This document shows, one piece after another, positions 1-64,000 of a stretch of DNA of 64,000 bases. Position numbers and translations under genes: made by a program. Positions within the stretch are counted from its first letter, which is position 1. Every line of letters starts with the position of its first letter. This DNA comes from Ancylobacter vacuolatus. GTDB lineage: Bacteria; Pseudomonadota; Alphaproteobacteria; Rhizobiales; Xanthobacteraceae. The notes under the pieces were generated by a model. The model saw nothing but the letters and a program-made list of their open reading frames with translations. It was not told where the DNA came from and did not search any database. The DNA lies in NCBI RefSeq assembly GCF_030813595.1, contig NZ_JAUSUH010000002.1:124001-188000 (forward strand), given 5' to 3'.

Positions 1-443
1 TGCGCCTCGGGAATCGCCCGCACCAGAATCGCGATGCTGTTGGCGCCGAGCAGCGCGCCGCCCATGCCCTGCAGAAAGCGGAAGGCGAGCAGTTCACTGA
101 AGCTGTCCGCCAGGGCGCAGAGCGCGCTCGCCACGATGAACAAGGTGTAGCCGGCTAAATAGAGGCTCTTGCGCCCATAGCTCTCGCACAGCCGGCCGAA
201 CACCGGCAGGAAGGAGGCAAAGGCGAGCAAATAGGACAGCGCGACCCAGCTGACATCTTGCAGCGGCGCATCGAACGCCCGGCCGATCGCGGGCAAGGCC
301 AGCTGGACGATGGTGGCGTCCAGCTGCCCGACAAAGGCACCGACGCAGACGAGGGCGACGACGAGCCAGCTGTGCCAGGATTGCCGCTCAAGCCAGGCAA
401 GCGGTGCCGGCTCAATGAGAAGCCGGTTCAGGGGCAGGACCAT
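1..443 (-). CDS. MFS transporter, DHA2-like drug exporter (partial, N-terminal part)
   Basis: The first 147 residues of a major facilitator superfamily protein are visible; the gene runs off the left edge of the window. After a short cytoplasmic N-terminus the first membrane helix carries the GQLDATIVQLALPAI segment, close to the LDxTIVNVALP motif of 14-helix DHA2 exporters (EmrB/QacA type). The loop between helices 2 and 3 has the MFS motif A pattern (GRLCESYGRK), and a later helix has RFLQGMGGALLGA. The ATG at 443 is the first plausible start; no clear ribosome binding site precedes it. It probably exports drugs or metabolites using the proton gradient, but the substrate cannot be inferred. 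The family is secure; the exact subfamily is less so because only about a third of the protein is present. Confidence 0.85.
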   Translation of the reverse strand, partial: MVLPLNRLLIEPAPLAWLERQSWHSWLVVALVCVGAFVGQLDATIVQLALPAIGRAFDAPLQDVSWVALSYLLAFASFLPVFGRLCESYGRKSLYLAGYTLFIVASALCALADSFSELLAFRFLQGMGGALLGANSIAILVRAIPEA

Positions 444-782
444 AAAAAGCACAGCGTCGACAGGGAGGAAGAACGGGGTACAGTCTGGCATGGGTCTGGT
501 TTGTTGACCAGAGAAGCGGCGCCAGCCTCCCGGGTAGCCAGGCGGCTCCCCCCTTCTCGAATCCTGCCGACACCACCGGCGTATTCAACCCGTGGAAGAA
601 ACCCAGGCCAGCCTGGGCCGCGCCGCCCGCGCGCCGGCCTCCCCATAGCAGGAAAGGTCCCACCGGCACGGCGCTCCCCCCTCCCGCTCCATCGCCCGCC
701 GCGTGATTCTATCGCTGGCCTCGGGGGCCAAGTTGGCGCACATATCTTTGGGGGTTTTCCGCCCGCCGAGAGGATCGCCAGG
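444..782. other. Intergenic region, no gene recognised
   Basis: This 339-base stretch separates the divergent MFS gene and the small secreted-protein gene. No convincing coding frame was seen. It holds a short dyad (CCCAGGC, 2 bases, GCCTGGG) at 602-617 and an AT-richer patch around 740-760 that may contain the promoter of the gene at 783. A tRNA-like string at 554-577 was considered and rejected because no acceptor-stem partner exists. Confidence 0.5.
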
Positions 783-1169
783 ATGAATCGTCTCGCCGCG
801 CTGGGAGTGGCCCTCGCCGCCCTCGCCCCATTCCCGGCCCTCGCCCAGACCGTCGCCTTCGACCCCGACGCGCTCATCATTGAGGCGCGGGACAATGGCG
901 AGCTGGCGCGAAAATGGTGCGCGGCCAATCCGGAGGTGGAGCATGTGCTGGTGCTCCCCGCCGCCTTGTTCGTCGACAGCGAGCAGCTCATCTGCGACGG
1001 CAACCCCTACAAGCTCTACCGGCTGATCGAGCACGACGATCCCGATGATTTCGAGTATTTCCTCGATCCGCCCTTCACCAACACCATCCGCCTCGGCTGC
1101 GACGGCAAGGCCGGCCGCACGATGAAGATTGTGGCGCTGAACTGCCGGCCGCTGCACCCCAAGCCCTAG
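783..1169 (+). CDS. Small secreted protein of unknown function
   Basis: The gene encodes 128 residues. Residues 1-21 form a clear Sec signal peptide (MNRLAALG..., hydrophobic core, ALAQ cleavage site), so the mature protein of about 107 residues should be periplasmic. Three cysteines occur in the mature part (near KWCAAN, LICDG and RLGCDGK, with one more near the C-terminus in LNCRPL), which would allow disulfides. The ATG at 783 is preceded by GAGGATCGCCAGG, an acceptable ribosome binding site. The longer frame upstream is not supported because only this start gives a signal peptide. I do not recognise the family. The TAG stop lies inside the left end of a short repeat element. Confidence 0.7.
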   Translation: MNRLAALGVALAALAPFPALAQTVAFDPDALIIEARDNGELARKWCAANPEVEHVLVLPAALFVDSEQLICDGNPYKLYRLIEHDDPDDFEYFLDPPFTNTIRLGCDGKAGRTMKIVALNCRPLHPKP

Positions 1170-1234
1170 AGCGTTTTCGAGCGAAGCGGATTCCGGTTCG
1201 CGTGAAGAAAGGCGTAAAAACAAGACCCTAGAGC
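1164..1234 (+). repeat. Short interspersed element with CTAGAGC ends
   Basis: The element is bounded by the 9-base direct repeat CCCTAGAGC at 1164-1172 and 1226-1234. Its core reads GTTTTCGAGCGAAGCGGA followed by CCGGTTCGCGTGAAGAAA, a form I recall as a recurrent intergenic motif in Hyphomicrobiales genomes. A diverged copy of the core lies near 45982-46026. The left end contains the stop codon of the preceding gene. Confidence 0.6.
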
Positions 1235-1247
1235 CGCCCCTCCCCGG

Positions 1248-2399
1248 ATGCGCCCCATGCAAGGCCTGCCCACCCGCCGCCATCTGCTGAAAGGTCTGGC
1301 CCTCGCCGGGGCGGTCCTTGCGCCCGTCGCACCCTTTGTCCCGCGCGGCGCGCGGGCGCAGGCGCTCACCGTCGGGCTCATCGCCATCGGCCCCTGGCAG
1401 GATTGGGGGTGGAACCAGTCCTTCGCCGCCGCCGGCGCGGCGCTCGAGGCCGCCGGCGTCACGGTGGTTGAGGCCGGCTATCTCCCCGAGAGCACCGACT
1501 ATGACAGCGGCCGGGACGATGCCGAAACCCGCGCCTATGCGGCGGCGCTCGACGCGCTGGTGGCGCAGGGCGCGCGGCTGGTGATCTCCACCTCCTTCGG
1601 CCATGACCCGTTCCTGGTGGCGGCGGCGCTGCGCCGCCCGCAGGTCATGTTCCGCCAGGCCTCGGCGCTGGCCAATGACGCCACCCCGGCCAATCTCGGC
1701 AGCCAGAACGCGCTGATCAACCAGGGGCATTATGTCAACGGCGTCGCCGCCGGCCTGTGCACGCGCAGCAACACGCTCGGCTTCGTCGCCGGCCTGCCCT
1801 TCGCCCCGGTGCTGCTCAATGTGAATTCCTTCCTGCTCGGCGCCCGCGCCAGCAACCCGAAGGCCGTCGTGCGGGTGCTGTTCACCGGCGGCTGGGAGGA
1901 CGAGGCGCATGACGCGGCCGCCACCAATGCGCTGGTTGATGCCGGCTGCGACGTCATCACCTGCCATCTCGACGCGCCGAAAGTCGCCATCGAGACGGCG
2001 GAGGCGCGCGGGGTGAAAACCTGCGGCCACGCCTTCGACCAGAACCCGCTGGCGCCCAAGGGCTACATCACCGGCGCGGATTACCACTGGGCCGGCCTGT
2101 TCGCGGGCTTCGCGCAGGCTGTCGTGCGCGGCGCGGCGCTGCCGAAATTCACTGTGGGCGGCTATGACACCGGTCTCGTCCGCTCCAGCCCCTTCGGCGC
2201 CGGTGCGACCGCGCCGGCGATCGCGGCGGCAGAGGGCGCCATCGCGGCGATGACGCGCGGCGCGCCAATCTTCACCGGCCCGCTCTTCGACAATAAGGGC
2301 CGGCAGGTGCTGGGGGCGGGCACGCGCTATGGCCCTTATGCCGATGAGCTGCAGCGCACCGACTATCTCCTCCAGGGTGTCATCGGCACCATTCCCTGA
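1248..2399 (+). CDS. BMP family (PnrA-like) substrate-binding protein
   Basis: The 383-residue protein is exported: residues 10-39 form a twin-arginine-type signal (TRRHLLKG, hydrophobic stretch, cleavage after ARAQA). The mature part starts with the BMP-family pattern, including a GWNQS segment near residue 55 that in this family contacts ligand. Members of the family bind nucleosides, purines or related compounds for ABC importers. No permease or ATPase gene is adjacent, so this is an orphan binding protein in this window. The start at 1248 gives a good signal; an internal ATG at 1257 would also work. The ligand is not predictable beyond nucleoside-like. Confidence 0.85.
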   Translation: MRPMQGLPTRRHLLKGLALAGAVLAPVAPFVPRGARAQALTVGLIAIGPWQDWGWNQSFAAAGAALEAAGVTVVEAGYLPESTDYDSGRDDAETRAYAAALDALVAQGARLVISTSFGHDPFLVAAALRRPQVMFRQASALANDATPANLGSQNALINQGHYVNGVAAGLCTRSNTLGFVAGLPFAPVLLNVNSFLLGARASNPKAVVRVLFTGGWEDEAHDAAATNALVDAGCDVITCHLDAPKVAIETAEARGVKTCGHAFDQNPLAPKGYITGADYHWAGLFAGFAQAVVRGAALPKFTVGGYDTGLVRSSPFGAGATAPAIAAAEGAIAAMTRGAPIFTGPLFDNKGRQVLGAGTRYGPYADELQRTDYLLQGVIGTIP

Positions 2400-2581
2400 G
2401 CGTCGGGCCGCTCAGCCTGCCACTCAGGGTTCTTACCTATCGCCCACACGCTCAACTCATGCGGGTTCTCACCATTTGTGTGCTAGGGTCTGCCAGAACG
2501 TCAGGTCGGCAACGGCCTTTGACGGCGTTCCCGCCGAATGATGGCTCGCTCCGCGGGTTTTCGGCCCTTGAGGGCCACGCC

Positions 2582-3634
2582 GTGTCAGACGAACCGATTG
2601 CGCATTTCGAGGCGGCGAGCACCATCGCCGTCGTCGTCTCGTCCAACGAGCCGCTGCTGTTTCTCAGCGCGGACCAGCGCGTCATCGCGGCGAGCACCTC
2701 GTTCTGCCGCGCCTTCGAGATCGAGCCGGCGACGATTCCCGGCCGCCCGCTCGCCGAGCTGGGTGCGGGCGAATGGGCGCTGCCCGGGCTTGCCTCGCTG
2801 CTGCGGACCACCGCCTCGGGAAGCGCCCGCATCGAGGCCTATGAGATCGATCTTGAACGGCCCGAGCGCGAGACGCGGCGGCTCATCGTCAATGCGCGCA
2901 CGCTGGACGATGGCGACAGCGCGCGGGTCCGGCTGCTGATGGCCGTCACCGATGTCACCGACATGCGCGCCGAGGCGCGGCTGAAGGACGATCTGGTGCG
3001 GGAAAAGGCCATCCTGATCCAGGAGGTCCAGCACCGCGTGGCCAACAGCCTGCAGATCATCGCCAGCGTGCTGATGCAGAGCGCGCGCGGCGTGCAGTCG
3101 GAGGAAGCGCGCGGCCACCTGCAAAACGCCCATCACCGGGTAATGTCCATCGCCTCGGTGCAGCGCCAGCTCTCCTCCGCCAAGGCGGGGAAGGTCGAGC
3201 TGCGCACCTATTTCACCCAGCTGAGCGAAAGCCTCGGCGCCTCGATGATCGCCGATCCGGCGCGGCTCTCCATCGCGGTGACGGTGGATGAGAGCAGCGT
3301 GGAGGCGGATGTGTCGATCAGCCTCGGCCTCATCGTCACCGAACTCGTCATCAATGCGCTCAAGCACGCCTTCCCCGATCAGGCACAGGGCCGGATCGGG
3401 ATCGACTTTCACTCCGCCGGCAAGGACTGGACGCTGTGCGTGTCCGATGACGGCGTCGGCCTGCCGACCGGCGAGGCGGCGCCGAAGCCCGGCCTCGGCA
3501 CCGGCATTGTCGATGCACTGGCGCGCAATCTCGACGGCGAGATCGAGGTGAGCGACGCCCATCCCGGCACGGTCATCACCATCCGCCACCGGGCCGGCGC
3601 CCGCCGCCCCGCCAGCCGCCCCGCAGCGGAGTAG
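2582..3634 (+). CDS. Sensor histidine kinase, HisKA_2 family, with N-terminal PAS-like domain
   Basis: With the GTG start at 2582 the protein has 350 residues. Residues 5-125 look like a PAS sensor fold. The dimerisation/phosphoacceptor segment has the HisKA_2 pattern EVQHRVANSLQIIASVL, with the phosphorylated His at about residue 151. The ATPase domain follows with an N box (TELVINALKHAF), a G1 box (DDGVGLP) and a G2 region (GLGTGIVDALARNLDG). There is no signal peptide or membrane helix, so it should be cytoplasmic. An in-frame ATG at 2459 exists, but the 41 residues it would add have third-position base use unlike a coding region. The receiver-only regulator at 3706 follows on the same strand after about 70 bases and is the likely partner. 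Confidence 0.85.
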   Translation: MSDEPIAHFEAASTIAVVVSSNEPLLFLSADQRVIAASTSFCRAFEIEPATIPGRPLAELGAGEWALPGLASLLRTTASGSARIEAYEIDLERPERETRRLIVNARTLDDGDSARVRLLMAVTDVTDMRAEARLKDDLVREKAILIQEVQHRVANSLQIIASVLMQSARGVQSEEARGHLQNAHHRVMSIASVQRQLSSAKAGKVELRTYFTQLSESLGASMIADPARLSIAVTVDESSVEADVSISLGLIVTELVINALKHAFPDQAQGRIGIDFHSAGKDWTLCVSDDGVGLPTGEAAPKPGLGTGIVDALARNLDGEIEVSDAHPGTVITIRHRAGARRPASRPAAE

Positions 3635-3705
3635 CCCTGCCGTGCCCGGCGACATGCCCCTCCCTCAGCCGACGACGTCCTCGGCTCACGTGAACCGAGT
3701 GCGTG

Positions 3706-4083
3706 ATGCTTAACGGCAAATCCGTCGTCCTCATCGTCGAGGACAGCCCGATCATCCGGATGAGTGCCGTCGATCTCATGGAATCGGCCGGCTATGTGGC
3801 GCTCGAAGCGGACTGCGCCGATGAGGCCATCCGCCTTCTTGAGTCGCGCAACGACATCGACCTCGTCTTCACCGATGTGCAGATGCCCGGCACCATGGAC
3901 GGCATCAAGCTCTCCCACTACATCCGCGACCGCTGGCCGCCGGTGAAGCTGGTCGTGGCCTCCGGCAAGGCGATCCTGGAGGAGGGTAGCCTGCCCTTGG
4001 GAAGCCAGTTCTTCCCAAAACCCTATGACGGCCATGCCATCGCCGACGCGATCGGCCGGCTGCTGGCCGAGGAAGCCCACTGA
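3706..4083 (+). CDS. Single-domain response regulator (receiver only)
   Basis: The 125-residue protein is a complete CheY-like receiver domain with no output domain. Numbering from the ATG, it shows the acidic pair ED at 12-13, the phosphoacceptor Asp57 (VFTDVQMPG), the switch Ser in VVASGK and the invariant Lys105 in FPKPY. It follows the HisKA_2 kinase gene. Single-domain regulators of this type act by protein-protein contacts or as phosphate relays in alphaproteobacteria. A GTG at 3703 directly precedes the ATG and could also be used. Confidence 0.88.
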   Translation: MLNGKSVVLIVEDSPIIRMSAVDLMESAGYVALEADCADEAIRLLESRNDIDLVFTDVQMPGTMDGIKLSHYIRDRWPPVKLVVASGKAILEEGSLPLGSQFFPKPYDGHAIADAIGRLLAEEAH

Positions 4084-4105
4084 TCGCGGCGCTCAGGCCG
4101 CGCGC

Positions 4106-4789
4106 TCACCCCTCGCCCGCCTGCCGGATCCGTGTCGAGGACAGCGGCGATTTCAGCCCGTGCAGGAACACCCAGGCCGGCGGGCGCATGGTGGCGAGCC
4201 CGGCCGCCTCGTTCTCCGGCACCCGCCAGCGGGCGAGCGCGGTGGCCGCCGGGCTCGCCATGGCGGGGAAGGTGCAGCCGGGCCGGTCGATCACGGCGAA
4301 GGGCACCAGCGCCGCGATGTCGCGCCAGTGCTGCCAGCGGTGGAAGGCGGCGAGGTTGTCCGCCCCCATCAGCCAGACGAAATGCACCGCGGGATAGCGC
4401 CGCACCAACGCCGCCACCGTGTCATGGCTGTAACGGGTGCCGAGCCCGGCCTCCAGCCCGGTGGGCAGCAGCGCCGGGTGGTCCGCCACCGCGCGCGCCT
4501 GCGCCAGCCGCTCGGCAAGAGGGGGCAGCGCGCGGTTGTCCTTCAAGGGGTTGCCGGGCGTCACCAGCCACCACACCCGGTCGAGCCGCAGCTTTTTCAG
4601 CGCCAGCAGGCTGGCGGCGCGGTGCGCCTCATGCGCCGGGTTGAAGCTGCCGCCATAGAGCCCGATCCGCATGCCCGGCGCGAGCGGCGGGATGCGGGCA
4701 AGCGACGGCAACGGGACAACGTCACCTCTCCCTGCCGGGGAGAGGTCGGCGCGGAACGCGCCGGGTGAGGGGAAGGGGCGTTCCGTCAT
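4106..4789 (-). CDS. nadD: Nicotinate-nucleotide adenylyltransferase
   Basis: The enzyme transfers AMP from ATP to nicotinate mononucleotide, making deamido-NAD for NAD synthesis. The nucleotidyltransferase signature [11 protein letters not shown] lies at residues 46-56 (the HxGH-type histidines are H53 and H56), and the C-terminal SSTRIR motif is present. The start is uncertain. The ATG at 4789 gives 227 residues, but residues 4-26 are read from a repeat element. The internal ATG at 4672 gives 188 residues and starts [11 protein letters not shown] kept the longer form because the segment PPLAPG just before that ATG resembles the conserved N-terminus of related NadD proteins. The gene lies downstream of proA on the same strand, a common order in Hyphomicrobiales, although rsfS and rlmH, which often follow, are absent. 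Confidence 0.85.
4723..4775 (-). repeat. Interspersed palindromic repeat, CCCTCACC/GGGAGAGG family (copy 1)
   Basis: Read on the minus strand the element runs CCCCTCACC, then GCGCG-TTC-CGCGC, then ACCTCTCCCCGGCAGGGAGAGGT. The last part is a strong hairpin (ACCTCTCCC against GGGGAGAGGT). The element overlaps the 5' end of the longer nadD reading frame, so it is either translated or marks a leader upstream of the true start. A related shorter copy lies at 4803-4842. Confidence 0.7.
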
Positions 4790-4802
4790 CCCGGCCCCAA
4801 CG

Positions 4803-4842
4803 CCCCCTCACCCCGACCCTCTCCCCGGCGGGCAGAGGGAGC
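4803..4842 (+). repeat. Interspersed palindromic repeat, CCCTCACC/GGGAGAGG family (copy 2)
   Basis: The sequence reads CCCCTCACCCCGACCCTCTC, then CCCGGCGGGCAGAGGGAG, and contains a CCCTCTCCCCGG...CAGAGGG hairpin. It is in inverse orientation to the copy at 4723-4775. It sits in the short gap between nadD and the end of proA and could help end transcription or stabilise the message. Confidence 0.65.
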
Positions 4843-4870
4843 AACAGCGCGGCAGGTCAACGCGGGCATG

Positions 4871-6232
4871 TTACGGCCGGATCTGGCCGGTGCCGCGCAC
4901 GCGGTATTTGAACGAAGTCAGCTGCTCGGCGCCGACGGGACCACGCGCGTGCATGCGCCCCGTGGCGATGCCGATCTCGCCGCCGAAGCCGAACTCGCCG
5001 CCATCGGCGAACTGGGTCGAGGCGTTGTGCACCACGATGGCGGAATCGACCTCACTCAGGAACCGCTCGGCCACATCGGCATCCTCGGTCAGGATGGCGT
5101 CGGTGTGGTGCGAGCCATAGGTCGCGATATGGTCGATGGCCGCACCCACACCGTCCACCAGCTTCACCGAGATCACGGCGTCGAGATATTCGGTGCGCCA
5201 GTCCTCTTCCGTTGCCGCGCTCACCCGCGCATCCGCCGCCTGGGTGGCGGCGTCGCCGCGCACCGCGCAGCCCTCATCGAGCAGCATGGTGACGAGCGGC
5301 GCCAGCAGGCGGGAAGCGTCCGCCCGGTCCACCAGCAGCGTCTCCGCCGCCCCGCACACGCTGGTGCGGCGCAGCTTGGCGTTCTTCACGATGGAGAGCG
5401 CCTTGCCGAGGTCGGCGCCCTTGTCGACATAGATGTGCACCAGCCCTTCCAGATGGGCGAAGACCGGCACCCGCGCCTCCGCCTGCACCCGGGCGACGAG
5501 GCTTTTCCCCCCGCGCGGCACGATCACGTCGAGGTTGCCGCCGAGCCCGGCGAGCAGCTCGCCCACCGCCGCGCGGTCGCGGGTGGGCACCAGCTGGATC
5601 GCGTCGGCGGGCAGGCCGGCGCTCAACAGCCCCTCCACCATCGCGGCATGGATGGCGCGCGAGGAATGGAAACTGTCCGAGCCGCCGCGCAGGATCACCG
5701 CATTGCCGGCCTTCAGGCACAGGCTGCCGGCATCCGCCGTCACATTGGGCCGGCTCTCATAGATCACGCCGATGACGCCGAGCGGGGTGCGCACGCGCTC
5801 CAGCCGCAGCCCGTTCGGCCGCTCCCAGCTTTCCGTCACCTGCCCCACCGGGTCGGGCAGCGCGGCGATCTCCTCCACCGCGCCGGCGATGGCCTCCAGC
5901 CGCGCCTCGTTCAGCACCAGCCGGTCCTGCAGCGCCGCGCTCATGCCGGCCGCGCGGGCGGCGGCGAGGTCGTCCTCATTGGCGGCCAGGATGGCGGGGG
6001 CGTGGGCCCGGATGGCGCGGGCGGCGGCCATCAGCCCGGCCTGTTTCACCGGCGCCGGGGCGAGCGCCAGCGCGCGGGCGGCGGCGCGGGCGCGGGTGCC
6101 GATGTCGGCCATCACCGCGTGCACATCCTCCGGCAGCGTCCCCTGCACACGCGGCGCCGGCGCGCCGAGAGCGGTCTCGGTGGCGGAAGCGTTGCGCAGG
6201 GCGGAGGAGGCGGTCATGACGTCACCCATCAT
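4871..6232 (-). CDS. proA: Glutamate-5-semialdehyde dehydrogenase (gamma-glutamyl phosphate reductase)
   Basis: The 453-residue cytoplasmic enzyme reduces gamma-glutamyl phosphate with NADPH to glutamate semialdehyde in proline synthesis. It belongs to the aldehyde dehydrogenase superfamily. Visible features are the ESRPNVT segment (Asn163), the [15 protein letters not shown] stretch, and the catalytic Cys293 in [10 protein letters not shown]. An N-terminal extension of about 30 residues of low complexity precedes the conserved part, so the real start could be the Met at residue 6. It is upstream of nadD on the same strand. The usual partner proB is not in the window. Confidence 0.95.
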
Positions 6233-6446
6233 TTTGGTCGGGGCAGATTGGTCGGGGTGGTGAAAGCGGGCGCCCTGTCTAGCACAGGCAGCCCTTCGGG
6301 CACCAAAGCGAAATCGCGGGTGCCGCGCTCTTTACCAGTGCGCGCCGGGGTGAATCGCATTTGCGACTTGCCATTTGGCCCCGGGCATCCGATGTCACGC
6401 CCACATGCCCGCCCGCTGAGGCGCATCCGCGAGGAGACGGCCGCCC

Positions 6447-7280
6447 TTGTTTCGCGCCTTCGACATTGCCTGGGACGCCTTTTGGCGCTTCGTCGAGGAT
6501 GATGGCTGGGCGATTGCCAGCCACATCGCGCTTTCCGCGCTGATGTCGCTGTTTCCCTTCCTCATCTTCGTCACCGCGCTGGCGGCGTTCTTCGATTTCA
6601 AGAACCTCGCCGAGGAGACGGTGCAGCTGATGCTGGAGGCGTGGCCGGCCCAGGTGGCCGACCCGATCGGCCGCGAAATCCGCAACGTGCTGACCCAGGT
6701 CCGCACCGATGTGCTGACCATCGGTGTGGTGCTGGCGATCTACTTCTCCTCCAACGGCATTGAAAGCCTGCGCATCGGCCTCAACCGCGCCTATGGCATG
6801 CGCGAGGCGCGCTCCTGGTACTGGCTGCGCCTCGAGTCGATCGGCTATGTCGTGGTCGGCGCCGCCGGCCTGCTGGCGCTGTCCTTCCTCGTCGTGCTCG
6901 GCCCGGTGCTCTGGCTCGCCGCCGTGCGCTATGTGCCGGCGCTGGAGCCGTTCGGCTGGGTCATTACCTTCCTGCGCTATGCCGCGACCTCGGCGATCCT
7001 GATCGTGGCGCTTGTGGTGGCGCATATGTGGCTGCCAGCGGGGCGGCGCTCGCTGGCCGACGTGGCGCCGGGCATATTGGTGACGCTCGGCCTGTGGCTC
7101 GCCGCCGGCGCCGCCTTCGGCCGCTACCTCGCCGAATTCGCCGGCAATTATGTCACCACCTATGCCGGCCTCGCCTCGGTGATGATCGCGCTGGTCTTCC
7201 TCTACACCACCGCCTCGATCTTCGTGTATGGCGGCGAACTCAACGCCGCGATCCGCCGTGCCCGCGAAGGGCGCCTCTAG
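6447..7280 (+). CDS. YihY/BrkB-family inner-membrane protein
   Basis: The 277-residue protein has about six hydrophobic membrane segments and the family features ALSALMSLFPFLIF near the N-terminus, YFSSNGIESLRIGLNRAYG in the middle and the C-terminal VFLYTTASIFVYGGELNA. The family was once annotated as ribonuclease BN, which is now considered wrong; the true role is unknown. The TTG start at 6447 is chosen because GAGGAG lies 10 bases upstream and no ATG or GTG fits better. It is divergent from proA across a 214-base gap. Confidence 0.9.
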   Translation: MFRAFDIAWDAFWRFVEDDGWAIASHIALSALMSLFPFLIFVTALAAFFDFKNLAEETVQLMLEAWPAQVADPIGREIRNVLTQVRTDVLTIGVVLAIYFSSNGIESLRIGLNRAYGMREARSWYWLRLESIGYVVVGAAGLLALSFLVVLGPVLWLAAVRYVPALEPFGWVITFLRYAATSAILIVALVVAHMWLPAGRRSLADVAPGILVTLGLWLAAGAAFGRYLAEFAGNYVTTYAGLASVMIALVFLYTTASIFVYGGELNAAIRRAREGRL

Positions 7281-7317
7281 GGCGATCTGTCCGGGAACCT
7301 CTCCGCTCTCCCATCGC

Positions 7318-7356
7318 TTGACCTTGGTCAAGGCGCCCGGGCGCGTTCCGGGCGCC
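7318..7356. promoter_or_regulatory. Dyad TTGACC-TT-GGTCAA followed by a 9-bp hairpin
   Basis: A small perfect dyad (TTGACC at 7318-7323, GGTCAA at 7326-7331) is followed at once by the stem GGCGCCCGG (7332-7340), a 7-base loop and CCGGGCGCC (7348-7356). There is no T-run, so it is not a normal intrinsic terminator. It lies 38 bases upstream of the host-attachment gene and could be an operator or a leader structure. Confidence 0.4.
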
Positions 7357-7394
7357 CAATGGCGTATTGGGTTCGAGATGGCAAGGAGGCTCGC

Positions 7395-7853
7395 ATGAGC
7401 ACCAGCTACGACAAGATGAAAATCGAGGAAGGCGCGTGGGTCGTCGTCTGCGACGGGCGCAAGGCGCTGATCCTGTGCAACAAGGGCGACGCCCTCTTCC
7501 CCAATTTGCGGTCTCATGAGGTGCATGAGCAGGACAACCCGCCCACCCGCGAGCAGGGCACCGACCAGCCCGGCCGGGTGCACCAGTCGGTGGGCTCGGC
7601 GCGCTCCTCGGTGGAGCCGACCGACTGGCAGGAAGAGGGCGAGCGCGCCTTCATGCGCCAGCTCGCCGCCCGTCTCGATGCCGCCGTGACGGCGGGCGAG
7701 GTGAAGTCGCTGGTCATCGTCGCCGCCCCGCGCTCGCTCGGCGCGCTGCGCCCGCATCTGTCCAAGGGCGTGCAGGACATCCTTGCCGCCGAGGTGGACC
7801 GCGACATGGTCAAGCTGCCGATCCACGAGATCGAGAAGCATCTGGCCGCCTGA
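7395..7853 (+). CDS. Host attachment family protein (AtsE-like, baeRF domain type)
   Basis: The 152-residue protein matches the 'protein required for attachment to host cells' family. It opens with WVVVCDGRKALILCNKGD, has a polar middle region (PTREQGTDQPGR...SSVEPTDWQEEGERAF) and ends with LVIVAAPRSLGALRPHLSK and a short helix. No signal peptide or membrane helix is present. The ATG at 7395 has an excellent AAGGAGG site 6 bases upstream, which decides it over the in-frame ATG at 7359. A strong terminator follows. The family name comes from Agrobacterium work; the biochemical role is unclear. Confidence 0.85.
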   Translation: MSTSYDKMKIEEGAWVVVCDGRKALILCNKGDALFPNLRSHEVHEQDNPPTREQGTDQPGRVHQSVGSARSSVEPTDWQEEGERAFMRQLAARLDAAVTAGEVKSLVIVAAPRSLGALRPHLSKGVQDILAAEVDRDMVKLPIHEIEKHLAA

Positions 7854-7918
7854 GCCGGCGCCCATCGCCCGGCGCTCCGCCGCCGGTTTCCCCGCAGCGA
7901 AAAAGAAGATTACCTTCT

Positions 7919-7950
7919 CCCCGCCGCCGGCCCTCCGGCGGCGGGGTTTT
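7919..7950 (+). terminator. Rho-independent terminator after the host-attachment gene
   Basis: A 12-bp perfect stem (CCCCGCCGCCGG at 7919-7930 and CCGGCGGCGGGG at 7935-7946) with loop CCCT is followed by TTTT. It lies 66 bases downstream of the stop at 7853. Confidence 0.85.
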
Positions 7951-8029
7951 GCGTCGAAGCGATCAGCGCGGCCGTGCCGGTGAACCGATGCGCGTCCCGC
8001 CCGTATTGCCCTGCGACGCTGATCTCCTG

Positions 8030-8084
8030 CCTGCCGCCTGCCTGCCGCCTGCCTGCCGCCTGCCTGCCGCCCGCCTGCCGCCTG
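8030..8084 (+). repeat. Tandem repeat, five copies of an 11-bp unit
   Basis: The unit CCTGCCGCCTG is repeated five times without spacers; the fourth copy has one change (CCTGCCGCCCG). The array ends 38 bases before the TspO start and therefore lies in or near its promoter or leader. Confidence 0.9.
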
Positions 8085-8122
8085 CGTGAAAAAGCGGGTC
8101 CACGAGCCCTGAAGGTGCCCTG

Positions 8123-8599
8123 ATGAAAACCCTCTCCTTCTTCCGTCTCGTCGTCGCGGTCGGCCTCTGTCTTGGCGTCGGGGCGCTCGGCTCGCTGGTC
8201 ACCACGCCGCAGATTCCCACCTGGTATGCCGGGCTGGTGAAGCCGTCCTGGACCCCGCCGCCGGCCGCCTTCCCCATCGCCTGGACCACGCTCTATGTGC
8301 TGATGGCGGTGGCGCTCTGGCGGCTGTGGCAATTGCACGCGCCCTCGCCCGCCCGCCGGCTGGCCATCGGCCTGTGGCTGGCGCAGCTGGCGCTCAACGC
8401 CATCTGGTCGCCGGTGTTCTTCGGGCTGGAGGCGCCGGGCGCGGCGCTGGTCGTGGTGGTGGCGCTGTGGCTCGCCATCGCCGCCACGATCTGGGCGTGC
8501 CTGCGGATCGACCGTATCGCCGCGGGGCTGCTGGTTCCCTATCTCGCCTGGGTGTCCTATGCCACCACGCTGAACGCTGCCATTGTCGTGCTCAACTGA
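8123..8599 (+). CDS. TspO/MBR family tryptophan-rich sensory protein
   Basis: The 158-residue integral membrane protein has five hydrophobic segments and the family hallmarks: GALGSLVTTP, IPTWYAGLVKPSWTPP after helix 1, WTTLYVLMAVALW, LNAIWSPVFFGL and the C-terminal PYLAWVSYATTLNAAI. Bacterial TspO proteins bind tetrapyrroles and affect pigment gene regulation and stress responses. The ATG at 8123 follows GAAGGTGCCCTG. It is followed by a HIG1 protein gene on the same strand. Confidence 0.93.
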   Translation: MKTLSFFRLVVAVGLCLGVGALGSLVTTPQIPTWYAGLVKPSWTPPPAAFPIAWTTLYVLMAVALWRLWQLHAPSPARRLAIGLWLAQLALNAIWSPVFFGLEAPGAALVVVVALWLAIAATIWACLRIDRIAAGLLVPYLAWVSYATTLNAAIVVLN

Positions 8600-8644
8600 G
8601 CGTTCGCCCATCCAGCGTTCCGATGGGCACCGCCGGAGACCCTG

Positions 8645-8848
8645 ATGGACCTTGTCACCATCGCCAAATTCATCGTCCTGCCCATCGCCCTCGGCTCGGT
8701 GGCGCTGGTGCTGGTGCTCGGCCTCGCCAACATGGCGCGCGGCGGCCCGCCGGAGCGCTCGCAGAAGCTGATGCAGTGGCGCGTGCTGCTGCAGGCGGTG
8801 GCGCTGTGCTTCGTGCTGCTCACCATCATCCTGATGAACCAGGGCTGA
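8645..8848 (+). CDS. HIG1-domain twin-transmembrane protein
   Basis: The 67-residue protein has two membrane helices (about residues 4-28 and 46-64) joined by a basic loop, RGGPPERSQKLMQWRVLLQ, which matches the QKxMRxRVxxQ pattern of the HIG1 family. Family members in mitochondria associate with respiratory complexes; bacterial members are poorly studied but often sit next to the cobalamin adenosyltransferase and etf genes, as here. The adenosyltransferase gene begins 10 bases after the stop. Confidence 0.85.
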   Translation: MDLVTIAKFIVLPIALGSVALVLVLGLANMARGGPPERSQKLMQWRVLLQAVALCFVLLTIILMNQG

Positions 8849-8858
8849 GAGGGTTTCC

Positions 8859-9464
8859 ATGGTCGTCCTCAACCGCATCTACACCCGCACCGGCGACGAT
8901 GGCACCACCGCGCTCGGCACCGGCGAGCGGCGGCCGAAATATGATCTGCGCGTCGCCGCCTATGGCACGGTGGACGAGACCAATGCGGTGATCGGCGTCG
9001 CCCGGCTGCACACCGGCGCGGACCCGGCGCTGGCCGACATGGAGGCGATGCTGGCCCGCATCCAGAACGACCTGTTCGACCTCGGCGCCGACCTCGCCAC
9101 GCCGGAAACCGGCGAGGATCTCGGCTACACCCCGCTGCGCATCGTCGCCGGGCAGGTCGACAAGCTGGAGCGCGACATCGACACGCTCAATGCCAATCTC
9201 AAGCCGCTGCGCTCCTTCGTGCTGCCGGCCGGCACCCCGGCGGCGGCGCATCTGCATGTCGCCCGCACCGTCTGCCGGCGCGCCGAGCGCATGGCGGTGG
9301 AGCTTTCCGCCACGCTGGGCGAATTCGTCACCCCGGAAGCGGTGAAATATCTCAACCGCCTCTCCGACCTGCTCTTCGTCATGAGCCGCCTCGCCAATGC
9401 CCGCGCGGCGGGGGAAGGCGAGCCGGGCGACGTGCTCTGGGTGCCGGCGGCGGGGCGCGAGTGA
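8859..9464 (+). CDS. Cob(I)yrinic acid a,c-diamide adenosyltransferase (PduO type)
   Basis: The 201-residue enzyme transfers the adenosyl group of ATP to cob(I)alamin, making coenzyme B12. The ATP-binding N-terminus IYTRTGDDGTTALGTGERRPK is clear, followed by the helical bundle with YGTVDETNAVIG, LPAGTPAAAHLHVARTVCRRAERMAV and the C-terminal YLNRLSDLLFVMSRLAN. Length is normal. It overlaps the following GST gene by 4 bases (GTGA), so the two are probably translated together. Confidence 0.95.
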   Translation: MVVLNRIYTRTGDDGTTALGTGERRPKYDLRVAAYGTVDETNAVIGVARLHTGADPALADMEAMLARIQNDLFDLGADLATPETGEDLGYTPLRIVAGQVDKLERDIDTLNANLKPLRSFVLPAGTPAAAHLHVARTVCRRAERMAVELSATLGEFVTPEAVKYLNRLSDLLFVMSRLANARAAGEGEPGDVLWVPAAGRE

Positions 9465-10123
9465 CGGATTTGGACGACGCGGCCGCGCGGCCCCGCGTCT
9501 TCGGCACGCCGGACAGCGTCTATGTCCGCATCGTCCGCCTGACGCTGATGGAGAAGGGCGTCGACCACGACCTTGTGCCGGTCGATCCCTTCGCGGCGGA
9601 GGGCCTGCCGCCCGCCTATGGCGAGCGCCACCCCTTCGGCCGGATTCCGGCCTTTGAGCATGACGGGTTCCGTCTCTACGAGACCGGCGCCATCACCCGC
9701 TATGTCGACGAGGCCTTCGCCGGCCCTTCCCTGCTGCCCGACACAATGCAGGCGCGCGCCCGCGCCAACCAGATCATCAGCATCGCCGATTCCTACGCCT
9801 ATCGGGCGCTGGTCTGGGGCGTCTATGTCGAGCGGGTGGAGAAACCCGCTGAAGGCCAAGGCGTCGATGCGGCCCGCCTCGCCGGCGCGCTCAATGAGGC
9901 CCGCCTGTGTCTGGCCGCCATCGAGGCGCTCATGGCCGGGGCGCCGTTCCTCGCCGGCAACGAGCTGAGCCTCGCCGATCTCTATCTCGCGCCGATGGCG
10001 GATTATTGTCGCCAAGCGCCGGAAGGGGCGGCACTTCTCGCCGCCCATCCCGGCCTCGCCGCCTGGTGGGCCCGCATGGCGGCGCGCCCGTCACTGACGC
10101 AGCTCGGCCTCGCCGCGCCGTGA
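9461..10123 (+). CDS. Glutathione S-transferase family protein
   Basis: The 220-residue cytoplasmic protein has an N-terminal thioredoxin-like GST domain (residues 12-90, with cis-Pro in GRIPAF and the ETGAITRYVDE segment that binds the gamma-glutamyl part) and a C-terminal helical domain containing the conserved NELSLADLYLAPM motif. The GTG start overlaps the stop of the adenosyltransferase gene. The substrate class is unknown. Its place between the adenosyltransferase and etf genes is unusual for a GST and may be incidental. Confidence 0.88.
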   Translation: MTDLDDAAARPRVFGTPDSVYVRIVRLTLMEKGVDHDLVPVDPFAAEGLPPAYGERHPFGRIPAFEHDGFRLYETGAITRYVDEAFAGPSLLPDTMQARARANQIISIADSYAYRALVWGVYVERVEKPAEGQGVDAARLAGALNEARLCLAAIEALMAGAPFLAGNELSLADLYLAPMADYCRQAPEGAALLAAHPGLAAWWARMAARPSLTQLGLAAP

Positions 10124-10211
10124 GAGCCGCAGCGGTGGCATTTTCGCGCGCGAAGCGGCATTGTCCCGGGGCGTCGCGCGCCGCACCCTTTCCGAGATTC
10201 GCTGTAGCCCC

Positions 10212-10931
10212 ATGCTGATCCCCTTCAACGACGACAATCCGCTGGAGGGCATCACCCACGCCTATGTCACCTGGGCGCTGATCGCGGTGAATGTGCTGGT
10301 GTTCGTGCTGCTGCAGCATGGCTACCGCGCCGAGCTCGACATTCCCTCCGCCTTCGGCTTCGGCGCCATTCCAGCCGTGGTCACCCATGCCGCCGTGCTG
10401 CCGCAGGAATATGTGCGCGTGCCGGCCGAGCTGACCCTCGTCACCTACATGTTCCTGCATGGCGGCTGGCTGCATCTGGCCGGCAACATGGCCTTCCTCT
10501 GGGTGTTCGGCGACAATGTCGAGGACGCGCTCGGCCATGGCCGCTTCCTGCTGTTCTATGTGCTGTGCGGCGTCGCCGGCGGCCTCGCCCATTCCCTCGC
10601 CGTGCCTGATTCGGCGTCCCCTCTGGTCGGCGCTTCGGCGGGGATATCGGGGCTCGTCGGCGCCTATCTCATGCTGCACCCCAATGTGCGGATCTGGGTG
10701 CTGATGTTCCTGCGCGTGCCGCTGCGTGTGCCGGCGATCTGGCCGCTGGGGGCGTGGATCGGCTTCCAGCTGTGGAGCCTGCTCCAGTCCGGCGACGAGG
10801 AAACCGCGTGGTGGGCGCATGTCGCCGGGCTCGTCGCCGGCGCGGTGCTCATCGTCTTCCTGCGCCGGCCGGGCGTGCCGCTCTGGGTGATGACGCGCGA
10901 CGGCACGCCGGACGGACGCCCACCGGTGTGA
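10212..10931 (+). CDS. Rhomboid family intramembrane serine protease
   Basis: The 239-residue protein has about six membrane helices. The rhomboid signatures are FLHGGWLHLAGNMAFLWVFG (residues 81-100), the serine-helix segment GASAGISGLVGAYL (140-153) and the C-terminal histidine helix WWAHVAGLVAG (His203). The nucleophile should be Ser142. The usual GASGA order is GASAG here, so the residue after the serine is Ala instead of Gly; GxSG is restored one turn later (Ser146). The ATG at 10212 is chosen because it begins directly with the conserved MLIPFNDDNP start. Confidence 0.88.
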   Translation: MLIPFNDDNPLEGITHAYVTWALIAVNVLVFVLLQHGYRAELDIPSAFGFGAIPAVVTHAAVLPQEYVRVPAELTLVTYMFLHGGWLHLAGNMAFLWVFGDNVEDALGHGRFLLFYVLCGVAGGLAHSLAVPDSASPLVGASAGISGLVGAYLMLHPNVRIWVLMFLRVPLRVPAIWPLGAWIGFQLWSLLQSGDEETAWWAHVAGLVAGAVLIVFLRRPGVPLWVMTRDGTPDGRPPV

Positions 10932-10973
10932 ACGCGTCCGTGTGACGGCTTCCTGTGCACGTCAGGGTGAGCG

Positions 10974-11002
10974 TTGACAGTGCCGGGGCCGAATCCTAGT
11001 TT
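10974..11002 (+). promoter_or_regulatory. Sigma-70-type promoter for etfBA
   Basis: A consensus -35 TTGACA (10974-10979), a 17-base spacer and a -10 TAGTTT (10997-11002) lie 150 bases upstream of etfB. The expected start point is near 11009, where a 7-bp hairpin (GCCGGCG, CTTTT, CGCCGGC; 11003-11021) would form at the very 5' end of the message. Confidence 0.6.
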
Positions 11003-11152
11003 GCCGGCGCTTTTCGCCGGCTGCTCCCGCTCCCCCCAGATTCCCGCCCCCAAGCCCCCTCTTCCGGCTTTCCGCGCGGCCCTGGCAGGCGGCGCCGCCG
11101 GCGCCGATGGCTGCCAGAGGCGGGGTCGCTGCCCTGCCGGGGGAGACAGGTG

Positions 11153-11902
11153 ATGAAGATCCTCGTGCCCGTGAAGCGGGTGGTCGACTACAACGTCAAG
11201 ATCCGGGTCAAGGCCGACGGCTCCGGCGTCGAGCTGGCCAATATCAAGATGTCGATGAACCCGTTCGACGAGATCGCCGTCGAGGAGGCGCTGCGCCTGC
11301 GCGAGGCGGGCAAGGCCTCCGAGGTGATCGCCGTCTCCATCGGCCCGGTGAAGACCGACGAGACCATCCGCACCGCGCTGGCCATGGGCGCCGATCGCGG
11401 CATCTGGGTGAAGACCGAGGAAGCCGGCATCGAGCCGCTCACCGTCGCCAAGCTGCTCAAAGCCCTCGTTGCGGCCGAGGGGCCGTCGCTGGTCATCCTC
11501 GGCAAGCAGGCGATCGACGATGATTGCAACCAGACCGGCCAGATGCTCGCCGCCCTGCTCGGCTGGCCGCAGGCGACCTTCGCCTCCAAGGTCGTTGTCG
11601 GCGAGGGCACGGTGGACGTCACCCGCGAGATCGATGGCGGGCTGCAGACGCTGCGCCTCGCCCTTCCCGCCGTGCTGACCACCGATCTGCGCCTCAACGA
11701 GCCGCGCTACGCCTCGCTGCCCAACATCATGAAGGCGAAGAAGAAGCCGATCGAGGAGAAGAGCGCCGCCGAGCTCGGCGTCGACCTCGCCCCCCGGCTG
11801 GAAATCCTCTCCACCTCCGAGCCCTCGGGCCGCACCGCCGGCATCAAGCTGGCCTCCGCCGCCGAGCTGGTCGGCCATCTCAAGACGGCGGGAGTGCTCT
11901 GA
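11153..11902 (+). CDS. etfB: Electron transfer flavoprotein subunit beta
   Basis: The 249-residue subunit starts [19 protein letters not shown], the typical EtfB N-terminus, with the AMP-binding region ([10 protein letters not shown]) and the signature [20 protein letters not shown] near residue 190-205. With EtfA it carries electrons from acyl-CoA and other dehydrogenases to ETF-ubiquinone oxidoreductase. The ATG at 11153 directly follows a GTG; GGGGGAGA lies upstream. etfA begins 2 bases after the stop. Confidence 0.97.
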
Positions 11903-11904
11903 TC

Positions 11905-12861
11905 ATGGCCGACACGCGTCCCACCCTGCTGCTCGCCGACCATGACGATGCGAGCCTGAACCCGGTCACGGCCCGCGCGCTCACCGCCGCCTTGGCGCTC
12001 GGCGCCCCGGTGCATGTGCTGGTGGCCGGCGAGAACGCCCGCGCTGCCGCTGAGGCCGCCGCCAAGCTCGACGGCGTGACTGAAGTCCTGCTCGCCGACG
12101 GCCCCGCTTTCGCCCACCGCCTCGCCGAGCCGGTGGCCGCGCTCGGCGTCGCACTGGCGCCGGCCTATGGCGCGCTCATTGCCCCCTCCACCGCCTTCGG
12201 CAAGAGCGTGATGCCGCGCATCGCCGCGCTGATCGACGTGATGCAGGTCTCCGACGTCATCGCCGTGGTGGCCCCCGACACGTTCGACCGGCCGATCTAT
12301 GCCGGCAACGCCATCCAGCGGGTACGCGCCACCGACGCCACCAAGGTGCTCACCATCCGCACCGCCTCCTTCACTGCGGCCGGCGAGGGCAATGCCGCGC
12401 CGATCCGCGCGCTCGAGGACGCCGTGCCCGCGAGCGGCGCCAGCTTCCTCGGCGAGGAAATCGCCGCCAGCGCCCGCCCGGACCTTGCCGCCGCCCGCAT
12501 CATCGTCTCGGGTGGAAGGGCGCTCGGCTCGGCCGAGAACTTCCACGCGATTGTCGAGCCGCTGGCCGATGCGCTCGGCGCGGCGGTGGGCGCCTCGCGC
12601 GCGGCGGTCGATGCCGGCTACGCCCCGAATGACTGGCAGGTCGGCCAGACCGGCAAGGTGGTGGCGCCCGACCTCTATGTCGCGCTCGGCATTTCAGGCG
12701 CCATCCAGCATCTCGCCGGCATGAAGGATTCCAAGGTCATCGTCGCCATCAACAAGGACGAGGACGCGCCGATCTTCCAGGTGGCGGATTACGGGCTGGT
12801 CGGCGACCTGTTCGAGATCGTGCCGCAGCTGCAGGCTGAAATAGCTAAGGCAAAAGCCTGA
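11905..12861 (+). CDS. etfA: Electron transfer flavoprotein subunit alpha
   Basis: The 318-residue FAD-binding subunit has a variable N-terminal domain (residues 1-190) and the conserved C-terminal FAD domain, beginning at [15 protein letters not shown] and continuing with [40 protein letters not shown] and [23 protein letters not shown]. It forms the ETF heterodimer with EtfB and is translated just after it. The gene for ETF-ubiquinone oxidoreductase is not in the window. Confidence 0.97.
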
Positions 12862-12908
12862 CGGGACACTATACTGCCGCCCTCCGCAGGGGCAGAACGG
12901 ACGTGGCA

Positions 12909-13790
12909 ATGGCTTTCGAGATCAAGCGCATCGGCATCATCGGCGCCGGCCAGATGGGCAATGGCATCGCGCATGTGTGCGCACTCGCCGGCTATGACGT
13001 GGTGCTGAACGACCTTGAGGCGGATCGCATCAAGTCCGGCCTCGCCACCATCAATGGCAACATGGCCCGGCAGGTCTCCAAGGGCCTGTATGCCGAGGAC
13101 GAGAAGAAGGCGGCGCTGTCCCGCATCCACGGCACCGACCAGGCGGCCGACCTCGCCGAGGTCGACCTCGTGATCGAGGCGGCGGTGGAAAAGGAAGAGA
13201 TCAAGCGCCGCATCTTCTCCTCCATCTGCCCGTTCCTGAAGCCGGAGGCGATCCTCGCCACCAACACCTCCTCCATCTCCATCACCCGGCTGGCCGCCTC
13301 CACCGACCGGCCGGAGCGCTTCATCGGCATTCACTTCATGAATCCGGTGCCGCTGATGCAGCTGGTGGAGCTGGTGCGTGGCATCGCCACCGAGGACGAG
13401 ACCTTCGAGCTGTCCAAGGGCTTCATCACCCGGCTGGGCAAGACCTATGCGGTGGCGGAGGATTTCCCCGCCTTCATGGTCAACCGCATCCTGCTGCCGA
13501 TGATCAACGAGGCGATCTACACGCTCTATGAGGGCGTCGGCTCGGTGGACGCCATCGACACCGCCATGCGGCTCGGGGCCAACCACCCGATGGGGCCGCT
13601 GCAGCTGGCCGATTTCATCGGGCTGGATACTTGCCTGTCGATCATGCAGGTGCTGCATGAGGGGCTGGCCGATTCCAAGTACCGTCCCTGCCCGCTGCTG
13701 GTGAAATATGTCGAGGCCGGCTGGCTCGGGCGCAAGACCCAGCGCGGCTTCTACGATTATCGCGGCGAAAAGCCGGTGCCGACCCGTTAG
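12909..13790 (+). CDS. 3-hydroxybutyryl-CoA dehydrogenase
   Basis: The 293-residue NAD(P)-dependent enzyme interconverts 3-hydroxybutyryl-CoA and acetoacetyl-CoA. The dinucleotide fold GIIGAGQMGNGIAHVCALAG is at residues 9-28, the catalytic region ERFIGIHFMNPVPLMQLVE carries the essential His, and the C-terminal dimer domain has the FMVNRILLPMINEA and GANHPMGPLQLADFIGLD segments. I chose the ATG at 12909 because GGA lies 8 bases upstream; a GTG at 12903 is possible. It follows etfA after 47 bases and is likely co-transcribed, consistent with fatty acid or polyhydroxybutyrate metabolism. Confidence 0.95.
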   Translation: MAFEIKRIGIIGAGQMGNGIAHVCALAGYDVVLNDLEADRIKSGLATINGNMARQVSKGLYAEDEKKAALSRIHGTDQAADLAEVDLVIEAAVEKEEIKRRIFSSICPFLKPEAILATNTSSISITRLAASTDRPERFIGIHFMNPVPLMQLVELVRGIATEDETFELSKGFITRLGKTYAVAEDFPAFMVNRILLPMINEAIYTLYEGVGSVDAIDTAMRLGANHPMGPLQLADFIGLDTCLSIMQVLHEGLADSKYRPCPLLVKYVEAGWLGRKTQRGFYDYRGEKPVPTR

Positions 13791-13844
13791 AGGCGGGGCA
13801 CGCCGGCACGCTGAGAGAGCCCGTCGCCGGGCGCCGTCATGTCC

Positions 13845-13887
13845 GTCATCCTGAGGTGCCCGGCACTCGCCGGGCCTCGAAGGACGC
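13845..13887 (+). repeat. Interspersed palindromic repeat, GTCATCCTGAGG family (copy 1)
   Basis: The unit reads GTCATCCTGAGG, then the hairpin GCCCGGC-actc-GCCGGGC, then CTCGAAGGACGC. Near-identical and compensated copies lie at 54542-54583 and 54601-54645. It lies in the gap between the hydroxybutyryl-CoA dehydrogenase gene and the convergent exporter gene. Confidence 0.8.
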
Positions 13888-13903
13888 AGACGGGTGCCGC
13901 CCG

Positions 13904-14866
13904 CTACCCCATCTTCCCCAGCAGCCACCTTGCCGGCCGCCCGTCGATCGCCGCCAGCCCCAGCGCGATGATGGCGAAGCCGGCGAATTCGCGCGGCTCC
14001 AGCGCCTCGCCCAGCACCAGCGCGCCGAGCAATATGGCGCTCACCGGCACGAGAAACGTCACCAGCGAGATATTGGTCGCGCCATTGCGGCCGAGGATGC
14101 GGAAATACAGGATATAGGCCAGCCCGGTGGAGAGCACGCCGAGGCCGAGCAGCGCGCCGATAACAGGCGCTGAGGGCGCCGGCAGGTTCCACGGCCGGTC
14201 GATCAGCGCCACCACCGGCAGCAGCAGCAGGCTGGAGCTGGCCAGCTGCGCCATGGCGATGCCGAGCGGCGGCAGATGCCGGAAGCGCCGGGAATAGACC
14301 GCCGCGAAGCCATAGGAGACGGTGGCGCCGATGGCGGCGAGCTGCGCTGGCAATTGGTGCCCGCCGAGCTGGCCGAGCAGCGCCGGCCCCATCATCACAG
14401 CGACGCCGAGAAAGCCGAGGCTCACCCCGGCAAGCTTGCCGACGGTGAACTTCTCGTCATGGGTGAACGCCTGCGCCACCAGCACGGTGAACAGCGGCGT
14501 CGCCGCGTTGAGGATGGAGGACAGCCCGCTCGGCAGATGCTGCTGCGACCAGGCGATCAGCCCGAACGGGATGATGTTGGCGATCACAGCCAGCAGCAGG
14601 AACTCGCCCGCCAGCCGCCGGTTCATCGGCATATGGATGCCGCGCGCCCGGGCGATCACCCACAGCGCCAGCGCGCCGATGGCCACCCGCGTCAGCACCA
14701 TGGTCAGCGGGGGAATCTCGGCGATCGCCACCTTGCCGAAAAAGAAGGAGCCGCCCCAGATCACCCCCAGCAGCGCCAGCGCCGCCCAGTCGGAAGGCGC
14801 CATGGGCAGCGGCCCGGCGACCGAGGTGGCGAGCCCGGTGCGGTGGACGGGGCTCGACGCGGACAT
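13904..14866 (-). CDS. DMT (EamA) family transporter
   Basis: The 320-residue protein has ten membrane helices in two EamA repeats. It shows LGVIWGGSFFFGKVAIAEIPPL in helix 1, WSQQHLPSGLSSILNAATPLFTVLVAQ in the fourth, and the second repeat starting at AIGATVSYGFAAVYSRRF. Such proteins export amino acids or other metabolites. The ATG at 14866 gives the first methionine before the first helix and fits a GGAG site upstream. It lies downstream of the MocR gene on the same strand after an 80-base gap, so this exporter may also belong to that regulon. A second DMT exporter is divergent from the regulator. Confidence 0.9.
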   Translation of the reverse strand: MSASSPVHRTGLATSVAGPLPMAPSDWAALALLGVIWGGSFFFGKVAIAEIPPLTMVLTRVAIGALALWVIARARGIHMPMNRRLAGEFLLLAVIANIIPFGLIAWSQQHLPSGLSSILNAATPLFTVLVAQAFTHDEKFTVGKLAGVSLGFLGVAVMMGPALLGQLGGHQLPAQLAAIGATVSYGFAAVYSRRFRHLPPLGIAMAQLASSSLLLLPVVALIDRPWNLPAPSAPVIGALLGLGVLSTGLAYILYFRILGRNGATNISLVTFLVPVSAILLGALVLGEALEPREFAGFAIIALGLAAIDGRPARWLLGKMG

Positions 14867-14946
14867 GGGGCACGCTCCTGCAGGGGTGAGGGGCGTTCTA
14901 GTCCTCCCCAGGGTTGCGCGCCACCCGTTTTCGCCAGCGTCGCCCG

Positions 14947-16413
14947 TCAGGCGAGGAGAAGCGAGTCCTGCGTTGCCGCCGGCAGGCGACAGGCCCCATC
15001 CGCGCCCAAGTCGGCTCCCAGCCCGGCCTTGAGCACGGCGTAGACGCGGGGATCGTCCATCTGCGCCACGTTGAAGCGCATGAAGTCCGCCGCCTGCTGC
15101 GCGGGGCTGAAGACATTGCCCGGCGCCAGGATCACCCCCTCTGCGAGTGCGAACTGCGCCAGCCGCGCCGCGTCGCGGCCCTCCGGCAGCTGGCACCAGA
15201 GATAGAAGCCGCCGCGCGGCGTCACCCACGCGCGAAAGCCGAGGTCCGCCAGCCTTGTCTGCGCGTCGCGCCGGGCGCGGGAAAGCCGCCCCCGCAGCGC
15301 CGCCATGTGCCGGCGATAGCCACTGTCCATCAGGCTGTCGAACACCAGCTGGGAGGCGAGCGGGCTTGCCCCGCCAAACTGCGTCGCGACCTGCAGATCG
15401 ACCAGCGCCTCGATCCAGTCCGGCCGCGTCGCGATATAGCCGCAGCGGACGGAAGCCGACAGCGTCTTGGAAAAGCTGCCGATGCGGATGACGTTGACGA
15501 GACCGTCAAACGCCGCCAGGCGCGGCGAGGGCTCGGGCTCGAACTCGGCGAAGATATCGTCCTCCACGATGACAAGCCCATGGGCCGAGGCGAGGGTCAG
15601 CACCTTGTGGATGGTCTGGGCCGACATCGTCGCCCCGGTCGGGTTGTGCAGGCCGCAATTGGTGATGTAGAGCCTCGGCCGATGCTCGGTGAGCATCTCG
15701 GCGAACCGCGCCGTGTCGGGCCCGGCCGGCGTATAGGGCACGCTGACGATCCGGGCCTGATGGGCGCGCAGCAGCGCCTGAAAATTGAAATAGCAGGGAT
15801 CGTCGACCAGCACCGTATCGCCGGGGCGCAGCAGAAACCGGCAGATGAGGTCGATCGCCTGCGTGCCGGACGAGGTCAGCAGCATCTGGTCCGGGCTGAG
15901 GTCCAGCCCCTCGCTGGCGCAGCGGCGGGCCAGAAACTGCCGCAGCGGCAGTAACCCCCGTGTACCGCCATAATTGGCCAGCAGGGCGTCATCGGCGCGC
16001 GAAAGGCCACGCAGCGCCCGCCGGAGGATCGCGCCCGGCATCCAGTCCGGCGGCAGCCAGCCGCATCCCGGCTTCAGCGTCTGCGCCGCGGCGTCCAGCG
16101 ACTGGCGCGAGACCCAGAGCGGGTCGATGGCGCGGTCCGCCCTCGGCTGCAGCTCGTTGACGGCCGGGGACGCCATCCCGGACGCGACATAGAAGCCGGA
16201 CCCCGGCCGCGCATGCACGACTCCCTCCGCCACCAGCCGGTCATAGGCCTCGACCACCGTCGAGGGCGACACGTTCAGGCTTGCGGCGGCGCGACGGATC
16301 GAGGGCAGCTTGTCGCCCGGCGCCAAGGTGCGGCGGGCGATCTGGTCGAGGATCGCCGCCATCACCTGCCCGGTTCGGGTCGCACTCGCCGCACTCGCCG
16401 CACTCTTTGCCAT
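14947..16413 (-). CDS. MocR-type transcriptional regulator (GntR helix-turn-helix fused to aminotransferase fold)
   Basis: The 488-residue protein has a GntR-type winged helix at residues 12-80 (KLPSIRRAAASLNVSPSTVVEAYDRL, HARPGSGFYV) and a fold-type I PLP aminotransferase domain from about 110 to the end. The PLP lysine is in SFSKTLSASVRCGY; the GLHNPTG and VIVEDDIFAEF segments hold the cofactor ring. Members sense amino acids or PLP through the aminotransferase-like domain. The N-terminus has a short repeated SAA tract from a 9-base DNA repeat, an expansion-prone spot. It is divergent from a DMT exporter with a perfect inverted repeat between them, so that exporter is the probable target. 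Confidence 0.93.
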   Translation of the reverse strand: MAKSAASAASATRTGQVMAAILDQIARRTLAPGDKLPSIRRAAASLNVSPSTVVEAYDRLVAEGVVHARPGSGFYVASGMASPAVNELQPRADRAIDPLWVSRQSLDAAAQTLKPGCGWLPPDWMPGAILRRALRGLSRADDALLANYGGTRGLLPLRQFLARRCASEGLDLSPDQMLLTSSGTQAIDLICRFLLRPGDTVLVDDPCYFNFQALLRAHQARIVSVPYTPAGPDTARFAEMLTEHRPRLYITNCGLHNPTGATMSAQTIHKVLTLASAHGLVIVEDDIFAEFEPEPSPRLAAFDGLVNVIRIGSFSKTLSASVRCGYIATRPDWIEALVDLQVATQFGGASPLASQLVFDSLMDSGYRRHMAALRGRLSRARRDAQTRLADLGFRAWVTPRGGFYLWCQLPEGRDAARLAQFALAEGVILAPGNVFSPAQQAADFMRFNVAQMDDPRVYAVLKAGLGADLGADGACRLPAATQDSLLLA

Positions 16414-16424
16414 CGCGTCACCCC

Positions 16425-16453
16425 AACTGTATGGCTCATATTCTCATACAGTT
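16425..16453. promoter_or_regulatory. Inverted-repeat operator between the MocR gene and the divergent exporter
   Basis: A perfect 9-base inverted repeat, AACTGTATG (16425-16433) and CATACAGTT (16445-16453), has an 11-base spacer, giving a 20-base centre-to-centre distance (two helical turns). Related half sites follow just downstream (CGGTACGG and TTGTACGG, near 16454-16470). This arrangement suits a dimeric MocR regulator acting on both its own gene and the divergent exporter. Confidence 0.7.
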
Positions 16454-16534
16454 CGGTACGGATTGTACGGGGTGTAACTGGCCCGGCCAAGGCCGGGGCG
16501 GGTATGGATGCCGCTCCTTCACGCGGGCGGACCG

Positions 16535-17395
16535 ATGGAACAGACGTCAAAGGGATGGGGCAGCGGCCTTGTCGGCGTGATCATTTTCAGCGGCTCGCTG
16601 CCCGCCACGCGGGTCGCCGTCGGCGGTTTCGAGCCGGTCTTCCTCACCAGCGCCCGCGCGGTGATCGCCGCGCTGCTCGGCGGGGCGCTGCTGGTGGCGC
16701 TGCGCCAGCCCCGCCCGGCCGCGACCGACCTCTTCTCGCTGCTGATTGTGGCGATCGGCGTCGTGGTCGGCTTTCCGCTGCTGACGGCGCTGGCGCTCCA
16801 GCATGTCACCTCGGCCCATTCCATCGTCTTCATCGGCCTTTTGCCGCTGGCCACCGCGACCTTCGGCGTGCTGCGCGGCGGCGAGCGGCCAAGGCGGGGG
16901 TTCTGGTTCTTCTCGGCGCTGGGCAGCCTGTCGGTGGTCGGCTTCGCCCTCTCGCAGAGCGGCGCGGGTTCGCTGGTGGGCGACCTTTTGATGGTGGCGG
17001 CCGTTGTCCTGTGCGGCCTCGGCTATGCGGAAGGCGCGGTGCTCTCCCGCCGGCTGGGCGGCTGGCAGGTGATCTGCTGGGCGCTGGTGCTGGCGCTCCC
17101 CGTCATGGCGCCGATCGCCCTCGCCACCCAGCCCGCGACATGGCACGGCATCGGCGCCCCGGCATGGCTGGGCCTCGCCTATGTCTCGGTCTTCAGCATG
17201 CTGGTCGGCTTCGTGTTCTGGTATCGCGGCCTGGTTCTGGGCGGCATCGCCAAGGTCGGGCAACTGCAGCTGCTGCAGCCCTTCTTCGGTCTCGCGCTGG
17301 CGGGCCTGCTGCTGCACGAACCCGTCCCCATCGCCATGGTGGCCGTCACCGGTTTCATCGTGCTGTGCGTCGCGGCCGCCAAGCGGTGCGCGTGA
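16535..17395 (+). CDS. DMT (EamA) family transporter
   Basis: The 286-residue protein has ten predicted membrane helices and two EamA repeats (first repeat around [22 protein letters not shown]; second around [25 protein letters not shown]). The C-terminal part contains [34 protein letters not shown], characteristic of the family. It is probably a metabolite exporter controlled by the divergent MocR regulator. The ATG at 16535 is preferred because GGGCGG lies a few bases upstream; an upstream in-frame ATG at 16508 lacks a binding site. Confidence 0.9.
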
Positions 17396-17399
17396 GCCC

Positions 17400-18200
17400 T
17401 CAGGGCGCCGACGTCGCCGCCAGCCCCTTGTCGGCCAGCGCCGCCTTCACCAGCGCCACCGCATCGGGACTCGCCCATTCCGCCGGGCCGGCGATATGGC
17501 CGAGCTCGCAGCCCTGCGCATCGATCAGCATGGTGGTGGGCAGACCGAAGCCGCGCCCGACGACGCGCAGGTCCTGGAAGGCCTGCGCCTTCGGGTCGGT
17601 GTAGAGGGCGAGGTGCTTCAGCCCCGTCTCCGCGAAGAAGGTTTTCGGCTTGGCCGGGTCGCGGGTGTCGATATTGACCGTGATCACTTCAAAGCCCGGC
17701 GCGCCATCGCCGCCCTTGCTGCCGAGCGTCGCCTGCAGCTCGTCAAGCGCCGGCATCTCCTTGCGGCAGGGCACGCACCAGGTCGCCCAGATATTGACCA
17801 GCTTCAGCCCGTCGCCGCCCACCTGCGACAGCCGGGTCGGCTGGCCGTCGGGGGCAAGGAAGGCGAGGTCGGGAATGCGGGTCGGCTTCTCCGTCGGGGC
17901 GAAGGCGGCGAGCTCCCCGGTGGCCAGGGCGGCGAGGCGCTTGCCGGCCGCGCTGGCCACACTGCACTGATCGTCCACCACACCGGCCTGACTGGCCTCA
18001 CTCGCCACGGCTATCGGCGCCGGCGCGGCCGGCCCGGTGGCAACGACATTGCGCGGCCCGCCCCCTATCCCGTATACGCCTGCCAGCCCGGCGACGGCGC
18101 CCGCCACCACGGCGGCCGCCAGAAGGAGGGCGAAGCGTCCCGTGCGGCGCGGCGAGCCCTCTGTTTCGGGTCCGCCTGCGTCCTCAGGTCGTTCGGTCAT
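17400..18200 (-). CDS. tlpA: TlpA family thiol:disulfide interchange protein
   Basis: The 266-residue protein has an N-terminal membrane anchor (residues 22-46, after a basic RRTGR) and a periplasmic thioredoxin domain with the WCVPC active site in [16 protein letters not shown]. Inserted cysteines (DDQCS before the domain and AQGCELG near the end) match TlpA. In Bradyrhizobium TlpA keeps the copper-loading factors for cytochrome oxidase reduced. The gene is divergent from argH with only 27 bases between the starts, the arrangement known for tlpA in related bacteria, which supports the symbol. Confidence 0.88.
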
Positions 18201-18227
18201 GGCCGTCCTCGCGGAGAAAAGTCTAAC

Positions 18228-19610
18228 ATGAGCAACAAGATGTGGGGCGGCCGCTTCGAGACCGGGCCCGACGCGATCATGGAGGAGATAAACGCCTCCA
18301 TCGGTTTCGACCAGCGCCTGTATGCGCAGGACATTGCGGGATCGAAGGCGCATGCCTCGATGCTGGCGGCGCAGGGGATCATCGACAAGGCTGATGCCGA
18401 AAAGATCGCCGCCGGTCTAGACACGATCCTGTCAGAGATCGAATCCGGCGATTTCACCTTCCAGCGGGCGCTGGAAGACATCCACATGAACGTGGAATCC
18501 CGCCTCGCCACACTACTCGGCGCCCCCGCCGGCCGCCTCCACACCGCAAGGTCGCGCAACGACCAGGTGGCGACCGATTTCCGGCTGTATGTCCGCGACA
18601 CGATCGACACGCTCGATGCGCAGATTCGCGATCTGCAGCAGGCACTTGCGGAGAAGGCGCTGCTCTATTCCGGCACGGTTATGCCGGGCTTCACCCATCT
18701 GCAGACCGCCCAGCCGGTGACCTTCGGCCACCATCTTCTGGCCTATGTCGAGATGCTCGGGCGCGACCGCGGGCGGTTTCGCGATGCCCGCGCCCGGCTC
18801 AACGAGTGCCCGTTAGGCGCCGCCGCGCTGGCCGGCACCTCCTTCCCGATCGACCGCTTCGCCACCGCCAGCACCCTCGGCTTCGACCGGCCGACGGCGA
18901 ATTCGCTCGATTCCGTCTCCGATCGCGACTTCGTGCTGGAGACACTGGCAGCGGCGTCCATCGCGGCGATGCATCTCTCGCGCTTTGCCGAGGAGATCGT
19001 GATCTGGACTTCGCCGCTGGTGGGGCTGATGAAGCTCTCCGACCGCTTCACCTCCGGTTCCTCGATCATGCCGCAGAAGCGCAACCCGGACGCGGCCGAG
19101 CTGGTGCGCGCCAAGATCGGCCGAATCGCGGGTGCTTTCAACGGCTTGCTGATGGTGATGAAGGGTCTCGCCCTAGCCTATGCCAAGGATATGCAGGAGG
19201 ACAAGGAAGGCACGTTCGACGCCCTCTCCACCCTCTCGCTGATGATTGCGGCCACCAGCGGCATGGTGCGCGACATGGTGCCGGACGAGAAGCGGATGAA
19301 GGCGGCGGCGGGGGCGGGCTATTCCACCGCCACCGATCTCGCCGACTGGCTGGTGCGGGTGCTCGGCCTGCCCTTCCGCGAGGCGCATCACGTCACCGGC
19401 CGCATCGTCGCGCTGGCCTCCGCCAAGGACGCCCCGCTGCACAAGCTCACGCTCGCGGAGATGCAGTCGGTGGAACCGCGCATCACCAAGGACGTGTTCG
19501 GCGTGCTCTCCGTGTCGAAGTCGGTCGCCAGCCGCGTCTCCTATGGCGGCACCGCGCCGAAGAATGTGCGCACCCAAGCCAAGCGCTGGCTGAAGCTGCT
19601 GGCGAAATAA
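18228..19610 (+). CDS. argH: Argininosuccinate lyase
   Basis: The 460-residue cytoplasmic enzyme splits argininosuccinate into arginine and fumarate, the last step of arginine synthesis. It begins [18 protein letters not shown], has the [12 protein letters not shown] segment and the fumarase/aspartase signature [12 protein letters not shown]. Length is normal. The ATG at 18228 has GGAG eight bases upstream. The gene usually leads lptM and lysA in relatives; here a repeat and the convergent metal ATPase gene follow instead. Confidence 0.97.
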
Positions 19611-19628
19611 GCGTCGCAGATAGTTGCC

Positions 19629-19722
19629 GTCATCCCAGCCGAAGCGAAGCGCAGAGCCGGGATCGTCTGCCGCCTTCCGGCGGAGGCCGATCCGGGATCG
19701 GCCTCCGCCGTTCGGGATGACG
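19629..19722. repeat. Interspersed palindromic repeat, GTCATCCC...GGGATGAC family (copy 1)
   Basis: The element is bounded by GTCATCCC (19629) and GGGATGAC (ending 19721) and contains a 13-base near-perfect dyad (CGGAGGCCGATCC, one base, GGATCGGCCTCCG; 19681-19707). It sits between the convergent argH and P-type ATPase genes. Related copies are at 25097-25186 and 61479-61572. Confidence 0.75.
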
Positions 19723-19730
19723 TATCTGGC

Positions 19731-22013
19731 TCACCCCGCTCTCCGCCCTAGCAATCGCAAGGCGTTGGCCGTCACCAGCACGGTGGCGCCGGTGTCAGCG
19801 AGGATGGCGGGCCAGAGGCCGGTGAGGCCGACGAGGGTGGTGACGAGCAGCACCGCCTTCAGTCCCAGCGCCAGCGTGATGTTCTGGTGGATGTTGCGCA
19901 TAGTGGCGTGCGACAGCGCGATCATCGCCGCGACATCCCCTACCCGGCCATGCAGAACGGCGGCGTCCGCCGTCTCCAGTGCCACGTCCGCGCCACCGCC
20001 CATGGCGATGCCGACCGTGGCGGCGGCGAGCGCCGGCGCGTCGTTGATGCCGTCGCCGACCTTGGCGACCTTCAGCCCCTCGCGCTGAAGCTCGCCGATG
20101 ATGCGCTGCTTGTCGGCCGGCATCAGCCCGGCGCGCACCTCGATGCCGAGGTCGGCGCCGATCGCCCGCGCCGTACGTTCATTGTCGCCGGTCAGCATCA
20201 GCGTGCGGATACCGGCGGCTTTCAAGGCATCGAGCCCGGCCCGGGCGTCCGCGCGCGGCTCGTCGCGCAGGGCGATGAGCCCCTGGGCCCGCCCGTCCGC
20301 CAGCAGTACCGCCACCGTCTTGCCCGCCGCGTTGAGCGCCGCGATGGCGGCCGACTGTTCTTCGCTCAGCGGCGCCCGTGCGGCGGCCGCCTTGGGCGAG
20401 CCGAGGAATAGCGCCGCGCTTCCGACGATGCCGCTCACCCCCTCGCCGCCCAGCGCGCCCGCCTCCCGCGCCGGCGGCACGGCGAGACCACGCGCGGCCG
20501 CCTCGCCGAGAATGGCATTGGCGAGCGGATGGGTGGAGCCCGATTCCAGCGCCGCGGCGCGGGCGAGCAGGTCCGCCTCGTCGCCCTCGAAGGCCACGAT
20601 GTCGGTCACCTCAGGCTTGCCCTCGGTCAGCGTGCCGGTCTTGTCGAAAGCGACGGTGTTAATGGTGCGCAGCGTCTCAAGCACCGCCCCGCCCTTGATC
20701 AGCAGGCCGCGCCGCGCGCCCACCGCCAGCCCGGCGGCGATGGCGGCGGGGGTGGAAATGACAAGCGCGCAGGGGCAGCCAATCAGCAGTAGCGCGAGGC
20801 CCTTGTAGATCCACTCATCCCAGCCCGCCCCTAACAGCAGCGGCGGCACCACCGCCACCAGAGCGGCGAGAACTACGACGAAGGGCGTGTACCACCGCGC
20901 GAAGCGGTCGATGAAGCGCTCAGTCGGCGCCTGGCTCTCCTGCGCCTCCTCCACCAGCCGCACCACGCGGGCAATGGTGTTGTCGGAAGGCGCCGTGGTG
21001 GCACGAATGGTGAGCGCCGCCTCGCCATTCACTGTGCCGGCGAACACGCCGTCACCCGCCAGCTTGGCCACCGGCACGCTCTCGCCCGTCACCGGCGCCT
21101 CGTTCACCGAGCCGGCACCCTCCAGCACCTCGCCATCGGCTGGAAGCCGTTCACCGGGGCGCACCAGGATCACGTCGCCAATCTCAAGGCTTTCCGCCGG
21201 CACCTCGCGCGTGCCCCCGCCCTCGACCAGGCGCGCGGTCTTCGGCACCAGCGCGGTGAGGGCACGGATGGAGTTGCGCGCCCGCCCGGCGGCGACACCT
21301 TCCAACAATTCGCCGACGAGAAACAGAAAAACCACGGTCGCCGCCTCCTCGGAAGCGCCGATGATCACCGCGCCGATGGCGGCAATGGTCATCAGCGTTT
21401 CGATGGAGAAGGGCGTGCCGACGAGCCCCGCCATCACTGCCCGGCGGGCGATCGGGACAAGGCCGATGGAGAGGGCGGCGATGAAGATCCAGGGGTCGAG
21501 CGCGGGAAAGAAATGGCCGAGCCCATAGGCAGCCGCCAATGCCGCGCCGCAGACAAGGGCGAGCCGCGCCTTGCCGCTGCTCCACCACGGGCCGTCGCCT
21601 GCGAGATGGGCATGGTCGTGCGCGCTCGGCGCCGCCGCCACGACCGGCGCCGGGGCCGCCGCCGCGTGGGTGGGATCGCCGTGGGCGTGCCCTACGTGCG
21701 AATGACCGTGGTCGTGACCGCAGTCGTGACCATGGTCATGGGCCTGTTCATCTGCGTGCGCCGGCGCGGCGGGGGCGCCGGTTGCGGCTTTCGTCGCGGT
21801 CGGCAAGGCGGATATGCCGTAGCCGAGGCCGGACACCCGCTTCTCCACAAGCACAAGGTCGGCGCCGTCATGGGCCACCGTCATCGTCCCCGCCGCCACC
21901 GCGACCGACACATCGGCGACGCCATCGAGGCGCCGCACCGCCGTCTCGATCTTCATCGCGCAGGAGGCGCAGTCCATGCCCTCTATACGGTAACGGGTCT
22001 TTATCGCCGGCAT
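19731..22013 (-). CDS. Heavy-metal-translocating P-type ATPase, zinc/cadmium/lead type
   Basis: The 760-residue P1B ATPase has an N-terminal metal-binding domain (GMDCASC, Cys15 and Cys18), a histidine-rich linker (about residues 86-137), eight expected membrane helices, the TGES phosphatase motif (309-312), the membrane CPC motif (413-415), the phosphorylated Asp457 in DKTGT and the LTGDN and GDGINDAPAL motifs. The last helix region reads ILADTGATVLVTANALRLL, including the Asp that marks the Zn/Cd/Pb exporters of the ZntA group. It pumps these ions out of the cytoplasm. A divergent MerR regulator and a MerR-type promoter with a 19-base spacer lie upstream. Confidence 0.95.
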   Translation of the reverse strand: MPAIKTRYRIEGMDCASCAMKIETAVRRLDGVADVSVAVAAGTMTVAHDGADLVLVEKRVSGLGYGISALPTATKAATGAPAAPAHADEQAHDHGHDCGHDHGHSHVGHAHGDPTHAAAAPAPVVAAAPSAHDHAHLAGDGPWWSSGKARLALVCGAALAAAYGLGHFFPALDPWIFIAALSIGLVPIARRAVMAGLVGTPFSIETLMTIAAIGAVIIGASEEAATVVFLFLVGELLEGVAAGRARNSIRALTALVPKTARLVEGGGTREVPAESLEIGDVILVRPGERLPADGEVLEGAGSVNEAPVTGESVPVAKLAGDGVFAGTVNGEAALTIRATTAPSDNTIARVVRLVEEAQESQAPTERFIDRFARWYTPFVVVLAALVAVVPPLLLGAGWDEWIYKGLALLLIGCPCALVISTPAAIAAGLAVGARRGLLIKGGAVLETLRTINTVAFDKTGTLTEGKPEVTDIVAFEGDEADLLARAAALESGSTHPLANAILGEAAARGLAVPPAREAGALGGEGVSGIVGSAALFLGSPKAAAARAPLSEEQSAAIAALNAAGKTVAVLLADGRAQGLIALRDEPRADARAGLDALKAAGIRTLMLTGDNERTARAIGADLGIEVRAGLMPADKQRIIGELQREGLKVAKVGDGINDAPALAAATVGIAMGGGADVALETADAAVLHGRVGDVAAMIALSHATMRNIHQNITLALGLKAVLLVTTLVGLTGLWPAILADTGATVLVTANALRLLGRRAG

Positions 22014-22055
22014 GATCGTCTCTCCTGCGCTCGCCCTTGCGTCGGCCGCAGGCAG

Positions 22056-22086
22056 ACCCTAGTTCCTCTAGCGACTAGAGGAGCAA
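22056..22086 (-). promoter_or_regulatory. MerR-type promoter and operator of the metal ATPase gene
   Basis: On the minus strand the -35 is TTGCTC (22086-22081), the spacer is 19 bases and the -10 is TAGGGT (22061-22056). The long spacer holds the dyad TCCTCTAG-TCG-CTAGAGGA (22064-22082 in plus coordinates). A 19-base spacer with a central dyad is the hallmark of promoters that MerR-family activators open by untwisting DNA. The start point would be about 35 bases before the ATPase start codon. Confidence 0.85.
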
Positions 22087-22093
22087 GAGCGAA

Positions 22094-22528
22094 ATGAAGG
22101 GCATTTACACCATTGGCGATGCGGCGCGGCAAAGCGGCGTGAAGGTGCCGACCATCCGCTATTATGAGGAGATCGGCCTGCTCCCCGCGCCGCCGCGCAC
22201 CGAAGGCGGCCGCCGTTCCTATGGGGCGACCGATCTGCGCCGGCTGGCCTTTATTCGCCATGCGCGGGAGCTCGGCTTCGAGATCGACGCCATCCGCACC
22301 CTTCTGCAATTGCAGGACGAGCCCGACCAGTCCTGCGCCGCGGCGGACGCCATTGCCCGCGACCACCTCGTCACGGTGGAGCGGCGCATCGCCAGCCTCA
22401 CGGCCCTGCGGGAAGAGCTGGCGCGCATGGTCGAGGGCTGCTCGCACGGCCATGTCGCCAGCTGCCGGGTGATCGAGATCCTCGCCGACCACGGTGAATG
22501 CGCGCATCATGAGGGCGCGCGCGCCTGA
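22094..22528 (+). CDS. MerR family metal-responsive regulator (ZntR/CadR-like)
   Basis: The 144-residue protein has the MerR winged helix at residues 4-70 (YTIGDAARQSGVKVPTIRYYE, GGRRSY, LGFEIDAIRTLL), a dimerisation helix, and a C-terminal metal site. Candidate ligands are Cys81 and the cluster Cys116, His118, His120 and Cys124, positioned as in zinc-sensing ZntR, with extra Cys136 and two His at the end. It is divergent from the P-type ATPase gene, and its start is only 8 bases from the -35 of that promoter, so it should control it directly. The metal is zinc, cadmium or lead; the sequence alone does not decide. Confidence 0.93.
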   Translation: MKGIYTIGDAARQSGVKVPTIRYYEEIGLLPAPPRTEGGRRSYGATDLRRLAFIRHARELGFEIDAIRTLLQLQDEPDQSCAAADAIARDHLVTVERRIASLTALREELARMVEGCSHGHVASCRVIEILADHGECAHHEGARA

Positions 22529-22543
22529 TCTCCCGGGCGCCGC

Positions 22544-23467
22544 TCAGGCCTGGGTCAGGCGCGCGTCCTCGCGCGCTGACGACTCCTGGGTGAAACCCGC
22601 CCGCGCCTCGCGCACCGCCCCGGCGATGAAGTCCTCCACCGTGCGGATGCGCCGGAGGTCGCGGATGTCGGCATGCGTCACCAGCCAATAGGCGCGGCGG
22701 AAATTCAGTTCGGGCAGCACCCGCACCAGTTCGGGATGCTCCAGCGCGGCATAGTCGTGCAGGATGCCGATACCGCCGCCCGCCCGCACCGCCTCCATCT
22801 GGCCAACGACGCTGGCGCATTCGAGCCGGCGCGCCTCCACCTCACGAAACACCTCGAAATAGTCGAGCGCCGGGGAATAGACGAGATCGGGCACATAGGT
22901 GACGAGCAGCCGCCCGGTGACATCGCGCAGACACTCCACCGGTCCGGTGCGGGCGAGATAGTCCCGCGAGGCATAGACGCCGAGTGTGTAGTCGGTGAGC
23001 TTGCGCGCCACCAGCCGCCCCTCGCTCGGTCGCTGCAGCGTGACGGCAATATCCACCTCGCGCTTGGGCAGCGAGAAGCTGCGCGGCAGCGGCGCCAGCT
23101 GGATCGAGAGGCCGGGATGCTCCTCCGCCAGCCGGCCGAGGCGCGGGGCGAGGAAATAGGTGCCGAAACCATCCGGCGCGCCGATCCGTACCGCCCCGGC
23201 CAGCGCGAGATCGACATTGCCCAGTGCCGCCTGCGCCTGCAGCATCTCGGTCTCGATGCGCTCGGCATGGGCGAGCAGCCGCTCGCCGGCGGGGGTCAGC
23301 TCGCTGCCGGTGGTGCGGCGTTCCAGGAGCTTCGAGCCGAGGCTCGCCTCCAGCGCGCCGAGCCGCCTTCCGACAGTGGCGTGGTCCAGCCCGAGCTGGC
23401 GCGCCGCCGCCAGCATCTGGCCGGCGCGAGCGACCGCGAGAAAGATGCGCAAATGGTCCCAATCCAT
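22544..23467 (-). CDS. LysR family transcriptional regulator
   Basis: The 307-residue protein has an N-terminal winged helix (MDWDHLRIFLAVARAGQMLAAARQLGLDH, then RRLGALEASLG) and a periplasmic-binding-like effector domain. It is of the AnDH subgroup that begins MDWD and has short helix-turn-helix text LDHATVGRRL. It is divergent from mmsA with a 117-base gap containing a dyad at 23487-23502, so it probably regulates mmsA and its own gene. The effector may be an intermediate of valine or myo-inositol breakdown, which is inference from the neighbour. Confidence 0.92.
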   Translation of the reverse strand: MDWDHLRIFLAVARAGQMLAAARQLGLDHATVGRRLGALEASLGSKLLERRTTGSELTPAGERLLAHAERIETEMLQAQAALGNVDLALAGAVRIGAPDGFGTYFLAPRLGRLAEEHPGLSIQLAPLPRSFSLPKREVDIAVTLQRPSEGRLVARKLTDYTLGVYASRDYLARTGPVECLRDVTGRLLVTYVPDLVYSPALDYFEVFREVEARRLECASVVGQMEAVRAGGGIGILHDYAALEHPELVRVLPELNFRRAYWLVTHADIRDLRRIRTVEDFIAGAVREARAGFTQESSAREDARLTQA

Positions 23468-23486
23468 GGCACCCTGCCTAGCGCAA

Positions 23487-23502
23487 TGTGCGCAGCCGCA
23501 CA
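23487..23502. promoter_or_regulatory. Dyad between LysR gene and mmsA, candidate LysR operator
   Basis: The palindrome TGTGCG-CAGC-CGCACA lies 20 bases upstream of the regulator start and about 82 bases upstream of mmsA. A second, weaker dyad GTCGT-N7-ACGAC is at 23520-23536, closer to mmsA. Two such sites about 34 bases apart fit the usual LysR pattern of a recognition site and an activation site. Confidence 0.5.
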
Positions 23503-23584
23503 ACGGATGCGAAAACATCGTCGTTGAAGTGACGACTTTCGACAAGCACAACCGCAGGCAGGAAAACCAGAGGGAGAGATCGCC

Positions 23585-25075
23585 ATGGCGGTCATCGGGC
23601 ATTACATCGGCGGCAAGGTGGTGACCACGGCGGGACGCACGTCCCCGGTCTTCGACCCCTCCACCGGCGCGCAGACCGGCGAGACGCTGCTCGCCACGAC
23701 GGCCACGGTGGGCGAGGCGGTTGCCGCCGCCGCCAAGGCGTTCCCCGGCTGGGCCGACACGCCGGCGCTGACCCGCGCCCGCATCATGTTCAAGTTCAAG
23801 GCGCTGCTGGAGCGCGATATCGACGCGCTGGCGGAAGCCATCACCCGCGAGCACGGCAAGACCTTTGAGGATGCCAAGGGCGAGGTCACACGCGGCATCG
23901 AGGTGGTCGAGTTCGCCTGCGGCATTCCCCACCTCCTGCGCGGCGACTTCACCGAGCAGGTGGCGCGCGGCGTCGATGTGTTCTCCGCCCGCCATCCCGT
24001 CGGCGTGGTGGCCGGCATCACGCCGTTCAACTTCCCGGTCATGGTGCCGATGTGGATGTTCCCGGTGGCGCTGGCCTGCGGCAATGCTTTCGTGCTGAAG
24101 CCCTCCGAGAAAGACCCGACACCCTCGCTGATGCTGGCCGAACTGCTGACTGAAGCCGGCTTGCCGGCCGGGGTCTTCAACGTGGTTCAGGGCGACAAGG
24201 AAGCCGTCGACGCCCTCCTCACCCATCCCGATGTCGCCGCGGTCAGCTTCGTCGGCTCCACCGCCATCGGCGAATATGTCTACAAGACCGCCGCCGCGCA
24301 TGGAAAGCGGGCGCAGGCGCTGTGCGGCGCCAAGAACCACCTGGTGGTGATGCCGGACGCCGACCTCGACAAGACCGTCGACGCGCTGATGGGCGCCGGC
24401 TACGGCTCGGCCGGCGAGCGCTGCATGGCGGTTTCCGTCGCGGTCGCGGTCGGCGGCGTCGGCGACGCGCTGATGGAAAAGCTGGTGCCGAAGGTGCGCG
24501 CGCTGAAAGTCGGCCCCGGTCTCGACCGCGACAGCGAGATGGGCCCGCTGGTGACCAAGGAACACCTCGCCAAGGTCTCCGGCTATGTCGATGCCGGCGT
24601 CGCCGCTGGCGCCGAGCTGGTGGTCGACGGGCGCGGCCTCAAGCTGCAGGGCTATGAGAACGGCTATTTCATCGGCGGCTGCCTGTTCGACAAGGTGACG
24701 CCGGACATGAAGATCTACAAGGAAGAGATCTTCGGCCCGGTGCTCTCGGTGGTGCGCGTCGACCGCTATGATGACGCGCTCAAGCTGGTCAACGACCACG
24801 AATATGGCAATGGCGCCGCCATCTTCACCCGCGACGGCGATTCCGCCCGCGCCTTCGACCGCGACGCCAAGGCCGGCATGATCGGCATCAACGTGCCGAT
24901 CCCGGTGCCGGTGGCGTTCCACTCCTTCGGCGGCTGGAAGCGCTCGGTGTTCGGCGATCGCAACGTCTATGGCATGGAGGGCGTGGGCTTCTACACCAAG
25001 ATGAAGACCACGACCGCCCGCTGGCCCACCGGCATCCGCGAGGGCGCCCAGTTCGTCATGCCCACCAGCGGCTGA
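23585..25075 (+). CDS. mmsA: CoA-acylating methylmalonate-semialdehyde dehydrogenase
   Basis: The 496-residue aldehyde dehydrogenase converts methylmalonate or malonate semialdehyde, CoA and NAD into propionyl- or acetyl-CoA plus carbon dioxide, in valine and myo-inositol breakdown. The catalytic Cys280 is in GYGSAGERCMAVS, Asn149 in ITPFNFPVMVPMW. The general base Glu of ordinary aldehyde dehydrogenases is replaced by Asn251 (GAKNH), which is the feature of this CoA-dependent group. The start at 23585 has GAGGGAGAG upstream. It is alone, without iolD, mmsB or acyl-CoA genes next to it. Confidence 0.95.
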   Translation: MAVIGHYIGGKVVTTAGRTSPVFDPSTGAQTGETLLATTATVGEAVAAAAKAFPGWADTPALTRARIMFKFKALLERDIDALAEAITREHGKTFEDAKGEVTRGIEVVEFACGIPHLLRGDFTEQVARGVDVFSARHPVGVVAGITPFNFPVMVPMWMFPVALACGNAFVLKPSEKDPTPSLMLAELLTEAGLPAGVFNVVQGDKEAVDALLTHPDVAAVSFVGSTAIGEYVYKTAAAHGKRAQALCGAKNHLVVMPDADLDKTVDALMGAGYGSAGERCMAVSVAVAVGGVGDALMEKLVPKVRALKVGPGLDRDSEMGPLVTKEHLAKVSGYVDAGVAAGAELVVDGRGLKLQGYENGYFIGGCLFDKVTPDMKIYKEEIFGPVLSVVRVDRYDDALKLVNDHEYGNGAAIFTRDGDSARAFDRDAKAGMIGINVPIPVPVAFHSFGGWKRSVFGDRNVYGMEGVGFYTKMKTTTARWPTGIREGAQFVMPTSG

Positions 25076-25096
25076 GGCCCTCCGCCTCGCCAAAGC

Positions 25097-25186
25097 GTCA
25101 TCCCGGACGGCCAAAGGTCGATCCGGGATGACGGCGCTGCCGGCGCACCACATCCCGGCTCTCCGCTCCACTGCGGCCAGATGACG
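25097..25186. repeat. Interspersed palindromic repeat, GTCATCCC...GGGATGAC family (copy 2)
   Basis: Perfect 10-base arms GTCATCCCGG (25097-25106) and CCGGGATGAC (25123-25132) bracket a short loop. A degenerate second half (CATCCCGGCTCTCCG...CAGATGACG) extends to 25186. It separates the convergent mmsA and deaminase genes. Confidence 0.75.
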
Positions 25187-25187
25187 A

Positions 25188-25712
25188 CTATGGGTCGGCT
25201 GCCTCGCCCCGCACCGCCGCCTGGAAAGACGGGGCGCCGCCCTCCCGCCAGAACGGCTCCGCGGTCGTGTCGAGAAAGGTCGCGAACAGCGCCTGCGCCT
25301 CGCTGCGGCACACGCCGCCGATAATCTCCAACGGGCGGTGCTGGTGGCGCGGCGGCGCGCCTGTGAGCGTCACCGAAGCGCAGCCGCCATAGGCGTCCTC
25401 CATCGCGAAGACCAGCCGCGTGATCGGCAGGTGCAGCAGCGTGCCGAAGCACATCACGCACGGTTCCAGCGTGGTGTAGAGGGTGAGGCCGTCCGCGCGG
25501 GCGAAACGATAGTCGCCCATGAACACCCGATGGAACAGGTTCATCTCCGCATGGCTGAGATGATTGGACGCCATCGTCTTACGCGCGCGGCCGAGAACCT
25601 GCGTTCCCCGCGCCAGCACGGCGCCGACAGGAAACACGCACGTTTCCAGGGCCCCGGCCGCCTCCGCCAGCGCCTCCGCCATCATGAGTTCATCGTTCGT
25701 CCGCCGGTCCAT
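25188..25712 (-). CDS. Nucleoside/base deaminase of the CMP-dCMP deaminase superfamily
   Basis: The 174-residue protein has the zinc-dependent deaminase motifs: HAE at residues 54-56 (His54 ligand, Glu56 proton shuttle) and TLEPCVMCFG (Cys85 and Cys88 ligands). The family covers guanine, cytosine and tRNA adenosine deaminases. The long spacing and the replacement of PCxxCAGA by PCVMCFG argue against TadA, so a free base or nucleoside is more likely. It is the last gene of the run hisC, tyrC, deaminase on the minus strand. The ATG at 25712 is the first before the conserved region. Confidence 0.85.
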   Translation of the reverse strand: MDRRTNDELMMAEALAEAAGALETCVFPVGAVLARGTQVLGRARKTMASNHLSHAEMNLFHRVFMGDYRFARADGLTLYTTLEPCVMCFGTLLHLPITRLVFAMEDAYGGCASVTLTGAPPRHQHRPLEIIGGVCRSEAQALFATFLDTTAEPFWREGGAPSFQAAVRGEAADP

Positions 25713-25741
25713 CCGCAGCGTCCCTGAAGGCCCCTCGCGCC

Positions 25742-26677
25742 TCAGTCGTGCGAGCGGCCGAAGTCCGGCGCCGCCGTCTCCTGGCCGATCTCGATGATCG
25801 AGCGGCGGATGGCGCGGGTGCGGGTGAAAAGGTCGAACAGTTTGTCCCCCTCGGCCCAGCGAATGGCCCGCTGCAGCGCGATCAGGTCCTCGGTGAAGCG
25901 CCCCAGCACCTCGATCACCGCCTCGCGATTGTTCAGGAACACGTCGCGCCACATGGTCGGGTCGGAAGCGGCGATGCGGGTGAAGTCGCGGAAGCCGCCG
26001 GCCGAGTATTTGATCACCTCGGACTGGGTCACCGCCTCAAGGTCCGCCGCCGTGCCGACGATGTTATAGGCAATGAGGTGCGGCACATGCGAGGTGATGG
26101 CCAGCACCAGATCGTGGTGCTCGGGCGTCATGGTCTCGACATTGGCGCCCATGGCGGACCACAGGCCGGAAAGCGCCGCCACCGCCGCCGGATCGGTACC
26201 CTCGGGCGGGGTGAGGATCGACCAGCGGTTCTTGAACAGCGTGGCGAAGCCCGCATCCGGGCCGGAATATTCCGTGCCCGCCACCGGATGGCCGGGGACG
26301 ATGTGGACATTGGCCGGCAGATGGGCGCGCAGCGCGCTCACCACCGCCCCCTTCACCGAGCCGACATCGGAGACGATGGCGCCCGGCTTCACATGCGGGG
26401 CGATGGCCTGCGCCACCGCACCCATGGCGCCGACCGGCACGCACAATATGATGATGTCGGCGCCGCCCACCGCCTGCGCCGGGGTCGCGGCCACGAGATC
26501 GGCAAGCCCCAGCGCTTCGGCACGCGCGCGCACGGCGGCCTCGCCGTCATAGGCCACCAGCGTGCCCGCCAGCCCACGCGCCTTGGCGGCACGCAGGATG
26601 GACGAACCGATGAGCCCAACACCGATGACGGTGAGCCGGCCAATGAGTGGATGGGCGAGGGGCGGATCAAGCACCAT
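25742..26677 (-). CDS. tyrC: Prephenate/arogenate dehydrogenase family protein
   Basis: The 311-residue NAD(P)-dependent enzyme carries out the oxidative decarboxylation that leads to tyrosine. The dinucleotide site GVGLIGSS is at residues 18-25, [10 protein letters not shown] and [15 protein letters not shown] form the substrate region, and the helical dimer domain has [20 protein letters not shown] with the catalytic-region His. Whether it prefers arogenate or prephenate cannot be told from sequence, although TyrC proteins beside hisC are often arogenate or cyclohexadienyl enzymes. It overlaps hisC by 11 bases. Confidence 0.9.
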
Positions 26678-27797
26678 CGCCCGTCTCCTTCCCGCCCATG
26701 AAGTCCTTCAGCGCCACAACCAGCAGGCGGTTAGCCTCCTCGGTACCGACGGTGACGCGCAGCGCGCCGGGCAGGCCATAGGAATCCACCCGCCGCAGGA
26801 TCAGCCCGCGCTGGGCGAGGAAGGCGTCGGCCTCCTTCGCCGTGCGGCCGGGCGCCTCTGGGAAATGCACCAGCAGGAAATTGGTCACGCTTGGCGTCAC
26901 GGTGAGGCCGAGCCCGGTCAGTTCCTGCGCCAGCCAGGGCAGCCAGTGCTCGTTATGGGCGATGGCGGCATCGACATGGCCGGTGTCCTCGATCGCCGCC
27001 ACGGCGGCGGCAAGGCCCGGCGCCGAGACGTTGAACGCCCCGCGAATGCGGTTCACCGCGTCCGCCACCTCGGCCGGCCCATAGAGCCAGCCGACCCGCA
27101 GCGCAGCGAGGCCGTGGATCTTCGAGAAGGTGCGCAGCATCACCACGTTGGAGCAGGTCGCCACCAGCTCGATGCCGGCCTCGTAGTCGTTGCGGCGGAC
27201 ATATTCGGCATAGGCGGCATCGAGCGCCAAAAGCACATGCGGCGGCAGACCACGCTGCAGCCGCTTCACCTCATCGAAGGGGATATAGGTGCCGGTCGGG
27301 TTGTTCGGGTTAGCGAGGAAGACCACGCGCGTCTTGTCCGTCACCGCCGCCAGCAGCGCGTCGACATCGGAACGATAGTCCTTCTCCGGCGCCACCACGG
27401 GCGTCGCACCCGCCGCCAGCGTGGCGATGCGGTAGACGAGGAAGCCATGCTGGGAAAACAGCACCTCGTCGCCGGGACCGGCAAAGGCGGCGGCCGTCAG
27501 CATCAGCAGTTCGTCTGAACCGGTGCCGCAGACAATGCGGGCCGGGTCGAGCCCATAGTTGGCGGCGATCGCCTCGCGCAGCTTGGTCGAGGAACCGTCG
27601 GGATACAGCTCCAGCGCGGTGGCCGACTGGAAAGCGGCGATCGCCTTCGGGCTGGGACCGAGCGGGTTCTCGTTGGCCGAGAGCTTGTGCACCTTCACGC
27701 CCGCACCGCCATGCGACTTGCCCGGCACATAGGCCTCGATCGCCATGACGCTGGCGCGCGGGACAGGACGGGTGGGGCGGTTGGCGGGGGACGACAT
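26667..27797 (-). CDS. hisC: Histidinol-phosphate aminotransferase
   Basis: The 376-residue PLP enzyme of fold type I transfers the amino group from glutamate to imidazole acetol phosphate; homologues also act on aromatic keto acids. Visible parts are [14 protein letters not shown] at the N-terminus, [10 protein letters not shown], the AYAEYV segment and the PLP lysine in [16 protein letters not shown]. Standing between chorismate mutase and tyrC it may serve tyrosine and phenylalanine synthesis as well as histidine. The order chorismate mutase, hisC, tyrC facing metX is usual in Hyphomicrobiales. Confidence 0.93.
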
Positions 27798-27875
27798 GAC
27801 GTGGCTCCGAAGGGCGGCGATTCTCAGATGTGAAAGGCGGGAGACGGAAGGCAGGGCGGGATCCGGTAGGGCCGA

Positions 27876-28778
27876 TCAGCCCTGCGGCGAATGGGTATAG
27901 CGGCTCGCATGGCTGCCGACGAGAGCCGCCGCGCGCACCGAGGCGCCGCCTTCGCGCAAGGCCGCCAGCACTGTGTCCAGGGTGGCCGCGTCACCGACCG
28001 GAATCGAGGCCAGCAGCGCCGCCCCGTCGAGGCCGCGATCGGGCACGGCGATCACGTCGGCGAGCGGCGCCAGCGTGCGGGCCGCCTGAGCGTTCCACCC
28101 CGAAACATGCAGGCTCCAGGTCTCGACTTCCGTCACCGCCCCGTCCGTCACCGGATGGGCGATGCAGAACACCGGCAGGCCGGCGGGGTGGTCGGCGCGC
28201 TCGACGAAGGGCAGGCGGGCGATGATCTTGGGCGCGTGCGCGCCCTCCAGCGCCGTCCACCACGCCCCGGCGGAGGGCGAGGCGAAGGCGGGCACCAGGC
28301 CGAGATCGCCGCGTGAACGCGCCACCGCCGCCACCACGCCGGCCGCGCCCATATGGCCGATGAACGGCACGGTGAAGCCGAAATGGAAGCGCGAGGCATC
28401 GCGCATCGCCGCCTCGCCGGAGGCGAGGTCGGCATGCACGGCATAGGGCGCCTGCACATAGGTGAAGGTGGAGATGATGACCCGCCAGATGCCTTCCACC
28501 GTGTCGAGCGGGAGAATGCCGCGGTGCCGGTCGACGATCTGGCGCATCATCGAGGCCTCGCGCGCCGGGCGGAAGGCCGAGCCACTTTCCGTTCCCTGCG
28601 CCCGCTTCACCGCCACCAGCCGGTCGATGATCTGGCTGCGCTCGATCAAAAGCGCGTGCATCGCGGCGTCGATACGGTCGATTTCCGCGCGCAGGGTCCC
28701 GAGGTCCGGCGCGGCAGGCGCACAGACCGGCGAAAGGGCGGCTTGCGGCCCTTCGGGCCTATCGGCTTTCATGTCCAT
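27876..28778 (-). CDS. Chorismate mutase (AroQ type) with a C-terminal domain of uncertain role
   Basis: The 300-residue protein begins with an AroQ chorismate mutase domain (about residues 25-115): [25 protein letters not shown], then VAVKRAQG and [11 protein letters not shown], with the catalytic Arg and Lys pattern. The remaining 185 residues look like a two-lobed domain ([24 protein letters not shown] ... [20 protein letters not shown]) that may be a degenerate prephenate-dehydratase-like region; the TRF motif of active dehydratases is not visible. The ATG at 28778 is followed by an in-frame ATG at 28772. It leads hisC and tyrC on the minus strand and is divergent from metX. Confidence 0.85.
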
Positions 28779-28870
28779 CGAGCGATGTCGTACCCCTCGC
28801 GCGCGTCGCGCGCAAAAGAAAATCGGGGGGTCGGCTCTATTGACAAGTGGCGGCTGTGGGATCATCCGAT

Positions 28871-28905
28871 CGTCCGGTATAACGAACTCTTCGTCCGGTA
28901 TGACG
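28871..28905. promoter_or_regulatory. 14-base direct repeat upstream of metX
   Basis: CGTCCGGTATAACG (28871-28884) is repeated as CGTCCGGTATGACG (28892-28905), one change, 21-base period (two helical turns). The second copy ends 7 bases before the metX start codon, in the gap between metX and the chorismate mutase gene. It may be a repressor site. Confidence 0.5.
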
Positions 28906-28911
28906 GTTCCC

Positions 28912-30099
28912 ATGTCCGATAGCACGGCCCTGCGCGATCTTCCGGCCTATGAGGCCGCCCGCGGCGAAGCGGACCACCCGCATTCCGCCGTGGCACGCTT
29001 TGGCGCCGACACGCCGCTCCCGCTCGATGCCGGCGGCGTGCTGACACCGTTCCAGATCGCCTACCAGACCTATGGCACGCTGAACGCGGCCCGCTCCAAC
29101 GCCATCCTGCTCTGTCACGCCCTGTCCGGCGACCAGCACGCGGCCAATGTCCACCCCGTCACGGGCAAGCCAGGCTGGTGGGAGACGCTGGTAGGCCCGG
29201 GCAAGCCGATCGACACCGAGCGCTTCTTCGTCATCGCCTCGAATGTTCTGGGCGGCTGCCTGGGCACAACAGGCCCCTCCTCGACCAACCCCGCCACCGG
29301 CCAGCCCTATGGCCTCGACCTGCCCGTGGTGACCATCCGCGACATGGTGCGGGCGCAGGCCATGCTCATCGACCATCTCGGCATCGAGAAGCTGCTCGCC
29401 GTGGTCGGCGGGTCGATGGGCGGCATGCAGGTTCTGCAATGGGCGGCGAGCTATCCCGAGCGCGTCTTCGCCGCCATGCCTATTGCTACAGCGGCGCGCC
29501 ATTCGGCGCAGAACATCGCCTTCCACGAGGTCGGCCGGCAGGCGGTGATGGCCGATCCGGAATGGCGCGGCGGGCGCTATCTGCAGGAGGGCACCAGCCC
29601 GCGGCGCGGTCTCTCCGTCGCCCGCATGGCGGCACACATCACCTATATGTCGGATTCCTCGCTGCACCGTAAATTCGGCCGGCGGCTGCAGGATCGCGAC
29701 GGGCACACCTTCTCCTTCGACGCGGATTTCCAGGTGGAATCCTATCTGCGCCATCAGGGCGAGGCCTTCGTCGATCGCTTCGACGCCAATTCCTATCTCT
29801 ATGTCACCCGCGCGATGGATTATTTCGACCTCGCGGCGGACTATGGCGGCGTGCTGGCCAATGCCTTCAAGGGCAGCAAGACGCGGTTCTGCCTCGTCTC
29901 CTTCACCTCCGACTGGCTGTTCACCACGGCGGATTCGCGGGCCATAGTGCACGCGCTCAACGCCTCCGGCGCTCAGGTATCCTTCGCCGAGATCGAGAGC
30001 GACAAGGGCCACGATTCCTTCCTGCTCGACGAGCCGGAATTCTCCGCTATCACCCGCGGCTTCATCGATGCCGCCGCCCGCGCCGTGGGGGCACTGTGA
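28912..30099 (+). CDS. metX: Homoserine O-acetyltransferase (MetX)
   Basis: The 395-residue alpha/beta hydrolase acylates homoserine in methionine synthesis. The nucleophile elbow is GGSMGG ([15 protein letters not shown]), the catalytic Asp is in FTSDWLF and the His in SDKGHDSFL. The conserved [12 protein letters not shown] and [14 protein letters not shown] segments are present. The ATG at 28912 is chosen from the conserved length; an in-frame ATG at 28900 adds four residues. Acetyl or succinyl donor specificity cannot be assigned. metW overlaps the stop. Confidence 0.95.
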
Positions 30100-30749
30100 T
30101 GACCCCGCGCGACCTCACCATGAGCGAAGCCGCCCGGGTCGCCGGCGCCCGCGTCGATCTGCTGCTCATCGCTGAGATGGTGCGGCCCGGCTCGCGCGTG
30201 CTCGATGTCGGCTCGGGCGACGGCGAATTGCTGGAACTGCTCGCCACCACGCGCGGCTGCGACGCGCGCGGCATCGAATTGTCGCGCGAGGGGGTCAATG
30301 CCGGCGTGGCGCGCGGCCTGCCGATCATCCAGGGCGACGCCGATGTCGACCTGGCCGACTACCCCGACAATTCCTTCGACTATGTGATCCTCTCGCAGAC
30401 CATCCAGGCGACGCGTCGGCCGAAATGGGTGCTGGAGCAGATGCTGCGCGTAGGGACCCACGCCATCGTCTCCTTCCCCAATTTCGGTTTCTGGCGCATG
30501 CGGCTCGACCTGCTGCTGAACGGGCGGATGCCGAGCACGGAGAATCTGCCCTATAGCTGGCACGACACGCCGAACATCCATTTCTGCACCATTCGCGACT
30601 TCGTGGCGCTGGTGGAGGAGGTCGGCGCCCAGATCGACCGCGCGGCCGCGCTGAACGGCTACGGCCACCCGGTGCGGTTCAACCTGCCTTGGGCGGTGTG
30701 GAACCTGCTGGGCGAGCAGGCGGTATTCCTGCTCTCCCGCAAGGGGTGA
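30099..30749 (+). CDS. metW: MetW, methionine biosynthesis protein
   Basis: The 216-residue protein has a class I methyltransferase fold (VLDVGSGDGELLELLA at about 33-48) and family text ARGIELSREGVNAGVARGLPIIQGD, SFDYVILSQTIQATRRPKWVL, and NLPYSWHDTPNIHFCTIRDF. MetW works with MetX in homoserine acylation. Start and stop overlap (TGATG), so the two genes are translationally coupled. Confidence 0.93.
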   Translation: MTPRDLTMSEAARVAGARVDLLLIAEMVRPGSRVLDVGSGDGELLELLATTRGCDARGIELSREGVNAGVARGLPIIQGDADVDLADYPDNSFDYVILSQTIQATRRPKWVLEQMLRVGTHAIVSFPNFGFWRMRLDLLLNGRMPSTENLPYSWHDTPNIHFCTIRDFVALVEEVGAQIDRAAALNGYGHPVRFNLPWAVWNLLGEQAVFLLSRKG

Positions 30750-30859
30750 GCGGGCGCGGCCAGCGAGCGAGGGAAGCGGTCGCCAATCTTATCCAAGACA
30801 CGGACAGAAGCTATATTTACGCTGCCAAGTCCCAACCTCGCCTCAGTCCTTCGTAGGGC

Positions 30860-31588
30860 TCACCCCCCCATCGGCTGCGGCGCCAGCACCGGCTCGAACA
30901 CCCGGAGCCGGGCGCGGCGCTTGGTCGGCACCGGCTTGTAGACCTGCTTGGTCGCCTCGACGATGTGCACCCCGGCGAAGGGCAGCGCCAGCGTGGCGCC
31001 CACCCGCTCCCATGCCACGGCCGAGCGCAGGAACCAGTTGCGCGGCACAGGCGGCATGTACAGCGCCTCGTCCCAGCCCACCGGCGTAAACAGCGCCTGC
31101 CGCAGCAGGTCGGTGATCTGGGTGCGGGAGAACGGCCTGCCATGGCCGAACGGGTTGTTTTCGGTGCGGGCCCAGATGCCGCGCCGGCTCGGCACCACGC
31201 AGATGAGCCGCCCGCCCGGCGCCAGTACCCGCCACACCTCCCGCAGCACCTCCCCGGCCTCGGGGGTCATCTCCAGCAGATGCACGGCGATGACGCGGTC
31301 GATCATGCCGTCGCGCAGCGGCAGCTCGGTCTCGTCGACCAGCGCGGCGAGCGTCGGAGCGGCGGAGGGCCAGCGCGTTACGCCCTGCGCGCCCGGCATG
31401 AAGGCGAACGCCCGCTCGCATTCCTCGCGGAACATGCCGAGATAGGGCGTGGCATAGCCAATGCCCAGCAAAGAGAGGCCGCGCACATTGCCGGAACGCG
31501 CGCGGATGGCGCGCCCGACAAGGCGGCGCGTGACCACGCCGATGGGCTGGGCATAGAAGCTGCGAAGGCCGACAACATCAGGATACAT
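30860..31588 (-). CDS. Class I SAM-dependent methyltransferase
   Basis: The 242-residue protein has a weak nucleotide-binding start (LSLLGIGYATPYLGMF in place of the usual GxGxG), the acidic and post-I motifs around RVIAVHLLEMTPEAGEVLREVWRVLAPGGRLICVVPSRRG, and a C-terminal region of basic residues. The substrate is unknown; related genes often sit beside glyoxalase II genes, but none is seen here. It converges with metW and is divergent from the helicase gene across 294 bases. Confidence 0.85.
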   Translation of the reverse strand: MYPDVVGLRSFYAQPIGVVTRRLVGRAIRARSGNVRGLSLLGIGYATPYLGMFREECERAFAFMPGAQGVTRWPSAAPTLAALVDETELPLRDGMIDRVIAVHLLEMTPEAGEVLREVWRVLAPGGRLICVVPSRRGIWARTENNPFGHGRPFSRTQITDLLRQALFTPVGWDEALYMPPVPRNWFLRSAVAWERVGATLALPFAGVHIVEATKQVYKPVPTKRRARLRVFEPVLAPQPMGG

Positions 31589-31882
31589 GGCTCAAGCTTA
31601 TAGCCTGAGCGATGACGCCTTGAAATCACCACCCTTTTAGGCCACATAGGCGGGGCATGCGGGATATTCGTCCGCATCGGGGCCGCGTCGCTCGATGTCC
31701 GCTTCGGCTGGGAGCCGGATCCGGTCAGGTTTATCCTGATCGAATTTCCGCCTCCACTTCTGAGCCGCGGCAGTCTTCGGCCCTTCATCACCTGAAATCG
31801 CCGACGTCCCAGGCCACGCGGGGTGTCTCAACACCCCGTGATTCGCGGTTTGCGCCCGATGTGAGCGCGAACGCAATCGCCC
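31589..31882 (+). other. Long leader/intergenic region upstream of the DEAD-box helicase
   Basis: No gene is evident. The region contains a strong hairpin at 31817-31840 (stem CGCGGGGTGT, loop CTCA, ACACCCCGTG; one G-T pair) and a smaller one near 31724-31742 (TCAGG-TTTAT-CCTGA). The larger hairpin lies 43 bases before the helicase start. A long structured 5' leader is typical of cold-shock RNA helicase genes, which makes regulation by RNA folding plausible but unproved. Confidence 0.5.
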
Positions 31883-33295
31883 ATGAAAGAATTTTACTTG
31901 ATCTCCTTCAACGAACTCGGCCTTGCCGAGCCGATCCTGAAAGCCCTCGCGGAAGCGAACCACACCACCCCCACCCCGATCCAGATCCAGGCCGTGCCGC
32001 AGGTGCTCGCCGGACGTGATCTCATCGGCATCGCCCAGACCGGCACGGGCAAGACGGCCGCCTTCGCGCTGCCGATCCTGCAGCATCTCGTCACCAACCG
32101 CTTCCGCCCCGAGCGCCGCTCGGCCCGCGCGCTGGTGCTGAGCCCGACCCGCGAGCTCTCCGGCCAGATCCTCGAGAGCTTCCGCCTCTATGGGAAGCAT
32201 GTGCGCCCCTCCACGGCGCTCGCCATCGGCGGCGTGCCGATCGGCCGCCAGGCCCGGGCGCTGGCCAATGGCGTCGACGTGCTCGTCGCCACGCCGGGTC
32301 GCCTGGTCGACCTGCTTGAGAACAACGCCGTGCGGCTCGACATGGTCGAAGTGCTCGTCCTCGACGAGGCCGACCAGATGCTCGATATGGGCTTCATTCA
32401 CGCCATCCGCGCCATCTGCGCCCGGCTGCCGGCCAAGCGCCGCAACCTGTTCTTCTCCGCCACCATGCCGCGCGAGATCGAGAAGCTGGCGGATTCGCTG
32501 CTGACCGATCCGGTCCGCGTCGCGGTGACCCCGGTTGCCAAGACCGCCGACCGCGTCGAGCAGAAGGTGCTGTTCACCGACCGCGCCGGCAAGCCGAACC
32601 TGCTGGTCGAGCTGCTCTCCGAGCCGGAGATGGACCGCGCCCTCGTCTTCTCCCGCACCAAGCACGGCGCCGACCGTGTGGTGAAGGGGCTGGCCGGAGC
32701 CGGCATCGCCGCCGAGGCGATCCATGGCAACAAGTCGCAGCCCCAGCGCGAGCGCGCTCTGGCCGCCTTCCGTCAGGGCGTGGTCAAGGTACTGGTGGCG
32801 ACCGATATCGCCGCCCGCGGCATTGACGTGCCGGGCGTCAGCCACGTCATCAATTACGACCTGCCCAACGTGCCCGAGAGCTATGTCCACCGCATCGGCC
32901 GCACCGCGCGCGCCGGCCGCGAAGGCATCGCCATCTCGCTGTGCGATGGCGAGGAGCGCGCCTTCCTGCGTGACATCGAGCGGCTGATCAAGATCACCAT
33001 CCCCTCGGTCGACCGTCGTGGCGAAAGCCGTCGCGAAGGCGCCCCGCGCCTTGAAGGCTTCCGCTCGGAAGGCCGCCCCGAGGGCGCCCGCCCCTCGCGC
33101 GACGCCCGTGGCCCGCGCAGCGACGCTCCCCGTGGCGCCCGCCCGTTCAACCGGGGCCCGCGCCCCGAGGGTGACGCCCGCAAGGACGGCCCGCGCCATG
33201 AAGGCCCGCGTCTCGACGCCGTAGTGCGCCGGGATGGCCCGCCGCTCGAAGGCCGCCGCCCCCCGCGCCGCAAGGCCTATCGCGCCGCCCCGTGA
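31883..33295 (+). CDS. DEAD-box ATP-dependent RNA helicase (RhlE-like)
   Basis: The 470-residue protein has all core motifs: Q motif (TPTPIQIQAVP, 30-40), motif I AQTGTGKT (51-58), PTREL, TPGR, motif II VLDEAD, motif III SAT, then the second RecA domain with VFSRTKHGADRV, ATDIAARGIDVPGVSHVINYD and HRIGRTARAG. The C-terminal 90 residues are rich in Arg, Gly, Pro and Glu with repeated short patterns, an RNA-binding tail. The family unwinds RNA in ribosome assembly and cold response. infA follows on the same strand. Confidence 0.95.
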   Translation: MKEFYLISFNELGLAEPILKALAEANHTTPTPIQIQAVPQVLAGRDLIGIAQTGTGKTAAFALPILQHLVTNRFRPERRSARALVLSPTRELSGQILESFRLYGKHVRPSTALAIGGVPIGRQARALANGVDVLVATPGRLVDLLENNAVRLDMVEVLVLDEADQMLDMGFIHAIRAICARLPAKRRNLFFSATMPREIEKLADSLLTDPVRVAVTPVAKTADRVEQKVLFTDRAGKPNLLVELLSEPEMDRALVFSRTKHGADRVVKGLAGAGIAAEAIHGNKSQPQRERALAAFRQGVVKVLVATDIAARGIDVPGVSHVINYDLPNVPESYVHRIGRTARAGREGIAISLCDGEERAFLRDIERLIKITIPSVDRRGESRREGAPRLEGFRSEGRPEGARPSRDARGPRSDAPRGARPFNRGPRPEGDARKDGPRHEGPRLDAVVRRDGPPLEGRRPPRRKAYRAAP

Positions 33296-33307
33296 CCGCC
33301 TGAAACC

Positions 33308-33339
33308 CACCCCGCGTCCCGATAAGGGTGCGCGGGGTG
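33308..33339 (+). terminator. Hairpin downstream of the helicase gene
   Basis: Stem CACCCCGCG (33308-33316) and CGCGGGGTG (33331-33339) with a partly paired loop lies 13 bases after the stop codon. The following TGTTGC is a poor U-tract, so it may attenuate or protect the message more than end it. Confidence 0.45.
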
Positions 33340-33454
33340 TTGCGGAGGCTGGCATGTACGGCGCCGCAGCATTATCAGGACAAGACAAATGCCGGCCGGC
33401 AGGGTATTGGCCTAGCGGCAAGGCCGGCAGCAGCCTGTACGAGGAGAGCCATTA

Positions 33455-33736
33455 ATGGCGAAAGAGGAACTGCTCGAGTTCGACGGCACCGTGACGGAAG
33501 TTCTGCCCGACGGCAACTTCCGCGTCGTGCTCGACAATGAACACGAGATACTCGCCTATGCGGCGGGCAAGATGAAGAAGAACCGCATCCGCACCATCGT
33601 CGGCGACCGTGTCGTCGTCGAGATGTCGCCCTATGATCTGGAGCGTGGACGCATCAATTTCCGCCACAAGACCGGTGGACCGACCCCGCCGATCGGCAGC
33701 GGCCAGCGTCGCCCGCCTCCCGGCCGTCGGCGCTGA
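33455..33736 (+). CDS. infA: Translation initiation factor IF-1 with a C-terminal extension
   Basis: The S1-like OB fold runs from residues 1 to about 73 ([68 protein letters not shown]), a full IF-1. About 20 further residues rich in Gly, Pro and Arg ([17 protein letters not shown]) extend it beyond the usual 72. IF-1 binds the ribosomal A site during initiation. GAGGAG lies 9 bases upstream of the ATG. Its position after an RNA helicase suggests a paralogue of the housekeeping gene. Confidence 0.92.
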
Positions 33737-33815
33737 GCAGCCGGGCGTCGCCGCCCGGCCCCTCTCCCCGCCGCGCGCGGGCTTGCCTTGTCCGCCCGCG
33801 CCGCGCCCGGTCCGT

Positions 33816-34490
33816 TCAGACCGGCCAGTCGGCGAGGCGCCAGGCTGAATCCCAGAACATCCATTCGAGCTCCGTGGCCCGCTTATAGGCCGCGTGCATG
33901 CGCTTGAGCACGGCGGGCGACGCGCCCATCGCCGCGCGGTCGGTCGTGGCGATCACCGCCCGCACCGCCTCGTGGAATTCCTCGCCGGCATAGGTGTCGA
34001 TCCAGGCGTCATACGGGTTGGGCCGCACCGCCCGCCCGAGAATGTCGCGACCGACCTCGGCATAGATCCAGAAGCACGGCAGCAGCGCCGCCAGCGCCAC
34101 CGGATAGGGCTCGCTATAGGCGGTCGCGATCAGGAAGCTGGAATAATGGTGGCACACCGGCGACATCGGCGTGCGTTCGAACGCGTCCGCATCAATGCCG
34201 AAGCTCTCGAAGAAATCGGCATGCAGCGAGCGCTCGACCACCACCGCGACCTTGGCGGCCTCGGCGAACTGCACCAGCCCGTCCGTATCGTCCGCCTTGG
34301 CGGCGGCGATCGCCAGCGCCCGGCCAAAGGCGATCAGGTAGTGCGCGTCCTGCAGCATGTAGTGCCGGAAGCGCTCCAGCGACAGCGTGCCATCTGCCAG
34401 CGCCGCGTTGAACGGCATGGTGCGGATCGCCTCATAGGTCGGCAGGTTCCGCCCCCAGGCATGGGAACTGAAGGTTGAGCCGTCGCTCAT
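33816..34490 (-). CDS. tenA: TenA family protein (aminopyrimidine aminohydrolase / thiaminase II)
   Basis: The 224-residue all-helical protein has the TenA features: Asp48 (YMLQDAHYL), YFxxF-like SSFLIATAYSEPYPVALAALLPC with catalytic Cys139, WIYAEVGRD, and the C-terminal Glu in TELEWMFWDSAW. TenA proteins hydrolyse degraded thiamine pyrimidine so it can be reused. No thiamine gene and no TPP riboswitch is adjacent. It lies downstream of the atp operon on the same strand, beyond that operon's terminator. Confidence 0.92.
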   Translation of the reverse strand: MSDGSTFSSHAWGRNLPTYEAIRTMPFNAALADGTLSLERFRHYMLQDAHYLIAFGRALAIAAAKADDTDGLVQFAEAAKVAVVVERSLHADFFESFGIDADAFERTPMSPVCHHYSSFLIATAYSEPYPVALAALLPCFWIYAEVGRDILGRAVRPNPYDAWIDTYAGEEFHEAVRAVIATTDRAAMGASPAVLKRMHAAYKRATELEWMFWDSAWRLADWPV

Positions 34491-34510
34491 CAGCGTTTCC
34501 TCCGGACATG

Positions 34511-34536
34511 AAAAGGGCCGCTGGTGACAGCGGCCC
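34511..34536 (-). terminator. Rho-independent terminator of the atp operon
   Basis: On the minus strand GGGCCGCTG-TCAC-CAGCGGCCC is followed by TTTT (plus positions 34536 to 34511). The stem is 9 bp and perfect. It lies 64 bases after the atpC stop and just before tenA. Confidence 0.88.
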
Positions 34537-34599
34537 GGATCATAGACGTTTCAAGGGTGGCTGCGAAACCGGCGCATGCGCGGTTCCGAGCGAGGCGCG

Positions 34600-35016
34600 T
34601 CAGTGCGCGGTGCGCGCATCCGCCTCGATCGCCGCCGCCGCCGATGTCAGCTGTTCCAGGAACTGCTGACGGCTGGCGCGGGTCACCTCGTCGCGGGCGT
34701 CCTCCACGTCTTCCTGCGCGTCGCGGATCATCTTGGCGAGATTCTCGGCGCGCAGTTCGGCGAGCGGGATCGCAGTCTCGGCCAGCACGGTGAGGCCCTG
34801 CGGGTTGGCTTCGGCGAAGCCGCCGCGCACGAAGAGCTTCTTCGGCCCGCCATCGCCCTTGATCGTCAGCACGCCGGGCTTCAGCGTCGACACGAAGGGC
34901 GCATGGCCGGCAAGGATGCCGAACTCGCCCTCGGCGCCGGGGACGATGACTTCCGTCACCGCGCCGGAATAGACGAGGCGCTCGGGGGAGACGAGTTCAA
35001 ACGGGAAGGTGGCCAT
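34600..35016 (-). CDS. atpC: ATP synthase F1 subunit epsilon
   Basis: The 138-residue subunit starts MATFPFELVSPERLVYSG and has an N-terminal beta barrel with GAEGEFGILAGHAPFVSTLKPG, and a C-terminal helical part. It couples F1 rotation to the c-ring and regulates hydrolysis. It is the last gene of atpHAGDC and is followed by a terminator. Confidence 0.96.
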   Translation of the reverse strand: MATFPFELVSPERLVYSGAVTEVIVPGAEGEFGILAGHAPFVSTLKPGVLTIKGDGGPKKLFVRGGFAEANPQGLTVLAETAIPLAELRAENLAKMIRDAQEDVEDARDEVTRASRQQFLEQLTSAAAAIEADARTAH

Positions 35017-35084
35017 GGATCCTCCAGGGGATGCGTCAGCGTCAATGATCGACGCCCCGTGCCGTCAGGGCCGGGGCGCGCGGA

Positions 35085-37425
<2,341 letters not shown>

Positions 37426-37465
37426 CTAACTTGGACTCCCGTGCCCCGGTGCTCGGCTCTGCCGT

Positions 37466-39549
<2,084 letters not shown>

Positions 39550-39924
39550 TTTGCCTCTCTCGGGGCTTGTCCGGAGCGCGCGTCACCCGGCAGGGGACGC
39601 CTCTTCCGGACTGGAAGGATGTGAACTCAAGGCGGCGCAGGGATTTCCCTTACCCCACAGCGAAGTCGGCGGTTCCCTAACACGGCTCTCCGCATGCTGC
39701 AACACGAGGGCGTGAGGGAAAAACCGGGGCAAATGACGTAGCGGCCGGATAATGCCGGCTCACGCGCCATATCTCGTTGCCGCAAGGCTTTGCGAGGCCT
39801 GCGGCGCATTGTTGCACCGCGCCTTTTCCCCATGCCGGCGCGAGGTTTTCCACCCCTGCGCGAGGATGTCGCGCTTTCTGGCATACCAGAGCCTGGTCGC
39901 CTCCGCCGGCTCGCGGCCGGCGGC
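39550..39924. other. Intergenic region between atpH and ccmB, with possible atp promoter
   Basis: The 375-base region has no convincing gene. On the minus strand a possible promoter for the atp operon is TTGCAG (39702-39697), a 17-base spacer and TAGGGA (39679-39674), which would give a leader of about 115 bases. In many relatives priA precedes atpH and ccmC, ccmD and ccmG follow ccmB; neither set is found here. Confidence 0.4.
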
Positions 39925-40596
39925 TCAGTCGCGGGCGACCCGCAGCGCTGCCGCCGCCGCGATCGGGCCGAGCACCATCGCCGCCAGCGACAGGCCGAGC
40001 AGGATGCGGAACGGCGTGCCGAACGGCACCGTGCCGCCGAGCGCGGTTGAGGTGGCCGCCACCGCGAAGATCAGCACGGGAATCGTCAGCGGCATCACCA
40101 ACACCGCCACCAGGAGCCCGCCGCGCCGGAACACGGCGGCGAAGGCGGCGCCGATCAGGCCGAGAAAGGTGATGGCCGGCGTGCCCACCAGCAGCGTCAG
40201 CGTCAAGGCGCCGATCGATGCGGGGGCAAGGTTCAGCAGCAGCGCCAGCACCGGCGCGGCCACCACCAGCGGCAGGCCGGTGGCGATCCAGTGCGCCAGC
40301 CCCTTCGCCGCCGCCACCAGTTCCAGCGGCAGCGCCCCCATGGCGAGCACATCAAGCGCGCCATCCTCCGCATCGGCGGAAAACAGCCGGTCGAGGCCGA
40401 TCAGCGAGGCCAGCAGCGCGCCGATCCACAGGATCGCCGGGCCGATGCGGGCCAGCAAGGCGAGATCCGGCCCGATGGCGAAGGGCGTCACCACCACAAC
40501 GGCGAGGAAGAACACCACGCCGAGCCCCGCGCCGCCGCCGGCGCGCAAGGCGAGCCGAAGGTCGCGGGCAAGCAGCGCCAGAAAGGCCCGGCTCAT
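39925..40596 (-). CDS. ccmB: Heme exporter protein CcmB
   Basis: The 223-residue membrane protein has six hydrophobic segments and the family text LLARDLRLALRAGGG at the start, then GLDRLFSADAEDGALDVL and TLTLLVGTPAITFLGLIGAAF. With CcmA it forms the ABC transporter that releases heme from CcmC and CcmE in cytochrome c maturation. It overlaps ccmA by 4 bases. ccmC, the next gene in most species, is missing downstream. Confidence 0.95.
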   Translation of the reverse strand: MSRAFLALLARDLRLALRAGGGAGLGVVFFLAVVVVTPFAIGPDLALLARIGPAILWIGALLASLIGLDRLFSADAEDGALDVLAMGALPLELVAAAKGLAHWIATGLPLVVAAPVLALLLNLAPASIGALTLTLLVGTPAITFLGLIGAAFAAVFRRGGLLVAVLVMPLTIPVLIFAVAATSTALGGTVPFGTPFRILLGLSLAAMVLGPIAAAAALRVARD

Positions 40597-41231
40597 GCGT
40601 CTATCCTCTCGGCAACAGGCCGCGCCGGCCGCCAGGCGCCGAGATCGAGCCCGTCGCAGGGGCCGAAATCCAGCGGCGCGTGGGTGGCGGCGACGATCAG
40701 CCCGCCCGCCGCCACATGCGCCCGCGCCAGTTCGGCAAAGCGCAGCTGCGCCGCCACGTCCAGCGCCGTGGTCGGCTCGTCCAGCAGCCAGAGAGGGCGC
40801 TCTGCCACCAGCAGGCGGGCCAGCGCCAGCCGGCGCTTCTGCCCGGCCGAGAGCACCGCCACCGGCAACCGCTCCAGCCCGCCGAGCCCGACCGCTTCCA
40901 TGGCCTCGCCCACGGTGAGCGCCGGACGGCCGAGCATGGCGCGCCAGAAGGCGAGGTTCTCCTGCGCGCTCAGCGCGCCCTTATGCGCATCGAGATGGCC
41001 GAGATAATGCACATCCTCGGCGAAATCATTCGGCTCGGGCGCCCCTTCCAGCCGCAGCACGCCCGCTTCCGGCCGTGCCAACCCGGCGAGGATGCGCAGG
41101 AGCGAGGATTTTCCCGTGCCGTTCGGCCCGGTCACGATCAGCGCCCGCCCGGCCTCCAGCGTGAAGCCGAGCCCTTGGAAAAGCATCCGAACGCCGCGCC
41201 GGCAAGCCAGTTTTTCGACCACGAGCCGCAT
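40593..41231 (-). CDS. ccmA: Heme ABC exporter ATP-binding protein CcmA
   Basis: The 212-residue ATPase has Walker A GPNGTGKSSLLR, the signature LSAGQKRRLALARLL and Walker B PLWLLDEPTTALD. It drives the CcmAB transporter. It is divergent from acnA across 220 bases, the usual arrangement in Hyphomicrobiales. Confidence 0.96.
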   Translation of the reverse strand: MRLVVEKLACRRGVRMLFQGLGFTLEAGRALIVTGPNGTGKSSLLRILAGLARPEAGVLRLEGAPEPNDFAEDVHYLGHLDAHKGALSAQENLAFWRAMLGRPALTVGEAMEAVGLGGLERLPVAVLSAGQKRRLALARLLVAERPLWLLDEPTTALDVAAQLRFAELARAHVAAGGLIVAATHAPLDFGPCDGLDLGAWRPARPVAERIDA

Positions 41232-41451
41232 CAGCCCCTCCGCCGCCTACCGCTGACGACGCGCCGCACAATTTTCCGACGCATCGCGTCAAGCCCTCTA
41301 GGATCGGAGTTTGAAATGGCTCTATATAGAAATCTGAACGATGCGCCCCGTGCCGTGCCAGGGCCCGCCCGAGCTGAGCTATAGCCCGCGGGCCCGCTTC
41401 CCTCCAAGGCCCAGCGCATCCTGTCACTTTGTTAGCGGGGACCTGCCAGCC

Positions 41452-44136
<2,685 letters not shown>

Positions 44137-44157
44137 GCCGGCGGCTCTGCCTCTGTG

Positions 44158-44193
44158 AAAAGCCGGCGCGGGCCTCCACCCGCGCCGGCTTTT
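44158..44193. terminator. Bidirectional rho-independent terminator after acnA
   Basis: AAAA, stem GCCGGCGCGGG (44162-44172), loop CCTCCA, stem CCCGCGCCGGC (44179-44189), TTTT. The 11-bp perfect stem flanked by A and T runs ends transcription from either side. Confidence 0.92.
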
Positions 44194-44440
44194 CCACATG
44201 CGGGCGGCCCGCGCGCCACCTCCCCCTCAACCGCCCGGCGCGCCACTACCCGTCACGCCGGCGTGCGCGGCGACACCCGAATGTGACTGGTCGGGGCGCG
44301 GCAGCCGTCTTATTGCCTTGGGGGCGGACCGGCCGGCAGGCTCCGGCGACGGCTCCGCCCCGAGCCCCGCGACCGGCGCCATCCCTGCGGACCGGCCTGC
44401 CTGTAACCGATACGTCCGCGCCCAAGGACCCCCGCCCGAT

Positions 44441-45247
44441 ATGTCCGTGACCGCCTTCGCCCTGCGCCTGCCTGCTCCTTCCGCCTGTGCGGCTGCGCTG
44501 GCGCTGCTCGCCCTCACCCTGGCGCTGCCGGGCACTGCCCGGGCGCAAGAGGCGCCGGCGCCGGCGGAGAAGGCCGCGCCGGTGAAGCCGGTCACCGCGC
44601 CGAAGGCGATGATCGAGCTTTTCACCAGCCAGGGCTGCTCCTCCTGCCCGCCCGCCGACCAGCTGATGGGCGAGCTTGCCGCCCGCTCCGACGTGATCGC
44701 GCTCACCCTGGCGGTGGACTATTGGGATTATCTCGGCTGGAAGGACACGCTGGCCAAGCACGGCCACTCGTTGCGCCAGAAGGCCTATGCCCATATGCGC
44801 GGCGACGGCAAGATGTTCACCCCGCAAGCGGTGGTCAATGGCCACGCCATGATGATCGGCTCGGACCGGGCGGCGCTGGACCGCACGCTGGCGGCCACGA
44901 CCCCGCCGCCCGTGCCGGTGTCGGTGGCGAGCGTCGACGGCACGGTCAGGGTCCACATCGCTGCCGTCCCCGGCGTGGCGAAGGGCGAGATCTGGCTCTG
45001 CCCGGTGGCGAGCCGGATGGATGTCGAGATCGGCCGCGGCGAGAATGAGGGCGCGAAGGTGGCCTACCACAATGTGGTGCGCGGCTGGATCCGGCTCGGC
45101 AGCTGGGACGGCACCGAAGCGCGCTTCGAGACCCGGCTGAATCGCCAGCCGGGCGATGCCGTCGACGCGGTCGCGGTCTTCGTGCAGTCGGGCTCCTCCA
45201 CCGAGCCGGGCGCCATACTCGGCGCCGCGCTGCAGCCGCTCGACTGA
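44441..45247 (+). CDS. DUF1223 family secreted thioredoxin-like protein
   Basis: The 268-residue protein has an N-terminal signal sequence (about residues 1-35, ending ARAQE) and a thioredoxin-like domain with a CSSCPP active-site-like motif in IELFTSQGCSSCPPADQLM. Family members follow acnA in many Hyphomicrobiales; the function is unknown, possibly a periplasmic oxidoreductase. The ATG at 44441 gives the signal peptide. Confidence 0.88.
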   Translation: MSVTAFALRLPAPSACAAALALLALTLALPGTARAQEAPAPAEKAAPVKPVTAPKAMIELFTSQGCSSCPPADQLMGELAARSDVIALTLAVDYWDYLGWKDTLAKHGHSLRQKAYAHMRGDGKMFTPQAVVNGHAMMIGSDRAALDRTLAATTPPPVPVSVASVDGTVRVHIAAVPGVAKGEIWLCPVASRMDVEIGRGENEGAKVAYHNVVRGWIRLGSWDGTEARFETRLNRQPGDAVDAVAVFVQSGSSTEPGAILGAALQPLD

Positions 45248-45606
45248 CATCCCCGGCAACGGGATCACGCGCTCGTTAACCGAAAACACAAGGCTGCCCG
45301 ATTTCGGCCGTTGCAACGCCCCTTGGGCCGGCCAATCTCATCCTCATAGCGTTGGGCCGGTTCGCGAGTGCATCGGTTTCCCAGCCCCCCAGCCCCCCGC
45401 GGTGCTTGTGGACCGGCCTGACGTTATCTCTAGGTTCAATCCCCGAATTGCTCTTCAGGGCCGGCTGCATAGCCGGCCCTTTTTTGTGCCCGGCGGCCGG
45501 CACGCTGGCCGCTCTTGGACGGCCCGGCGCGAAAGGCGCTTGATGCGGCACCCCGCCCGGTGGATCATGACGGCGACATGACACCCGTGATTCCGCAGGC
45601 GCGCCC
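45248..45606. other. Intergenic region holding a strong orphan terminator
   Basis: The 359-base region has no clear coding frame. It carries several GGGCCGG repeats (near 45325 and 45355), a T-loop-like string GGTTCAATCC at 45433 that does not fold into a tRNA, and a very strong terminator at 45456-45485, more than 200 bases after the DUF1223 stop. A short transcript ending there is possible. Confidence 0.5.
45456..45485 (+). terminator. Strong rho-independent terminator, possible end of a small RNA
   Basis: Stem AGGGCCGGCT (45457-45466), loop GCAT, AGCCGGCCCT (45471-45480), and a run of six T. The 10-bp stem is perfect. The nearest upstream gene ends 209 bases away. Confidence 0.9.
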
Positions 45607-45978
45607 ATGGCGCGCCGCAGAGGCCGGAGGCGCCGCGTGGCGGAAATCGACCCCATAGCCTTGCCGGTCGGCGCCCGCACCGACCGCGTCACCTTCGACC
45701 GGCGCGAACTCGACCGCATTCTCGATCTCTATGGCCGCATGGTCGCGCAGGGCGAATGGCGCGATTACGCCATCGACTTCACCCGCGACAAGGCTATCTT
45801 CTCGATCTTTCGTCGCGCCGCCGAAGTGCCGATCTATCGCATCGAGAAGGACCCGCGCCTCGCCCGCAAACAGGGCGCCTACACGGTGGTGTCGCAAACC
45901 GGCCTCATCCTCAAGCGCGGGCACGAACTTGCGCGGGTCATCGCGGTGCTGGAAAAACCGCTCCGCGCTGTCAACTGA
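45607..45978 (+). CDS. DUF2794 family protein
   Basis: The 123-residue protein matches the DUF2794 family of alphaproteobacteria: VTFDRRELDRILDLYGRMVAQGEWRDYAIDF, FSIFRRAAEVPIYRIEKDPRLARKQGAYTVV and TGLILKRGHELARVIAVL. An Arg-rich N-terminus (residues 2-10) precedes it; a start at a later codon is possible. Function is unknown. No signal peptide or membrane segment. Confidence 0.85.
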   Translation: MARRRGRRRRVAEIDPIALPVGARTDRVTFDRRELDRILDLYGRMVAQGEWRDYAIDFTRDKAIFSIFRRAAEVPIYRIEKDPRLARKQGAYTVVSQTGLILKRGHELARVIAVLEKPLRAVN

Positions 45979-45979
45979 A

Positions 45980-46026
45980 GCCCTTTCAAGCGAAGTGGGT
46001 GCCGTTCGCGTAACGAAAATGCGTCG
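45980..46026 (+). repeat. Diverged copy of the GCGAAG...GTTCGCGT element
   Basis: The string CCTTTCAAGCGAAGTGGG, then GTTCGCGTAACGAAAATGCG, matches the core of the element at 1164-1234 over about 45 bases with scattered changes. It lies between the DUF2794 gene and aguB. Confidence 0.5.
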
Positions 46027-46065
46027 GCCCAACACATCTGCCTTCCTGTCGATTCGGAGATTTCC

Positions 46066-46971
46066 ATGCGGAGCCTGACCGTCGCCGCCACCCAGATGCG
46101 CTGCGACTGGAACATCGAGGGCAACATCGCCCGCGCCGAAGCCCTCGTGCGCGAGGCGGCCGGGCGTGGCGCCAAGCTCATCCTGCTGCAGGAGCTTTTC
46201 GAGACCCCCTATTTCTGCCAGGACCAGCTGCACGAGTTCCTCGACCTCGCCAGCCCCTTCGAGGGCAACCGGCTGATCGCTCATTTCGCCGGCCTGGCGA
46301 AGGAGCTGGGCGTGGTGCTGCCCATCTCCTTCTTCGAGCGCGCCGGGCAGGCCACCTTCAACAGCCTCGCCATGGTCGACGCCGATGGCGAGCTGCTCGG
46401 CCTCTACCGCAAAAGCCACATTCCGGACGGGCCGGGCTACACCGAGAAGTTCTATTTCTCCCCCGGCGACACCGGCTTCCGGGTCTGGGACACCGCGGTT
46501 GGGCGCATCGGCGTCGGCATCTGCTGGGACCAGTGGTTCCCGGAATGCGCGCGCACCATGGCGCTGCTCGGGGCCGAAGTGCTGCTCTACCCCACCGCCA
46601 TCGGCTCCGAGCCGCACGATTCGGGCCTCGATTCCGCCGGCCATTGGCAGCGGGTGATGCAGGGCCATGCCGGCGCCAACCTCATGCCGCTCATCGCCTC
46701 CAACCGCATCGGCCGGGAAGAGGGCCGCAACGGCACGTCCATCACCTTTTACGGTTCCTCCTTCATCGCCGGCCCCACCGGCGAGAAAGTCGCCGAGGCC
46801 GGGCGTGATGACGAATCGGTGCTCACCGCCACCTTCGATCTCGACGGCATCGCCCGCCAGCGCCAGAGCTGGGGCGTGTTCCGCGACCGCCGGCCGGACC
46901 TCTATCGCCCGCTGCTCTCGCTCGACGGGCGGGCGCCGACCCGCACCTCCGTCAGCGACCGGAGACTCTGA
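46066..46971 (+). CDS. aguB: N-carbamoylputrescine amidase
   Basis: The 301-residue nitrilase-superfamily enzyme hydrolyses N-carbamoylputrescine to putrescine, ammonia and carbon dioxide. The catalytic triad is Glu43 (LLQELFE), Lys116 (YRKSHIP) and Cys153 (GVGICWDQWFPE). IASNRIGREEG and FYGSSFIAGP are family text. aguA follows with a one-base overlap, which supports the specific call. Confidence 0.94.
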   Translation: MRSLTVAATQMRCDWNIEGNIARAEALVREAAGRGAKLILLQELFETPYFCQDQLHEFLDLASPFEGNRLIAHFAGLAKELGVVLPISFFERAGQATFNSLAMVDADGELLGLYRKSHIPDGPGYTEKFYFSPGDTGFRVWDTAVGRIGVGICWDQWFPECARTMALLGAEVLLYPTAIGSEPHDSGLDSAGHWQRVMQGHAGANLMPLIASNRIGREEGRNGTSITFYGSSFIAGPTGEKVAEAGRDDESVLTATFDLDGIARQRQSWGVFRDRRPDLYRPLLSLDGRAPTRTSVSDRRL

Positions 46972-48062
46972 TGAGCGAGACCCTCACCACCCTGCCCGCC
47001 GCCGATGGCTTCCGCATGCCGGCCGAATGGGAGCCGCACGCCGGCACCTGGATGATCTGGCCCGAGCGCCCGGACAATTGGCGCGCCGATGCCGAGCCGG
47101 CGCAGGACGCCTTCGTGGCCGTGGCCAGCGCCATCGCCCGCTTCGAGCCCGTCACCATGCTCGCCAGCCCGCGCCAGTGGCGCCATGCCCGCGCGGCCCT
47201 GCCGCCTTCGGTGCGCGTGGTGGAGGCGACCTCCGACGATTCCTGGTGCCGCGACAGCGGCGCCACCTTCCTCACCGATTCGGCCGGCCGGCTGCGCGGC
47301 GTCGACTGGGGTTTCAACGCCTGGGGCGGGCTCTATGCCCCCTGCGACCAGGACGAGGCGATCGCCGCCAAGATGCTGGAGATCGAGTGGGCCCCCCGCT
47401 ACGCCGCGCCGCTGGTTCTGGAAGGCGGCTCGATCCATGTCGATGGCGAGGGCACGGTGCTCACGACAGAGGAGTGCCTGCTCAACCCCAACCGCAACCC
47501 GGGCCTCTCGCGCGAGGAAATCGAGCAGCATCTGAAGGATTATCTCGGCGTCTCCAAGGTGCTCTGGCTCGGCGCCGGGCTGGTCGACGACGAAACGTCA
47601 GGCCATATCGACAATCTCGCCTGCTTCATTCGGCCCGGCGTGGTGGCGCTGACCGGCTGCGAAGACCCGCTCGACCCGCAATACCCGATCTCGAAAGACG
47701 CGCATGAGCGCCTTTCGAAGATGACCGACGCACGCGGGCGCGCGCTTGAGATTGTCACCCTGCCGCTGCCCGGCCCGCTGTTCCGGACGGCTGAGGAAGC
47801 GCTCGATCTCGGCAGCGAGCCCGGCACCATGTCGCGTCGCCCGGGCGAGCGGCTCGGCGCCTCCTATGCCAATTTCTACCTCGGCAACGGCTTTGTACTC
47901 ATGCCGCTGCTCGACCCGGCGCAGGACGGCGCGGCGCGGGACATCCTCGCCCGCCTGTTCCCGGAGCGCGCGGTGGTGGGCGTGCCGACGCATGAGATCA
48001 TCCTCGGCGGCGGCAACATCCACTGCATCACCCAGCAGCAGCCGCTGGGCAGGCCGGGCTGA
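46971..48062 (+). CDS. aguA: Agmatine deiminase
   Basis: The 363-residue enzyme converts agmatine to N-carbamoylputrescine. Family motifs are FRMPAEWEPHAGTWMIWPERPDNW, the DDSWCRDSGATF region, VLEGGSIHVDGEGT and the C-terminal GGGNIHCITQQQP with catalytic Cys352. With AguB it makes the route from arginine-derived agmatine to putrescine. No arginine decarboxylase gene is in the window. Confidence 0.95.
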   Translation: MSETLTTLPAADGFRMPAEWEPHAGTWMIWPERPDNWRADAEPAQDAFVAVASAIARFEPVTMLASPRQWRHARAALPPSVRVVEATSDDSWCRDSGATFLTDSAGRLRGVDWGFNAWGGLYAPCDQDEAIAAKMLEIEWAPRYAAPLVLEGGSIHVDGEGTVLTTEECLLNPNRNPGLSREEIEQHLKDYLGVSKVLWLGAGLVDDETSGHIDNLACFIRPGVVALTGCEDPLDPQYPISKDAHERLSKMTDARGRALEIVTLPLPGPLFRTAEEALDLGSEPGTMSRRPGERLGASYANFYLGNGFVLMPLLDPAQDGAARDILARLFPERAVVGVPTHEIILGGGNIHCITQQQPLGRPG

Positions 48063-48065
48063 CGC

Positions 48066-49100
48066 TCAGGGTTTCACCAGGCCCAGCCGGATCAGGCTTT
48101 CCGCCGTGGCGAGGATCGCCTCCTGCGCCGATCGCGGCGACCAGCCAAGCACGCGCCTGGCTTTCTCGTTGGTGGCGCTACGGCGGATGCCGAGCCGGGG
48201 CACCGCCATCCGGGCCACCGGGAGGGCGAGCGCGGCAAGGCGCACCATCATATCCGGCAGCTGGAAGCGCGGCACACGCCGCGCCGCCGGGCCGAGCCCC
48301 ACGCGCAGCACCTTCGCCATCTCGTGCAGCGATACCGCCTCGCCCGCCGTGGCGAGGAAGCGCTCGCCCGCCGCCTCCGGCACCGTCATCGCGCTGAGAT
48401 GCAGATCGGCGACATCGCGCACATCGACAAGGCCGAGATAGATGCGCGGCGTCGCCGGCACGGCGCCGTCCAGCAGAGCCCGGACAAGGTCGAGCGAGGC
48501 CGACATGTCAGGCCCCAGCGCCGGGCCGAGCACCACCACCGGGTTGACGGTCGCCAGCTCCATGCCTGCGCCCTCGCCGGCGATGAAGTCCCACGCCGCC
48601 CGCTCCGCCAGCGTCTTGGAGCGCGTATAGGCGTCGACGTCAGCGTCGTCAGGGTCGGTCCAGTCGCGCTCGTCATAGGGCGTGGGGCGCGGCGCATGCC
48701 CATAGCCCACCGCCGCGAAGGAGGAGGTGACAACCACCCGCCGCACCCCGGCCGCCCGCGCCGCCTTCAGCACCCGCACCGTGCCCTCGCGCGCCACGGC
48801 GATCAGCGCGTCCTCATCGGCTGCCACCATTCCCGCCGGCACCGGCGAGGCGACATGCAGCGCGTAATCGCACCCCGCCATCGCGGCCGCCCAGCCGTCA
48901 TCGTCGAGCAGGTCGGCACGGTGGAAGCTCAGCGATGCCCCGGGTGAAGCCCCTCCCGCCGCCAGCCGGGCGCGCGCTTCGCCCTCGCGCGCCATGTCGC
49001 GCAGCGTGGCGCGCACCTCATGGCCCGCGCGCAATAGAGCGAGGACCACATAAGCGGCGATGAATCCCGAGCCGCCGGTGACGAGGACACGCGCCATCAC
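48066..49100 (-). CDS. NAD(P)-dependent epimerase/dehydratase family (extended SDR, dihydroflavonol-reductase-like)
   Basis: The 344-residue protein has the dinucleotide motif VLVTGGSGFIAAYVV at residues 5-19 and the catalytic YTRSK (YxxxK) motif, with the VTSSFAAVGYG segment carrying the catalytic Ser. It resembles bacterial dihydroflavonol-4-reductase-like reductases of the extended SDR group. It overlaps larB by 4 bases at its 5' end, so it is the last gene of the lar run. The substrate is unknown; it may act on the product of the LarA-type enzyme. Confidence 0.88.
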   Translation of the reverse strand: MMARVLVTGGSGFIAAYVVLALLRAGHEVRATLRDMAREGEARARLAAGGASPGASLSFHRADLLDDDGWAAAMAGCDYALHVASPVPAGMVAADEDALIAVAREGTVRVLKAARAAGVRRVVVTSSFAAVGYGHAPRPTPYDERDWTDPDDADVDAYTRSKTLAERAAWDFIAGEGAGMELATVNPVVVLGPALGPDMSASLDLVRALLDGAVPATPRIYLGLVDVRDVADLHLSAMTVPEAAGERFLATAGEAVSLHEMAKVLRVGLGPAARRVPRFQLPDMMVRLAALALPVARMAVPRLGIRRSATNEKARRVLGWSPRSAQEAILATAESLIRLGLVKP

Positions 49101-49762
49101 CGCTCCTGGTTCGCCGGCACAGCCGCGCCCAGCATTTTGAGCGCGGCGCAGGCCGCGCCGAAGCCATTGTCGATGTTTACCGTCACCACCCCGGGCGCGC
49201 AGCTCGCCAGCGCCGAGGTGAGCGCCGCCTTGCCGCCCTCCGCCACGCCATAGCCGACCGAGGTCGGCACGGCGATGACGGGCGCGCTCACCAGCCCGCC
49301 CAGCACGCTGAACAGCGCGCCCTCCATCCCCGCCACGGCGATCACCACCCGGCAGGCGCGGATTTCCTCGATGCGCTCCATCAGCCGCCAGAGCCCGGCC
49401 ACGCCGACATCGGCGACGAGGAGCGCCCCCTCCCCGTTAAAGGCGAGGGTCTGCACCGCCTCGCGCGCCACCGGCAGGTCGGAGGTGCCGGCCGCCACCA
49501 CCGCCACAGGCGTATCCGCCAGCGCCAGCTTCCCGCCGAGCACGGCAGTGCGCGCGAGCGGGTCATAATCGAGCCCGGCGCGGGCTCCCTCGTCCAGCGC
49601 CGCGAAGCCCGCCGGCTCCAGCCGCGTCAGCAAGAGCCGCGCGCCGCGCGCCTGGGCGGCCGCGAGAATCTCGGTGATCTGCGCCGGCGACTTGGCGCTG
49701 CACAGCACCGCCTCGGGCAGGCCGGTGCGCGCCGCGCGGCTCCAGTCGAAGGTGAAATCCAT
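49097..49762 (-). CDS. larB: Nickel pincer cofactor biosynthesis protein LarB
   Basis: The 221-residue protein has the PurE-like carboxylase domain: VVAAGTSDLPVAREAVQTLAFNG, DVGVAGLWRLMERIEE, VIAVAGMEGALFSVLGGLV and PVIAVPTSVGYGVAEGG. LarB carboxylates and hydrolyses nicotinic acid adenine dinucleotide to pyridine-3,5-biscarboxylic acid mononucleotide, the first step of the nickel-pincer cofactor. It follows larE after 3 bases. Confidence 0.94.
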   Translation of the reverse strand: MDFTFDWSRAARTGLPEAVLCSAKSPAQITEILAAAQARGARLLLTRLEPAGFAALDEGARAGLDYDPLARTAVLGGKLALADTPVAVVAAGTSDLPVAREAVQTLAFNGEGALLVADVGVAGLWRLMERIEEIRACRVVIAVAGMEGALFSVLGGLVSAPVIAVPTSVGYGVAEGGKAALTSALASCAPGVVTVNIDNGFGAACAALKMLGAAVPANQER

Positions 49763-49765
49763 GGC

Positions 49766-50572
49766 TCAGGCCCCGATCCGCTCGCCGCCGACGAACATCG
49801 CGCCCCGGCGATAGGCGCGGCTGCCGGCATAGACGCGGCCGGCCTCGCCGCACAGCCCCGCCATCAGCGCGTCCACCGCGCCCGCCTGCTCCATCGCCTC
49901 CTCGCCCAGTTCCACCGCCACCCCCTGATGGGTGATCCGGCAGCGCAGCGTGCCGCCGCCGATCAGCGCGGAAAGCCGCCGCTCGGCCACTTCCACAAAG
50001 GCGAGGTCACCGGCCGCGATAGCGATGCCGGTCTCGACCCGGCTGGCGAGACAGGGCTGCGCCGGCAGCTCGGCCACCGCGCCAAGGCCGAGCGTGCGGG
50101 CGAGCGCGCGCACATCGGCCTTGGTCATGTCGGCTTCGATGAGCGGATGCACCACCCGCCGCTCGGCGGCGGCGATCAGGCCCGGCCGGTAGTCGCCGAG
50201 ATCGTCGAGATTGGCGCCTGACGCGATCGGCCATTCGGTCAGGCCGGCGATGCGGTCATAGAGATTGGTCTTGCAGAAATAGCAGCGGTCCACCGGGTTG
50301 TCGCGGTAGCGCGGATCGTCGAACTCGCCGGTGCCGGTGACGGTCAGATCCCAGCCCTGCGCCGCCGCCAGCTGTCGCACCCGCGCCGTCGGCTCCGCCG
50401 GCACGGCCGGGGAAACGGCATGGATCACGCGGAGCCGCACGCCATGGGAGTGGGCGAAGCTGGCGAGGGTGAGCGAATCCACCCCGCCGCTCACCGCCAC
50501 CGCCAGCGCGGGGAAGCGATCGAGCACCCGCGCCAGACGCATGACGGCGGGCATCGCCTGGGGATCACTCAT
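49766..50572 (-). CDS. larE: ATP-dependent sacrificial/iron-sulfur sulfurtransferase LarE
   Basis: The 268-residue enzyme has the PP-loop SGGVDS (28-33) and the LarE text DRCYFCKTNLYD and LPAQPCLASR. It turns pyridine biscarboxylate mononucleotide into the bis-thiocarboxylate. Three cysteines (97, 100, 174) are placed as in LarE enzymes that hold a [4Fe-4S] cluster and use exogenous sulfide, in contrast to the single-Cys sacrificial type. The ATG at 50572 gives a normal length; it overlaps larC by 8 bases. Confidence 0.93.
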   Translation of the reverse strand: MSDPQAMPAVMRLARVLDRFPALAVAVSGGVDSLTLASFAHSHGVRLRVIHAVSPAVPAEPTARVRQLAAAQGWDLTVTGTGEFDDPRYRDNPVDRCYFCKTNLYDRIAGLTEWPIASGANLDDLGDYRPGLIAAAERRVVHPLIEADMTKADVRALARTLGLGAVAELPAQPCLASRVETGIAIAAGDLAFVEVAERRLSALIGGGTLRCRITHQGVAVELGEEAMEQAGAVDALMAGLCGEAGRVYAGSRAYRRGAMFVGGERIGA

Positions 50573-51926
50573 CGCCGCATTCCGCCCGTTGCTTCTGCGC
50601 CCGCCGCGCGGCCAGCGTGTCGCCGGTGAGCGCATCGCTCTCCGCCTTCACCGTTTCGCCGCCGGGGCGCGCCGCGCGCTTCACCGCCACCCCCGCACTC
50701 TCGCCCGCCACGCGCTTCAGGGTCAGCCGCCGCTCCTCGCGCAGCCGCAGCCCCAGCGTCGAAGTCTGGGCGAAGCAGGCCTGCGCCACGGCGTCCGCGC
50801 TCTCCGGCCGCGCCAGCAGCCGCAGCGCCACCACCGGCCGCCCCTTCTTGCCGAATCGATGACCGAGGCTGACATCGAGCACGCCCGGCTCGGCCCGCAG
50901 ACGCTCGGCGGCGGTGCCGATCTCCTCGCCGGTCATGTCGTCGATCTCGCATTCGAGGACCGCGACCACATCACCGCTCAGCGCGTCCTCTTCCGCCGGC
51001 GCCTCCTCGAACACCAGCGCCCGCAGCACATTGGGCATGCCGGGCAGGCTGCGCGTGCCCGCCCCGGTGCCGGAGGCCACCAGCCGCCCGCGCATGGGGC
51101 GGCCGGGCCGCGCCAGATGCTTGAGGATCGCCGCGCCGGTCGGGGTCACGCGCTCGCCGGCAATGCCATCGTCGCGCCAGTCGAACCCTTTGAGGAGGGC
51201 GGCGGTGGCCGGCGCGGGAACGGGGAGCGGCCCGTGCTGCGTCTTCACCAGCCCGCCGCCGAGCGGCAGGGGGGAAACGGTCCACTCCGTGCCCTCCAGC
51301 GCGGCGGCAAGGCTGCCGGCGGCGACCACGTCGAGCAGCGAATCCCAGTCGGCGATTTCGTGGAAATGCACCTCGTCCACCGGCACGCCATGGATGGCGG
51401 CTTCCGCCTCGGCGAGAAGGGCGAGAATGGCGCAGGCATGGTACGCCGTGCCCGCACGAAGCGGCGCCGCCGCGATCCGCGCCCGCATGTCGCGATAGGA
51501 GCCGGCGCCGTGGGAATGGGCGTTCCCATGCGCGTGCGCCGCGTGGTCGTGCGCGTGTTCACGCACTCCCTCGCCCTCGTCACAACGCCCCTCATCCCCG
51601 GGCTCGACCCGGGGACCCAGCGCTTCCCCTAGAACCGTGGCCGAAGCCTGGGTGGCTGGGTCAAGCCCGGCCATGAGGGCGGAAGGAGGATGAGTGTTGT
51701 GGGTGTGAGAATGGGAAAGGGCGTGGGCGCCCTCCAGCCCGAAGCGCCGCACGGCGATGGCGCCGCTCAGCCCCTGCGCGAGAAAGGGCGCTCCCGCCCC
51801 TTCCGGCAGCACGGCGCGCGCCTCGGCCATCACCTGCAGGGCGAGGTCGGGCAAGGCATCCAGCAGCGCCGCCACGAACATGTCGCCAGCGACGCCGCCC
51901 ACCGCGTCGAGATGGATGCGCCTCAC
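50565..51926 (-). CDS. larC: Nickel insertion protein LarC, with an inserted repeat and His-rich linker
   Basis: The 453-residue protein begins with RRIHLDAVGGVAGDMFVAAL, typical of LarC (COG1641), and continues with HFHEIADWDSLLDVVAA, TPTGAAILKHL, ASGTGAGTRSLPGMPNVLRAL and the C-terminal ECEIDDMTGEEIGTA. LarC inserts nickel into the dithiocarboxylate mononucleotide using CTP. The GTG start at 51926 overlaps the larA stop by 4 bases. Residues about 84-112 come from an in-frame palindromic repeat (51591-51677); on both sides lie His-rich stretches (HSHTHNTH and EHAHDHAAHAHGNAHSHG) that may bind nickel. Confidence 0.93.
   Translation of the reverse strand: MRRIHLDAVGGVAGDMFVAALLDALPDLALQVMAEARAVLPEGAGAPFLAQGLSGAIAVRRFGLEGAHALSHSHTHNTHPPSALMAGLDPATQASATVLGEALGPRVEPGDEGRCDEGEGVREHAHDHAAHAHGNAHSHGAGSYRDMRARIAAAPLRAGTAYHACAILALLAEAEAAIHGVPVDEVHFHEIADWDSLLDVVAAGSLAAALEGTEWTVSPLPLGGGLVKTQHGPLPVPAPATAALLKGFDWRDDGIAGERVTPTGAAILKHLARPGRPMRGRLVASGTGAGTRSLPGMPNVLRALVFEEAPAEEDALSGDVVAVLECEIDDMTGEEIGTAAERLRAEPGVLDVSLGHRFGKKGRPVVALRLLARPESADAVAQACFAQTSTLGLRLREERRLTLKRVAGESAGVAVKRAARPGGETVKAESDALTGDTLAARRAQKQRAECGDE
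51591..51677 (-). repeat. Palindromic element inserted in frame in larC
   Basis: The element is bounded by CTCAT and ATGAG and is 87 bases long, a multiple of three. Each arm folds into its own hairpin: CCCCGGG-CTCGA-CCCGGGG (51596-51614) and, on the other arm, GGCTGGG-TCAAG-CCCGGCC with one mismatch. The two arms are also inverted copies of each other, and their differences are mostly compensatory. Similar sequences occur between genes of many Hyphomicrobiales. Translated, it gives a linker reading MAGLDPATQ ... LGPRVEPGDEG. Confidence 0.8.
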
Positions 51927-53230
51927 GCCGCCGCCTGCCGGTCGCGGCACACCGGGATCACATAGGGTCCCTCGGGAATGATGGCGAGCGCGTTGTCGCC
52001 GGAACGCTGCAGGCTCGCCGCGATCGCCTCATTGATATCGGTCACGATCTCCACCGCGGTGATGCGGCGTTCCTCATCGGTCAGCCCCGTGGTGTGGAGC
52101 TGGATGCGCCCCACCCGCATGGGCTTCAGCTGCATCTCGGTCTGCCATTCATCCACGTCGGCCAGCGTCTTGGCGGTCAGCGTGGCGAGGAACCGGTCCG
52201 GCCCCAGCTCCACCAGCCGCGCCTGCGCCGCGCGGAACTCCTCGCTGCCAAAACCTTCCGAACATTCCGAGGCGATGATCAGCGTGCCGCCGGGCTCCAA
52301 AATGTCGAGCGGCGTCACCATGCCCTTCACCGTCTGGTAATAGGTCTTGTCCAATGGATAGCCGGCTGAAGATGTCACCACCGTGTGGTAGCGGCGCGGC
52401 GCCTCGATGACGGTCGAGCCCTCAACGAACGCCACGGCGGCGAGATGGCTGGCGATGATCTCGCCGAAGGCGACGAAGACCAGGTCGCGCGCCTCGTCCA
52501 GCACCGTGTTCAGCGCATAGACATCGCCCAGCTTGCGCACGATCTCCAATTGCTCCTCATGCAGCGGGTTGCCGACGAGGTTGCACTGCACCGCGAGCGG
52601 GTCTTCCATGAAGCGGGCGGAATGGAAGGTGCGGATGGTCTGGTGCCCGGCGACACCAGGCGCCACCACTTTGCGCCCGCCCGACCAGCCAGCCATGAAA
52701 TGCGGCTCCACCAGCCCGGTGGCGATGCGCAGTTCTGCCTCAACGAAGCGCCGGTCGATAAAAACAGGCGTGCCGCGCGTCAGCGTAGCCCCGAGATCGA
52801 CATGGGCGGCCTCGTCGCGGGCGAAATGGTTTTCCACCCGCACATTCTCCAGCACCCAGGGGTCGCCGACGAGTTCCGCCAGCTCCTCGCCCTCATTCGG
52901 CCGGTGCAGCCCCGTCGCGACCAGCACGGTGATGGCCTCGGCGGCAATGCCGGCGGCGATCAGCGTTTCGATCATCGGCCGCAGGAAAAGCCGGTTCGGC
53001 ACCGGGCGGGTAATGTCGCAGATGAGGATGCAGGCGCTCTTGCGGCCCGTGGCGAGTTCCGCGAGCGGCGCCGAGTCGACGGGATGATCGAAGGCATGGC
53101 GGATGGCCGCCGCATTGTCCGGCAGCTTGGGCAGCGCCGCCTTGCGCAGCACGGTCGGCTTTGCCCCCGGCGGCAAGGTGAGGTGCAGCGCGCCGCGACC
53201 GAAGGCGAGTTCGAGACCCGTGTGAGACAT
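51923..53230 (-). CDS. larA: LarA-family nickel-pincer-dependent racemase/epimerase
   Basis: The 435-residue protein has the lactate-racemase-type fold. The residues that bind the nickel pincer nucleotide in Lactobacillus LarA (His108, His174, Lys184, His200) match His109, His177, Lys187 and His203 here, with the same spacing (ATGLHRPNEG; EPHFMAGWSGGRKVVAPG; RTFHSARF). CDITRPVPNR is also conserved. The substrate may be lactate or another 2-hydroxy acid; several LarA homologues act on other substrates. It heads the run larA, larC, larE, larB, SDR on the minus strand, with overlaps between the genes. Confidence 0.9.
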   Translation of the reverse strand: MSHTGLELAFGRGALHLTLPPGAKPTVLRKAALPKLPDNAAAIRHAFDHPVDSAPLAELATGRKSACILICDITRPVPNRLFLRPMIETLIAAGIAAEAITVLVATGLHRPNEGEELAELVGDPWVLENVRVENHFARDEAAHVDLGATLTRGTPVFIDRRFVEAELRIATGLVEPHFMAGWSGGRKVVAPGVAGHQTIRTFHSARFMEDPLAVQCNLVGNPLHEEQLEIVRKLGDVYALNTVLDEARDLVFVAFGEIIASHLAAVAFVEGSTVIEAPRRYHTVVTSSAGYPLDKTYYQTVKGMVTPLDILEPGGTLIIASECSEGFGSEEFRAAQARLVELGPDRFLATLTAKTLADVDEWQTEMQLKPMRVGRIQLHTTGLTDEERRITAVEIVTDINEAIAASLQRSGDNALAIIPEGPYVIPVCRDRQAAA

Positions 53231-53334
53231 GGCCGCTCCTTGAGGTTGCCCACCGCAGGAGGCTCACCCTCCCGGTCGGTCGAGAGATGAGGATATCCCG
53301 CTGGAGGTCGGTCTTAAACCGGCAAGCCGACAAC

Positions 53335-53365
53335 AAAAAGCCGCGCGACGGGTCGGGCGGGCTTT
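53335..53365 (-). terminator. Possible intrinsic terminator after selD
   Basis: On the minus strand AAAGCCCGC...GCGCGGCTTTTT forms a short stem of 6 bp plus 3 bp with a bulge, followed by five T. It lies about 62 bases after the selD stop and 105 bases before larA. Confidence 0.5.
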
Positions 53366-53426
53366 CGCCGAAGCCTGATCCCGCTCTGCCGACATCCCGA
53401 AGGGCTGGCGCCGCGCGCGGGCCCGA

Positions 53427-54482
53427 TCAAACCACCGTGACCAAGGGCGCCCCCTCCACCGCTCGCCCGATGATGGCGGCGCGCGAAAAGCCGGCGGCGC
53501 GGATCTCGCCCAGCACGCGCTCGGCCGCCTCGGGCGCCACCGCCACCAGCAGCCCGCCGGAGGTTTGCGGGTCGGTGAGCAGATGCCGCTCCGCTTCCGT
53601 GATTCCCTCCGGCAGCCGCACCCCCTCGCCATAGCTCGCCCAGTTGCGGTGCGAGGCGCCGGTGACGAATCCCGCCTGCGCCAGCGCGCGTGCCTCGGTG
53701 AGCAGGGGCAGCGCCCCCGCCTCGATCTCCAGTGCCACGCGGGAGCCGCGTGCCACTTCCAGCCCATGGCCGAGAATGCCGAAGCCGGTCACATCGGTCA
53801 CCGCGTGCACGGCCGCGTCCCGGCCCAGCGCGGTGCCGATGCGGTTCAGCGTCGTCATCGCGGCGATCATCTCGGCATAGGCGGCAGGCGACAGCTTCTC
53901 CTTCTTGAAGGCGGCGGAATAGATGCCGACGCCCAGCGCCTTGGTGAGGATCAGCACGTCGCCGGCAAAGGCGGTGCTGTTCTTGCGGATCTGCTCCGGC
54001 CGCGCCGTGCCGATCACCGCCAGCCCATAGATCGGCTCCGGCGCGTCGATGGAATGGCCGCCCGCCACCGGAATGCCGGCCTCGGCCGCGATGGCGGCGC
54101 CGCCCTTCAAAATCTCGCGCACCATCGCCGGCTCCAGCTTGCCGAGCGGCATGCCGAGGATCGCCAGCGCCAGCAGCGGCTTGCCGCCCATGGCGTAGAC
54201 GTCGGAGATGGCATTGGTGGCGGCGATGCGGCCGAACTCATAGGGGTCGTCCACCATCGGCATGAAGAAGTCGGTGGTGGCGATGAGGCAGGTGTCGTCG
54301 TCGAGAAGGTAGACCGCCGCGTCGTCGCCGGTCTCGGTGCCGACCAGCAGCCGTGTGAAACCGGCGCTGGAAGGCTGCTCGGCCAGCAATTCGCGCAGCA
54401 CTGAGGGCGCCAGCTTGCAGCCGCAGCCCCCGCCATGGGCGAGGCTGGTGAGGCGGAACGGGGCGGCAGGGGTGTCGAGCAT
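53427..54482 (-). CDS. selD: Selenide, water dikinase (selenophosphate synthetase)
   Basis: The 351-residue enzyme makes selenophosphate, the selenium donor for selenocysteine. The N-terminal motif [11 protein letters not shown] contains the catalytic Cys20 and Lys23 (Cys17 and Lys20 of E. coli). It has Cys, not selenocysteine, at that site. [33 protein letters not shown] and [16 protein letters not shown] are family text. It is upstream of larA and near the selenocysteine formate dehydrogenase genes and selA, which need its product. Confidence 0.96.
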
Positions 54483-54541
54483 GGAACGACTTCCTTTTCG
54501 CGGGCATATCCCTTCTGGAGTTCTTGGCGCGGCGATCGCAC

Positions 54542-54583
54542 GCGTCCTTCGAGGCCCGGCTTTGCCGGGCGCCTCAGGATGAC
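54542..54583 (-). repeat. Interspersed palindromic repeat, GTCATCCTGAGG family (copy 2)
   Basis: Read on the minus strand it is GTCATCCTGAGG, GCCCGGC-AAA-GCCGGGC, CTCGAAGGACGC, with four differences from copy 1 at 13845-13887, mainly in the loop. It lies between the transglutaminase gene and selD. Confidence 0.85.
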
Positions 54584-54600
54584 GTGAGCCACAGACGCCC

Positions 54601-54645
54601 GTCATGCTGAGGAGCGGGGCAACGCCCCGCGTCTCGAAGCACGCA
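54601..54645 (+). repeat. Interspersed palindromic repeat, GTCATCCTGAGG family (copy 3, compensated)
   Basis: The unit reads GTCATGCTGAGG, hairpin GCGGGGC-AAC-GCCCCGC, then GTCTCGAAGCACGC. The hairpin differs from copies 1 and 2 on both arms but stays perfectly paired, and the two outer differences (C to G in GTCATGC, G to C in AGCACG) also compensate each other. Confidence 0.8.
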
Positions 54646-54650
54646 GGCTC

Positions 54651-55781
54651 TTACGCCGAAACCTCGCTCGCCTTGATCACATAGGCGAAAGCGTCGGGGT
54701 CGAGGCAGTCATGGCGCAGGCTCGCCACTTCCGCCTGCGGGTACATCAGGAAGCCGAGCTTCGGCCCGGAGGAGCCCGGCAGGGCGATGTCGTGGCCGTC
54801 ATTATAGGCCAGCCAATTTCCCTCCCAGGAGCCGAACAGAGCCTTGCGCGCCGCCAGCACCTTGGCGTCGTCCATGGCGTTCTTGCCCGGCGGCTCCTCC
54901 AGCACGACCTTGCGCACATCCGCCGGATCGGTGGCGACCCAGCCGAAGCCGTCCAGCCACACTTCGGCGCGGCAGTGCTGCGCCTTGGAGATGGTCGGCG
55001 AATTGGCGCCGAGGCTCTTATAGCCGAAGGCCGAGGGCGCCACGCGGATGCCGTAGAGGTCGCGAGCGGGAATGCCGGCGGCGCGGTTGAGACCCACGAA
55101 CAGCGCGTTGAGGTCGGCGCATTTGCCGCCGAGATTGCCGCTCGCCAGCAGCGAGGCGACATCGCCGGTGCCGCAGCCGCGCGTCGCCGCGTTGCGATAG
55201 GTGTTCTCGACCACCCATTCATAGATCGCGCGGGACTTCTCAAGATCGCTCGTCTTGCCGGCGGTAATCTTGTCGGCGGTCGCCTTGACGATGCCATCGG
55301 TGGGGATGAGATCGGTGGCGGCGAGAAACAGCGCCCGTTCATCCGGTGTGAGTGCGGCAACCGTGCCGGGGGTGGTGAAATCCGTCGCGCGGTCGCGGGT
55401 GGAGAAGCGCGTGGTGATCTCGACGCTGGGCTTGGCCTCGCCCTCGGCCCAGGTCAGGTGCAGCATCTGCGCGCCATAATGCGGGTCCTTCACCACCTCG
55501 GCGGTGGCGGCATTGGTCTTCCAGGTGCTCTCGCCCGGCTTCATCCAGTCAGAGGCGGTGTAGGAGGGCAGCGGCACCCAGGCTTGCGCCGGGCCGGCCT
55601 TGCCCTCCACCGGCTTCACATCAAGCACCGTCACCACCTCGAAGTCGCGCCATTTGCCCGGCTTCGGGGCGAAGGCGGCGGCCGCTGCCGGGCCGGCGGC
55701 CTGGGCGAAGGCGGCGTGCGGTACGGCGGCGACGGCGGCAAGGGCGGCGCCGGCTTTAAGGAACTCGCGGCGGCTTGTCAT
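54651..55781 (-). CDS. Tat-exported transglutaminase-fold protein
   Basis: The 376-residue protein has a Tat signal (SRREFLKAG, residues 3-11, then a hydrophobic stretch to AFAQA) and a transglutaminase-like domain whose catalytic Cys lies in GGKCADLNALFVGLNRAAGIPAR, with His in QHCRAEVWLDGFGW and Asp in VATDPADV. Such proteins may be peptidases or cross-linking enzymes in the periplasm; the function here is unknown. The start overlaps the stop of the thioredoxin gene upstream by 4 bases. Confidence 0.88.
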   Translation of the reverse strand: MTSRREFLKAGAALAAVAAVPHAAFAQAAGPAAAAAFAPKPGKWRDFEVVTVLDVKPVEGKAGPAQAWVPLPSYTASDWMKPGESTWKTNAATAEVVKDPHYGAQMLHLTWAEGEAKPSVEITTRFSTRDRATDFTTPGTVAALTPDERALFLAATDLIPTDGIVKATADKITAGKTSDLEKSRAIYEWVVENTYRNAATRGCGTGDVASLLASGNLGGKCADLNALFVGLNRAAGIPARDLYGIRVAPSAFGYKSLGANSPTISKAQHCRAEVWLDGFGWVATDPADVRKVVLEEPPGKNAMDDAKVLAARKALFGSWEGNWLAYNDGHDIALPGSSGPKLGFLMYPQAEVASLRHDCLDPDAFAYVIKASEVSA

Positions 55782-56452
55782 GGCGAACTCTCCCGGGGCG
55801 GTTGATCGTCGTTGAGGGGCGGCAGCCCCGCGCCGAGGGGCGCGGCGGCGGGATCGGCGAGGCTGTCGAGCAGGCGGTCGGTGGCCGGGTCGTCCCAGTC
55901 GACCGGGCCGTCGGCGTAGAGGCGCAGCGTGTGGGCGGCATCGAGCACGAAGCTCGCCGGCAGGCCGGTGACCTTCCACGCCTTCAGCGCGGCGCGGTCC
56001 TCGTCCAGCAGCACGGGAAAGGGCACGGGATGGGCCTCGAAGAAGCGGCGCACCCGCACCTTCACCTCGCCGACATCGACCGCGAGGACCGCCAGCGCTC
56101 CCTCACCCTGTCGCGCGGCGAGCCGGGCCAGCCCGGCCATCTCCTCCCGGCAGGGCGCGCACCAAGTCGCGAAGAAGTGAACGATCACGGGCCGCCCGTG
56201 CAGCGCAGCAAGGTCCTGCGGGCCGTGATCAAGCGAATCCCGCGCCAGCCCCGGCGGCGCGGCACCCAGCGGCAGCGGCGCGGTGGCATAAGCCGGCAGC
56301 GCCCCGCCAAGCGCCAGTGACGCAAGGGAAGCGACAGTAACCAGCAAGATGTGGTTCTTTCCGCCCCGACACGCGGGAGCCGCAGATGCGAGCACGCCGT
56401 GATGCTGCGCCGGGGTTGCAGAATCGTCAATCGGGCGATCGGGAAAAACCAT
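55778..56452 (-). CDS. Exported TlpA/ResA-like thioredoxin
   Basis: With the ATG at 56452 the protein has 224 residues. A hydrophobic export segment (ILLVTVASLASLALGG) precedes an ALPAYA cleavage site, then a thioredoxin-like domain with the WCAPC active site in VIVHFFATWCAPCREEM and the ResA-type cis-Pro region VTGLPASFVLD. The N-terminal part before the export segment is long, so a GTG at 56395 is a possible start. It overlaps the transglutaminase gene and is divergent from the formate dehydrogenase operon. Confidence 0.82.
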   Translation of the reverse strand: MVFPDRPIDDSATPAQHHGVLASAAPACRGGKNHILLVTVASLASLALGGALPAYATAPLPLGAAPPGLARDSLDHGPQDLAALHGRPVIVHFFATWCAPCREEMAGLARLAARQGEGALAVLAVDVGEVKVRVRRFFEAHPVPFPVLLDEDRAALKAWKVTGLPASFVLDAAHTLRLYADGPVDWDDPATDRLLDSLADPAAAPLGAGLPPLNDDQPPRESSP

Positions 56453-56547
56453 CGATGCTGCGCCGCAGCACGCCCGCCTTGCGGAGCGCCGCCGCCAAGC
56501 CATTGTTAATACTTATTTTTTCTCAGACACGCCATCTGACTGCGCGT

Positions 56548-56576
56548 TTGACTTTGGAGAAACTAAAAAATAGCCT
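56548..56576 (+). promoter_or_regulatory. Sigma-70-like promoter of the formate dehydrogenase operon
   Basis: TTGACT (56548-56553), a 17-base spacer and TAGCCT (56571-56576) lie about 60 bases upstream of the first start codon, in an AT-rich patch. The predicted start point (about 56583) is just before the hairpin at 56586-56611. Confidence 0.5.
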
Positions 56577-56585
56577 GTCATCGGC

Positions 56586-56611
56586 AAAGCCTATCGGTCG
56601 ATGGGCTTTTT
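56586..56611 (+). terminator. Intrinsic-terminator-like hairpin in the formate dehydrogenase leader
   Basis: Stem AAAGCCTATCG (56586-56596) pairs with CGATGGGCTTT (56599-56609) through 11 pairs including one G-U, followed by further T (TTTTT at 56607-56611). It stands between the probable promoter and the ribosome binding site (GGGAGG near 56623). It looks like an attenuator or a protective 5' hairpin. Confidence 0.6.
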
Positions 56612-56634
56612 ATGGAGATTACGGGAGGGCCACG

Positions 56635-59600
56635 ATGAATATGGAGCTCTCGCGCCGTACGTTCCTCAAGACGTCGGGCGCCGGCCTTGCCGGCACCACG
56701 TTGGGTGCCTTCGGCTTCAGCGAGGCGGAGGCGGCCGTCGCCGCTGCCGTGAAGCCGTTCCACCTGGTGAACACCACGGAAGCGCGAAACACCTGCACCT
56801 ACTGCTCGGTCGCCTGCGGCATCATCATCTATTCCAAGGGTGATCTGCGAAAGGGCGAGAAGGCCGACATCGTCCATATCGAGGGCGACGCCGACCACCC
56901 GACCAATCGCGGCACGCTCTGCCCCAAGGGCTCGGCGCTGCGCGACATCGTGAAGTCGCAGACCCGGCTGACCCAGCCGATGCTGCGCAAGGCCGGCTCG
57001 GACAAGTTCGAGGCCGTCTCCTGGGATCTGGCGCTCGACAAGATCGCCCGCGCCATGAAGGACGACCGCGACGCCAATTTCGTCGCCACCAACCAGGACG
57101 GCGTGACGGTCAATCGCTGGCTCACCACCGGCTTCCTCGCGGCCTCCGCGACCACCAATGAAACCGCGTTCGCGACCTACAAGGTCGTGCGCTCGACCGG
57201 TATACTGGCGTTCGATAACCAAGCGCGCGTCTGACACGGCCCGACGGTGGCGAGTCTCGCCCCAACATTTGGCCGTGGCGCCATGACCAACGCCTGGACG
57301 GACATCAAGAACACCGACCTTGTGGTCATCATGGGCGGCAATGCCGCCGAAGCCCATCCATGCGGCTTCAAATGGGTCACCGAGGCGAAAGCCACCCGGG
57401 GCGCCAAGCTCATTGTCGTCGATCCGCGCTATAACCGCTCGGCGGCGGTGGCGGATTTCTATGCGCCGATCCGGCAGGGGTCGGACATCGCCTTCCTGAT
57501 GGGGCTGATCAATTACTGCATCAGCCATGACAAGGTGCAGTGGGACTATGTGAAGCCCTTCACCAACGCCAGCTTCGTGGTGCGCGAGGGCTATGCCTAC
57601 CAGGACGGCCTGTTCACCGGCTATGACGAGAGCAAGCGCGACTATAATCGCGACAGCTGGGAATATGAGATCGGGCCGGACGGCTATGCCGTAGTGGACG
57701 AGACGCTGCAGAATCCGCGCTGCGTGTGGAACCTGCTGAAACAACACGTCGCCATCTACACGCCCGAGATGGTCGAGCGCATCTGCGGCACGCCGAAGGA
57801 CGCCTTCCTCAAGGTGGCCGAGATGGTGGGCGAATGCTCGACCCCGACCAAGACCATGACGAGCATGTATGCGCTCGGCTGGACCCAGCATTCCAAGGGC
57901 GCGCAGAATATTCGCGGCATGGCGATGCTCCAGCTCATCCTGGGCAATATCGGCGTGCGCGGCGGGGGCATGAACGCCCTGCGCGGGCATTCCAACATTC
58001 AGGGGCTGACCGATCTCGGGCTGATGAGCAATCTCATCCCCGGCTATCTCAACATCCCCACCCAGAAGGAACCCGACTTCACCACCTATATGTCGACGCG
58101 CGCCTTCAAGCCGCTGCGGCCGAACCAGACCAGCTACTGGCAGAACTACCGCAAGTTCTTCGTCAGCTTCATGAAGTCGATGTACGGCCCTGCCGCCACC
58201 AAGGAGAACGACTGGGCCTACAGCTACCTGCCCAAGCTCGATGTCGCCAGCTACGACGTGCTGCGCGTCTTCGACATGATGAAGCACGGCAAGGTGAACC
58301 TTTATTTCTGCCAGGGGTTCAACCCGCTGCAGGCTTTCCCGGACAAGGGCAAGCTCGCCGCCGGCCTCGCCAAGCTGAAGATGCTGGTCATCATGGACCC
58401 GCTGCAGACCGAGACCGCCCGCTTCTGGGAAGACCACGGCACCTTCAACAAGGTGAACCCGGCGGACATCAAGACCGAGGTGATCCAGCTGCCCACCACC
58501 TGCTTCGCCGAGGATGAGGGCTCGCTGGTCAATTCCGGCCGCTGGCTGCAATGGCACTGGCCTGGCGGCTCGCCTCCGGGCGAGGCCAAGACCGACATCT
58601 GGATCATGGCGCAGATCCATCTGCGGCTGAAGGAGCTCTACAAGAAGGAAGGCGGCGCCTTCCCCGACCCGATCGTCAATCTCAACTGGTCCTACAAGGA
58701 CCCGGGCGAGCCGACGCCGGAAGAGCTGGCACGGGAGATGAACGGCTCGGTGCTGGTCGATGTCTTCGACCCCGCCGACCCGACCAAGAAGGTGCTTGAA
58801 GCCGGCAAACAATTGTCCGGCTTCGGCCAGATGCGCGACGATGGCACCACGGCCGGCGGCTGCTGGATCTTCTCCGGCTGCTGGACCGAGGCCGGCAACA
58901 TGATGGCGCGGCGGGACAATTCCGATCCCGGCGACGCCGGCATGTTCCTCAAATGGTCGTTCGCCTGGCCGGCCAACCGGCGCATTCTCTACAACCGTGC
59001 CTCCTGCGACCTCGACGGCAAGCCGTGGGATCCCTCGCGCAAGCTGATCGAATGGGACGGCGCCAAATGGACCGGCTACGACGTGCCGGACATTCCGCCC
59101 ACCGCCAAGCCGAGGGATGTCGGCCCCTTCATCATGAACCCCGAGGGCACCTCGCGCCTGTGGGTGCGCAAGATGATGCGGGACGGGCCGTTCCCGGTGC
59201 ATTACGAGCCGTTCGAGAGCCCGGTCGCCAATGTCATCGCGCCGAAGGTGCGGGGCAACCCGGTGGCGCGCGTCTTCCCCGACGATTGGAAGACCTTCGC
59301 CGATATCGGCGATCCCAACTTCCCCTATGCCGGCACTTCCTACCGTCTCACCGAGCATTTCCACTACTGGACCAAGAACAACCATGTGAACTCGGTCCTG
59401 CAGCCGGAACAGTTCGTCGAGATTTCCGAGGAACTGGCCAAGGACAAGGGCATCGCGCTCGGTGGCTGGGTGCGGGTGTGGTCGAAGCGCGGCGAGCTCT
59501 ACGCCAAGGCGGTCGTCACCAAGCGCATCAAGCCGATGACGATCGACGGCAAGATCGTCCACATCGTCGGCGTGCCGATCCACTGGGGCTTTGTCGGCGC

Positions 59601-59724
59601 CGCCCGCAAGGGCTTCACGGCGAACACGCTGACCCCCTTCGTGGGCGACGCGAACATCGAGACCCCGGAGTTCAAGGCGTTCATGGTCAACATCGAGCCC
59701 TCCACCGGGCCGGTGGTGGCATAG
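56635..59724 (+). CDS. fdnG: Formate dehydrogenase-N alpha subunit, selenocysteine-containing
   Basis: The gene encodes 1029 residues if the in-frame TGA at 57232 is read as selenocysteine (residue 200). The two reading blocks on either side are both clearly formate dehydrogenase and keep the same frame. A Tat signal (LSRRTFLKTSGAGLAG) precedes the [4Fe-4S] site Cys54-x2-Cys57-x3-Cys61-x34-Cys96. The UGA context reads ARV-U-HGPTVASL, as in E. coli FdnG (Sec196). It binds the molybdenum bis-guanine dinucleotide cofactor and oxidises formate in the periplasm. GGGAGG lies a few bases upstream of the ATG. Calling the TGA a stop would wrongly give a truncated pseudogene. Confidence 0.95.
57232..57275 (+). 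promoter_or_regulatory. Selenocysteine codon and SECIS-like hairpin
   Basis: The UGA at 57232-57234 is followed by CACGGCCCGACGGTGGCG, then a hairpin with stem GGCG (57249-57252), loop AGTCT and CGCC (57258-57261). The first ten bases, TGACACGGCC, match the start of the E. coli fdnG SECIS region, and the GU-containing small loop is the type bound by SelB. Confidence 0.8.
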
Positions 59725-59736
59725 GGAGGCGGCAGC

Positions 59737-60723
59737 ATGTTCCCACCCATCCCCAACCCCACCGTCGCCTCCGACGCCGCCACCCCGCGCTTCGGCGAGA
59801 AGGACATTCTACGCCGCAGCGCCTCCGAGGTCACGCCGCCCGCCCAGCGGCTGACCGAGGTCGCCAAGCTGATCGATGTCTCCAAATGCATCGGCTGCAA
59901 GGCCTGCCAGGCCGCGTGCCTGGAATGGAACAACCTCACCGAGGAGATCGGCTTCAACCACGGGGTCTACACCAACCCCATGGACCTGACGCCGGACAGC
60001 TTCACCCTGATGCGCTTCACCGAATGGGTGAACCCCGAGACCGAGAACCTCGAATGGCTCATCCGCAAGGATGGCTGCATGCATTGCGAGGACCCGGGCT
60101 GCCTCAAGGCCTGCCCGGCGCCCGGCGCCATCGTGCAGTATTCGAACGGCATCGTGGACTTCCAGCACGACAACTGCATTGGCTGCGGCTACTGCATCAA
60201 GGGCTGCCCGTTCAACATCCCGCGCATCTCCAAGGTCGACCACACCGCCTATAAGTGCACGCTGTGCTCCGACCGTGTCGCGGTGGGCCAGGGCCCGGCC
60301 TGCCAGAAGGCGTGCCCGACCCAGGCCATCGTCTTCGGCACCAAGGACGAGATGAAGGACTGGGCCGAGCTGCGCATCACCGACCTGAAGTCGCGCGGCT
60401 TTGCCAATGCCGGCCTCTATGACCCGCCGGGCGTCGGCGGCACCCATGTGATGTATGTGCTGCACCACGCCGACACGCCGTCCATCTATGCCGGCCTGCC
60501 GGACAATCCGCGCATCTCGCCGCTCGTCGACGCCTGGAAGGGCATGACGAAATATGTCGGCCTGGCGGTGATGGGCTTCGCCGCCGCCGCCGGCTTCCTG
60601 CACTATGTCGTCGCCGGGCCGAACAAGGTCTCGGAGGAAGACGAGGAGAACGCCGAGAGGCTGGCCGATGGCACCCCGCCGCCGGTGCCGCCCGCCAGCC
60701 TGCAGGAGGGGAGGACGCCATGA
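59737..60723 (+). CDS. fdnH: Formate dehydrogenase-N beta (iron-sulfur) subunit
   Basis: The 328-residue subunit has four ferredoxin-type cysteine sets ([42 protein letters not shown]...CQKAC) for four [4Fe-4S] clusters, and a C-terminal membrane helix ([19 protein letters not shown]) that anchors it. It conducts electrons from the alpha subunit to the heme subunit. The ATG follows fdnG after 12 bases with GGAGG upstream. Confidence 0.96.
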
Positions 60724-61439
60724 GCGCCGACAACCTCAAGACCCATACCCCCGACGATGTGGAACCGGGCGATGCCGTTCGCCCGGGCCACCCGGTGCAG
60801 GTGTCGCGCTACACGGTGGCCGCGCGCATCAACCACTGGATCACCGCCCTCAGCCTGATCGCGCTGGCGCTGTCGGGCATGGCGCTGTTCACGCCGAGCC
60901 TGTTCTTCCTCACCGGCCTGTTCGGCGGCGGCCAGTGGACGCGGGCACTGCATCCCTGGATCGGCGTGGTGCTGTTCTTCTCCTTCGCCGGGCTGTTCCT
61001 GCGCTTCTGGAAGGCGAACCTGCCCGCGCGGGAAGACGGCACCTGGCTCGCCCGTATCAGCGACGTGCTGCGCGGGCGGGAGGAGCGGCTGCCGGAAATC
61101 GGCAAGTACAATGCCGGCCAGAAATTCGTCTTCTGGGGCATGTCGGGCCTCATCATCGTGCTGATCGCCAGCGGCATCGCGATGTGGGACCAGTATTTCT
61201 ACGCCTTCACCACCATCGAGCAGAAGCGCGTCGCCGTCCTCGTCCATGCGGTGGCGGCGGTTTGCATCATCTGCGTGTGGATCATCCACGTCTACGCCGC
61301 CATCTGGGTCAAGGGCACCATCGGCGCGATGACGCGCGGCAAGGTGACGGGCGGCTGGGCGTGGCGGCATCACCGCAAATGGCTGCGCGAATTGGTCGGC
61401 ACCCGGCCGGGCAAGCGCCCGCCGACGCCGGCGGAATAG
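60720..61439 (+). CDS. fdnI: Formate dehydrogenase-N gamma subunit (cytochrome b556)
   Basis: The 239-residue membrane protein has four helices; the histidines in [23 protein letters not shown] and [22 protein letters not shown] are heme b ligand candidates. It passes electrons to the quinone. The start overlaps the fdnH stop by 4 bases (ATGA). Confidence 0.94.
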
Positions 61440-61478
61440 GGACGGGCGACAGGACGGCGCGCTGCGGGCAACGTTGCC

Positions 61479-61572
61479 GTCATCCCGAACGGCCGCAGGC
61501 CGATCCGGGATCGCGCGCCACGACGAGATGCCGATCCCGGCTCTGCGCGCTCCGCGCCTGGCCGGGATGACG
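61479..61572. repeat. Interspersed palindromic repeat, GTCATCCC...GGGATGAC family (copy 3)
   Basis: GTCATCCCGAACGGC at 61479 and GGCCGGGATGACG ending at 61572 form the ends; internal copies of GATCCGGGATC occur. It sits between fdnI and fdhE, inside what is probably one transcript. Confidence 0.75.
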
Positions 61573-61682
61573 ACCGATAAGGTCCGCGCCGCCTACCAGG
61601 CGCGGACAACGCAGCAGGTGTCGTCGCGAGAACCCCGCGACAGCCTAAGGAACACGTGGCCCGTGCGGTTCGTGAGGTGATG

Positions 61683-62594
61683 ATGTCGCAGGATCTCCAG
61701 CCCGATCCCACCGTGATCGGCACTGTGTCCGCCCCGCCTTTCGCGGTCCTGCCCGATCCCGCGCGCCTGTTCGGCGTGCGGGCGAAGCGGCTGCGCATCT
61801 ATGCGGCGGTCAGCCCGCTCAAGCCCTATCTCGATTTCGTCGCCGGCCTCATCGAGGCGCAGCACGCCATCGTCCCCGGCCTGCCCCCGGTGGCGGCGCC
61901 CGACCCGGAAGCGCTGGAGCGCGCCCGCGCCTTCGAGATGCCGGCGCTGGAGCGCGCCAGCACCCTGCTCGACGACACGCTGGAGGCGACGCTCGACCAG
62001 CTGTTCGACGCCGCCGCCGGCGTGAAGATGCCGGAGGAAGCCGGCGCCGCCCTCACCCGCGTGCGTCTCGCCGATGGCCCGGTGCGGGCGCAGATGGTGC
62101 GCGACGTGCTGGCCCATGACCTGCCGGTGGAGCGGCTAGCCGAGCATGTCTATGTCGCGGCCGGCCTGCAGGTGCATTTCGCCCGCCGCGCCGCCGCGCT
62201 CGACGCAAAAAAACTGGTGCCGGTGGGCGACGGCGTGTGCCCGGCCTGCGGCGGCCCGCCGGTGGCCTCGCTCATCGTCGAATGGCCGAACGCGCATGGC
62301 AACCGCTTCTGCGCCTGCTCGCTCTGCTCCACCCTGTGGAACTATGTCCGCATCCGCTGCTGCGCCTGCGGCACCACCAAGGGCATCGGCTATCAGGAAA
62401 TCGAGGGCAGCCCCGGCACGGTGAAGGCGGAAACCTGCGACGAGTGCCACACCTATGTGAAGGTGATGTACCAGAACAAGGATGTCACCCTCGAGCCGGT
62501 GGCCGACGATATCGGCACGCTCGGGCTCGATCTGATGATGCGGCAGGGGCCCTATCGGCGCGCCGCCTTCAACCCGTTCCTGCTCGGCTATTGA
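61683..62594 (+). CDS. fdhE: Formate dehydrogenase accessory protein FdhE
   Basis: The 303-residue protein has the FdhE pattern: a helical N-terminal half and a rubredoxin-like C-terminal half with four Cys pairs (CPACGG, CACSLC, CCACG, CDECHTY) that bind iron. It is needed for maturation of respiratory formate dehydrogenase. Start choice: ATG codons at 61680 and 61683 are both close to GAGG; a GTG at 61656 with AAGGA upstream is possible. selA follows after 10 bases. Confidence 0.93.
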
Positions 62595-62604
62595 GGGCGC
62601 CGCG

Positions 62605-64000
62605 ATGGACGCGCCCTCTCGCCCCGCCGCCCCCTCCCCGCGTGACCTGCCCTCGGTCGACCGTGTGCTGGCGACGCCGGCCGGCCAGCAGGCGGTGGAA
62701 GCGTTCGGCCGCGCCCCGGCGACGCAGGCCATCCGCGCCGCGCTGGACGAGGTGCGCGCCTGCCTGCTCGCGGGCAAGCTCGCCGCCCTGCCGGCGCCCG
62801 ATCATGTGGCACTCGCCGCCGCTGAGGCGCTGGAGCGCAGCGCCCGCTCGCATTTGCGCCCGGTGTTCAACCTCACCGGCACGGTGCTGCACACCAATCT
62901 CGGCCGCGCCTTGCTAGCGGAAGAGGCAGTGGAAGCCGCCACCCGGGCCATGCGCGCCGCCGTGGCGCTGGAATATGATCTTGCCACCGGCAAGCGCGGC
63001 GAGCGTGACGACCATGTGCGCGAACTCCTCATCGAGCTGACCGGGGCGGAAGACGCCACGGTCGTCAACAACAACGCCGCCGCCGTGCTGCTGGTGCTGA
63101 ACACGCTCGGCCTCGGGCGCGAGGCCATCGTCTCGCGCGGCGAGCTGATCGAGATCGGCGGCGCCTTCCGCATGCCCGACATCATGGCCCGCGCTGGGGT
63201 GAGGCTGGTTGAGGTCGGCACCACCAACCGCACCCATCCCAGGGACTATGCCGGGGCGCTCAATGACGCGACCGGGCTGGTGCTGAAGGTGCACACCTCC
63301 AATTACCGCATCGAGGGGTTTACCCGCGAGGTGCCGGCGCGCGAACTGGCCGCCATCGCCCATGCGCGCGGCGTGCCTGTGGTCAATGATCTCGGCTCCG
63401 GCACGCTGGTCGACCTCGCCCGGCTCGGCCTCGCCCATGAGCCGACCGTGCGCGAGGCGGTGGCGGAAGGGGCGGATATCGTCACCTTCTCCGGCGACAA
63501 GCTGCTCGGCGGGCCGCAGACCGGCTTCATCGTCGGCAGCAAGGACCTCATCGCCGCGATCAATAAGAACCCGATGAAACGGGCGCTGCGGGTCGACAAG
63601 ATCCGCCTCGCCGCGCTGGAAGCGACACTCAGGCTCTATCGCGACCCGGACCGGCTGGCCGCCCGGCTGCCGACCCTGCGCCTGCTGGCGCGCTCGCGCG
63701 CCGACATCGCCGCCCGCGCCCATGCGCTGGCAGAACCGCTCGCGGCCGCCTTGGGCGAGGATTTCGACATCGAGATCGTCGACTGCGTCAGCCAGATCGG
63801 CTCGGGCGCCCTGCCGCTGGAAACCCTGCCGAGCGCCGGCTTCGCCATCCGCCCGGCGACGGAGGCCTCCGGCGGCCGGCTGAACGCGCTGGCGGCGGCG
63901 CTGCGGGCGCTGCCTGTCCCGGTCATCGGGCGCATCAGCGAGGGCGCGCTGATCCTCGATCTGCGCTGCCTGGAGGACGAGCAGGGCTTTCTGGCAAGCC
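62605..64000 (+). CDS. selA: L-seryl-tRNA(Sec) selenium transferase (partial, 3' end outside the window)
   Basis: The frame is open to the end of the window (465 residues visible). SelA converts seryl-tRNA(Sec) to selenocysteyl-tRNA(Sec) with selenophosphate. It shows [60 protein letters not shown] and the PLP lysine (Lys299) in [14 protein letters not shown]. It is the last visible gene of the formate dehydrogenase/selenium set; selB commonly follows selA but would be beyond the edge. Confidence 0.96.

Follow-up and report, generated by a model that had tools for sequence, protein, structure and literature searches.

Palindromic repeats that are translated inside working genes are best known from Rickettsia, where reduced genomes make weak selection a ready excuse for their presence; the Rickettsia palindromic elements were reportedly described by Ogata and colleagues in 2000. 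The 'S. novella' named below is presumably Starkeya novella, which we take to be close to Ancylobacter. Among described systems, the nearest to the locus reported here are the CGTC REPs, in particular CGTC-3 and CGTC-4 with their 9-bp stem and 5-base loop, which the main text of Di Nocera, De Gregorio and Rocco (2013; PMC3733652) defines by a CGTC tag at one end, CCTC and TGTC variants being permitted, a stem of 8-9 bp starting with a complementary A-T and a loop of 4-5 bases. According to the same main text, some units lie within ORFs and add 20-30 residues, double insertions and other intragenic REPs occur, different REPs are found at about the same recB site in two Xanthomonas species, 'S. 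novella' is listed among the REP-rich species, and RPE-4 and RPE-6 of Rickettsia are placed in the CGTC superfamily. REPINs and BIMEs with RAYT, made of GTAG REPs, likewise have two hairpin units in inverted orientation, separated by a spacer that varies.

The window analysed here is a 64,000-nucleotide stretch of the Ancylobacter vacuolatus genome (G000; NZ_JAUSUH010000002.1, positions 124,001 to 188,000). From the ORF list and profile searches, larC, encoding the nickel pincer cofactor nickel-insertion protein, was located at 50565..51950 on the minus strand; its product scored 285.3 bits against PF01969, also exceeded the cut-offs of TIGR00299 and NF052512, and matched the LarC entry 12bi of the PDB with an E value of 6.7e-37. 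The gene sits between an upstream LarA-family (nickel-dependent racemase) gene (51923..53230; NF033504, 336.6 bits, under the cut-off of 460) and larE (49766..50635; TIGR00268, 247.5 bits, exceeding the cut-off) with larB (49097..49762; NF033503, 248.1 bits, exceeding the cut-off), all on the minus strand. The LarC1 and LarC2 matches share a single uninterrupted frame at 50565-51950, unlike Lactobacillus plantarum larC, which is frameshifted.

Within larC, 87 bases (51591..51677, minus strand) are read in frame as the 29 residues LMAGLDPATQASATVLGEALGPRVEPGDE, that is, residues 91-119 of the translation starting at 51947. They are flanked by two His-rich stretches evident in sequence and translation, HALSHSHTHNTH on the N-terminal side (51690..51725, minus strand) and HAHDHAAHAHGNAHSH on the C-terminal side (51510..51557, minus strand), and themselves hold no His and no Cys. 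Sequence, fold and unit comparison delimit a whole CGTC/CCTC-tagged REP dimer, tag to tag, at 51590..51678, with CCTC at 51590-51593 and the inverted GAGG at 51675-51678, and thus one base longer per side than the 51591-51677 of the first-pass annotation. Unit 1, with a CC-type stem (51592..51620, plus strand; model R1, 47.8 bits, E 2.1e-14), has a 9-bp stem, the 5-base loop CTCGA and a CCA tail, its outermost pair being A.C instead of A-T; unit 2, with a GG-type stem (51648..51676, minus strand; 40.5 bits, E 9.5e-12), has the loop CTTGA, a CCA tail and two of nine pairs mismatched, the outermost again A.C. Between them, unit comparison leaves a 27-base spacer (51621..51647) whose sole similarity is to the spacers of larC orthologues. 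The remaining seven of the nine window matches to the unit model at E<=1 reached at most 15.3 bits, and Rfam gave no match at E<=1 within 51000-52500. The 87 bases fold at -54.4 kcal/mol against -35.82 for shuffled sequences (sd 3.65, z -5.09, 0/200 as stable); two folds are possible, a hairpin per unit or one long stem spanning both, and the minimum-energy fold is the long stem. The fold, the unit model and the intact ORF bear out the first-pass annotation, which had seen a two-armed palindromic element of 87 bases lying in frame in larC and adding about 29 residues between the His-rich stretches.

Set against the CGTC REPs of the main text of PMC3733652, the Ancylobacter units share the CGTC/CCTC tag, the 9-bp stem, the 5-base loop and the CCA tail, and the repeats share head-to-head dimers of unlike units, a mostly intergenic location and no associated transposase. 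The larC units themselves have the tag, the loop and the CCA tail, form a dimer of a many-copy family and go without a RAYT; the family stem is of 9 bp, and at its A-T start both larC units carry the A.C pair given above, the GG-type unit having one further mismatch. Since the larC block fits the CGTC/CCTC-tagged REPs of alphaproteobacteria as given in that main text, it is an in-frame CGTC REP dimer of a kind already known, in a gene that is newly named: DNA polymerase I is named there as a host, an example matched by the PolA dimers of Ancylobacter, whereas larC, cobN and glcE are not. The Ancylobacter case also differs from that main text in that the insert is traced through 16 orthologues, and in its spacers, which are mostly private in dispersed dimers whereas the rule of thumb given there is that the spacers of head-to-head dimers are conserved.

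BLAST of the larC element against its own genome gave 55 matches, in which some places are counted once per strand. A covariance model of 29 positions, derived from 24 units and applied with at most about 150 candidates scored per genome, returned 135 unit hits at E<0.01 in the own genome, at 132 places in 82 clusters, and 111 unit hits in A. polymorphus (G009), with 39 and 44 head-to-head dimers respectively. In an alignment of 119 matches (101 distinct), 92.7% of stem cells are paired against 81.0% in shuffles, the covariation score is 0.250 against 0.068 (0/500 shuffles as high), and double-changed cells number 86 against a shuffle mean of 32.7; this alignment was fitted to the model and leans towards pairing, and sliding the partners by 1-3 columns gives a score of at most 0.093. 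Because stem cells pair more often than in shuffles, and at two stem positions C-G and G-C replace one another with both partners changed together (in 36 and 38 sequences), the hairpin is a true property of the repeat family.

Dimers are composed of unlike units. Identical stem types within a dimer were found in 1/32 cases in the own genome (shuffle mean 8.2, P 0.0002) and in 1/38 in A. polymorphus (shuffle mean 12.3, 0/10000 shuffles as low), once 7/39 and 6/44 dimers respectively had been left out for a unit not 29 bases long. This rule is real, yet already known as heterodimers in the main text of PMC3733652. Of the full-length units, 112/115 in the own genome and 99/101 in A. polymorphus have G or C as second base of the tag, and a C at the outermost stem pair accompanies the CCTC tag in 23/29 own-genome units. 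Comparing base 1 (the second tag base) with base 30 (the base after the CCA tail), G-C is seen in 70/115 and C-G in 24/115 own-genome units, and C-G in 93/101 units of A. polymorphus; this coupling may reflect pairing of tag with tail or, given the near uniformity of C-G in the latter, mere subfamily linkage. In the own genome, six alternating units also form an array only 480 bases long (G000:C3:71351-71830).

Copies inside genes were then separated from intergenic ones by a coding test that asks for one open frame through the cluster and a codon signal over threshold in up to 300 bases on each side, with a codon model trained on long ORFs of the window and loci, whose five seed genes include larC and its neighbours. 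As control, 877/900 positions within homology-supported genes and 100/2700 antisense frames pass. In the own genome, larC is the sole cluster of 82 to pass, the other 81 lacking coding signal on both sides, in line with the proposal that the element is dispersed and normally intergenic, for which a whole-genome count of coding against non-coding copies had been suggested. In A. polymorphus, 4/52 clusters pass, in polA, glcE, cobN and larC (lengths 84, 87, 87 and 87), the census covering 52 of 53 clusters with one weak single unit left out. Units at most 400 bases apart (own genome) or 200 bases apart (A. polymorphus) were joined and each cluster tested as a whole; as 6/82 own-genome clusters are longer than 110 bases and 3/82 have no frame open throughout, a coding unit inside a joined cluster could escape the census.

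None of 40 further long open frames over units in relatives was over threshold on both sides; they were hand-picked, 20 from each of two peptide searches, among the matches listed, and therefore do not amount to a full census of the genus. The nearest of them, L416, with signals of 4.0 and 6.6, resembles an antisense frame. In A. polymorphus, each of the four coding copies gives LMAGLDPATQ...LGPRVKPGDEG or a variant of it, and the leading unit is of one type throughout. Among 70 dimers tested, 22 are 3n long; two frames are open in these with equal frequency (38 and 38 reads), so that four of four in the same frame is weak evidence; loop 2 of CobN in G014, G019 and G022 reads the repeat in another frame. 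The idea of a single favoured reading frame was consequently dropped.

The larC insert and the Rickettsia palindromic elements are both palindromic repeats in frame in working genes, a likeness already drawn in the first-pass annotation and apt in view of the place of RPE-4 and RPE-6 in the CGTC superfamily (main text of PMC3733652), the link running through the superfamily description and not through RPE sequence. Unlike in Rickettsia, the genomes concerned are of 4-6 Mb and coding clusters are few, just one of 82 and four of 52. Ancylobacter thus offers translated repeats in genomes of that size, with gain, halving and decay in one protein traceable through orthologues.

LarC was present in 16 of the 61 genomes searched, all 16 belonging to the genus Ancylobacter. 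The dimer is found in four of these LarCs (G000, G002, G009 and G020, in the last twice) and a single unit in three (G024, G013 and G016), the other unit of G024 carrying an in-frame loss of 12 bases; the other nine hold no unit, which agrees with the absence of the block expected from an alignment of related larC genes. Among public LarCs (80 loci, 19 of them without a readable ORF), 57 of the 61 readable ORFs are without the peptide signature and all four carriers are of the Ancylobacter clade; conservation of the block in distant LarCs, which would have told against a mobile repeat, was thus not seen. On the LarC tree, just 4/13 inner branches of which are well supported, the label 'none' needs two changes, such as a single gain together with a loss in G028 (shuffled mean 5.5, 1/500 as low). 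Since up to seven species carry the dimer or a unit, the insertion is old enough to be common to several species and therefore not recent, contrary to what had first been supposed. The empty larC, glcE and polA sites are too diverged to show insertion ends or a target duplication of the kind that flanks a MITE, and for larC these are unreadable because the empty linkers are too variable.

The larC block is in all likelihood a head-to-head CGTC/CCTC REP dimer that was inserted in the LarC linker, tolerated, inherited and is now decaying. By a transposition-like insertion, in an ancestor common to several species of Ancylobacter, one REP dimer would have entered the His-rich linker that joins the N-terminal domain of LarC to its main body and is under little constraint. 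Because its net length is a multiple of three and its frame is free of stops, LarC stayed whole, and would have gained about 29 disordered residues, presumably without harm. Afterwards the insert may have been inherited, duplicated or re-inserted once, shortened in three species to a single unit and allowed to drift, with one original insertion and then one loss as the probable course.

The distribution could also have come about otherwise than by one inherited insertion, if homologous recombination moved larC linkers from species to species or local duplication enlarged the block. The occupants of larC and cobN do not neatly follow the polA tree and the divergence of the insert is under the synonymous divergence of the core, which speaks for this reading; the same units, however, are found at dozens of unrelated sites, so the larC block came from the dispersed family at least once, and exchange may add to the insertion and not replace it. 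As a full account, exchange or local growth is improbable.

Across the four orthologous dimers, pN/pS is 0.094/0.063 for the arms and 0.153/0.157 for the spacer, compared with 0.089/0.283 in the LarC core, a ratio of about 1 or above in the insert versus 0.31 in the core. The insert peptide is therefore under no detectable amino-acid constraint. AlphaFold2, run with 52 aligned LarCs, gave 338/460 residues at pLDDT >=90 and values below 50 for residues 78-144, covering the entire insert, which is thus probably a disordered stretch of the LarC linker on this prediction.

Could larC instead retain the element for a role as nucleic acid, with an mRNA or DNA hairpin by which translation, antisense transcription or the decay of the mRNA is tuned? 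The very stable fold of the 87 bases would suit such a role, and among the four orthologues the arms differ least (31/360, against 25/162 in the spacer and 263/1032 at four-fold sites of the core), counts that come from six non-independent pairs with few changes; this low divergence may be due to chance, to slower change of the arms or to conversion by other copies. On the other side, none of the changed pairs is compensated in the four copies, one stem of the A. polymorphus copy has, on the strand as written, three pairs weakened to G.U, and 3/16 genomes have lost one unit while 9/16 lack both. Such a device is somewhat less probable again than linker exchange. The compensatory differences that the first-pass annotation had reported hold for the family, with its excess of double-changed cells, and do not hold for the larC copy; its suggestion that pairing is conserved within larC is not supported, given the unit lost in three genomes and the lack of compensatory change in the orthologues. 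Least probable of all, and very much so, is a peptide useful to LarC, such as a spacer or a ligand helping the His-rich linker to hold nickel, which would account for the position exactly between the His-rich stretches of a nickel-insertion protein but is at odds with the pN/pS of the insert, its lack of His and Cys, its predicted disorder and its absence or halving in 12/16 LarCs of the genus.

As to how the inserted REP dimers are moved, a search for Y1_Tnp (PF01797, RAYT-type), the sole transposase family searched, found it in 0/30 genomes of the genus and detected it in 5/14 named genomes as positive control. The larC dimer is in this respect, and by its CCTC instead of GTAG tag, unlike a REPIN with its RAYT, and a RAYT as mobiliser was rejected for the genus on the absence of PF01797. 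A survey of Y1-class transposases (PMC6006769) gives, in the text available, none or few per genome in alphaproteobacteria. Despite the lack of Y1_Tnp, the number of CGTC units spans 0 to at least about 150 across the 30 genus genomes, a range that makes Ancylobacter a good system for finding the mobiliser of CGTC REPs, the question left open in the main text of PMC3733652.

Between dispersed dimers, only 2/741 spacer pairs in the own genome and 7/946 in A. polymorphus reach the similarity mark, and all nine are neighbours in local arrays except for one weak own-genome pair (0.61). In the part of the genomes covered, G016, G009, G002, G024 and G013 each carry a dimer some 1290 bases ahead of the polA TPVDR codons, with arms close to one another and to the consensus and spacers ranging from alike to quite different. 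Since dispersed spacers are rarely similar and the polA-side dimers share their arms, the arms are kept alike across sites and the spacers are largely private. On the downstream side of the PolA TPVDR codons in G016, at a distance of about 1950-2620 bases, four successive dimers recur every 190-200 bases or so with nearly identical spacers, a local tandem expansion.

Host proteins other than LarC were identified by NCBIfam as CobN, DNA polymerase I and GlcE, the last at 263.1, just under its cut-off of 284. Loops of all three carry the CGTC repeat in frame, and unrelated palindromic families occupy the same positions in other species. The second of these families has the sequence of the intrastrand triplex motif TM/TMECO, CCCTCTCCCC..GGGGAGAGGG.GGGTGAGGG, searched with at most 4 substitutions; it is likewise dispersed, with 25 copies of its core pattern in the own genome, 0-105 across the 30 genus genomes and none for the reversed control. 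The third family, seen in the CobN loops, is a hairpin repeat.

For CobN, motifs were matched with at most 4, 1 and 5 substitutions for the second, third and CGTC families respectively, and the same expressions matched nothing in ten first-order Markov and ten codon-shuffled ORF sets. Loop 1 holds the CGTC repeat in 5 genomes, the TM family in 14 and the third family in 2, any of them in 19/28 rows; at loop 2 the TM family is seen in 5 genomes, the third family in 6 and the CGTC repeat in 4, at least one of them in 14/28 rows, where G013 and G012 are unaligned, G001, G004, G025 and G006 are apparently wrong-strand ORFs and sound rows number at most 24. A single protein match spans both loops in one frame in 16/30 genomes, and one TGA lies within the spanning frame, in G014 only. 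TM/TMECO is always intergenic in E. coli MG1655 according to the text available of PMC4666352, in contrast to the TM matches in frame in CobN loop 1 of 14 Ancylobacter genomes, and triplex motifs inside genes were not found stated in the accessible text of the open-licence literature.

In GlcE, 18 of 30 loops could be read, with a CGTC dimer in G009 and G016, a single unit in G028 and the TM family in G002, G014 and G021; in nine the loop is empty and 30 residues long. The PolA linker holds a CGTC dimer in G009, G016 and G014 and the TM family in G011; in linkers without the dimer, the unit model scores 23.1 bits (G023), 21.2 bits (G029) and otherwise at most 16.4 bits. The evidence is about evenly poised on the reading that a few loops, namely the larC linker, the two CobN loops and the PolA and GlcE linkers, are standing entry sites for unrelated palindromic repeats (CGTC REP dimers, TM motifs and the third hairpin family), which would be repeatedly translated, decay and be replaced, giving an ongoing source of new linker sequence with loop tolerance, and not a DNA target site, as the shared limit. 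In the accessible text of the open-licence literature there was no mention of a set of protein loops that three unrelated palindromic families occupy in frame throughout a genus. Occupation of the same loops by unrelated families makes it a testable claim that non-coding repeats feed protein linkers.

Two smaller observations concern these hosts. Before TPVDR, the PolA linker reads GLDP-(D/E)T in 13/30 species, resembling the first half of a translated CGTC unit, and this likeness is no more than suggestive of an old decayed unit. In the own genome, cobN (G000:C5:144324-147836) carries the TM motif in frame in both loops.
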